From assembly GCA_946480915.1 (NCBI GenBank), contig CAMLLO010000045.1:1-35712 (forward strand): a DNA stretch of 35,712 nucleotides, in the 5' to 3' direction. Below the pieces are notes generated by a model that did not search any database, had not been told where the DNA came from, and was given only the letters and a program-made list of their open reading frames with translations. The DNA comes from an uncultured Sphingobacteriaceae bacterium (GTDB taxonomy: Bacteria > Bacteroidota > Bacteroidia > Sphingobacteriales > Sphingobacteriaceae). How positions within the stretch are numbered: position 1 is the stretch's first letter; each line of letters opens with the position of its first letter. Below, in pieces: positions 1 to 35,712 of the stretch. The position numbers were made by a program, and so were the translations under genes.

Positions 1-1
1 G

Positions 2-76
2 TATGCCAAGCAGGGAAGGGTGAGGATGAATGTTTCGCTGGTTGATTTAGAGAGATTATTGAATAAGGATATTTAG
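2..76 (+). CDS. 3' end of an unidentified gene (partial)
   Basis: An open frame runs from the window edge for 24 codons to a TAG stop. The visible C-terminus ends in VDLERLLNKDI and looks like a charged helix. The rest of the gene is outside the window, so no function can be given. The gene would converge on the bacilliredoxin gene, and the hairpin at 127-168 lies between them. The call rests only on an open frame and on its being the only open-frame candidate at this edge. Confidence 0.35.
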   Translation, partial: YAKQGRVRMNVSLVDLERLLNKDI

Positions 77-126
77 GAGGTTAAAGGTAAAAGTTGCAAG
101 GGAGGAATAGCTGACGAGTTATCCGC

Positions 127-168
127 AAAAAAAGCAAGAGCTTGGATCATATGATACAAGCTCTTGCT
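127..168 (-). terminator. Rho-independent terminator of the bacilliredoxin gene
   Basis: A perfect 12-bp inverted repeat (AGCAAGAGCTTG at 133-144, CAAGCTCTTGCT at 157-168) is followed, on the minus strand, by a run of seven T (A-run at 127-133 on plus). It lies about 40 bp past the stop of the minus-strand bacilliredoxin gene. The loop itself contains the palindrome ATCATATGAT. Confidence 0.85.
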
Positions 169-208
169 AATTAATCGATGAAATCTCACCAATAAGTGAA
201 ATTCTTTA

Positions 209-619
209 TTAACAATATTGCTCAAAAGCGCCGATTAAATTATCAGCGATCATTTGTGCCGGGCGACCTTCGATCTGATGACGTTCAATAATGTGAACCA
301 ATTTCCCGTCTTTAAATAATGCCATGGATGGAGAAGAAGGAGGATAGGGCATCATGTAACTTCTGGCCTGATCAACAGCTGCTTTTTCTACTCCAGCAAA
401 TACCGTGATTAGTTTATTGGGATGCTTAGAATGTTGTGACGCGATTTTGGCTGCAGGGCGTGCATTGGCAGCAGCGCATCCGCATACCGAATTTACTACA
501 ACAAAAACAGTTCCTTCGCCGGCAATTGCTGCATCAACTTCTTCCGCTGTTTTTAAATCTTCAAACCCAACTTTGGTCAAATCCTCCCTCATGGGGGCAA
601 CTAAATATTCTGGATACAT
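209..619 (-). CDS. Bacilliredoxin, BrxA/BrxB (YphP/YqiW) family
   Basis: The 136-residue protein starts MYPEYLVAPMREDL and has the family's CGC active site (C46-G47-C48 in NSVCGCAAANARPA). In this family the thiols remove bacillithiol or similar low-molecular-weight thiols from proteins, or act as a disulfide reductase. A longer frame runs upstream to 709, but the family N-terminus begins at the internal Met, so the start is placed at 619. It is divergent from ahcY and ends in a strong terminator. Which thiol it serves in this organism cannot be read from the sequence. Confidence 0.9.
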   Translation of the reverse strand: MYPEYLVAPMREDLTKVGFEDLKTAEEVDAAIAGEGTVFVVVNSVCGCAAANARPAAKIASQHSKHPNKLITVFAGVEKAAVDQARSYMMPYPPSSPSMALFKDGKLVHIIERHQIEGRPAQMIADNLIGAFEQYC

Positions 620-721
620 ACTTTTATGTTTTACGATTTTTGAATTACAAATACTATGTAATAACTTCTGCAAAAATAATGCTATCGCGTCAAATGTAAA
701 AATTAGCATATCAATGCTTTG

Positions 722-745
722 TCACATTTAATTGCTCAAATGTGA
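722..745. promoter_or_regulatory. Inverted repeat upstream of ahcY, possible operator
   Basis: TCACATTT (722-729) and AAATGTGA (738-745) form a perfect 8-bp inverted repeat with an 8-bp spacer. It lies between the divergent bacilliredoxin and ahcY genes, 15 bp upstream of the predicted ahcY -33 box. It could be a regulator site or a small hairpin; which one is not shown. Confidence 0.35.
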
Positions 746-759
746 TAAATTTATAAATG

Positions 760-791
760 TTTGATATTCATAGGCTGATCCCGTATTTTTG
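760..791 (+). promoter_or_regulatory. ahcY promoter (Bacteroidota type)
   Basis: A TTTG -33 box (760-763) and a TATTTTTG -7 box (784-791, consensus TAnnTTTG) are separated by 20 bp, the usual spacing for the primary sigma factor of this phylum. The ATG of ahcY follows 23 bp later. Confidence 0.6.
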
Positions 792-814
792 TAGTTCATT
801 TTAAAAAACAAACT

Positions 815-2131
815 ATGTCATCAGTAGAGACAACTTACATTCCTTACAAAGTTAAGGACATCTCCCTAGCAGAATGGGGCCGCAAAGAAATCGGACTTGC
901 AGAAGCAGAAATGCCGGGTCTTATGGCTCTTCGCGAAGAATTTGGTGCTTCTCAGCCCTTAAAAGGTGCACGTATCGCTGGATGTCTGCACATGACCATT
1001 CAAACTGCGGTACTTATTGAAACACTTATCGCTTTAGGTGCTGAAGTTACCTGGTCATCATGTAACATTTTTTCAACCCAGGATCACGCTGCTGCTGCAA
1101 TTGCTGCCGCAGGTATTCAGGTGTACGCCTGGAAAGGTCTTAACGAGGAAGAGTTTGACTGGTGTATCGAGCAAACATTATTTTTCGGCGAAGATCGCAA
1201 ACCATTAAACATGATTTTGGATGATGGTGGCGATTTAACGAACATGGTATTTGATAGGTTCCCTGAACTTATCGCCGAAATCAAAGGTTTATCAGAAGAA
1301 ACTACAACCGGTGTTCACCGTTTGTACGAGCGTATGAAAAACGGAACATTGCACTTACCTGCAATCAACGTGAACGACTCGGTTACAAAATCAAAATTTG
1401 ACAATAAATACGGCTGCCGCGAGTCATTAGTAGACGCAATCCGTCGTGCTACCGATATCATGATGGCTGGAAAAGTTGCCGTTGTTTGCGGTTATGGTGA
1501 TGTAGGAAAAGGTTCTGCAGAGTCGTTAAGCTCTCAAGGTGTACGTGTGATAGTTACTGAAATCGATCCTATCTGTGCTTTACAGGCAGCTATGGAAGGT
1601 TATGAAGTGAAGAAATTCGCTACTGCTGTTTTAGAGGCAGACATTATTGTAACAACTACCGGTAACTGCGATATCGTTCGTGCCGAACATTTCAAAGTGA
1701 TGAAAGATAAAGCAATTGTTTGTAATATCGGTCACTTCGATAACGAGATCGATATGGCATGGTTAAATACCAATTACGGTCATACTAAAATTGAAATCAA
1801 ACCTCAGGTAGATAAATATACAATTGATGGAAAAGACATTATTGTTTTAGCGGAAGGTCGTTTGGTAAATCTTGGTTGTGCAACCGGCCACCCGTCATTT
1901 GTAATGTCTAATTCATTTACCAATCAAACTTTGGCTCAATTAGAGCTTTGGACAAACCCTGGTAAATACGAGAATAAGGTATATACGCTTCCTAAACATT
2001 TAGACGAGAAAGTTGCTCGTTTGCACCTTGCTAAAATTGGTGTAGAATTAGATGTACTCGATCAGCATCAAGCTGATTACATCGGCGTAAATGTTGAAGG
2101 TCCGTTCAAGCCAGAAGCTTACAGATATTAA
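815..2131 (+). CDS. ahcY: Adenosylhomocysteinase (SAH hydrolase)
   Basis: It hydrolyses S-adenosylhomocysteine reversibly to homocysteine and adenosine with bound NAD, clearing the product inhibitor of methyltransferases in the cytosol. The 438-residue protein is of normal family length. Near the N-terminus it has [16 protein letters not shown]; the substrate-site segment [20 protein letters not shown] follows; the NAD-binding loop is [11 protein letters not shown]. The C-terminus ends in the family signature PFKPEAYRY. It is monocistronic, with its own promoter at 760-791 and a strong terminator at 2154-2190. Confidence 0.98.
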
Positions 2132-2153
2132 GATTTTGCCTCAGTAATATGTT

Positions 2154-2190
2154 AGGCCTATACGCTTTTTAAAGAGTATAGGCCTTTTTT
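2154..2190 (+). terminator. Rho-independent terminator of ahcY
   Basis: A perfect 10-bp stem, AGGCCTATAC (2154-2163) with GTATAGGCCT (2176-2185), runs into a T-tract ending at 2190, 23 bp after the ahcY stop. Confidence 0.9.
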
Positions 2191-2228
2191 ATAAAACTAA
2201 TTTCAAAGGTTGCAAAATCTTATAGCCT

Positions 2229-3239
2229 TTACTCGCCTGATTTTGGCTTGATATTCTTTAGGTTAAATTTCGGCTTATAAGCAGGCTTCGGTTTCTCTTC
2301 GTCTCTGGTGTCATCACTTCTTCTCAGGTCCATATCATTGTCCTGAATTTCTTGTTCAGGAGTTTTGTTTTCGGTTGATGAGGATATTTTCCTTTCAATA
2401 TCAGGTCCGTTTGCCTGTTCTACGTGGTCTTGAGTGCTTGCATGTGCAATTTCTTCAGAACTAAGCGCAGCAGTTTGCTCTTCTCCTGTAGTTTTTTTCG
2501 GAATGTTTTTCAGCTTAAACTTAGGTTTATAAGCTTCCTTTTTTTCTGTGTCTTTTTGTTCTTCTGGATTCGAAGCAGATGCTTCGGAAATTCCTTGCTG
2601 ACCGGGGCGACTGTCTGATGTTTGCGCATCTGCGCTATTTGTATCCGGAGTTGGTTTAACATTCCTAGGCTTAAAGCCGGGCTTCCGGACAACGGATTTG
2701 CTTTCTTCGGACTTCTCTTCCTTGGTTTCCTCCGGAACATTAACTTCTTCCGACTTTATATCAACTTGTTTTCCTGGAATATTCCGGGGGCTGAATCCTG
2801 GTTTAACCGGTGGTGTGCTTTCCGCTTTCTCTTCTTGACTTTCGGCCGACATCTCAACGTTTTTAACCGGAATATTTCTTGGTTTAAACGCAGGTTTAGC
2901 AATAGGCTTCGATTCTGATTGTTCTTCTACTGCTGGGGCTTTATTGATGTTAGCACTTTTAAAGCGTGGAACAAAGGCAGGTTTCTGTTCAATTGTTGGA
3001 GAGCTTAGTGGCTCCGCCTGAGAAGCAATAGCGCTTTCGACTTGTGTTACCGCCTTTTCGGGCTGCTTTAAATGGTAAAGCCGGCGAAGCTTATTGAACC
3101 AGAATTTCTTTGTATGGTCGAAACTCTTTTCGCCCATTGAAGCAAAATGGCTTTTGAATTCATTATAAAGTGACGGTTCAGCTTTTTCAAGCTGAATCAG
3201 GTCTATTTTTTTCTTTGCAAAGAATTCTTCAAAAGTCAT
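2229..3239 (-). CDS. KPxF-repeat low-complexity protein, function unknown
   Basis: This 336-residue protein is not assigned to a family. Residues 1-60 look folded and basic (MTFEEFFAKKKIDLIQLEKA ... FWFNKLRRLYHLK). The rest is a Lys/Glu/Pro/Ser-rich, probably disordered chain. It carries six copies of a short motif, K-P-x-F-x-(P/L)-(R/K)-N-(I/V), near residues 86, 115, 146, 186, 237 and 321, spaced roughly 30-85 residues apart. No signal peptide or membrane segment is visible, so a cytosolic or nucleoid-associated role is plausible but unproven. The start lies 16 bp downstream of the HigA-like gene's stop, so the two may be co-transcribed. Confidence 0.8.
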   Translation of the reverse strand: MTFEEFFAKKKIDLIQLEKAEPSLYNEFKSHFASMGEKSFDHTKKFWFNKLRRLYHLKQPEKAVTQVESAIASQAEPLSSPTIEQKPAFVPRFKSANINKAPAVEEQSESKPIAKPAFKPRNIPVKNVEMSAESQEEKAESTPPVKPGFSPRNIPGKQVDIKSEEVNVPEETKEEKSEESKSVVRKPGFKPRNVKPTPDTNSADAQTSDSRPGQQGISEASASNPEEQKDTEKKEAYKPKFKLKNIPKKTTGEEQTAALSSEEIAHASTQDHVEQANGPDIERKISSSTENKTPEQEIQDNDMDLRRSDDTRDEEKPKPAYKPKFNLKNIKPKSGE

Positions 3240-3255
3240 CTTTATCGAGCACTCA

Positions 3256-3612
3256 TTAATAAGCCTGAATTAAAACATCAGTAGGGATATGTAGTTTTTC
3301 ATGAAGCTGCCTGATCATATCTAGCGAGAGTTTTCTTTTCTTATTCAGTATTTCACTTGCTCTGCTTTTTAGGCCCACAACTTTGGCCAGGTCTGATTGG
3401 GTATAGCCAAGTTGCTCCATCCTGAATTTAATCGCTTCAATCGGGTCTGGTAAATCAATAGGAAAATGTTCATTTTCATACTGATCGATCAAAATTCCCA
3501 ATATTTCCAGCTCATCACCCTCGGTTGTGCCTTTCTTTGCATCGAATATTATTTCAAGTCTTTCCAAGGCTTGATGATAATCCGTATCGTTTTTTATCGG
3601 TCTTAAGTTCAT
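3256..3612 (-). CDS. HigA-type antitoxin, XRE helix-turn-helix
   Basis: The 118-residue protein has an acidic N-terminal half with a YENEHFPIDLPDPIEAIKFRM segment. A C-terminal XRE helix-turn-helix follows (GYTQSDLAKVVGLKSRASEILNKKRKLSLDMIRQLHEKL), the layout of HigA antitoxins of higBA modules. It starts three bases after the toxin gene's stop, in the usual toxin-first order. It should neutralise the upstream HigB and repress the pair. The perfect palindrome at 937-951 of the 3 kb region (3937-3951), upstream of higB, is the natural candidate operator. Confidence 0.85.
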   Translation of the reverse strand: MNLRPIKNDTDYHQALERLEIIFDAKKGTTEGDELEILGILIDQYENEHFPIDLPDPIEAIKFRMEQLGYTQSDLAKVVGLKSRASEILNKKRKLSLDMIRQLHEKLHIPTDVLIQAY

Positions 3613-3615
3613 TTG

Positions 3616-3909
3616 TCAAATTTTAGTCGCATCAATTTTGTCATACTCCTTGTGAGTTCCGATAAATCGAATCCACATCATTTGATACTGAAAATTAATT
3701 TTAACAATCAGTCTATAATTATTCCCTTTAATATTAAATATCACTCTGGTGTCACCAAGAATGCTTGCAGTTGGATATTCATTTTTTATCTCGTTTGCAT
3801 TCCTCCATGTACTCTGTTCTGCTTCACGATACCACGATTTAAGTTGTTGCTCACAATCAGCATGTTTTTCCCAAAAGTCCCGAAGAACTTTTTTAGCAAT
3901 TACTCTCAA
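3616..3909 (-). CDS. HigB-type mRNA interferase toxin
   Basis: The 97-residue protein fits the HigB toxin family: RVIAKKVLRDFWEKH at the N-terminus, then RNANEIKNEYPTASIL, an RVIFNIKGNNYRLIV strand pair and the ending RFIGTHKEYDKID. Family members cleave mRNA, often at the ribosome. The start codon is TTG (minus strand at 3909-3907), the only start consistent with the family N-terminus. Together with the HTH gene immediately downstream it forms a toxin-antitoxin pair sitting between ahcY and yebC. Confidence 0.88.
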   Translation of the reverse strand: MRVIAKKVLRDFWEKHADCEQQLKSWYREAEQSTWRNANEIKNEYPTASILGDTRVIFNIKGNNYRLIVKINFQYQMMWIRFIGTHKEYDKIDATKI

Positions 3910-3936
3910 CTTTAGATTCTACAAGATAAGATAAAG

Positions 3937-3951
3937 TTCCCATATTGGGAA
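3937..3951. promoter_or_regulatory. Palindromic operator candidate for higBA
   Basis: TTCCCATATTGGGAA is a perfect palindrome with 6-bp arms and a TAT centre, 27 bp upstream of the TTG start of the toxin gene. HTH antitoxins of this type normally bind such sites to autoregulate the pair. No other regulator is nearby. Confidence 0.5.
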
Positions 3952-3997
3952 ATTTATTATTGATTCAGTGCAACAGCAGCCTGTTTATAGGTGCTCT

Positions 3998-4726
3998 TTA
4001 TTCAGCCATATTATGATAAACAGCCTGCACATCATCGTCTTCTTCCAGTTTATCAATTAATTTAAATACGTCTGCCGCCTGCTCTTCGGAAACCTCTGCG
4101 TGAGAAAGTGCTACCCTTTCCAGTTTTGCACTTTTCATTTCAAAGCCTTTTTCTTCCAGTGCCTTTTGCATTTTGCCAAAATCTTCGAATGCAGTATGAA
4201 TTACGCCGATATCATTTCCTTCTTCGTCTGCTTCAATATATAGATCTTCAAGACCGGCATCAATAAGCTCAAATTCCAATTCTTCCAAATCTAAATCCTC
4301 AGGTGGAACAAATCTAAAAACAGCTTTACGATTAAAAATAAAATCAAGTGATCCTGTTTTGCCTAAAGTTCCGCCGGTTTTATTGAAATAACTACGAACA
4401 TTTGCAACCGTTCTGTTGGTGTTATCGGTGGCTGTTTCGATCAGGATAGCAACGCCATGTGGTGCATATCCTTCGTAAACTAGTTCTTCGTAGTTTGAGT
4501 CGTCTTTGTTGGATGCTCTTTTGATTGCAGCATCAACCCGATCTTTGGGCATGTTTACCGCCTTGGAGTTTTGGATTGCTGTGCGTAAACGGGAGTTTGT
4601 TTCCGGGTTCGGACCGCCCGACTTTACAGCCATTACAATTTCTTTCCCCAACCGGGTAAACTGAACAGCCATTTTGGCCCAGCGCTTAAATTTTCTTTCT
4701 TTACGGAATTCGAATGCTCTTCCCAT
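3998..4726 (-). CDS. YebC/PmpR family protein (TACO1-like)
   Basis: The 242-residue protein starts MGRAFEFRKERKFKRWAKMA, a Bacteroidota variant of the usual MAGHSKWxxIK start. It keeps the family's core signatures: GGPNPETNSRLRTAIQNSKAVNMPKDRVDAAIKRA, and YEGYAPHGVAILIETATDN followed by VRSYFNKTGGTLG. Family members act as transcription regulators in older reports and as translation factors that relieve ribosome stalling in newer ones; sequence does not separate these roles. It is encoded alone, with a -7-like TACTTTTG at 4752-4759 on the minus strand. Confidence 0.93.
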   Translation of the reverse strand: MGRAFEFRKERKFKRWAKMAVQFTRLGKEIVMAVKSGGPNPETNSRLRTAIQNSKAVNMPKDRVDAAIKRASNKDDSNYEELVYEGYAPHGVAILIETATDNTNRTVANVRSYFNKTGGTLGKTGSLDFIFNRKAVFRFVPPEDLDLEELEFELIDAGLEDLYIEADEEGNDIGVIHTAFEDFGKMQKALEEKGFEMKSAKLERVALSHAEVSEEQAADVFKLIDKLEEDDDVQAVYHNMAE

Positions 4727-4869
4727 TTATAAAAAGTAAAAAATTAAAGTGCAAAAGTAAAAATTAAAACAGAAATGATTGAATGTTATTCCTCCCGATT
4801 TTGCAACTCTGGTAACGAAATAATTAATAAGGTTAGCCCATCGGCTTGCGCGAAAATATCTTGGGTTTA

Positions 4870-7800
4870 CTAGTGGAATTTAGCTGCCAGAACACAAGGT
4901 TTTCTGAATTTAATTGTTTGACCACCCAGGCTAAAGCCTTCAAAATAAACTATGTAAATACCTATCGGCGCTCGTTGCCCGCTCTCATTCACTCCATCCC
5001 AAGTCAAAGTTCCTTCAGACGCGAGTGTGGTGTTTCTGGTTAGTCTCTTAATTAACATGCCTTTATCATCGTAGATACTCGTGTTTGCAACTATTCCTGC
5101 TTCTTTAAAGTGATAATTTATCTGAAGTGCATCTTCAAAGCCATCATTGTCGGGTGAGAAGGTTTTTGATGTCAGAACGATTTCCTCTGCACCAGGAAAA
5201 TTCGTCTCGATGAACTGCGAGTTTCTATAGCCTGGTGTGGCAAAGCCGACAGATGCTGCAGCCGAACGAAAGTTTCCGACTTCATTAGTAGGCCTGTTAA
5301 AATCAGATCTCTCAAGAGAAATTCCTTTGGCATCTTTAATCAGCGCGAAATGCATTTTTTCCGAATAGTCGAACTGATCGATGCGGCTTTCTCCAGATAA
5401 AATTACCACAGAGCCTTTATCGCTGTTGAAAGCAGGCAACGACGATACTTTTAAAAATGCCTGGGGATTTTCTGTATGGTAATTGGCCTTAACATTGTCG
5501 GGATCGGTGCTCAATACTAAATATTGATCAGGGGCTAAGAGAAAAGTGTTGATTGAAAGGTTTTTTTTGCTTGTGATGCTGTCGGGCACTTTAATAGTTG
5601 CAATCGTAAGCTCTTTTAGATCGAGCGTGTTTTTAGAGTTGTTATAAATTTCTACGAAATCGTTGCCTCCTGTTCGCGGGTTAAACAATAGCTCAGAGAT
5701 CAGGATATCGTTTTTCATAATTCTATGCGGATAGTAAAACCCGGCAGTATTGTGTGTAGGGGAAATCGTTGATCCCTGACAATCAGTAATACCAGTACTT
5801 TTAACTACATAGTTATTCCCTCTGGTTATTGGAGTTTTCCATTTAAGTTCAAATTCAGTTTCCGTTACTGACACTACTTTTTCAGGTAATCCTATTCCAT
5901 TATTAACCGAATAATTTAACGGGTTTGAAGCAGTCGTGCTATCCGGAGGACGATTGAACATAATCAGGATGCTAACGCTATCCACTAGCTTTGCTTCTAA
6001 AACGCTTAATGCTGAATTTTTGAATATCTGGTGAACTGAGTTTTGCCGACCAGGTGTTCCTCCGCTTGTGTCGTTGCTGGCCATCCAATTTTGGGCTTCG
6101 GTGCAAAAGGAATGTAGGCTTATTCGTTCAAGCGACCAGCCTCCATTTCTCTTTTTGTCGCTTTTGTACCAGGTGTCCTTGTACGAAACCGAATCCGCCA
6201 AGCGCCCTGTATGACTTTTAAGTGTTAGCTGCTCTGATGTATTATTTAGAGAGGGCCAGGGGCTGAGGCCAATTGTTTTTCCAAAAGACCTATATTGTGT
6301 AGTATCTGCCGCAGAACAAAGAATTATATGTTGCTGAGGGAGAATGAATGCTTTCTTGATTATCGATCGGGTTGACTGATCACTAAGAATCCAGCCATCC
6401 AAATCAACGATATTCTTGCCGGGATTATAGATCTCTACAAATTCAGCTAGCGGTAATTGTACTTCGGGCGATGGGTCGGCGAAAATTTCTGTAATGTAAA
6501 GTATCGCAGTGTCAAGTCTCACTGGCGGTGCTTTGGGGGTAGTGAAGCTAAACTTTGTTGTCTCAATAGGATTACCTGCACAGTCTTTTAGTTGTTCGAT
6601 GGCTAAGAAATAGGTTGTGTTTGGTTTAAGTTTTTCATTGCAAGTGAAAGTTGCTTTAAGTGCTCGCGAATCAAAAACGAGGGATTTTTCGGAGGCGCCC
6701 TGATTTAAAGAAAACGCATTCGTTGCTGTGAGAATATCGACGTGTTTATTGAAATAGATATTGATGCTTGTGTCTGATAATTGCTGAATACTATCTGCTT
6801 TAAAAGGTATTTTATCGTAGTTTTTCAAGGCGACAGAATTTAACTTGCCCGGCGTACCGCCAGAAGTGTCAATAGACGATTTCCAGTTAAATAAGCCACT
6901 GCACACAGAAGTGTAATCTATCCTTTCCAGCGACCAGCCACCTTGTTTCTTGCTTGTCGAACTATGCCATGTATCTGAATAAGCGATAGAATCAATCAGC
7001 CTTTCTTTAAAGCTTTTAATGAAAACAGTACCGGAAGCATTGGTTAATGTTGGCCATGGTGAAATACCGATGGTTTTGCCCAAGCTTTTATACTGAGCGC
7101 TATCGGCTGCGGGACAGATAACAAGGTATCCATTGGGTAAAATGCAAGCTTTTCTTAATGTTGATTTTGCTGATGATGCATGCAGTGTCCAGCCATCTAA
7201 ATCGATTGTGTCCTTCCCAGGGTTGTAAATTTCTATAAATTCAGCAAGCGGTAATTTTACTTCAGGCGAGGGATCGGCAAAGATTTCTGTAATAAATAAC
7301 TTCGCGGTGTCTACCCGGACAGGTGGAAGTTTTGGCGTGCTAAAAACCAGTGAGGTATTCGGCGTAATGTTGTTTCCTGCACAGTCTTTTAAGTTGGAGA
7401 TAGTTAATTGGTAATTGGTATTCGGCAGAAAGGAATTGTTGAAAAGAAGGGTAACCTGTTTTGTGCTTAACCCAGCCAATACTGATTTTAGATTGGTGGA
7501 CGCAGGAGTTAAAGTGAAACTATTTACAGCTGCGGAGACCTCAAAAGGTTTATTAAAATAGACAGTCACCGTCGAATCGGATAGTTTTTTGATACTATCT
7601 GCTTTAAAAGGTATTTTATCATAGTCTTTCAAAGCGACAGAATTAATCTTGCCCGGCGTTCCGCCAGAAGTGTCAATAGACGTGCTCCAGTTAAATAAGC
7701 CACTGCACACAGAAGTGTAATCCACTCTTTCAAGCGACCAGCCACCTTGTTTCTTGCTTATTGAACTGTGCCAGGTATCTGAGTAAGAAATTGAATCAAT

Positions 7801-10689
7801 CAGCCTTCCTTTAAAGCTTTTGATGAAAACAGTACCGGAAGCATTGGTTAATGTTGACCATGGTGAAATGCCGATGGTTTTGCCCAAGCTTTTATATTGA
7901 GCGCTATCGGCTGCGGGACAGAGAACAAGGTATTCGTTAGGTAAAATGCAGGCTTTCCTAAGTGTTGATTTCACTGATGATGCATGCAGTGTCCAGCCAT
8001 CTAAATCGATTGTGTCCTTCCCAGGGTTGTAAATTTCTATAAATTCAGCAAGCGGTAATTTTACTTCAGGCGAGGGATCGGCAAAGATTTCTGTAATAAA
8101 TAACTTCGCGGTGTCTACCCGGACAGGTGGAAGTTTTGGCGTGCTAAAAACCAGTGAGGTATTTGGAGCAATGCTGTTTCCTGCACAGTCTTTCAAGTTG
8201 GAGACAGTTAATTGATAATTGGTATCCGGCAGAAAGGAGTTATTAAAAAGAAGTGTTAGCTGTTTCGTGTTTAAATCATTCAATACTGATTTAATATTTG
8301 TGGAAGCCGGGTTTAACGCGAAACTATTGATAGCTACAGAGACATCAGCAGCAGGTTTGTTTAGATAGACAGTTACTGTCGAATCGGACTGTTTTTTGAT
8401 GCTATCTGTTTTAAAAGCAAGCTGATCAAAGTTTTCTATGTTAATCGAGTTGCGCTTTCCGGGCGTACCTCCTGAGTTATCAATGGAAGAAGCCCAGTTA
8501 AACCTCCCGGCGCATCGAGAGGCAAAATCGATTCGCTCTAAAGACCAGCCTCCTGATTTCTTACCTGTAGAAGTGTGCCAAAAATCCTGGTAAGAAACCG
8601 AATCTACTAATCTTCCTTTAAAGCTTTTCAAAGTAATTTGATCTGACACATTGTTTAACGATGGCCAGGGTGACAAGCCAATTGTTTTTCCCAGAGATTG
8701 GTATTGCAGCGTATCCGCTATGGGACAAAGTATTACGTATTCTTTTGGAAGTATTGATCCTTTAATGGGTGCTTTGGCCGTAGGATCAGTAAATGCCCAG
8801 TCATCCAGATTTATTGTGTCTCGGCCGGGATTGTAAATTTCGATATATTCAACTAATGGGAGCTTGATTTCAGGCGAGGGATCCGCAAAGATTTCGGTGA
8901 TGTAGATTTTAGCTGTATCAATTCTCGGAGATGGTAATTTAGGCGTAGTAAATTGAAATGAGCTTGGCAAAATGGTGTTGCCAGCACAATCACGCAGCTG
9001 GGTAATGTTTATTTGATAGGTCGTATTTTCGGAAAATTTATTGCTGAAGAGAACTGTTGCTTGTTTCGCATTCGTGTCGAACAACATGGATTGAATGGTC
9101 CCTGAAGTTGGAGATATCACAATAGAATTAGTTGAGCTTGCAATATCAGCAGGCTTATTGAAGAACACATTTATAGTGCTGTCAGAGGATTTTATAATGC
9201 TGTCTGCCATGAAATTCTGTTGATCATAGTTTTCTATGAAGACTGAATTTTGTTTTCCGGGTGTTCCCCCTGATGAATCTCTCGAAGCTGTCCAGTTAAA
9301 TAAACCTAAACACTGCGACTTATAATTGATTCTTTCCAGCGACCAGCCCCCTTGTTTTTTCATAGCTGTTGAATACCATGAGTCGGAGTATGCGACAGAG
9401 TCGATCGTAATATTCTCAGGACTCGAAAGTTTTATTATATCGGACGAGTTGTTTAGCGACGGCCATGGTGATATGCCAATTGCTTTCCCAAATCGTTTAA
9501 ATTCGCTTGTATCCGCTTTAGCGCAAAGAACCAAATAATGTCCCGCGGCAATGCTATCAGCAGGTAAAACGCTGATTGACACCGGGTCGGAATATTTCCA
9601 GTCTTTTAATGAGATGCTTTCGTTGCTGGCATTATAAATCTCTATAAATTCCACCGATGGTAAATCAATTTGAGGTGAAGGATCAGCAAAGATTTCGTTG
9701 ATTACGATGTCGCCTTTTTTGGGGACGTAGGGTTTGATGTAGGAGAAGGTGGCAATATTATTTGATGAAATTGCATTGCCCGCTTTGTCGGTGACGTTCG
9801 AAATAGTCAGAATGTAAGATGCGGTATTAAATCGCTTTGAGAATGTCAAAACGTATTTAGAAGCATCCGGCGTAGTTCTGATAGAAACCGGATTCGCATA
9901 TCCGTTATTCATGAAATAGTTAGCTGAGGTTTTAGCAGACACGCTATCCAATGCTTCATCAAATATAATTTCCAGTGTTGCCGAGTCTAAGGCCGATGCT
10001 GAAAGGACTTTGGGTGGAGCTGTGTCTGTAATTATCGGACTAATGGTAAGGTCATCAAAAAAATGCTTTTGAAAGAAGCTTGAGGTTGACTGTTTTATAT
10101 AAACTCCGAAGAAAGCTGATGTGCTAAATGTCCCGTCTACAACAGTGCCTTCTGTTACGAATGATGTGCCTAATCCTGTAATATCCCGTTCGAGGGTAAA
10201 GGTATTAGCCGCTGTTCGGATGACGCGGATTTTTATTTTGTTGTTTGACGTGTTTAAAATGCCGTCTGTGCCGTCGATTATTTTCGTGGCGGATGAAGTT
10301 GCCCCAGTTCTTTTGTATAGACAAATCTCGTCAGCGGTATTGCCGATGCGCACAAAGTAACCGTTTATGTTGGATCCCTGAAGATTTTGCTGATCGGATG
10401 TTAAATATACATCAACGTAATTGGCGCTCGAAGGGTTAAACTGTAAATTAACCCAAAATTCCCATTGACAGCTTGCAGCCAGGCTGTTTGATGTGCTTAA
10501 ATAGAAATCGCTACTCGCAGTGGTCGAATTTGACCGAAGCTGTTTATTGACAACAATAAAGTCACTTGCTGAGTTACTTCCACTCCATGTCGGTGAATTC
10601 GTAAGATTATCGTCGTTAAAGGTCTCATTTAGTTGAGCAAAGGCCAGGCTTCCCCATAAAAGGAGTGGCATAAGTAAATAATTTTTCAT
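4870..10689 (-). CDS. Giant secreted protein with six lamin-tail domains and Ig-like linkers
   Basis: The 1939-residue exported protein has a signal peptide (MKNYLLMPLLLWGSLAFAQ). Residues about 20-215 look like a concanavalin/LamG-type sandwich and about 220-315 like a Big_5-type Ig domain. Six lamin-tail domains (ITEIFADPSPEVxLPLxEFIEIYNPG signature) then begin near residues 330, 600, 870, 1135, 1400 and 1660, mostly alternating with Ig-like domains (FNKP...TxYQLTISNLKDCAGN). The repeat unit is 268 residues; units three and four are almost identical at DNA level. The last 95 residues (FSPDNDGFEDALQINYHF...WDGVNESGQRAPIGIYIV) resemble a FlgD/CHU_C-type sandwich, consistent with surface delivery, but no clear type IX motif can be named. 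Such proteins are usually extracellular or adhesive; no catalytic domain is visible. Confidence 0.9.
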   Translation of the reverse strand: MKNYLLMPLLLWGSLAFAQLNETFNDDNLTNSPTWSGSNSASDFIVVNKQLRSNSTTASSDFYLSTSNSLAASCQWEFWVNLQFNPSSANYVDVYLTSDQQNLQGSNINGYFVRIGNTADEICLYKRTGATSSATKIIDGTDGILNTSNNKIKIRVIRTAANTFTLERDITGLGTSFVTEGTVVDGTFSTSAFFGVYIKQSTSSFFQKHFFDDLTISPIITDTAPPKVLSASALDSATLEIIFDEALDSVSAKTSANYFMNNGYANPVSIRTTPDASKYVLTFSKRFNTASYILTISNVTDKAGNAISSNNIATFSYIKPYVPKKGDIVINEIFADPSPQIDLPSVEFIEIYNASNESISLKDWKYSDPVSISVLPADSIAAGHYLVLCAKADTSEFKRFGKAIGISPWPSLNNSSDIIKLSSPENITIDSVAYSDSWYSTAMKKQGGWSLERINYKSQCLGLFNWTASRDSSGGTPGKQNSVFIENYDQQNFMADSIIKSSDSTINVFFNKPADIASSTNSIVISPTSGTIQSMLFDTNAKQATVLFSNKFSENTTYQINITQLRDCAGNTILPSSFQFTTPKLPSPRIDTAKIYITEIFADPSPEIKLPLVEYIEIYNPGRDTINLDDWAFTDPTAKAPIKGSILPKEYVILCPIADTLQYQSLGKTIGLSPWPSLNNVSDQITLKSFKGRLVDSVSYQDFWHTSTGKKSGGWSLERIDFASRCAGRFNWASSIDNSGGTPGKRNSINIENFDQLAFKTDSIKKQSDSTVTVYLNKPAADVSVAINSFALNPASTNIKSVLNDLNTKQLTLLFNNSFLPDTNYQLTVSNLKDCAGNSIAPNTSLVFSTPKLPPVRVDTAKLFITEIFADPSPEVKLPLAEFIEIYNPGKDTIDLDGWTLHASSVKSTLRKACILPNEYLVLCPAADSAQYKSLGKTIGISPWSTLTNASGTVFIKSFKGRLIDSISYSDTWHSSISKKQGGWSLERVDYTSVCSGLFNWSTSIDTSGGTPGKINSVALKDYDKIPFKADSIKKLSDSTVTVYFNKPFEVSAAVNSFTLTPASTNLKSVLAGLSTKQVTLLFNNSFLPNTNYQLTISNLKDCAGNNITPNTSLVFSTPKLPPVRVDTAKLFITEIFADPSPEVKLPLAEFIEIYNPGKDTIDLDGWTLHASSAKSTLRKACILPNGYLVICPAADSAQYKSLGKTIGISPWPTLTNASGTVFIKSFKERLIDSIAYSDTWHSSTSKKQGGWSLERIDYTSVCSGLFNWKSSIDTSGGTPGKLNSVALKNYDKIPFKADSIQQLSDTSINIYFNKHVDILTATNAFSLNQGASEKSLVFDSRALKATFTCNEKLKPNTTYFLAIEQLKDCAGNPIETTKFSFTTPKAPPVRLDTAILYITEIFADPSPEVQLPLAEFVEIYNPGKNIVDLDGWILSDQSTRSIIKKAFILPQQHIILCSAADTTQYRSFGKTIGLSPWPSLNNTSEQLTLKSHTGRLADSVSYKDTWYKSDKKRNGGWSLERISLHSFCTEAQNWMASNDTSGGTPGRQNSVHQIFKNSALSVLEAKLVDSVSILIMFNRPPDSTTASNPLNYSVNNGIGLPEKVVSVTETEFELKWKTPITRGNNYVVKSTGITDCQGSTISPTHNTAGFYYPHRIMKNDILISELLFNPRTGGNDFVEIYNNSKNTLDLKELTIATIKVPDSITSKKNLSINTFLLAPDQYLVLSTDPDNVKANYHTENPQAFLKVSSLPAFNSDKGSVVILSGESRIDQFDYSEKMHFALIKDAKGISLERSDFNRPTNEVGNFRSAAASVGFATPGYRNSQFIETNFPGAEEIVLTSKTFSPDNDGFEDALQINYHFKEAGIVANTSIYDDKGMLIKRLTRNTTLASEGTLTWDGVNESGQRAPIGIYIVYFEGFSLGGQTIKFRKPCVLAAKFH

Positions 10690-10815
10690 ATTGGTAGGTA
10701 TTCAATAACTCGAAAGTAATAAAATTGAATAACTTGATGAAAATTACTTTACTTAAACGTAAATAATAGTTCATAGACTGCAATGGCGGTTTCTGATTTC
10801 GCGATATTCACCTCG

Positions 10816-13800
10816 CTAATCTTTAGCAGAAAATAGAATCTTAACCGGGCCCAATAATCCTGAGGGAGTTAGCATATAGCGTCCACCAAAAGGTGCAGTA
10901 TAACTCGACAGAATTCGTTTTGCAGGTTCTGCAGCCTGGTCGCCAATTAGCCGGTTGGTCCATTCATTGGTCACTTTAATTTCCAGCAGATTTCTTCCTG
11001 GTTTTATAGCCTCGCTAATATCTGCACGAAAGGGTGCCTTCCAAAGCGTGTCGATAACCTTACCGTTTAAAATCACTTCAGCAATATCTCGTACATCGCC
11101 CAGATCAATTTCTGTCGTTTTTCCACGTTGTAGCGATTTTTTGCCCGCTTCAAACGCTTTCGTGTACGTGGCCGATCCTGAGAAATATTTTACTCCTTCT
11201 GCCGGATTATTTGTCCACGATGAAAGAGTGTCCATCTCAATATTTTTTGGCGCACCCCAGTTTGGCGGAAATGAAACAAGCCACGGACCCTTAATTGTTT
11301 GTGTATTTTTACCCGTGTTTCGTTTAGAATTATGGCTGGTTTGTGCAGTTCCCTGAAATATCACAAACAGAGATTCTCTTTCTTCCAGATGTAAGTTCAC
11401 CGAAGTGCTCGAGGCTGAAGTACTGTAGTTTGCGGAAGAATAGGTTCCCTTGTCGGGATTCCAAATTTCAGCATGTTTGCCATTTACACGGAAGTTGATC
11501 TGCAAATCCTGAGGCGAATCTTTACGGTTAACAACAAAATAGATGTCTGCATCACCTGCTTCTCTATGAATCCACGACAGGCCATCGGAAAAAGTATTTG
11601 CATCCACATCTTTAATTATCCCTACAGAATTCAACACAGATGGCAGGGGCATTCCCCACATTACTTTTCCTTTACCGTAGCTTCGCATGGTACGGCTGGT
11701 CCCATCCAGATCACCCCAGATCTCATTTGCTAATTCTTTAATTTCTTTGTCGGATTCAGGATAGCCGCTCAAGCCCGGCGCTTTTAGTGGTTTTGGGCCT
11801 AGGATGGTTGCGCCATTGGCTACCAATTCTTGAAGTTTTTTAAGCACAGGCAAGGTCATCTCAATGGTTTCGGGTAATACTAAAACACCATAATTAAGAC
11901 CATCGGGTAATGTGAGTCTCCCGCCTGCGGTGAGTTTAATACGGTTTAGCAACACATCAGCATTAATGTAATCGAAAGAATATCCTTCGGGTAAAGCCGG
12001 TTGTAAACCAGCACCCCAGAACGGCATGGTTGATGGGGCTCCTTCATTTAGTAAATAGGCAACATCAGCAACATAGGTTCCCTGCTGAAGCATATAAGAA
12101 ACCCTTGAAAGGTAAGTCATTAATGGTTTAGCTTGTTCTGCCCAAGTTATATTGCGGTTTATGTGCGTACCTACCATGGTATTGCCCGGCTTTGTATCTA
12201 AAGGTTGATGAGCAGATGTATGGAAAACCAGTCTGTTTATGCCCTGGGTGAACCAGTAATCAGCAAGTTTCTTTAATGTAAACGGTGATTCATAATTCCC
12301 CCCGGTGAACGCTTCTGCTGCTACCATGTTTTTTCCATACACATGTGAAGCTGATGCCGCACCGCGAACATCCTCATAATACATAGAAGATGGATGCAGA
12401 TCACGCACCCAGAATTCGCCCATGGGTATATCGACGTATTTTTTATTCAGCAAAGCATCTTCCATTGATTCGAGCGAAACGCCGCCCGCTTCACTGTAGG
12501 TTTTTATTCCCTGTTTATTAAGAAAACCGGTTACGGCGCCATAGTGGTTTTCTGCGAACATATCAACCAGTGTTCTCCGGAAATCCCAAAGAAAACGGTC
12601 GCTGATTTCGGAACTTTTGTATACTCTGCCCGCTAAAACCGGGAGATACGGTGTCAAGTCATAACCACGTCTCTTCTTAAACTCTGCGGGCATTTCATCC
12701 GTCCAATTCTGTATACCGGCCTCCCAGCTATCCATCACCATATATTGGAGGCTTTTTCCGTACAAATCGCCTAATGCATTTTTGATCGGGTCCGTGTAAC
12801 CCTGCATGTATGCTTCAGCATGTTTTTTACTCAGCTTATCCACTTCATAGCCTAATCCGGCCGGTACCGCTGGTCGGTTCTTTGCCCCGGTAAGCGCATA
12901 GCCGAAACGCATCACCGTCCAGTTTCCTTTGGGTATATTCCAGTTCAAGGAGCCATCTGCCGACATTTTAGAGCTGAGGTCAATCACATCAGAAGAGCCA
13001 ATTAACGATTGTCTTGACAGGGCAGGGGTTTCAGTCCCGGCATATTCAAACAGGAAGTTGAAGCCCGCTTTGTCTTCCCAGCGGTTGACTCTTCCGCTGC
13101 TATTCAATTGAAGTTCGCTTATATCGTATACGCTGTCCACCAGCGTTGTCACCTGAGAAATGATCTCTCCCGGCCTTGCAGGCGCATTCGTTAATTCAAG
13201 TTTATAATATCTGGCCGTCGTCTCCGGGAAGTCATATGTTCTGATCTTTCCTCCCCGGTAACCTGATTTTCCCGGGATGTTTGCTAATGTTGTGAAAGAG
13301 ATTCCGTCATTACTTGACATGATGCTGCCAAATGGTATACCTCTTTTGCCTGCGATGGTAAATCCTCTTGCAGTAACAGGTTTATTAAAGTCGAACAAAA
13401 GCCATGCTTTTCGGGGCTGGCCTGAAGCTTTTATGGTGTTGCCTGTCGCGAGATTGTTGTCGAAAAGTTGTGAACCCTCAATCACACCCGAGGATGTGCT
13501 TACTTTCGCAGGTCTAAGTTCTGACAATTCGTTTGCAGGGGTACGGTATGCTATAACCGCAAAATCCTTATAGAAGCCCTTGTTGTTTGCATTCCCTGTT
13601 AAAGGACTAAGATTTGGACCTGCACCTTCGTCGGAAGGAGGTTGAGGCAGCTTTCCACTAAACGTTTTCGATCCGTCTATCCGGACTTCGCTCCAAACCA
13701 ATTTCTTCATGGCCTGCTCAGGTTTAACCCATGGTCCGCCTGTAAGGCTCCAGCCTGCGGAAGTGAACATCGCCATTTCGAGTCCCAATCTCTTAGCTTC

Positions 13801-14127
13801 AACCGCGGTGTGACGAACAGCATCCAGCCATTCAGGAGAACGAAAAATAACTTTTTCGGACACTGTTTGACCTCCGCCAGCAGCTACGTCGCCCAACTGC
13901 ATCCCACCTATTCCTACTCGTTTCATCCATTCAAGATCTTTGGTGATGCCTTCTTTTGTGACGTTGCTATTTGACCAATGCCACCATGTTCTGGGCCAGC
14001 CAGTTTGCGGCGGCGATTTGAAGTTTTTCCTAAGAGATTCCAGTGAATCTTGTGCATGTCCGCTATTGGAGGCTGCTATTATTAGTATCAGAAGAATGAA
14101 TGGTAAGAATATGTGTTTTCTGATCAT
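10816..14127 (-). CDS. Secreted glycoside hydrolase, GH106-like (alpha-L-rhamnosidase type)
   Basis: The 1103-residue protein has a signal peptide (MIRKHIFLPFILLILIIAASNSGHAQ). The mature start (FKSPPQTGWPRTWWHWSNSNVTKEGITKDLEWMKRVGIGGMQLGD) is typical of the GH106 family, which contains alpha-L-rhamnosidases acting on pectin-type glycans. Around residues 210-330 there is a galactose-binding-like sandwich. The barrel region contains EAGGVSLESMEDALLN and MVAAEAFTGG, whose acidic residues are catalytic candidates. A C-terminal sugar-binding sandwich follows (IDLGDVRDIAEVILNGKVIDTLWKAPF). No SusC/SusD pair is in the window. Exact substrate cannot be read; the family call is firm, the activity is inferred. 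Confidence 0.88.
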   Translation of the reverse strand: MIRKHIFLPFILLILIIAASNSGHAQDSLESLRKNFKSPPQTGWPRTWWHWSNSNVTKEGITKDLEWMKRVGIGGMQLGDVAAGGGQTVSEKVIFRSPEWLDAVRHTAVEAKRLGLEMAMFTSAGWSLTGGPWVKPEQAMKKLVWSEVRIDGSKTFSGKLPQPPSDEGAGPNLSPLTGNANNKGFYKDFAVIAYRTPANELSELRPAKVSTSSGVIEGSQLFDNNLATGNTIKASGQPRKAWLLFDFNKPVTARGFTIAGKRGIPFGSIMSSNDGISFTTLANIPGKSGYRGGKIRTYDFPETTARYYKLELTNAPARPGEIISQVTTLVDSVYDISELQLNSSGRVNRWEDKAGFNFLFEYAGTETPALSRQSLIGSSDVIDLSSKMSADGSLNWNIPKGNWTVMRFGYALTGAKNRPAVPAGLGYEVDKLSKKHAEAYMQGYTDPIKNALGDLYGKSLQYMVMDSWEAGIQNWTDEMPAEFKKRRGYDLTPYLPVLAGRVYKSSEISDRFLWDFRRTLVDMFAENHYGAVTGFLNKQGIKTYSEAGGVSLESMEDALLNKKYVDIPMGEFWVRDLHPSSMYYEDVRGAASASHVYGKNMVAAEAFTGGNYESPFTLKKLADYWFTQGINRLVFHTSAHQPLDTKPGNTMVGTHINRNITWAEQAKPLMTYLSRVSYMLQQGTYVADVAYLLNEGAPSTMPFWGAGLQPALPEGYSFDYINADVLLNRIKLTAGGRLTLPDGLNYGVLVLPETIEMTLPVLKKLQELVANGATILGPKPLKAPGLSGYPESDKEIKELANEIWGDLDGTSRTMRSYGKGKVMWGMPLPSVLNSVGIIKDVDANTFSDGLSWIHREAGDADIYFVVNRKDSPQDLQINFRVNGKHAEIWNPDKGTYSSANYSTSASSTSVNLHLEERESLFVIFQGTAQTSHNSKRNTGKNTQTIKGPWLVSFPPNWGAPKNIEMDTLSSWTNNPAEGVKYFSGSATYTKAFEAGKKSLQRGKTTEIDLGDVRDIAEVILNGKVIDTLWKAPFRADISEAIKPGRNLLEIKVTNEWTNRLIGDQAAEPAKRILSSYTAPFGGRYMLTPSGLLGPVKILFSAKD

Positions 14128-14500
14128 GAGGAATGCGGATGAAATTGGTTGATAAGCAGGGCCCCGAACAAGCGGTTTATAGATAAATGGCTTTGCATAA
14201 CAGAAATTAGTCTTTTGTGTTGGTACTCAAATGTAAATAAACTAGCAGATGCAGGTTAGTATGTAACTATAAAATTTCAGAGACAAGGTTGTTTTGGGGA
14301 ACGACGGTTTTCTGATGGCGTGTAGTAAAAGCTTAGCGCGAAAAAAGCTGCAATCATTGCTGAGTTGTAAAATTAGGGTCATTAAATCGGCTAAACTTTG
14401 TTAATCAGGGAAAATATCTATGTTAAATGGCGGAGAAAAGTAGATATTTTTCCATCTTTGGCGGATATTTAAAAAACAAATAAATAAATAAACGAAACAG
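14128..14500. other. Intergenic region between the glycosidase gene and asd
   Basis: This is a divergent intergenic region of 373 bp with no convincing gene. On the minus strand TACATTTG (14228-14235) is a possible -7 box for the glycosidase gene, though no matching -33 box was found. Close to asd lies a perfect 10-bp inverted repeat, listed separately. Confidence 0.5.
14411..14450. promoter_or_regulatory. 10-bp inverted repeat upstream of asd
   Basis: AAAATATCTA (14411-14420) and TAGATATTTT (14441-14450) are perfect reverse complements separated by 20 bp, ending 50 bp before the asd ATG. It could be a pair of operator half-sites or a leader hairpin. Nothing in the sequence tells which. Confidence 0.4.
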
Positions 14501-15496
14501 ATGAAAGTCGCAGTTGTAGGCGCTACCGGCCTTGTAGGTTCGGTGATGTTAAAAGTTTTAGCAGAGCGCAATTTTCCGGTTACTGAATTGATTCCCGTGG
14601 CATCAGCAAAAAGCGCTGGTAAGCAAGTGGATTTCAAGGGTAAGAAATACACAGTAGTCACCGTGGAAGATGCAATTAAGATGAAGCCTGAAGTTGCCTT
14701 GTTTTCTGCAGGTGGCGGTACTTCGTTAGAGCAGGCTCCATTGTTCGCGGCGGCTGGTATTACGGTTATTGATAATTCTTCGGCATGGAGAATGGACCCT
14801 AGCAAAAAGCTTGTTGTTCCTGAAGTGAATGCTCATGTGTTGACAGCAGATGACAAGATCATTGCTAACCCAAATTGTTCAACAATACAAATGGTAGTGA
14901 TTTTACAGCCGCTTCATGCGAAATATAAAATCAAAAGGGTTGTTGTTTCGACGTATCAATCGGTTACAGGTACAGGAGTTAAAGCAGTAGAGCAGTTAAT
15001 GAATGAGCGTAAAGGAGTCGAAGGGCCTATGGCTTACCCATATCCGATTGATTTAAATGTTATTCCTCAGATTGATGTTTTCCAGGATAACGGATACACG
15101 AAAGAGGAGATGAAAATGATTCTTGAGACCAAAAAGATCATGGGTGACGATTCCATTCGTGTAACTGCGACTACTGTGCGTATTCCGGTTATGGGAGGTC
15201 ATTCAGAATCAGTAAACATCGAGTTCGAGAATGATTTTGATTTGACTGAAGTGCGTAGTTTGTTAGAGCAGCAGGAAGGTGTGATTGTAGTAGATGATCC
15301 GGCAAACCTAAAGTATCCAATGCCGAAAGATGCTCATGAAAAAGATGAGGTGTTAGTAGGCCGCATTCGTCGCGACGAATCTCAGGATAATACCTTGAAT
15401 CTTTGGGTTGTTGCAGATAATCTCCGTAAAGGTGCAGCTACAAATGCTGTACAGATTGCCGAATACTTGCTTAAACAAGGTATTTTGAACGGATAA
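14501..15496 (+). CDS. asd: Aspartate-semialdehyde dehydrogenase
   Basis: It reduces L-aspartyl-4-phosphate to aspartate-4-semialdehyde with NADPH, the branch point to lysine/diaminopimelate, threonine and methionine. The 331-residue protein is of family length. The N-terminal Rossmann motif is MKVAVVGATGLVGSVML; the catalytic cysteine sits in NPNCSTIQMV (residues about 125-134); the substrate-binding His lies in IPVMGGHSESVNIEF. It is monocistronic, followed by a good terminator at 15521-15553. Its product feeds peptidoglycan precursor synthesis, but the neighbouring dacB has its own transcription unit. Confidence 0.97.
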   Translation: MKVAVVGATGLVGSVMLKVLAERNFPVTELIPVASAKSAGKQVDFKGKKYTVVTVEDAIKMKPEVALFSAGGGTSLEQAPLFAAAGITVIDNSSAWRMDPSKKLVVPEVNAHVLTADDKIIANPNCSTIQMVVILQPLHAKYKIKRVVVSTYQSVTGTGVKAVEQLMNERKGVEGPMAYPYPIDLNVIPQIDVFQDNGYTKEEMKMILETKKIMGDDSIRVTATTVRIPVMGGHSESVNIEFENDFDLTEVRSLLEQQEGVIVVDDPANLKYPMPKDAHEKDEVLVGRIRRDESQDNTLNLWVVADNLRKGAATNAVQIAEYLLKQGILNG

Positions 15497-15520
15497 TTAG
15501 TATAGTTTAATAATTTAGAA

Positions 15521-15553
15521 GGCGGCAAATGATAAGATTTAGCCGCCTTTTTT
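15521..15553 (+). terminator. Rho-independent terminator of asd
   Basis: GGCGGC (15521-15526) pairs with GCCGCC (15542-15547), extended inward by AAAT/ATTT with one bulged A, and is followed by six T. It lies 25 bp after the asd stop. Confidence 0.88.
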
Positions 15554-15595
15554 GTTATATGTAAATAGTCATAGTAACATTCAGTTTTTATTGGT

Positions 15596-17005
15596 ATGAA
15601 GCAAACTCATTTTCTTATACTTTTTATTTTAACGCAGATATCCTGTGCACAAACACGTCTTCCTGACATTGAAAGCGCTTATGCTAAATTTGAAAAGGAT
15701 TCCCAGCTTAAATATGGATTAAGTTCATTAACCGTAATGAATGTCAAAACGGGAGAGGTTGTCTTTTCAAAGAATGGCAGTATTGGATTAGCCCCTGCTT
15801 CGACACTTAAAACCATCACATCTATTTCTTCTTATTATTTGTTGGGCTCTGATTTTAAATGGGAAACGACTTTAGGGTATACTGGGTCAATCGTAAATGG
15901 TACCCTTAACGGGGATCTTATTATTACAGGTGGCGGAGATCCTACGCTTGGAAGTGATCGTTTCGGTCAATCTAAGCCGGAGCAGGTATTTGACAGATGG
16001 CTTTCAGCAATAAGAAAAGCGGGTATAAAAAAAGTGAATGGACGGATTATAGGCGACGACAAGCTATTCGGCACACAAATTACTCCTCTGGGCTGGATTT
16101 GGCAGGATATAGGCAATTACTATGGTGCGGGGGCTACTTCGCTTTGCTGGAAAGAGAATGAAATGGGGGTTAGATTTCAGGCAGGAGCAAAGGCAGGTGA
16201 TATAGCAGAATTAGCAAGTGCATCGACCACAGCGCTCGGGATAAAATTAGTCAACGAGGTTAAGACCGGATCCCCCGGCAGCGGAGATAATGTTTACGCC
16301 TACTCTGCGCCTTACACAGATATAGTATACTTAAGAGGTACGTACGGCATAGATCTTAAAAAAACGGTCATGATATCAATGCCAGATCCTGCTTTATCTC
16401 TCAGTTATGAGTTACTGGAGAGCCTGCGTGAGAAAGGAATTTCAGTCTCAGGAGACGCCACGACCGCACGCCGGCTTGATTTAGCGAAAGAAAAATATTC
16501 GCAGGCCGCAAGTATTTTAGACCGCTACGCTTCTCCTTCATTAAATCAGGTTGTTTATTGGTTAAATCAAAAAAGTATAAACCTGTATGCTGAGAATCTA
16601 TTAAAAACAATCGCATGGAAACATGATAAGCAAGCGACGACCGAAGATGGTGTATCAGAAGTTCAGAAATTCTGGTCGAGGAAATTGAACATAGATGCCA
16701 ATGCGATGGCTATTCTTGATGGCAGTGGCTTGTCTCCCGAAAACCGCATAACCAGTAATGTAATGGCTTCAATTCTTCGATCTGCAGTAAGGGAGCCCTG
16801 GTACAACGCGTTTTATGAAAGTTTGCCCCTTAATAATGAAATGAAGATGAAAAGTGGAAGCATACGGAATGTTTTAGCTTATACAGGTTATCATACTGGC
16901 TCTTCGGGTGTACCCCTCGTCTTTACATTTATAACCAATAACTATAATGGCAGTACCTCCGCTATAAAGCAAAAAATGTTCAAGGTGCTGGATGAATTCA
17001 AATAA
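15596..17005 (+). CDS. dacB: D-alanyl-D-alanine carboxypeptidase/endopeptidase (PBP4 type)
   Basis: The 469-residue class C penicillin-binding protein trims peptidoglycan peptides in the periplasm. An N-terminal export signal (MKQTHFLILFILTQISCAQ) is present; the Cys might be a lipobox, but its -3 residue is atypical. The three active-site motifs are visible: S69-T-L-K72 in PASTLKTI, SIN in WLNQKSINLYAEN, and KSG in EMKMKSGSIRN in place of KTG. The inserted domains typical of DacB lie between the first two motifs (residues about 85-300). It stands alone between asd and a 392-bp spacer. Confidence 0.93.
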   Translation: MKQTHFLILFILTQISCAQTRLPDIESAYAKFEKDSQLKYGLSSLTVMNVKTGEVVFSKNGSIGLAPASTLKTITSISSYYLLGSDFKWETTLGYTGSIVNGTLNGDLIITGGGDPTLGSDRFGQSKPEQVFDRWLSAIRKAGIKKVNGRIIGDDKLFGTQITPLGWIWQDIGNYYGAGATSLCWKENEMGVRFQAGAKAGDIAELASASTTALGIKLVNEVKTGSPGSGDNVYAYSAPYTDIVYLRGTYGIDLKKTVMISMPDPALSLSYELLESLREKGISVSGDATTARRLDLAKEKYSQAASILDRYASPSLNQVVYWLNQKSINLYAENLLKTIAWKHDKQATTEDGVSEVQKFWSRKLNIDANAMAILDGSGLSPENRITSNVMASILRSAVREPWYNAFYESLPLNNEMKMKSGSIRNVLAYTGYHTGSSGVPLVFTFITNNYNGSTSAIKQKMFKVLDEFK

Positions 17006-17397
17006 GCGTTTCAGCAAGTTTAATTTGTAAAATATATGTGCTTTAATTTTTACTTTAGAGTAAATAAATATATTCAGCCTATGGGTATTGAAGGTACAGG
17101 TTATGCCTGATGAAGTGTTGATGAGTAAAATACACCTGATCCTTGATCAGAAGGTAAAAGATAGATAATAATCTTGCTGAGCTTATGGTGTGAAAAAAAC
17201 GCGTTTAGAAGAGCTGGTAAAGCGAACTATTGAAGAAAGGACGAGGAGACACGATAGGCAGCGTCGCCGTTTGAAAAAAAGCGCATTGGTTATAAAATAG
17301 CTGCGCAACAAAATAATATATAGGCCAAGAAAGTTGAAACTTAGTTTAAAATAATATTGTTTTCCAATTTACCTTTACCTCTGGGGCATACCTAAAA
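17006..17397. other. Intergenic region without a convincing gene
   Basis: 392 bp upstream of the subtilase. It contains only short open stretches: a 21-codon frame at 17103-17168 (MPDEVLMSKIHLILDQKVKDR) and a GTG-started basic 36-codon frame at 17190-17300 rich in Arg/Lys/Glu. They are in different frames and separated by stops. They could be remnants of a decayed small gene, perhaps an antitoxin, but I cannot support a family. Confidence 0.35.
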
Positions 17398-20274
17398 ATG
17401 AAAAAAATTATAATCTTCTTTTCTGTAATGCTATATATCCTTGCTTCACAAGCTCAGGACACAGTTATTAAGAAAAAACCATTTTTTGAAGTCCCTCAAG
17501 GCATTACCTCAAAAGACTATATTCCTGGTCTGATCATCCTCAAGTTTAGAGCAGGTGCCGAACCATCATCAAAAATATTTTCATCGAAACATATTCCCAC
17601 AGTAAAGGCTGGTTCAGTTATATCCGTTAAAAGTAAATTCCCTGAAACTGATTTTGAACTTAGAACTAATGCGAGAAACCGGAAGGATGTGGGTCTTAAC
17701 CGGATTTATGAGCTTAATATTTCTAAATCGGTTAATATTGAGGAGGTAATTAATGAACTTTTAGCAGATCCGAATATTGAATATGCCGAACCTGCCTATA
17801 TAAATCATACGTACTACACCCCTAATGATCCCCGGTATATCTCTGGCGAGCAAAACTATTTAAACGTGGTGAGGGCACCCCAAGCCTGGGATTTAATCAG
17901 GAATGCTTCGGGGATAATTATTGGAATTGTTGATAGTGGGTCTGATTTAACTCACCAGGACCTGGCAGCAAATATTTTCTATAATACTGCAGATCCGGTT
18001 AACGGATTTGACGATGACGGAGATGGATTTACAGATAATTACGCAGGCTGGGATTTTGTAGGAGCCACGGGAAGTAATATAAAAGCAGATAACAATCCAA
18101 ACGTCGTTGGGCCGGCAAATGACCATGGTGTGCATGTAAGCGGCATTGCTTCGGCTGTTAGTAATAATGGTGTTGGAGTGGCAAGCATCGCGTTTAATGC
18201 CAAACTATTAATTGTTAAAGCAGGTCCTGACGATAGTGGCTCGGATATTTATCGTGGATACGAGGGCATTAAATATGCAGCAGATAAAGGAGCGAAAATC
18301 ATAAACTGCTCGTGGGGAAGTAAAAGCGCAAGCAGCTTTGGGCGCGATGTTGTGAATTATGCTTTGAACAAAGGCTGCCTTATCGTTGCAGCAGCGGGAA
18401 ATAGCGGTAGCAATCAGCCTGATTACCCGGCGGCGTTTCAGGGTGTACTGGCTGTTGCCAATACAGATAACTCTGATGTAAAAGCTTCAAGCTCAAATTT
18501 CGGTGACTACGTTACACTTGCTGCTCCCGGAAATTCCATATTAAGTACAACCTTTAATAATACCTACGGCTATAGCACGGGTACCTCAATGTCTTCGCCG
18601 GTTGTGGCCAGTGCAGCAGCTCTCGTAAAATCCTATTTGCCCTCCCTGAGCATGCAGCAAGTTGGCGAATTGTTGAGGGTAACAGCAGATAACATTGATG
18701 CTAAAAACCCAGCTTATATAGGCGAGCTTGGTAAAGGACGACTGAATGTGCTAAGGGCTTTAACCGAAACTTCTCCTTCCGTAAGGATACAGAGCATTAA
18801 AGAGGAAGATCATCCCTCGGCAAATGTGCAGTCACCAGACACTTTATATCTTTATTTCGATATTAAGAATTTTTTATTTTCTGCCAGTAATCTCACTCTC
18901 AATCTAAGTACGCAGAACCAAAATGCCATTATTCTAACACCTCAAATTAATTTGGGGTCATTAGCAACTTTGGAAGCAAGATCTATGGTTGGACCTTTTA
19001 AAGTCGCTATTCAACCCGGAACACCTACAAATACGCTCGTATCTTTCAGGCTTGATTACCTCGCAAACAATACTTCTTACCGGGATTTTGAAAAGTTTTC
19101 GGTTGTTGTCGCTAAAGATTATCTGAATATAAATACTAATTCAATTACCACTACAATATCAAGTAATGGTCGAATTGGTTTTAGTGTTCCTGATGCTGAA
19201 GGAGGGGCAGGATTTGTTTATAAAGGCAATCAGTTGTTATATGAGGCTTCGTTGATGATTGGCAATTCATCAACAAGAGTTTCTAATAATGCCCGCTCTG
19301 TTAATGATGAAAGTGATGAGCATTTTATAAAACTTGTGCGGGCGCACGAATTGGTAAATAATGCAGATTCAGTGAGGGCAGAAGCTCAGTTTGATGATAG
19401 TGGAAATCCCGAACGCTTGTTTGTTTCCGTGAAACAGCAAATGCTCGGGTATAAATCTGATCCAAACGATAAATATATTATTTCTGAATATGAAGTTTTT
19501 AATACGACTAACTTCGCTTTGAGTAATGTTTATGTCGGGTTGTTTACAGATTTCGACGTCCTTGGCGGAACCACGAATGTGACTCAATTCGATCCGTCAG
19601 CTCGCTTAGCCTATGTTTACGATAAACAGCAAACATCGCCGTATGCGGGAATAAAGTTATTAAACCAGAATAGTCCCGCAATTTATTATCCCCTGTCCTA
19701 TAATATTGCCAATAATCCGTTAACCGACAATGATTTTACTATTGCCGAAAAGTGGGAGACTTTATCAAATGGGGTAAAGGCATTGGGACTAGGAACGACT
19801 ACTACAGGCGTGGATGTTTCTTTTGTTTCGGGGAATGGTCCTTTTAGTATTCCGGCTAACAGCTCGATCAAAGTTGCATTCGCTTTAATCGGTGGCGATA
19901 ATCTTCAAGATATTCAGACTTCTGCTGCTCTGGCTCAACAGAAATACGATCTTATAAGTGCAGTTCCCCCTGCCGAAGCGATCACTAAGGTGGATCTGAA
20001 AGTTTATCCCAATCCTGTGGTAACTTCCGAGAGTGGTATAAGTATTTTGCGTTTTGCTCTCCCGGAGGAAGGTTTAGTTACTCTTGAACTCTGCAATATT
20101 CTGGGTCAAACGGTCAGAACGCTGGTTTCCAAGCAGTCTTACAGCAGCGGCGTTCATTATTTAAATTATGATTTTTCGGGTGGTTATTTCTCTGATGTTT
20201 TAAGTGGAGTTTATTTTTACCGACTGATCTATAATAATCAGCTCACAACAAGTAAAATTAGTGTACTAAGATAA
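17398..20274 (+). CDS. Secreted subtilisin-like serine protease (S8) with type IX sorting domain
   Basis: The 958-residue exported protease has a signal peptide ([20 protein letters not shown]) and a propeptide-like region at about 45-135. The S8 domain spans about 150-455 with Asp179 ([11 protein letters not shown]), His243 ([12 protein letters not shown]), oxyanion Asn335 (AAAGNSGS) and Ser397 ([12 protein letters not shown]). [11 protein letters not shown] loop after the first motif looks like a calcium site. Long beta-rich domains of unknown role follow. The C-terminus (about 875-958: KVYPNP ... LSGVYFYRL ... KISVLR) is a type A sorting domain for type IX secretion, so it is probably released or anchored at the cell surface. 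Its stop overlaps the convergent tdk by 9 bp. Confidence 0.95.
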
Positions 20275-20853
20275 TTCATCTGCCGAGTTAAAGCAGATCC
20301 GGCAACGGGGCTCATAACTTTCCTGAGCGCCCAAAAGAATTTTGCTGGATTGAGCAACTTTGCGAAAAGAATAGCTGGCGGGCGATCCGCATGTGGCACA
20401 GATGGCATGTACCTTGATCACATCTTCTGCAATAGCCATCAAGGCAGGCATCGGGCCAAACGGCTGGCCTTTAAAATCCATGTCCAATCCTGCTACAATT
20501 ACACGGATACCTTTTGAGGCAAGCTTAATGCAAACATCTGGCAGTTCTTCGTCGAAAAACTGAGCCTCGTCTATCCCGACTACCTGGGTGTTCGATCCGA
20601 GCAATAAAATAGATGAAGCATTTTCTACAGGAGTCGAAGCGATAGAATTTAAATCGTGTGAAACGACGGCCAGCTCATCGTAGCGGATATCAGTTTTTGG
20701 CTTGAAGATTTCAATGTTAAGTTTGGCTATTTGGGCACGGCGCAAACGACGAATGAGTTCTTCGGTTTTGCCCGAAAACATAGATCCGCAAATTACTTCA
20801 ATACTGCCTCGAGGTATGGCTGAAGACCTGGTGTGTAATTCGCTAAATAACAT
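20266..20853 (-). CDS. tdk: Thymidine kinase
   Basis: It phosphorylates thymidine with ATP in the pyrimidine salvage pathway. The 195-residue type II TK has a P-loop at residues 23-30 (GSMFSGKT) and a Walker B-like GIDEAQFF. The zinc-ribbon cysteines are CATC and CRIC (in [17 protein letters not shown] and [13 protein letters not shown]). The start is [23 protein letters not shown], with the usual short N-terminal extension before the beta strand. It converges with the subtilase gene, with overlapping stop regions, and is divergent from the acidic protein gene at 20949. Confidence 0.97.
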
Positions 20854-20894
20854 GTAAATGCCCTTATCCGGCCACTAATATCAGAATTTAATAC

Positions 20895-20902
20895 TATTTT
20901 TG
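20895..20902 (+). promoter_or_regulatory. Possible -7 box of the acidic protein gene
   Basis: TATTTTTG matches the TAnnTTTG -7 consensus of Bacteroidota, 46 bp before the ATG at 20949. No good -33 box was found at the expected distance. Confidence 0.3.
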
Positions 20903-20948
20903 GCAGCCGAGTTACCAACATATACACGCTCTAAACGTTATTCTCAGA

Positions 20949-21917
20949 ATGAAAACACACGATATATTTAGTAAAGTAGGAGGCATATTATCCGAGATCA
21001 ATGAACAATATAAATACCTGTCAGAATCTCCTGAAAATCTAAACGACCTTGAGCTAGAGCTTCTTTCTGCTAATGCAGATTTTCTTGCAGAGCATATAAA
21101 AGTGCTTAAGAAATTAAATTTGGCTCAGAGTAGTACTCCGGACAGTACTCTTAAAACATCCAATGAAAATCTATCAGAAACGAAAGAATACCAGGAAAGT
21201 ATTCATGTTGAATCTGAAAGCCCTTCTCTGACAAATGATTTAATCAAGCAGGAGTTTCCGGAAAATTATGCATCGTTCAATAGACCTGTAATAAACGAAA
21301 TTCCAGTTGGAGACTTTGGGGCCGGAACACAGGAAAAAACGCTCGATGAACTCAATCAGGAGGCGAATACAAGGGAAGAGGAGGTGAAAGTTGCTCAGGA
21401 GGCCGAGTCGAAATTGGCCGAAGAAACGCCTCTTTTTAACTCTTTTTTTACGCCAGAGCCAAGTGCGACCCCGATGGAAGTAGCGCCAAAATCGGAGGAA
21501 CCAAAGCAGGAGATCGGAGAACCCATAGTAAATGAAGTGGTTATTGAAGAGAAAGTTGTAAATGTTGAAGTGCCTGCCACAGAAGAGGTGCAGGAAAAAA
21601 TACCGACATTAAACGAAATGATGTCTGCACAGCGCCCTCAAAATGTTGCGCTGGGACAGTTAAAAAGCCTTCCTGTTTCTGATTTAAAGTCGATCATCAA
21701 TCTGAACGATAAGTTATTATTCATCAAAGATTTGTTTAACGGATACAGTCTTGCTTATAGCGAAGCGATTGAAATTATTAATCGTTTCGATTCTTTTGAT
21801 GCTGCTGATAACTTTTTGAAAACAAATTACGCACAAAAGAACAATTGGGCTTCTAAACAAGCTACGGCAGATAAACTTTATGAATTATTGAACCGGCGTT
21901 TTGGCGGTGGTGCTTAG
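20949..21917 (+). CDS. Conserved acidic protein of unknown function
   Basis: The 322-residue protein has three parts. Residues 1-60 look helical (MKTHDIFSKVGGILSEINEQYKYL). A long Glu/Pro/Val-rich, probably disordered middle runs to about 215. A compact C-terminal domain follows at about 220-322 (IPTLNEMMSAQRP ... LKSIINLNDKLLFIKDLFNGYSLAYSEAIEIINRFDSFDAADNFLKTNYA). That C-terminal block resembles a conserved hypothetical domain seen in Bacteroidota; I cannot give it a family name or function. No signal peptide or membrane segment is visible. It converges with rodA, 26 bp apart. Confidence 0.85.
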   Translation: MKTHDIFSKVGGILSEINEQYKYLSESPENLNDLELELLSANADFLAEHIKVLKKLNLAQSSTPDSTLKTSNENLSETKEYQESIHVESESPSLTNDLIKQEFPENYASFNRPVINEIPVGDFGAGTQEKTLDELNQEANTREEEVKVAQEAESKLAEETPLFNSFFTPEPSATPMEVAPKSEEPKQEIGEPIVNEVVIEEKVVNVEVPATEEVQEKIPTLNEMMSAQRPQNVALGQLKSLPVSDLKSIINLNDKLLFIKDLFNGYSLAYSEAIEIINRFDSFDAADNFLKTNYAQKNNWASKQATADKLYELLNRRFGGGA

Positions 21918-21943
21918 AAGTGGACTCGGATCAATCAATTTTT

Positions 21944-23203
21944 TTAGATAACTCCCATCCGGTTTGAATCTTGTTTTAGAAGAATAAACAGGAGGGTCGT
22001 GAAGCTTATCAGGGAAGAACCTCCATAACTTAAAAAAGGCAGGGGTATACCAATCACCGGAACCAGTCCGATGGTCATTCCGATGTTGATAAAGAAATGG
22101 AAGAAGAGGATAGAGGCTACACCGTAACCATAAATCCGTGTAAATGATGATCGCTGCCGTTCGGCGAGGTTAATTATTCTGAGAAGTAAGGTGACGTAAA
22201 GGCCTATCACCACAAAACTCCCTAAAAAGCCCCATTCTTCGCCGATGGTACAGAAAATAAAGTCGGTACTTTGTTCAGGCACAAAGTCATATTTGGTTTG
22301 CGTGCCCTGTAAATAGCCTTTACCCCATAGTCCGCCGGAGCCTATAGCTATTTTGGATTGATTTAAATTATAGCCTTGTCCTCTGGGATCATTAATCTTG
22401 CCCAAAATCACGTCTATACGATTCCGCTGGTGCGACTGTAATATGTTATTGTAAGCAAAGTCTACGGTAAAAATGAAAGCAATTGATAATACCGTGCCTA
22501 TTGCGATAGTAGTTATAAATGACCGGTTCTTTTTATTCGAATAAATTAGAATACCAGCGATAGCAATTAGCAGGCCGATAACAAGGAATTTGCTAAACAT
22601 CAGCGAGAGAACAAACAAGGCAATAAACAATGCGCCTATAACAAGCGTATATCCCGGTAATCCCTCACGATATAAAACAAATATTAAGGAAGCAAAAGTC
22701 ATAGCCGAACCTGTGTCTGGCTGCAGCATGATCAGCGCCATGGGAATAAGCAGGATCAAACCAGTGAAAAATAATGTTTGAAATGAAGTTAATTTCAAAT
22801 TGGTTGAACTGAGATATTTTGCCAGTAATAAGCAGGTCGAAAATTTGGCAAATTCCGAAGGCTGAAGGCGGAAGCTGCCGATAGGTATCCATGCCTGGTT
22901 TCCCCCGACATTACGGCCCACAAACAGCACCACGACAAGAAGTATCAGAGTTACTCCATAAAAAACGGGCGAAAAGGCGTTGAAAAACTTATTATCCAAT
23001 AATAGAATAACGGCTCCTAAAATGAGCGCCACAATTATGAAAAGCAATTGCTTGCCGTAATTGGTATCCAAATCTACTATACTTGGGTTCAGCGGGTCGT
23101 ATACTGCTGCATGAATATTGAACCAGCCAATAATGCAGAGCGCCAGGTAGATAAAGATTATTACCCAGTCGATATTAAAGAAAAGGCTTCGCTGATTAAT
23201 CAT
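21944..23203 (-). CDS. rodA: Rod-shape-determining peptidoglycan glycosyltransferase RodA
   Basis: The 419-residue SEDS-family membrane protein polymerises lipid II glycan strands during lateral wall growth, partnered with PBP2. About ten hydrophobic segments are visible. Family motifs include GNQAWIPIGSFRLQPSEFAKF, LQPDTGSAMTF, FVPEQSTDFIFCTIGEEWGF and GIPLPFLSYGGSS near the C-terminus. It is the last gene of the mreBCD-mrdA-rodA cluster, and its start overlaps the mrdA stop by 8 bp, which suggests translational coupling with its partner. Confidence 0.97.
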   Translation of the reverse strand: MINQRSLFFNIDWVIIFIYLALCIIGWFNIHAAVYDPLNPSIVDLDTNYGKQLLFIIVALILGAVILLLDNKFFNAFSPVFYGVTLILLVVVLFVGRNVGGNQAWIPIGSFRLQPSEFAKFSTCLLLAKYLSSTNLKLTSFQTLFFTGLILLIPMALIMLQPDTGSAMTFASLIFVLYREGLPGYTLVIGALFIALFVLSLMFSKFLVIGLLIAIAGILIYSNKKNRSFITTIAIGTVLSIAFIFTVDFAYNNILQSHQRNRIDVILGKINDPRGQGYNLNQSKIAIGSGGLWGKGYLQGTQTKYDFVPEQSTDFIFCTIGEEWGFLGSFVVIGLYVTLLLRIINLAERQRSSFTRIYGYGVASILFFHFFINIGMTIGLVPVIGIPLPFLSYGGSSLISFTTLLFILLKQDSNRMGVI

Positions 23204-25127
23204 TTCTTAAAATTGCATTTATTTGCGGCTTAAGGGCCACTGGCTTTGATTTGTTCGAAGTACTATCTGGCTTTTTAACGGGGGCCGGTTTAGCTTTTAC
23301 CTTTGCACCCGGTAATAAGTTTTCGTTTAAAATGCGATCAACATAAATTTTAGGTCTGGATATACTGTCTGTGATATATTTCTCAATCATCAAACTGGCA
23401 ATTGGTGCCGCCCAGGTAGAACCATGTCCGCCATTTTCAACAATTACTGCTATGGCTATTTTAGGATTATTTCTTGGAGCAAAAGCAAAAAATACGGAGT
23501 GATCATCTCCGTGAGGGTTTTCCGCTGTACCAGTTTTGCCGCATATTTCAATTCCTGGTATTGCAGAGTATGTCGCCGTCCCGCCGTCCTGATTTACCAC
23601 TCTGCTCATTCCTTCGACCACAGTTTCAAAATATTTAGCATCAATCCCTACGCTATTCTTCTTTGTAAATTCCTCTCTGATCACTTTCTTTTCGCCAATA
23701 GCTTTTACTAAGTGTGGCTTGAAGTAAAAGCCCCGGTTTGCGACAGCTGCCGCAACATTTGCCATTTGCAAGGGGGTAATTCCGAGCTCGCCCTGGCCGA
23801 TAGAAAGTGAAATATTAAATCCGGAGCGCCATTTATCGCTCTTCCATCGTTTTGTATAGAGTTCGTCAGTAGGCAGAAGGCCCTTTTTTTCATTTGGAAG
23901 GTCAATATCTAATCTGGAGCCTATTCCGAATTTTGCTACACCCTCGCGCCAGCGCTTAAATCCATCTACAGACCTCATGCCCGAGTGATCCACAATGGTA
24001 GCATAGACATTTCCATAATAGGTATTACATGAAACCTGTAAAGAGCGGGCCAAATCGACTACGCCATGAACATGCGTACATTTCATTGGTCTGCGGGCTC
24101 CATACCAGTAGCCACCCGTGCAATTAACGCTGGTGCTTGGTTTTATTAAACCAAACTGCTGGCCCAGAAGTGCATTAATTACCTTAAATATTGAGCCAGG
24201 CGGATACTCGGCCTGTATGGGCCGTATAAACATCGGCTTATAAGGATCCTGATCCAGACTTTCATAGTTTTTTCCTCTTTGTCGGCCTACCATTAGATTA
24301 GGATCGTAGGTTGGACTACTTACGAAGGCAAGAACTTCGCCGGTGGAGGGTTCTATGGCTACAATGCTTCCGATTTTGTGGTTCATCAGCTGTTCGCCGA
24401 ACTTTTGCAGTTCTTTGTCGAGCGAACTTATCAGCTGATCACCAGAAACCGCGGTAGTATCATAGCGTCCATCTGCAAAATGTCCTTTTGGCCGGTTAAA
24501 GGCATCAACCATTAAGTTGTGAACTCCCCGCTGACCCCTTAAAAGGTCTTCGTACGACTTTTCTACGCCTGTACGGCCTATGTAGTCGCCCCGCCGATAA
24601 AATCCGCCAGAGCGTTCTATATCTCTCTCATTTACCTCTCCTATATATCCTAGAAATTGAGCGGCTATGCTATCGGGATATCGTCTAACTGATCTGTTTT
24701 GAACAAAGAACCCAGGGAAGTCGGACAGCTTTTCCTGAAAAGTGGCAAAGGTTACGGCAGAGAGTTGTTTCTCAAAAATAGAGGCTGTATACCTGGAATA
24801 TTTGATCGCTTTGTTAAATCGTTTATCAAAACCAGGTTTATCTATACCGATCAGGCGACAGAATTCGAGTGTGTCAAAGGGCTTCACCTCCTTGGGGATG
24901 ACCATAACGTCGTAAACGGGTTCGTTTTGAGCCAGTATTTCGCCTTTCCGGTCCAGAATAACTCCTCGAGCAGGATAAATAATAACCTTACGCAAAACGT
25001 TGTTGTTTGCGGAAAGAAAATAACTTTTATCAATTACCTGGATATAAAACAGCCTGAGCAGCAATACTAAAGCAATTGCTAAAAATATCCCCTGGATAAC
25101 ATACCGGCGTGGGAAGAAACTATTCAT
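23196..25127 (-). CDS. mrdA: Penicillin-binding protein 2 (transpeptidase of the elongasome)
   Basis: The 643-residue class B PBP crosslinks new glycan strands made by RodA. It has an N-terminal membrane anchor (residues about 10-31) and a pedestal region with R54-G-V-I-L-D-R. The transpeptidase motifs are S312-I-F-K315, S366-C-N368 and K531-T-G533. A Cys/His cluster (C336, C350, H352) between the first two motifs may be the zinc site known in PBP2 proteins. The tail after about residue 600 is Lys/Pro-rich and probably disordered. It starts 7 bp after the mreD stop and overlaps rodA by 8 bp. Confidence 0.97.
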   Translation of the reverse strand: MNSFFPRRYVIQGIFLAIALVLLLRLFYIQVIDKSYFLSANNNVLRKVIIYPARGVILDRKGEILAQNEPVYDVMVIPKEVKPFDTLEFCRLIGIDKPGFDKRFNKAIKYSRYTASIFEKQLSAVTFATFQEKLSDFPGFFVQNRSVRRYPDSIAAQFLGYIGEVNERDIERSGGFYRRGDYIGRTGVEKSYEDLLRGQRGVHNLMVDAFNRPKGHFADGRYDTTAVSGDQLISSLDKELQKFGEQLMNHKIGSIVAIEPSTGEVLAFVSSPTYDPNLMVGRQRGKNYESLDQDPYKPMFIRPIQAEYPPGSIFKVINALLGQQFGLIKPSTSVNCTGGYWYGARRPMKCTHVHGVVDLARSLQVSCNTYYGNVYATIVDHSGMRSVDGFKRWREGVAKFGIGSRLDIDLPNEKKGLLPTDELYTKRWKSDKWRSGFNISLSIGQGELGITPLQMANVAAAVANRGFYFKPHLVKAIGEKKVIREEFTKKNSVGIDAKYFETVVEGMSRVVNQDGGTATYSAIPGIEICGKTGTAENPHGDDHSVFFAFAPRNNPKIAIAVIVENGGHGSTWAAPIASLMIEKYITDSISRPKIYVDRILNENLLPGAKVKAKPAPVKKPDSTSNKSKPVALKPQINAILRND

Positions 25128-25134
25128 TTTTGTG

Positions 25135-25650
25135 TTAACGCTCTTTCTTACGATAGAAGATGAACTCTGCTACTAAAATCAAGAAGACTGTAAAAAGAGA
25201 ACTCAAAATTATGCGAATTAGTGTGTATTGGAGGTCATTAAAGCTAAAATCTTCTATCAAAAATAAGGTACTATGATGTACGAGAGTTAATATACTGGCA
25301 TAGAAGAAAAACCATCTGAAGCCCATAATTCCTAACTTCGGTTCGGGTTCTATTTCGAAACTTAAGCGCTGAACAGTAAGGGTGATAAATATTATCCTTA
25401 CCAGGGCCAAAGCAGAACATGCGGCCGCATTTACACCCAGCGTATCATAAAAAGTATCTATCGTTAAACCCATTAAGAACGAAAGCAGAAACACCAGCCA
25501 ATTGGGTGTTTCGAAGGGTAGCAGAAGAATAAAAAGGATGTATAAAAAGGGTACAGACAGGTTGTAATACCCAATATTTTTCAGCAGAAATACCTGGATA
25601 AAAACCAGTACTACAAAACGTATGAGGTTGCTGGTAATTATTCTGATCAT
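25135..25650 (-). CDS. mreD: Rod-shape-determining protein MreD
   Basis: A 171-residue membrane protein with about five hydrophobic segments (MIRIITSNLIRFVVLVFIQVFLLKNIGYYNLSVPFLYILFILLLPF and onward). Primary sequence is weakly conserved in this family, so the call rests on size, topology and position between mreC and mrdA. Its ATG overlaps the mreC stop by 4 bp. In known systems MreD links MreC with the wall synthases. Confidence 0.92.
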   Translation of the reverse strand: MIRIITSNLIRFVVLVFIQVFLLKNIGYYNLSVPFLYILFILLLPFETPNWLVFLLSFLMGLTIDTFYDTLGVNAAACSALALVRIIFITLTVQRLSFEIEPEPKLGIMGFRWFFFYASILTLVHHSTLFLIEDFSFNDLQYTLIRIILSSLFTVFLILVAEFIFYRKKER

Positions 25651-26486
25651 TTATTTTCCTTCGTTTGAGTTTCTAGTTCCTGACGTTCGGCTGCAAATTT
25701 ACTCTTAACGATGTATACATAAGAAAGTGTGGAGAAATCTGTACTTAACTTAACTTTTATTTCCGAAGAAATTTCTCCTGATTGTTTTCTGGTTTCAAGA
25801 ACCCTGCCGATTGCTATATCTGCCGGAAACAGGGTGGAATACCCTGAGGTAACAATATGAAAGCCTTTTTTTACTTCGACATGGTTGGGGATGTCTTTCA
25901 ATGTCGCTATCTGCGGATCATAGTCTTCGTTTTCCCATACCAGTGAGCCGAAAGCCCGATTCTCGGCAATGCTGGCGCTAATTCGGGTATCTTCATGTAA
26001 TAAAGACCTTATTGTAGCATAATGGTTGGAAACGTTATCAACAATACCGACAATTCCGGAAGAGCAAATTACCCCCATCCCCTTCGCAACTCCATGGAGT
26101 TTACCTTTATCAATGGTAATTGTGTTGTTTTTTTGATGGATTGAATTATTGACGACTTTAGCTACCAGATAAGTGTATTCCTGGAGGTGAGTAGTATCTT
26201 TAACGGTTACCTGCTCAACACTGTCGATATAAAAGGAGTTTTTTAATGAGGCCCTTAAACGTGCATTTTCTGCTGCCAGACTATCATTAACGCGGGCCAA
26301 ACGTAAGTATTCCTGTAAAGAGTTTACCTTTTGATACGACTGGCCAATAATCAGATTGGAAGAATTCAAAATACTGGCCCGTTGAAATGAATTGTTTCTG
26401 ACGATCAGTATAAGGGAAATAACAAAGAAAATTACAAAGAAAAAGAATGCGTTGTACTTGCTGATAAATATCAATAGGTTACGCAT
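25647..26486 (-). CDS. mreC: Rod-shape-determining protein MreC
   Basis: The 279-residue protein has an N-terminal membrane anchor (residues about 10-28), a coiled coil at about 55-85 (LQEYLRLARVNDSLAAENARLRASL) and a periplasmic double beta-barrel (TITIDKGKLHGVAKGMGVICSSGIVGIVDNV ... RVLETRKQSGE). It scaffolds the elongasome and activates PBP2. It lies 98 bp after mreB, with a long inverted repeat in the gap, and overlaps mreD by 4 bp. Confidence 0.95.
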   Translation of the reverse strand: MRNLLIFISKYNAFFFFVIFFVISLILIVRNNSFQRASILNSSNLIIGQSYQKVNSLQEYLRLARVNDSLAAENARLRASLKNSFYIDSVEQVTVKDTTHLQEYTYLVAKVVNNSIHQKNNTITIDKGKLHGVAKGMGVICSSGIVGIVDNVSNHYATIRSLLHEDTRISASIAENRAFGSLVWENEDYDPQIATLKDIPNHVEVKKGFHIVTSGYSTLFPADIAIGRVLETRKQSGEISSEIKVKLSTDFSTLSYVYIVKSKFAAERQELETQTKENK

Positions 26487-26490
26487 GGGA

Positions 26491-26580
26491 GTTGTGGGTT
26501 ATGAGCTGGATGTTGTGGGTTGTAGGTTAAAGGTTGCAGGCATTGCTCTGTCTTACATCTTTCAACCTACAACCTTCAAC
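26491..26580. repeat. Imperfect long inverted repeat in the mreB-mreC gap
   Basis: The gap between mreB and mreC is almost filled by a hairpin-forming element. GGTTGTAGGTT (26518-26528) pairs perfectly with AACCTACAACC (26564-26574), extended on both sides by partly matching AAAGGTTG/CAACCTTC-like segments. GTTGTGGGTT also occurs twice as a direct repeat (26491-26500 and 26512-26521). It resembles dispersed extragenic palindromes of Bacteroidota. In the transcript it would fold just after the mreB stop and before the mreC start. Confidence 0.7.
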
Positions 26581-26584
26581 TCAA

Positions 26585-27607
26585 TTACTGCATTAAGAAT
26601 TTGAAGTTATTAATATTCTTTAGAGAAATACCTGTTCCGCGGACAACGGCACGCAGCGGATCTTCGGCAACATGAACCGGTAGTTTTGTTTTAGCGGCCA
26701 CTCGTTTATCCAAACCCCTTAATAAGGCGCCTCCGCCGGTTAAATAAATTCCTGTTTGGTAAATATCGGCAGACAGTTCGGGAGGGGTGATCTCTAATGC
26801 TTTCAGAATTGCTTCTTCTATTTTCGAGATTGATTTATCAAGGCAATGTGCAATTTCTGTATAGGATACGGTGATTTGTTTTGGAACGCCCGTCATCAAA
26901 TCACGGCCCTGTACCGCAAAATCGGCAGGAGGGTCGCTTAATTCGGGTAAGGCAGCGCCTACTTCGATCTTTATTTTTTCGGCTGTACGTTCACCGATCA
27001 TAATATTATGCTGACGGCGAATGTATTGCACGATGTCGCTATCAAAATTATCTCCGGCAACGCGGATAGACTGGTCGCAAACAATTCCTGATAAAGCGAT
27101 GACGGCGATTTCTGTGGTACCACCACCGATATCTATAATCATATTGCCCATAGGCTCTTCCACATCGATACCGATACCCACCGCCGCGGCCATAGGCTCG
27201 TGTATAAGGTATACTTCTTTTGCCCCTGCAATTTCTGCTGAATCTCTAACCGCACGTTTTTCAACTTCGGTAATGCCCGAGGGGATACAGATAACCATAC
27301 GTAAAGAAGGGAAAAACCAGCCTTTACCGTTGTTAATCATTTTAATCATCCCTCTGATCATGTGTTCGGCAGCATTGAAATCTGCGATCACACCATCTTT
27401 CAGCGGGCGGACAGTACGAATGTTATCATGGGTTTTACCCTCCATTTGCATGGCCTGACGACCGATAGCGATAACTTTATTGGTTGTACGATCGAAGGCC
27501 ACGATGGAAGGTTCGTCGACTACAACTTTGTCATTGTGTATGATAAGGGTATTTGCAGTGCCTAGGTCGATTGCAATTTCCTGTGTGAACCAGTTAAATA
27601 AACCCAT
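26585..27607 (-). CDS. mreB: Actin-like cell-shape protein MreB
   Basis: The 340-residue bacterial actin polymerises under the inner membrane and guides the elongasome. The N-terminal WFTQEIAIDLGTANTLIIH holds the phosphate-1 loop. NMIIDIGGGTTEIAVIALSGIV is the phosphate-2 motif, and YLTGGGALLRGLDKRVA lies near the C-terminus. The start MGLFNWFTQ is typical. TAAGTTTG (minus strand, 27680-27673) is a possible -7 box, so mreB may head its own transcript 129 bp after purH. Confidence 0.98.
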   Translation of the reverse strand: MGLFNWFTQEIAIDLGTANTLIIHNDKVVVDEPSIVAFDRTTNKVIAIGRQAMQMEGKTHDNIRTVRPLKDGVIADFNAAEHMIRGMIKMINNGKGWFFPSLRMVICIPSGITEVEKRAVRDSAEIAGAKEVYLIHEPMAAAVGIGIDVEEPMGNMIIDIGGGTTEIAVIALSGIVCDQSIRVAGDNFDSDIVQYIRRQHNIMIGERTAEKIKIEVGAALPELSDPPADFAVQGRDLMTGVPKQITVSYTEIAHCLDKSISKIEEAILKALEITPPELSADIYQTGIYLTGGGALLRGLDKRVAAKTKLPVHVAEDPLRAVVRGTGISLKNINNFKFLMQ

Positions 27608-27736
27608 TAATTAATATTGTTAGATGATTAAAATTAAGCTAAGTTAACGTCTTTTTTCAAAAAGTGTTGTTACAAACTTAACAATCGAATTACGTTAAAA
27701 CTTCTTAAATGTTGCAAGTTTCAAAAAGTATTTTTG

Positions 27737-29263
27737 TTAATGTTTAAAATGTCTAACCCCTGTTACAACCATGGCAATACCTTTTTCGTTTGCCATATCA
27801 ATTGAAAGTTGGTCTTTAATGGAACCACCCGGCTGTACCACAACTGAAATTCCGGCATCAGCAGCAATTTCAACGCAGTCGGGGAAGGGGAAAAACGCGT
27901 CGGAAGCCATTGCGCATCCTGTTACATCAAATCCAAAGGATTTCGCTTTTTCCAAAGCCTGGCGCAAGGCATCAACTCTGGAAGTCTGGCCGACACCACT
28001 CGATAGTAGCTGACCATTTTTAGCCAAAACAATGGTGTTTGATTTTGTGTGTTTTACAAGCTTTATGGCAAAAGAAAGGTCTTTTAACTCTTGCTCTGTC
28101 GGTTTTTTGTCGGTAACCGGCTTCATTAGTTCCGGGCCTTCAATTGATGCATCTTTATCTTGCTCTATAACTCCGTTTAATAGAGTTTTAAATAGTTTGG
28201 ATGGTAGTTTTACCTCTTTTCTTTGCAGGATGATGCGGTTTTTCTTTTCTGTAAGAATCTTTAATGCTGCATCGCTAAAGGTAGGAGCGATTAATACTTC
28301 AAAAAATAGTTTATTGATTTCGGAAGCTGTTTGCTCGTCAACTTCGCCATTGCAGATCAGTACGCCGCCGAAGGCCGAAACCGGATCGCAGGCCAATGCT
28401 ACCTGCCATGCCTCGGCAAGATTGCTTCTTGAGGCTACGCCGCAAGCGTTGGTGTGTTTTAAGATAGCAAAAGTAGGCTCATCAAATTCGTCGATAAGAG
28501 CCACTGCCGCATCTACATCGACCAAATTGTTATAGGAAAGTTCTTTTCCGTTCAATTTGGTGAACATATCGTCTAAATTGCCATAGAAGAACCCTTTTTG
28601 GTGCGGATTTTCGCCATAACGAAGCGCCGTAGCATGCTGTTCGCTTTGTTTGAATACGTTTAATCCGTTATCCTGATTGAAGTAATTGAAGATAGCAGTG
28701 TCGTAATGAGAAGAGGTATTGAATGCTTTTTTTGCAAAATCGCGACGGTGAGAAAGCAGTGTGCTTCCGTTGTTTTCGCTAAGTATTGTATGAAGATTGC
28801 TGTAATCATCTTTAGATGCCAGGATAACGACATCATTGAAGTTTTTAGCAGCAGCGCGGATTAATGAGATTCCGCCGATGTCAATTTTCTCGATAATTTC
28901 ATCCTCGCCTAAACCAGCTTTAACAGTTTCTTCAAAAGGGTAGAGGTCTACAATCACAAGATCTATTTCAGGAATTTCGTATTGTTCTGCCTGTGTTTTA
29001 TCTTCAGGCAAATCTCTGCGTGATAAAATTCCACCGAAAACCTTTGGATGCAGAGTTTTTACCCGTCCGCCTAAAATTGAGGGATAACCCGTTAAATCTT
29101 CGACCCTAACTACATCAATACCCAGATCGTTTATGAACTTTTCTGTTCCTCCGGTTGAATAAAGTGTTACTCCAAAATCATTCAGCTGCCTGATCAGAGG
29201 TTCTAAATTATCCTTGTAATAGACTGAAATTAAAGCGTTTTTTATTTTAACGGGATGACTCAT
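27737..29263 (-). CDS. purH: Bifunctional AICAR formyltransferase / IMP cyclohydrolase
   Basis: It catalyses the last two steps of de novo purine synthesis. The 508-residue protein has an N-terminal MGS-like cyclohydrolase domain (KIKNALISVYYKDNLEPLIRQLNDFGVTLYSTGGTEKFI; GRVKTLHPKVFGGIL). The C-terminal transformylase domain contains LRYGENPHQKGFFYG, KHTNACGVA and FFPFPDCVEIAADAGISVVVQPGGSIKD. It is upstream of and co-oriented with mreB. A TATCTTTG -7 box lies just upstream on the minus strand. Confidence 0.98.
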   Translation of the reverse strand: MSHPVKIKNALISVYYKDNLEPLIRQLNDFGVTLYSTGGTEKFINDLGIDVVRVEDLTGYPSILGGRVKTLHPKVFGGILSRRDLPEDKTQAEQYEIPEIDLVIVDLYPFEETVKAGLGEDEIIEKIDIGGISLIRAAAKNFNDVVILASKDDYSNLHTILSENNGSTLLSHRRDFAKKAFNTSSHYDTAIFNYFNQDNGLNVFKQSEQHATALRYGENPHQKGFFYGNLDDMFTKLNGKELSYNNLVDVDAAVALIDEFDEPTFAILKHTNACGVASRSNLAEAWQVALACDPVSAFGGVLICNGEVDEQTASEINKLFFEVLIAPTFSDAALKILTEKKNRIILQRKEVKLPSKLFKTLLNGVIEQDKDASIEGPELMKPVTDKKPTEQELKDLSFAIKLVKHTKSNTIVLAKNGQLLSSGVGQTSRVDALRQALEKAKSFGFDVTGCAMASDAFFPFPDCVEIAADAGISVVVQPGGSIKDQLSIDMANEKGIAMVVTGVRHFKH

Positions 29264-29285
29264 TGTGGGGTTTTATTTGAAGGCG

Positions 29286-29293
29286 CAAAGATA
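29286..29293 (-). promoter_or_regulatory. -7 box of purH
   Basis: On the minus strand this reads TATCTTTG, an exact TAnnTTTG match, 22 bp before the purH ATG. No clear -33 TTTG was found at the usual distance, so the promoter is only half supported. Confidence 0.4.
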
Positions 29294-29455
29294 GGGTTTT
29301 TGAGGTAATTTTTTATTTTTTTGGAAGATAGATTCTGAGGTTTGAAATGTTTAACAAAGAACATTCAGCTATAGCTGATTTTTGGTTGCAGGTGCCTTTT
29401 TAAAATGGGTTTTTGAGATGGCTTTATTGAGGTGTGTTTCGAACTTGGAAAATTT

Positions 29456-29527
29456 GCGTTAGGGATTGAAATGAAAATCCTTTTTGCCCTTCGCAAAAAG
29501 ATTGTAATGGAAAGCCCGCCCGAACGC
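29456..29527. repeat. 72-bp hairpin element with symmetric internal motifs
   Basis: The outer arms GCGTT (29456-29460) and AACGC (29523-29527) pair, with AGGG/CCC inside them. A central stem pairs TTTTTGC with GCAAAAA around a short loop. Between outer and central stems both sides carry the same motif, ATTGnAATGnAAA (from 29465 and from 29501). The design looks like a dispersed extragenic hairpin or a structured RNA; from memory similar sequences recur in Sphingobacteriaceae, which I could not check. It is not an attC: the arms run GTT...AAC, the reverse of attC order. Confidence 0.5.
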
Positions 29528-29575
29528 CCAATAGTTAATAATAAAAAAAGAAAAAGTAAAAATTAAAAATCTCCT

Positions 29576-29668
29576 GCACCTTTGGTTTTAGTACGCTGTT
29601 AATAGGTTAAAGTTAAAAAGTCATACTTAAAAAATATTAGCACCATTGGTTTTAGTACTCTGTTAGTA
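29576..29668 (+). repeat. 29-bp imperfect direct repeat ahead of the 11-bp array
   Basis: Two 29-bp copies, 29576-29604 and 29640-29668, are 64 bp apart and differ at three positions. Both contain TTGGTTTTAGTAC followed by CTGTTA after one variable base. The second copy runs straight into the first 11-bp tandem unit. The pair might be recombination or protein-binding sites belonging to the neighbouring recombinase. Confidence 0.6.
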
Positions 29669-29798
29669 CAGTATCTGTACAGTATCTATGCAGTATCTAT
29701 ATAGTATCCATACACTATCCATGCTTTATCTATGCTTTATCTATACAGTATCTATACCGAGGCTCTGCACTATCTATACAGAGGCCCTGCACTTTCGG
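29667..29798 (+). repeat. Twelve tandem 11-bp units upstream of the recombinase gene
   Basis: The stretch divides without gaps into twelve 11-mers. Clear copies read TACAGTATCTG, TACAGTATCTA, TGCAGTATCTA, TATAGTATCCA, TACACTATCCA, TGCTTTATCTA (twice) and TACAGTATCTA; units 9, 11 and 12 are diverged (TACCGAGGCTC, TACAGAGGCCC, TGCACTTTCGG). The phase is constant, so this is a true tandem array. It ends 55 bp before the candidate recombinase promoter. With one unit per helical turn, all copies face the same side of the DNA. Confidence 0.9.
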
Positions 29799-29856
29799 AA
29801 TGGGAGATTCGGTTCTTTTTTTAAGTGCTGATTTTATCAGAAAAGATAAAATTTTA

Positions 29857-29886
29857 TTCGCAAAGTAGCTGTATCTGATATATTTG
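29857..29886 (+). promoter_or_regulatory. Candidate promoter of the tyrosine recombinase gene
   Basis: TATATTTG (29879-29886) is an exact TAnnTTTG -7 box, and TTCG (29857-29860) is a weak -33 box 18 bp upstream. The ATG follows 19 bp after the -7 box, giving a very short leader. Confidence 0.45.
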
Positions 29887-29905
29887 TGCATACCTAACCT
29901 GACCT

Positions 29906-31513
29906 ATGAATGCAGAAAAAATTATCCATAATGGAATAGAGCGAATCAAGATAGATTTTCCTTACAACACCGAACTTGCTGCTCTGTTAAAGAAGATAGC
30001 TGATTGCCGCTGGAGCAGAACCCATAACGCCTGGCATATTCCGTATACAAAAGCGGCATTTGCTGAATTGAAAGCGATTTTTCCGGAGGTATGCTATAAA
30101 AAGAAGGAACCCGAAGTGACTGCAGAGCCAAGGGATGCAGAGCAGGCAACAACACCAATTTTGCGAAAAGATAGTATTTGTATTTATGTATCGGGAAGGA
30201 AGATAATACTGAAGATGCCTAAAAAGGATGTGGACGTAAAATTTTTATTGAGCCTGCGCTACTCAAAATGGGATGCTCAAAACAAGTGCTGGAACATTCC
30301 GTCGTATCCTGGAAACCTTGAACAGATAAAAGAGCATTTTGGGGTTAGAATAAGTGTGCTGGAAGAATGCGAGGAGGCGCCCAATGCGGGAGAAGGCGGT
30401 CGTTCGGTGCGTAAAACTGAGGTTTTGGTTATTAAAACAACTACCGGGAGGTTAAAGATCATTTTTGGTTTTCATAAACGATTAAGTGCTCTGATCCGGA
30501 CGATTCCCTATCATAGCTGGAATGCGCAAAATAAATGGTGGACGGTGCCCTATACCGATAAATTTCTGGAATTGATAAAAAGACAGTGTGAAGAAGATAG
30601 TTTGATTTTTAACTACGAGGAGGAAGAAAAGACAAATGATAAACTGGCACGTCTGACACCTTTTGATATACCAAATTACAGAACCTGCCCGCAAGAACTT
30701 ATAGATAAGCTTACCGAGCTAAGGTATAGCGAGAAAACGATAAAAACGTATAGTAATTCGTTTGAAGAGTTTATTAATTACTTCCACAAACACGATATAA
30801 ATAGTATTAATGAGAGTATGATTGTTTCGTTTTTGCGGCATTTGGTAACAGAGCGGAAGGTGTCATCGTCATACCAAAATCAGGCTATAAATGCGATAAA
30901 GTTTTATTACGAGCGGGTTTTAGGGGGACAGCGCAAGTTTTATTTTATTGAGAGGCCAATTACGGAGAAAGCGCTGCCGGTAGTTTTGAACAAGGAAGAG
31001 GTTATACGTATTTTAAATTCTACTGAAAATCAGAAGCACAGGGCGATGCTGATGCTGACCTACTCTTCGGGCTTGCAGGTGAGTGAGCTGTTGAATTTGA
31101 AGATTAAGGATGTCGACTCGGAGCGGATGCAATTGCGGGTAAGTCAGGCCAAGGGAAAAAAAGACCGATACACGATACTTAGCATGAAGGCGCTGGACAT
31201 GCTGAGGGTTTATTTTAGAAGCTACCACCCGAAGGAATGGCTATTTGAGGGTGTCGAGGGCGGTCAGTACAGCACGCGCAGCATTCAGGCTGTGATGCAG
31301 TATGCATGCAAGAAGGCTGGCCTATTGAAGAAGGTAAGCATGCACACGTTAAGACATTCGTTTGCTACCCATTTGTTAGAAAGTGGCACAGATTTGCGTT
31401 ATATACAGAGTTTATTGGGACATTCGTCGAGCAAAACCACCGAAATTTACACACATGTTACCACGAAGGGATTCAATCAGATTGTTAGCCCGCTGGATAA
31501 TTTGGATATGTGA
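29906..31513 (+). CDS. Tyrosine recombinase with three HARP-like repeats; putative non-canonical integron integrase
   Basis: The 535-residue recombinase has two parts. Residues 1-225 hold three repeats, each ending in a W-x6-W-x-(I/V)-P block: W36/W43, W122/W129 and W205/W212. The pattern (YNTELAALLKKI ... RWSRTHNAWHIP) resembles the HARP domain of SMARCAL1-type annealing helicases, which binds forked DNA. A core-binding domain (about 260-345) and catalytic domain (about 360-535) follow, with K416/K418, H480-T-L-R483, H506 and nucleophile Y515. The first catalytic Arg is replaced by Gln391 (GLQVSELL instead of GLRVSELL; CAG codon at 31076-31078). The ending SPLDNLDM recalls IntI proteins. No extra IntI-specific helix is seen between residues 430 and 480. 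Its position directly upstream of an attC array makes integron integrase the best call. Confidence 0.88.
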   Translation: MNAEKIIHNGIERIKIDFPYNTELAALLKKIADCRWSRTHNAWHIPYTKAAFAELKAIFPEVCYKKKEPEVTAEPRDAEQATTPILRKDSICIYVSGRKIILKMPKKDVDVKFLLSLRYSKWDAQNKCWNIPSYPGNLEQIKEHFGVRISVLEECEEAPNAGEGGRSVRKTEVLVIKTTTGRLKIIFGFHKRLSALIRTIPYHSWNAQNKWWTVPYTDKFLELIKRQCEEDSLIFNYEEEEKTNDKLARLTPFDIPNYRTCPQELIDKLTELRYSEKTIKTYSNSFEEFINYFHKHDINSINESMIVSFLRHLVTERKVSSSYQNQAINAIKFYYERVLGGQRKFYFIERPITEKALPVVLNKEEVIRILNSTENQKHRAMLMLTYSSGLQVSELLNLKIKDVDSERMQLRVSQAKGKKDRYTILSMKALDMLRVYFRSYHPKEWLFEGVEGGQYSTRSIQAVMQYACKKAGLLKKVSMHTLRHSFATHLLESGTDLRYIQSLLGHSSSKTTEIYTHVTTKGFNQIVSPLDNLDM

Positions 31514-31599
31514 TTTTATATGATTAATTATGTCTATGCGATGGCTGAAACTGTTAAAGGAAGAAAAATTTGGACCGACAATCAGCAATCAGATATATC

Positions 31600-31632
31600 G
31601 GATATTTGCGCATATGCGTAAATATGCTCGTT
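31600..31632 (+). other. Putative attI primary recombination site
   Basis: Cassette 1 begins with TT after G31630, so the crossover lies at 31630/31631, 117 bp after the recombinase stop. Just left of it, 31603-31624 is a near-perfect 22-bp palindrome (TATTT and AAATA outer arms, GCGCATATGC core, one mismatched pair). It could hold two inverted recombinase sites, as a simple attI or dif-like site does. ATATGC is repeated directly at 31612 and 31622. Position follows from the array; recombinase binding is inference. Confidence 0.65.
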
Positions 31633-32021
31633 ATACGGTATTGTCAGAAAAAGCAAAGCCTCTGCTGAAATCTAGTTCCTGTCCCGACGCTTTGCTCAGG
31701 CCGACGCTGAATAACCAGGTTTACCAGAAAGCCCAAGGGCCGATGCTTACACAGATCTTCTGCTTCGGTTAATGTCCTTTCGTTCTTTTTTCCCCTCGAC
31801 CTCAAGTCGGAGGGTTCTGTAGGTGCTAAAAATCTGCTTGGTTTTCATCGGACAAATGCTGCTAAAACTCAGGGGAATCTGATCCGAAGAACAACACCGT
31901 ATAACAATAAGTTTAAATTATGCCCGGCTGAGGTGGTTTTCGAACTGTTCTGCTTTTTACTTACTTTAGTGCTGGGCGACAAGATTGTGCATTTAATCGG
32001 GCACAATATAAACTAAACCCG
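31631..32021 (+). mobile_element. Integron cassette 1 (391 bp, no clear gene; identical to cassette 6)
   Basis: The cassette runs from the TT after G31630 to G32021. Its start GTTATACGG is the reverse complement of CCGTATAAC at the left edge of its attC, so both ends belong to one circular element. There is no ATG-started frame of useful length. A TTG-started 43-codon frame (31641-31772) begins 11 bp into the cassette, and CCCTC..GAC / GTCGGAGGG (31793-31814 region) can form a hairpin. A 33-codon frame lies on the opposite strand. It may carry a small peptide, an RNA or a promoter. An identical copy is cassette 6. Confidence 0.85.
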
Positions 32022-32023
32022 TT
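31897..32023 (+). repeat. attC site of cassette 1 (127 bp, long type)
   Basis: Left arm CCGTATAAC (31897-31905) pairs with the cassette's own start. Then come a 5-bp spacer and a long stem, GTTTAAATTATGCCCG (31911-31926) with CGGGCACAATATAAAC on the right. The loop side carries TTTAGTGCTGGGCGACA (about 31965-31981). It ends in GTT at 32021-32023. Confidence 0.9.
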
Positions 32024-32855
32024 GCCAGCAAGTGTAAAAAAACCGAACTAGCGGACTAATGACGACTTCAACGCTAAAACATGACGGAAGTGGTTAAGGC
32101 AGTTTAAAAACGGAAAAAGACAATAACGATAACAAATGAGGAAATTTCAGGTACTCTTCTTGTTTATTATATGCATTAGCTGCAAGCGTGAGACGGAATT
32201 TTTTACAGGCGAAATTCTATATAATTATTCCTTCTCTGAATTAAATGGAAAGGACATTACCGAACAAATGGTTCGCTATTATGGTCGGGAGAATCATTTC
32301 TTTATAAATGCTAAAAACTATAAGTCATATAATGAAAATTCCAAAATCACCGGGCTATATAATAGCAGTTCAAATACCTACTATATGTTCTTAGAGAATA
32401 ATAGCGTAGAAAAGTTAGATGCATCAAAGGTTACAACAAGTTCACCATTGGTTACGAAATTGCCGGAGAAGGAAAAGGTTTTAGGGTATGAGTGCAGTGC
32501 CATTAATATCGAATCAGATTCTCGAACCATCACGTATTATTATTCACCCAAGGTTAAGGTCAATCCGAAGCCCTTTTTGCATCATAAACTTAATGAGTGG
32601 GGGCTATTTCTCATAGCGTCAGACGGTGCACTGCCATTGAAATGGGTCGAAACTGATCTAGTAGGAATTATTCGAACAGCCGTTGCTGTGAAGATTAGAC
32701 CGGTCCAACTTAATGACAGCGACTTTTCATACGTTAAATTTGACAAATAGAAGTATGACAGGTACAAGCGGACTAGAAAAACACCAGCTGGCAACAAATA
32801 GTTTGCGCTATCTTCCTGCCCACATTGGCGACACGCACAGCGCAAACTATAAACG
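32022..32855 (+). mobile_element. Integron cassette 2 (834 bp, lipoprotein-like gene)
   Basis: Start GTTGCCAGC matches the reverse complement of GCTGGCAAC at 32787-32795, the left arm of its attC. It contains one gene (32136-32750) with a 114-bp leader, the longest of the array, leaving room for an internal promoter, although no TAnnTTTG box was recognised. Confidence 0.9.
32136..32750 (+). CDS. Cassette-encoded putative lipoprotein, function unknown
   Basis: The 204-residue protein begins with a hydrophobic signal (MRKFQVLFLFIICISC); Cys16 is a likely lipidation site, though the lipobox is not ideal. The mature part is beta-rich and Tyr/Ser/Asn-rich. It includes EKEKVLGYECSAINIESDSRTITYYYSPKVKVNPKPF and GALPLKWVETDLVG, which loosely recall DUF4412/GLPGLI-type periplasmic proteins of Bacteroidota. 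I would not assign a family. It is the only gene of cassette 2 and reads in the array direction. Confidence 0.85.
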   Translation: MRKFQVLFLFIICISCKRETEFFTGEILYNYSFSELNGKDITEQMVRYYGRENHFFINAKNYKSYNENSKITGLYNSSSNTYYMFLENNSVEKLDASKVTTSSPLVTKLPEKEKVLGYECSAINIESDSRTITYYYSPKVKVNPKPFLHHKLNEWGLFLIASDGALPLKWVETDLVGIIRTAVAVKIRPVQLNDSDFSYVKFDK

Positions 32856-32857
32856 TT
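32787..32857 (+). repeat. attC site of cassette 2 (71 bp, short type)
   Basis: GCTGGCAAC (32787-32795), a 5-bp spacer, GTTTGCGCT, a loop, AGCGCAAAC, a 7-bp spacer and GTT (32855-32857). The inner stem is a perfect 9-10 bp, and the TTGGCGAC block in the loop is shared with the attC of cassette 5. Confidence 0.92.
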
Positions 32858-33293
32858 AGTGGCAAGTGTAACAGCATACGTACAACCGACAAAGCAAAGA
32901 AGAACTAACGACTAAATATCGAAAACCGGAAAATGACCATTTACAGAAAAATTGGTATCGGAATGATTATTATGGGTGTCATTATGTTATTTGTAGGAGG
33001 TTCGCTTTTTGGCTATCAAGGACCAAGTCTAAATCCTATAATTAGCGACATTGGAATGTACTCATTTTTACTTTGGTTGCCGACCTTAATAACAGGAATA
33101 ATTTTAACGCGTGCGAACAAGTAATGTCAAACATCTATAGGGGAAGCGAATGTACAAAAAACACCGTGCCACTAACATAGGGTTTAAATTATGCCCGGGC
33201 GACGTGAATCTCGTTCCTTTCTTCTTTTTAATTACTTTAGTGCTGGGTGACAGGTGACCGCCTTTAATCGGGCACAACCTAAACCCTTAACCG
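32856..33293 (+). mobile_element. Integron cassette 3 (438 bp, small membrane protein gene)
   Basis: Start GTTAGTGGCA is the reverse complement of TGCCACTAAC at 33167-33176 in its attC. One gene (32933-33124) is flanked by about 77 bp of leader and about 43 bp before the attC. Confidence 0.9.
32933..33124 (+). CDS. Cassette-encoded small membrane protein, function unknown
   Basis: The 63-residue protein has two hydrophobic segments, about residues 6-27 (IGIGMIIMGVIMLFVGGSLFGY) and 41-58 (MYSFLLWLPTLITGIILT), with a short loop between and a basic C-terminus (RANK). Two-helix hairpins of this size are common in cassette arrays, but no family is recognised. It starts at the only ATG compatible with the frame and is the sole gene of cassette 3. 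Confidence 0.8.
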   Translation: MTIYRKIGIGMIIMGVIMLFVGGSLFGYQGPSLNPIISDIGMYSFLLWLPTLITGIILTRANK

Positions 33294-33295
33294 TT
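33167..33295 (+). repeat. attC site of cassette 3 (129 bp, long type)
   Basis: TGCCACTAAC (33167-33176) is followed by GGGTTTAAATTATGCCCG, pairing with CGGGCACAACCTAAACCC near the right end; the site ends in GTT at 33293-33295. The loop side carries TTTAGTGCTGGGTGACAG. It is about 90% identical to the attC of cassette 7. Confidence 0.92.
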
Positions 33296-33922
33296 AGGCA
33301 CAATAAAAACAACCAGACCAGATGCAAATACGACACTACGTTTTATCACTTTGTTTATCAGGAATGATACTCATAAATATCAGTCAGGCTCAAACAACAA
33401 ACCCGTCTGACCAAAAGGTACTTGAAGGTATTCAAAAATCTCATATCGACGGAAATGTTCCGAAAAAGACCAAGTTCGATACTTTTCTGAAACGTGACCT
33501 TGAAAAACACTTTTCGAGCACATATGGCAAAGTAAGCGTAAAATGGGAGTATTTGCGTGAAGCCCCTACGCAAAGTGGCGTTGCTTATCCGAAATATTAT
33601 CTATGGACAAAGCTATATAATGGAGAAAATATGTTGACTGAAGGGGCGGTTCGAGTTGCTGCAATAGAGAAAATTAATTTTGAAGTAACAGACTTTGTGA
33701 GTATTGAAGAACTCAAGAATAAAACCAAGGACATTTATACCATATTTCCGGTGCCTGTTTGTGAAAAGATATTAAGTCGACTATAAAATTTACTGTGCCT
33801 AACACAGCCTTTGCAAAAATGGCTGGCGACGTTTATCTCGAACTTTTTCTACATTTAACTAAGTTTTTGTGCTGGGGACAGTGAAGTGCTTTCTATCCGC
33901 CATCTTCGCAAAGCCCTAACCG
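33294..33922 (+). mobile_element. Integron cassette 4 (629 bp, secreted protein gene)
   Basis: Start GTTAGGCACA corresponds to the reverse complement of TGTGCCTAAC at 33794-33803 in its attC. One gene starts 29 bp into the cassette (33322) and ends 8 bp before the attC arm. Confidence 0.9.
33322..33786 (+). CDS. Cassette-encoded secreted protein, function unknown
   Basis: The 154-residue protein has a signal peptide (MQIRHYVLSLCLSGMILINISQAQ) with likely cleavage near residue 24. The mature region is a small mixed alpha/beta domain: FDTFLKRDLEKHFSSTYGKVSVKWEYLREAP, then YPKYYLWTKLYNGENMLTEGAVRVAAIEKINFEVTDFVS. The segment order (helix, then a four-strand-like run) resembles NTF2- or cystatin-like folds, but this is only an impression. 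No family is assigned. Confidence 0.85.
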   Translation: MQIRHYVLSLCLSGMILINISQAQTTNPSDQKVLEGIQKSHIDGNVPKKTKFDTFLKRDLEKHFSSTYGKVSVKWEYLREAPTQSGVAYPKYYLWTKLYNGENMLTEGAVRVAAIEKINFEVTDFVSIEELKNKTKDIYTIFPVPVCEKILSRL

Positions 33923-33924
33923 TT
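33794..33924 (+). repeat. attC site of cassette 4 (131 bp, long type)
   Basis: TGTGCCTAAC (33794-33803); GCCTTTGCAAAAATGGC pairs with GCCATCTTCGCAAAGCCC near the right end; then GTT at 33922-33924. Loop block TTTTTGTGCTGGGGACAG is a divergent version of the one in the other long sites. Confidence 0.92.
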
Positions 33925-34517
33925 AGGCAACATTTTAAAAACCTATCCCTTTGACAAAAGACCGACCAAATCAGGACGAAAAAATTGCCGAGCTTACTAA
34001 ATATTTTGACTTGGTAACGGTGACAATTGACTATAGCTTGGAAAATCCGTTAATGAAAATTATATCGGCTGACTTCGATTCCGACCAACATTATGCGAGC
34101 TTAAAAATTCAGGCGGAGGAACATTTTAAAAAAGGCAGACTAACCAAACTTAAACAATGGTTTAGGGACTTGACAGAAATGTATATTGAAAATGGTGACC
34201 TTAAGTTTAATCAGTACTTAAAGAGCAGAACCAATTATGAAATCGACATTTTTGAATCTTATTTTAAACGTGTTGACCAAATAATTGAAACTGGTAAAAT
34301 TAAATCAGATAGTCAGTTTTACAAAATCAATTCAATGGTTAACCAACTTTGCCAGCTTGACTCCGTTGACTCTGAGAAAATTGAAACATTAAATAAATTG
34401 TTGAGAGATTATGAACAACGCAAAACTCGCTAGACAAAAAAAACGTTGCCTAACACATATTTTGCGCTATTTCCCAAACGCTCTTTTGGCGACCGCTCAC
34501 AGCGCAAACTATCAACG
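33923..34517 (+). mobile_element. Integron cassette 5 (595 bp, small cytosolic protein gene)
   Basis: Start GTTAGGCAAC is the exact reverse complement of GTTGCCTAAC at 34445-34454 in its attC. Its start shares GTTAGGCA with cassette 4, but the two attC sites are of different types. One gene fills most of it. Confidence 0.9.
33951..34433 (+). CDS. Cassette-encoded helical protein, function unknown (TTG start)
   Basis: The 160-residue, mostly helical, charged protein (MTKDRPNQDEKIAELTKYFDLVTV ... EEHFKKGRLTKLKQWFRDLTEMYIENG ... LNKLLRDYEQRKTR) has no export signal. The start is taken as TTG at 33951, 29 bp into the cassette, because the next ATG is about 33 codons inside and would remove a well-formed helix. 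The stop lies 11 bp before the attC. No family is recognised; an immunity or regulatory role would be guesswork. Confidence 0.75.
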   Translation: MTKDRPNQDEKIAELTKYFDLVTVTIDYSLENPLMKIISADFDSDQHYASLKIQAEEHFKKGRLTKLKQWFRDLTEMYIENGDLKFNQYLKSRTNYEIDIFESYFKRVDQIIETGKIKSDSQFYKINSMVNQLCQLDSVDSEKIETLNKLLRDYEQRKTR

Positions 34518-34519
34518 TT
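34445..34519 (+). repeat. attC site of cassette 5 (75 bp, short type)
   Basis: GTTGCCTAAC (34445-34454), then TTTGCGCT pairing with AGCGCAAA, and GTT at 34517-34519. It shares TTGGCGACCGCTCACAGCGC-like loop and stem sequence with the attC of cassette 2. Confidence 0.92.
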
Positions 34520-34908
34520 ATACGGTATTGTCAGAAAAAGCAAAGCCTCTGCTGAAATCTAGTTCCTGTCCCGACGCTTTGCTCAGGCCGACGCTGAATA
34601 ACCAGGTTTACCAGAAAGCCCAAGGGCCGATGCTTACACAGATCTTCTGCTTCGGTTAATGTCCTTTCGTTCTTTTTTCCCCTCGACCTCAAGTCGGAGG
34701 GTTCTGTAGGTGCTAAAAATCTGCTTGGTTTTCATCGGACAAATGCTGCTAAAACTCAGGGGAATCTGATCCGAAGAACAACACCGTATAACAATAAGTT
34801 TAAATTATGCCCGGCTGAGGTGGTTTTCGAACTGTTCTGCTTTTTACTTACTTTAGTGCTGGGCGACAAGATTGTGCATTTAATCGGGCACAATATAAAC
34901 TAAACCCG
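34518..34908 (+). mobile_element. Integron cassette 6 (391 bp, exact copy of cassette 1)
   Basis: Identity with cassette 1 begins at C34516 and ends at T34910: 395 bp, no mismatch or gap seen, constant offset of 2887. The flanks differ on both sides immediately outside the CGTT and GTT boundaries. That is exactly what site-specific cassette insertion gives and not what IS transposition would leave. There are no terminal repeats, no transposase and no target duplication. Confidence 0.93.
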
Positions 34909-34910
34909 TT
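34784..34910 (+). repeat. attC site of cassette 6 (127 bp, copy of the attC of cassette 1)
   Basis: Identical to 31897-32023, ending with GTT at 34908-34910. The base right after GTT changes to the start of cassette 7. Confidence 0.92.
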
Positions 34911-35660
34911 ATGTGCCACTTTAAAAACCCGAATAAACGCCTATGACAAGAACAACAAAACCCTTAATTATAGTTATAGGACTGTTTTGTATGTTGTGGG
35001 GATGCGAAGAATGTTTTAGACGGAAAATCGGTGGTTTTGCAGGAAGCTACCCTTTTGTTGAGACATGGAAACTAAATGCAAGTGAACAAGACGTTGTTGA
35101 GGCAATTAAAGAATTAAAAAGAGAAAATCCATCATTACGGCCGCCTAACGAAAAGGAATTTACCTCAACCAGAGACACAGGGTACGTTTGGGAAAGCCTA
35201 GAAATGATTGAATATAAAGAAAAGTTAAAGGTAGACTCGACAACACCATTGCCTGAACATAGCGACCAAAATTCTCATAATAGTGATTATTGGCTCTATA
35301 TAGACTTTTATTATCCGGATACACGAGAAGTAGTTCAAACTTGGACGAGGCCGGATGTTGATAGCACCAAGACCAGGCTTGCCCTGGTAGGGTTTAGTGA
35401 CCTCAATAATCCTGAAAGCTCCCGACTAATAAATCGTGACTTTTGGTATCTGGCCAATAAAAAACAAATTAACAAATTCCAGAAAACTATTGTCGACCGA
35501 ATTCAAGAAAAGCTTGATAGAAAAAAGAAAAGCGGCACATAACATAGGGTTTAGGTTATGCCCGGGCGGCGTGAAACTCGTCCTTTTCTTCTTTTTAATT
35601 ACTTTAGTGCTGGGTGACAGTGACCGCCCCTTAATCGGGCACAACCTAAACCCTTAACCG
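34909..35660 (+). mobile_element. Integron cassette 7 (752 bp, lipoprotein gene)
   Basis: Start GTTATGTGCC is the exact reverse complement of GGCACATAAC at 35534-35543 in its attC. The gene's TAA stop (35540-35542) lies inside that attC arm, so coding sequence and recombination site overlap. Confidence 0.92.
34943..35542 (+). CDS. Cassette-encoded lipoprotein, function unknown
   Basis: The 199-residue protein has a lipoprotein signal (MTRTTKPLIIVIGLFCMLWGC) with a good lipobox, L-W-G-C21. The mature chain is charged. It includes SEQDVVEAIKELKRENPSLRPPNEKEF, a Tyr/Trp-rich strand region (NSDYWLYIDFYYPDTREVVQTWTRPD) and a basic helical tail (FQKTIVDRIQEKLDRKKKSGT). No family is recognised. The start is 34 bp into the cassette and the stop overlaps the attC arm. 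Confidence 0.85.
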   Translation: MTRTTKPLIIVIGLFCMLWGCEECFRRKIGGFAGSYPFVETWKLNASEQDVVEAIKELKRENPSLRPPNEKEFTSTRDTGYVWESLEMIEYKEKLKVDSTTPLPEHSDQNSHNSDYWLYIDFYYPDTREVVQTWTRPDVDSTKTRLALVGFSDLNNPESSRLINRDFWYLANKKQINKFQKTIVDRIQEKLDRKKKSGT

Positions 35661-35662
35661 TT
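35534..35662 (+). repeat. attC site of cassette 7 (129 bp, long type)
   Basis: GGCACATAAC (35534-35543); GGGTTTAGGTTATGCCCG pairs with CGGGCACAACCTAAACCC (17 of 18 positions), with a second inner stem GGGCGG/CCGCCC; GTT at 35660-35662. Loop block TTTAGTGCTGGGTGACAG is present. Confidence 0.92.
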
Positions 35663-35712
35663 ATGCGCAACCATAAAACTCATGACCAACTTCGAGGAAA
35701 TAAATAATTACG
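35661..35712 (+). mobile_element. Integron cassette 8, 5' end only
   Basis: It starts with TT after G35660 (GTTATGCGCAACC). The partner arm should read GGTTGCGCATAAC or similar downstream of the window. An ATG at 35682 opens a new gene. The array therefore continues past the window. Confidence 0.8.
35682..35712 (+). CDS. 5' end of the gene in cassette 8 (partial)
   Basis: ATG 22 bp into the cassette opens a frame reading MTNFEEINNY up to the window end. The distance from the cassette start matches those of cassettes 4, 5 and 7 (28-34 bp). Function cannot be judged from ten residues. Confidence 0.55.
   Translation, partial: MTNFEEINNY

Follow-up and report, generated by a model that had tools for sequence, protein, structure and literature searches.

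An integron-like cassette array behind a non-IntI tyrosine recombinase in an uncultured Sphingobacteriaceae bacterium

A GTT start and private complementarity between the two ends of a cassette are hallmarks of integrons, and the R box of IntI integrons has the consensus RYYYAAC/GTTRRRY. The sites of Xer/dif or pdif modules are short (approximately 28 bp), double-stranded and recombined by XerC and XerD. According to PMC7790495, single-strand cassette recombination is held to have become possible through the I2 helix of IntI, which no other protein is said to contain. The IntegronFinder 2.0 paper (PMC9024848) names a single complete integron in Bacteroidetes, from Salinibacter ruber, in addition to the integrons of Chlorobi and Ignavibacteriae. 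Among the open-licence papers searched, no title or abstract describes an I2-less cassette recombinase. Here we analyze a stretch of 35,712 nucleotides from an uncultured Sphingobacteriaceae bacterium (CAMLLO010000045.1; the window). Most probably (probability of about 0.83), it contains a copy of an integron-like cassette system that is widespread and depends on a tyrosine recombinase other than IntI.

Organization of the array in the window

Seven consecutive cassettes occupy positions 31630-35659, each beginning with GTT and 6-7 private bases. In all seven, the exact reverse complement of this start opens the hairpin site at the 3' end of the same cassette, the complementary pair being 10 nt long in cassettes 1, 3, 4, 5, 6, and 7 and 9 nt in cassette 2. 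The six distinct pairs of the original prediction were all recovered where it had placed them, and the hairpin that it proposed for each cassette end directly follows the downstream partner and ends at the next GTT (7/7). Across the whole window, 38 private pairs reach a length of 9 nt or more. Eight of them are backed by such a hairpin, all inside the array, namely those of the seven cassettes and a cross pair between the start of cassette 1 and the end of its copy, cassette 6. No hairpin-backed private pair was found on either strand of bases 1-31500. First-order Markov resampling of the 4.2-kb array yielded a mean of 0.016 cassette calls, with no chained pairs in 500 trials.

All cassettes lie on the plus strand and all sites are assigned to the minus strand. 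Cassette 1 (31630..32020), which is devoid of an ORF, ends in a site at 31897..32029 whose bottom strand folds (81.4 bits; the coordinates of this site include 9 nt of each R box). Cassette 6 (34517..34907; site at 34784..34916, 82.9 bits) is 100% identical to it over 391 bp, exactly from GTT to GTT. Neither copy contains an ATG ORF of more than 33 aa, and their fold is not unusual (z of -0.14 and 0.34). Cassette 2 (32021..32854) carries an ORF of 204 aa (32136-32750) with weak DUF4412 similarity under the cut-off, and its short site (32787..32863, span 59) was missed by the long-site model. Cassettes 3 (32855..33292) and 4 (33293..33921) carry ORFs of 63 aa (32933-33124) and 154 aa (33322-33786) and sites at 33168..33301 (85.5 bits) and 33795..33930 (80.5 bits), respectively. 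In cassette 5 (33922..34516), an ORF of 160 aa starts from TTG (33951-34433), and the site is again short and missed by the long-site model (34446..34525, span 62). The body of this cassette shows 72% identity over 474 nt to an Aquiflexum cassette (L018:12244-12894) that carries a different site. Cassette 7 (34908..35659) contains an ORF of 199 aa (34943-35542) and a site at 35535..35668 (88.5 bits). The predicted seven-cassette array is thus borne out as seven GTT-bounded units, but only five of them contain a gene, the identical pair 1/6 having none, and of an eighth cassette only the first 53 bp lie within the window (35660..35712).

The tyrosine recombinase predicted upstream was located at 29906..31513, in the same direction as the array. 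It comprises 535 aa with three N-terminal HARP-like repeats (approximately residues 1-240), a SAM-like domain and a catalytic domain. The putative attI-like leader extends from its stop codon to the first cassette (31514..31629, plus strand) and contains a 24-bp dyad, ATATTTGCGCATATGCGTAAATAT (31602..31625; p = 0.005 versus shuffles), that ends 4 nt before the first GTT. Among 29 loci, 16, and not all, have a dyad at p ≤ 0.05 before the first GTT. A Bacteroidota promoter motif is absent from array and leader, its only copies in the window lying at 760 and 20696; it occurs once in 18 other leaders (L075). At gathering thresholds, Rfam gave no attC-type match in the window, only Flavo-1 at 29451-29525.

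Hairpin architecture and covariation of the sites

The comparison covered 114 cassettes in 32 loci, all chosen by private complementarity and two of them overlapping in L080. In 102 of the 105 cassettes having an ORF of at least 80 aa, the longest one lies on the plus strand. The span of the sites from AAC to GTT is mostly 115-121 nt, and among 108 sites, 92 form hairpins that span 112-122. The bottom-strand hairpin consists of an R stem (AAC/GTT plus the private bases), an asymmetric unpaired spacer, an L stem of 17 pairs and a long loop. Since the detector required AAC and GTT, their invariance is no evidence. Near-copies were left out when 78 of the 91 different long sites entered alignment A2; alignment A3 (75 sites) further excludes three different-looking sites of L009 with G, not A, after AAC.

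Extrahelical bases are absent, the two arms being equal in 70/75 long sites and the bulge column empty in 72/75, and by eye, such bulges were seen in two of four folded classical sites at IntI loci. The classical R-box consensus is rare (GTTRRRY in 11/108 sites, RYYYAAC in 14/108), and a C precedes GTT in 106/108 sites and an A follows AAC in 99/108. These two bases form an outer G.T wobble in the bottom strand, which is found in 75/75 sites of A3 and, because A3 omits the three L009 sites, in 86/92 when every long site is counted. Of the six exceptions, five belong to L009 and the sixth is another possible start of one L080 site. An inner bottom-strand G.T wobble is kept in 66/75 long sites. 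In the top strand, both pairs become A.C mismatches. The bottom strand is the more stable one in 77/91 sites, and in 84/91 when the arms alone are folded. The hairpins covary, with 91.3% of cells paired and 472 double changes versus 167 in shuffles, and none of 500 shuffles scored as high. At IntI loci, the pair-plus-hairpin detector found few chained sites (15 stretches and 25 stretches examined).

The long-site model gave 165 matches in 81 loci, all on the same strand relative to the recombinase and 159 of them located 3' of it. Upstream flanks, which served as negatives, were matched only in L075, and five IntI genomes in which the model matched nothing at E ≤ 0.01 (G063, G050, G144, G081, G089) provided further negatives. 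Where 4 kb or more of downstream sequence was available (35 loci), three loci had no match (L009, L025, L053). L009 does hold an array, with other-looking sites. Among the matches listed, 20 contigs have both sites and recombinase, and in 2 of them the sites fail to face away from the recombinase. Of these 20, 18 were typed together and two were checked separately: G027:C2 fits the polarity and G069:C16 (142 kb apart) does not.

Recombinase family, distribution and cassette turnover

A genome scan for relatives of the recombinase kept the best 80 of 571, and a usable ORF was obtained from 76 of 81 loci (none from L037, L038, L045, L060, and L068). All 76 family members lack the IntI-specific insertion (I2 helix, patch III), with 71-76 residues between the flanking patches. 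The same region measures 113 residues in 10/10 IntI and 72-79 in 8/8 Xer-type proteins, these being eight of ten stretches (L114 and L117 gave no usable ORF). Against the integron-integrase model TIGR02249, the window recombinase scores 218.3 bits, under the cut-off of 265. In a tree of 71 of 94 recombinases, from which short sequences and roughly half of the low-numbered members of the family had been removed, the family is placed beside IntI, not within it, and host XerC/D form a separate clade (100/100, long branches).

The catalytic set R, K, H, R, H, Y is present in the family but not in the window copy, where the first Arg (residue 391) is replaced by Gln; it is R in 42/42 other rows of alignment A1 and in 75/75 other loci. 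This substitution suggests that the window recombinase is probably inactive, or misread, or that the array is moved in trans. The N-terminus resembles HARP-type DNA-binding repeats, with some match to HARP (PF07443) in 18/19 N-termini (best E of 2.4e-8). The window protein scores 16.9 bits against a Pfam gathering cut-off of 25, and HARP is listed for only two of ten other family members scanned. Foldseek with a model of the N-terminus gave no match at E ≤ 0.001, and unrelated folds (eIF1, CASTOR1) appear among the VIA-align rows with comparable Z. The HARP domain of SMARCAL1, the damage-recognition domain of XPB and the mismatch-binding domain of MutS are among the closest known comparisons.

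Of the 119 genomes sampled from the class, 94 had site matches (27 site candidates scored per genome), so that the "few described" integrons of the original prediction understate their occurrence in the phylum. Sites are present in 59/60 recombinase-positive genomes (match at E ≤ 1e-75) and in 35/59 others (Fisher 4e-8); because of the latter, the pairing is not one to one. Genomes of other phyla were also site-positive (21/58 and 24/61), which limits the negative controls for the site model.

Cassette content is exchanged at C|GTT between congeners. Instead of the same genes in the same order, which the original prediction had named as speaking against an integron, the two Belliella genomes G007 and G169 keep recombinase and leader, and their cassettes differ from GTT on. 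The recombinase tail and the leader, homologous to that of the window, are identical at 118/119 nt up to and including CGTT; the first matching piece extends 23 nt past GTT, and with this exception no plus-strand blastn match (E ≤ 1e-8) was found in the 19.9 kb beyond. Ten pairs of five Arenibacter genomes share 22-38 of 40 nt before GTT and 10-20 of 40 after it. That identity stops at or near GTT in both genera points to a platform site next to the recombinase where cassettes integrate. Likewise, L026 and L027 align over 9389 of 11365 bp of upstream flank and recombinase and over 0 in their arrays, and L078 contains an exact duplicate unit of 773 bp, identical throughout.

Proposed mechanism, rival explanations and significance

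The system resembles an integron (IntI, attI, attC) in its GTT-bounded, mostly single-gene cassettes with private complementarity of their ends, hairpin sites of one polarity, a platform site adjoining the recombinase gene with turnover from that site, gene-less cassettes, and both co-directional and divergent recombinase placement. The integron of the original prediction stands insofar as a tyrosine recombinase is followed by mobile, GTT-bounded cassettes in DNA of Bacteroidota type, but not as one of the IntI kind: the recombinase lies under the integrase cut-off and beside IntI in the tree, lacks the I2 insertion and carries extra N-terminal repeats, and the sites differ in span, in the C before GTT and A after AAC, in the mostly missed R-box consensus and in the absence of extrahelical bases. 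With XerA, XerC and XerD, the family shares the catalytic domain without the IntI insertion; unlike them, it is linked to cassette arrays, carries the repeats and forms a separate clade. The long hairpin sites and the placement of host XerC/D in another clade also set the system apart from Xer/dif and pdif modules. A 'TnpF/xerD' beside tet(X3) on Acinetobacter plasmids is 77% identical to the family member of L021 over 238 residues, but its N-terminus is missing. That locus has an attI-like dyad and GTT before tet(X3) and half an attC-like site after it; in contrast to the family, private complementarity was not found, the site is cut off by unrelated DNA and the site model gave no match.

In the proposed mechanism, a cassette would be one DNA segment, usually one gene, with GTT and a private extension at its start and the site at its end, and the R stem would be perfectly paired in the circular form. 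A recombinase, presumably the adjacent one, would join the bottom-strand hairpin, at C|GTT or directly beside it, either to a second hairpin or to the double-stranded attI-like site that immediately follows its own gene on the 3' side. We infer that the adjacent recombinase carries out the chemistry and that the single bottom strand is its substrate; the N-terminal HARP-like repeats and the conserved G.T wobbles may replace the I2 helix and the extrahelical bases of true integrons.

That these are classical cassettes of an ordinary IntI integron or CALIN, moved by an IntI elsewhere with the neighboring recombinase as a bystander, appears quite improbable. True IntI genes do exist in the phylum (46/148 genomes over the cut-off), 9 of 14 IntI genomes also hold site-model matches at E ≤ 0.01, with four sites 3.7-6.4 kb 5' of an IntI in G025, and private complementarity and the GTT start are integron hallmarks. 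However, IntI is over the cut-off in none of the 20 genomes holding these recombinase loci, the site model gave no match in the 21 partly overlapping stretches taken from IntI loci, and the sites rarely fit GTTRRRY and lack extrahelical bases; they accompany the non-IntI recombinase in all but one of the genomes carrying it, and the arrays begin just 3' of its gene.

Ordinary double-stranded Xer-type recombination at palindromic sites, in which the hairpins serve as symmetric binding sites or form cruciforms instead of acting as single-strand substrates, would agree with the Xer-like, I2-less core and with the dyads of the attI-like region, but is unlikely given that one strand folds better in most sites, that two wobbles are kept which only the bottom strand can pair, and that polarity is uniform. 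Moreover, the L stem and long loop exceed a Xer core site, and the private R stems match in full only in the circular cassette. It is hardly credible that the array is a static gene row between repeats, with duplications and differences arising from homologous recombination among the repeats and ordinary gene turnover. The sites of one locus do resemble each other, as such a row would have it, but neighboring sites in the window are of unlike types (long, and short with spans 59 and 62), duplicate units end exactly at GTT on both sides, Belliella identity stops at CGTT, and a static row gives no reason for private complementarity.

If the integron-like reading is extended, there is an even chance that Bacteroidota and neighboring phyla hold a second kind of integron, in which an I2-less sister lineage of IntI recombines folded single-stranded sites without extrahelical bases, with fused HARP/MutS-like repeats that sense structure, together with conserved G.T wobbles, serving to read the hairpin. 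Such an integron would be carried by most species of the class, and genes such as tet(X) would first have left the class by this route. The recombinase family provides a possible source of the 'xerD' adjacent to tet(X3). A widespread cassette system with an I2-less recombinase would imply a large, uncharted reservoir of mobile genes in the phylum; it would also demonstrate that single-strand cassette recombination can be achieved in different ways, or reveal the state that preceded I2.

Cassette array and recombination site

The tyrosine recombinase of the window (535 aa; 29906-31513) reads in the same direction as the array, whose first cassette begins 116 bp past the recombinase stop. The window contains seven complete cassettes plus the first part of an eighth, all opening with GTT and a private extension. 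The same cassette's 3' site opens with the exact reverse complement of this start (9-10 nt, ending in AAC) and from there folds back as far as the next GTT. The GTT closing each hairpin is also the GTT opening the next cassette. The chain is gapless, and the original observation of cassettes with private complementarity behind a recombinase was borne out; no chained pairs occurred in 500 resampled arrays, and no hairpin-linked pairs were found on either strand of bases 1-31500. Cassette 6 repeats cassette 1 without a mismatch over 391 bp, exactly one unit, and the outer flanks of the two differ on both sides. Both (31630-32020 and 34517-34907) are gene-less, lacking an ORF, and show no unusual RNA fold; gene-less cassettes with promoter activity, known from Vibrionaceae (PMC11014356), are a parallel. 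A Flavo-1 RNA (Rfam RF01705, 55.2 bits) lies at 29451-29525, between purH and the recombinase.

The N-terminal 260 residues of the window recombinase retrieved 82 proteins, and an alignment of 43 proteins was used to obtain the best 80 of 571 related genome loci. These 80 are labelled almost entirely as Bacteroidota groups, with a few Neomarinimicrobiota, Delongbacteria, Armatimonadetes or Bifidobacterium, the last being probably a mislabel. In 28 of 81 loci the contig ends no more than 500 bp past the 3' end of the recombinase gene, and in only 2 does it end as close on the 5' side, a pattern expected from repeats. The detector applied to the window collected 114 cassettes in 32 loci, window included; among the 105 cassettes with an ORF of at least 80 aa, the longest runs in the direction of the recombinase in 102.

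The detector prescribed AAC and GTT but no other feature of the site. The AAC-to-GTT span is 112-122 in 92 of 108 collected sites, mostly 115-121. A bottom-strand alignment of 75 sites yielded 22 pairs, with 91.3% of the cells pairing. Two-sided changes were observed in 472 cells compared to 167 expected from shuffles, no shuffle out of 500 reached this value, and the pairing signal was lost when the partner was shifted by 1-3 columns; selection therefore acts on the site hairpin itself. On the bottom strand (AACG...TGTT; C before GTT and A after AAC on the top strand) a G.T wobble is formed, on the top strand an A.C mismatch. This outer wobble is present in 75/75 aligned sites and 86/92 of all long sites, and a second one is retained in 66/75. 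Stability is greater for the bottom strand in 77 of 91 sites (84 for the arms alone).

A covariance model built from the long sites detected members at 7 of the 10 held-out loci and had no match in 21 partly overlapping stretches around IntI genes. All 165 matches over 81 loci share one polarity; 159 are on the 3' side of the recombinase, and the other six, all in a single locus (L075), are on its 5' side. Where the contig continues for 4 kb or more downstream (35 loci), matches occur in 32. Other site types, unmatched by this model, form arrays or single cassettes at L009:13942-19207 (G after AAC), L036:4185-5035 and L048:4137-4986 (span 76 in both).

Turnover and distribution

Cassette content was compared between close relatives, as had been proposed, and Belliella genomes were found to keep recombinase and leader while their cassettes differ from GTT on. 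In B. kenyensis and B. aquatica the upstream flank and recombinase align over 9389 of 11365 bp (six best pieces at 74-80%), and the arrays have nothing in common. A third Belliella genome, with a recombinase 93% identical, shares with B. aquatica 118 of 119 nt across the recombinase tail, the leader and CGTT, and diverges from the next base, with no further plus-strand blastn match (E<=1e-8) within 19.9 kb. The upstream flank is retained in five further Belliella genomes, in which no recombinase was matched. In the ten pairs of five Arenibacter genomes, the 40 nt leading up to the first GTT have 22-38 positions in common and the 40 nt that follow have 10-20; in one pair (G018/G177) identity continues for 12 nt starting at GTT, and more distant pairs diverge already in the leader. 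One more exact duplicate cassette (773 bp) was found at another locus (L078), and an Aquiflexum cassette is 72% identical to window cassette 5 but has a different site.

An even sample of 119 genomes across the class of Arundinibacter includes 94 with site-model matches (E<=1e-6) and 60 with a family recombinase (E<=1e-75). Sites are present in 59 of these 60 genomes, compared to 35 of the 59 others. Among the matches listed, 20 contigs carry both, and in 18 the sites face away from the recombinase, which is co-directional in 13 and divergent in 5 (G260:C7, G287:C1, G225:C9, G247:C23 and G027:C2), the latter being the layout of classical integrons. The misfits are G219:C88 and G069:C16, the latter with sites and recombinase 142 kb apart. 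In the phyla of two MAG loci, sites were found in 21/58 and 24/61 genomes; accordingly, either the system occurs outside Bacteroidota as well or these MAGs are mixtures.

Residue 391 of the window recombinase

At the first catalytic arginine the window recombinase has Gln (residue 391), unique among all relatives compared; R occupies this position in 42/42 other aligned proteins, 75/75 other loci, 10/10 IntI and 8/8 Xer-type proteins. The remaining catalytic residues are intact. A tyrosine recombinase without this arginine is usually dead. As cassettes 1 and 6 are identical, the array seems to have been active recently; Q391 would then be a recent loss or a read error, unless the array is acted on in trans.

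tet(X3) plasmids and relation to IntI integrons

In Acinetobacter and uncultured-bacterium plasmids, tet(X3) lies beside a truncated recombinase named 'TnpF'/xerD (L081:6052-8200 and L082:2967-5117), which is 77% identical to a family member (L021). tet(X3) is located directly 3' and is preceded by an attI-like dyad and GTT; it is followed by half an attC-like site, which matches the site of another locus (L023; blastn E 6e-7) and is cut off by unrelated DNA. Neither private complementarity nor a site-model match was found at these plasmid loci. As PMC7494873 reports no match between the contexts of Flavobacteriaceae and Acinetobacter, the arrangement may be the missing link between them.

Bacteroidota are counted among the integron phyla in reviews (e.g., PMC8618304), and a true IntI was found in 46 of 148 genomes of the GTDB phylum. 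According to the IntegronFinder 2.0 paper (PMC9024848), the complete Bacteroidetes integron is that of Salinibacter, and its earlier survey had only In0. A true IntI gene (374-aa frame) is present at one locus (L165, genome G025), with four sites of the present type 3.7-6.4 kb to its 5' side; the frames of at least 150 aa in this 16-kb stretch include no family recombinase. The IntI-specific domain is named as necessary in the archaeal integron paper (PMC9668308). A tyrosine-recombinase survey describes the insertion as incompletely conserved within its integron-like subgroup (PMC8138268), which may include the present family.

The prediction of an integron holds for the integron-like working of the system but not for the IntI kind: equal arm lengths in 70 of 75 sites mean that the sites lack the extrahelical bases seen in classical attC, and GTTRRRY is matched by only 11 of 108 sites. 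The window system functions like an integron without being an IntI integron, and it may represent a second type of integron.
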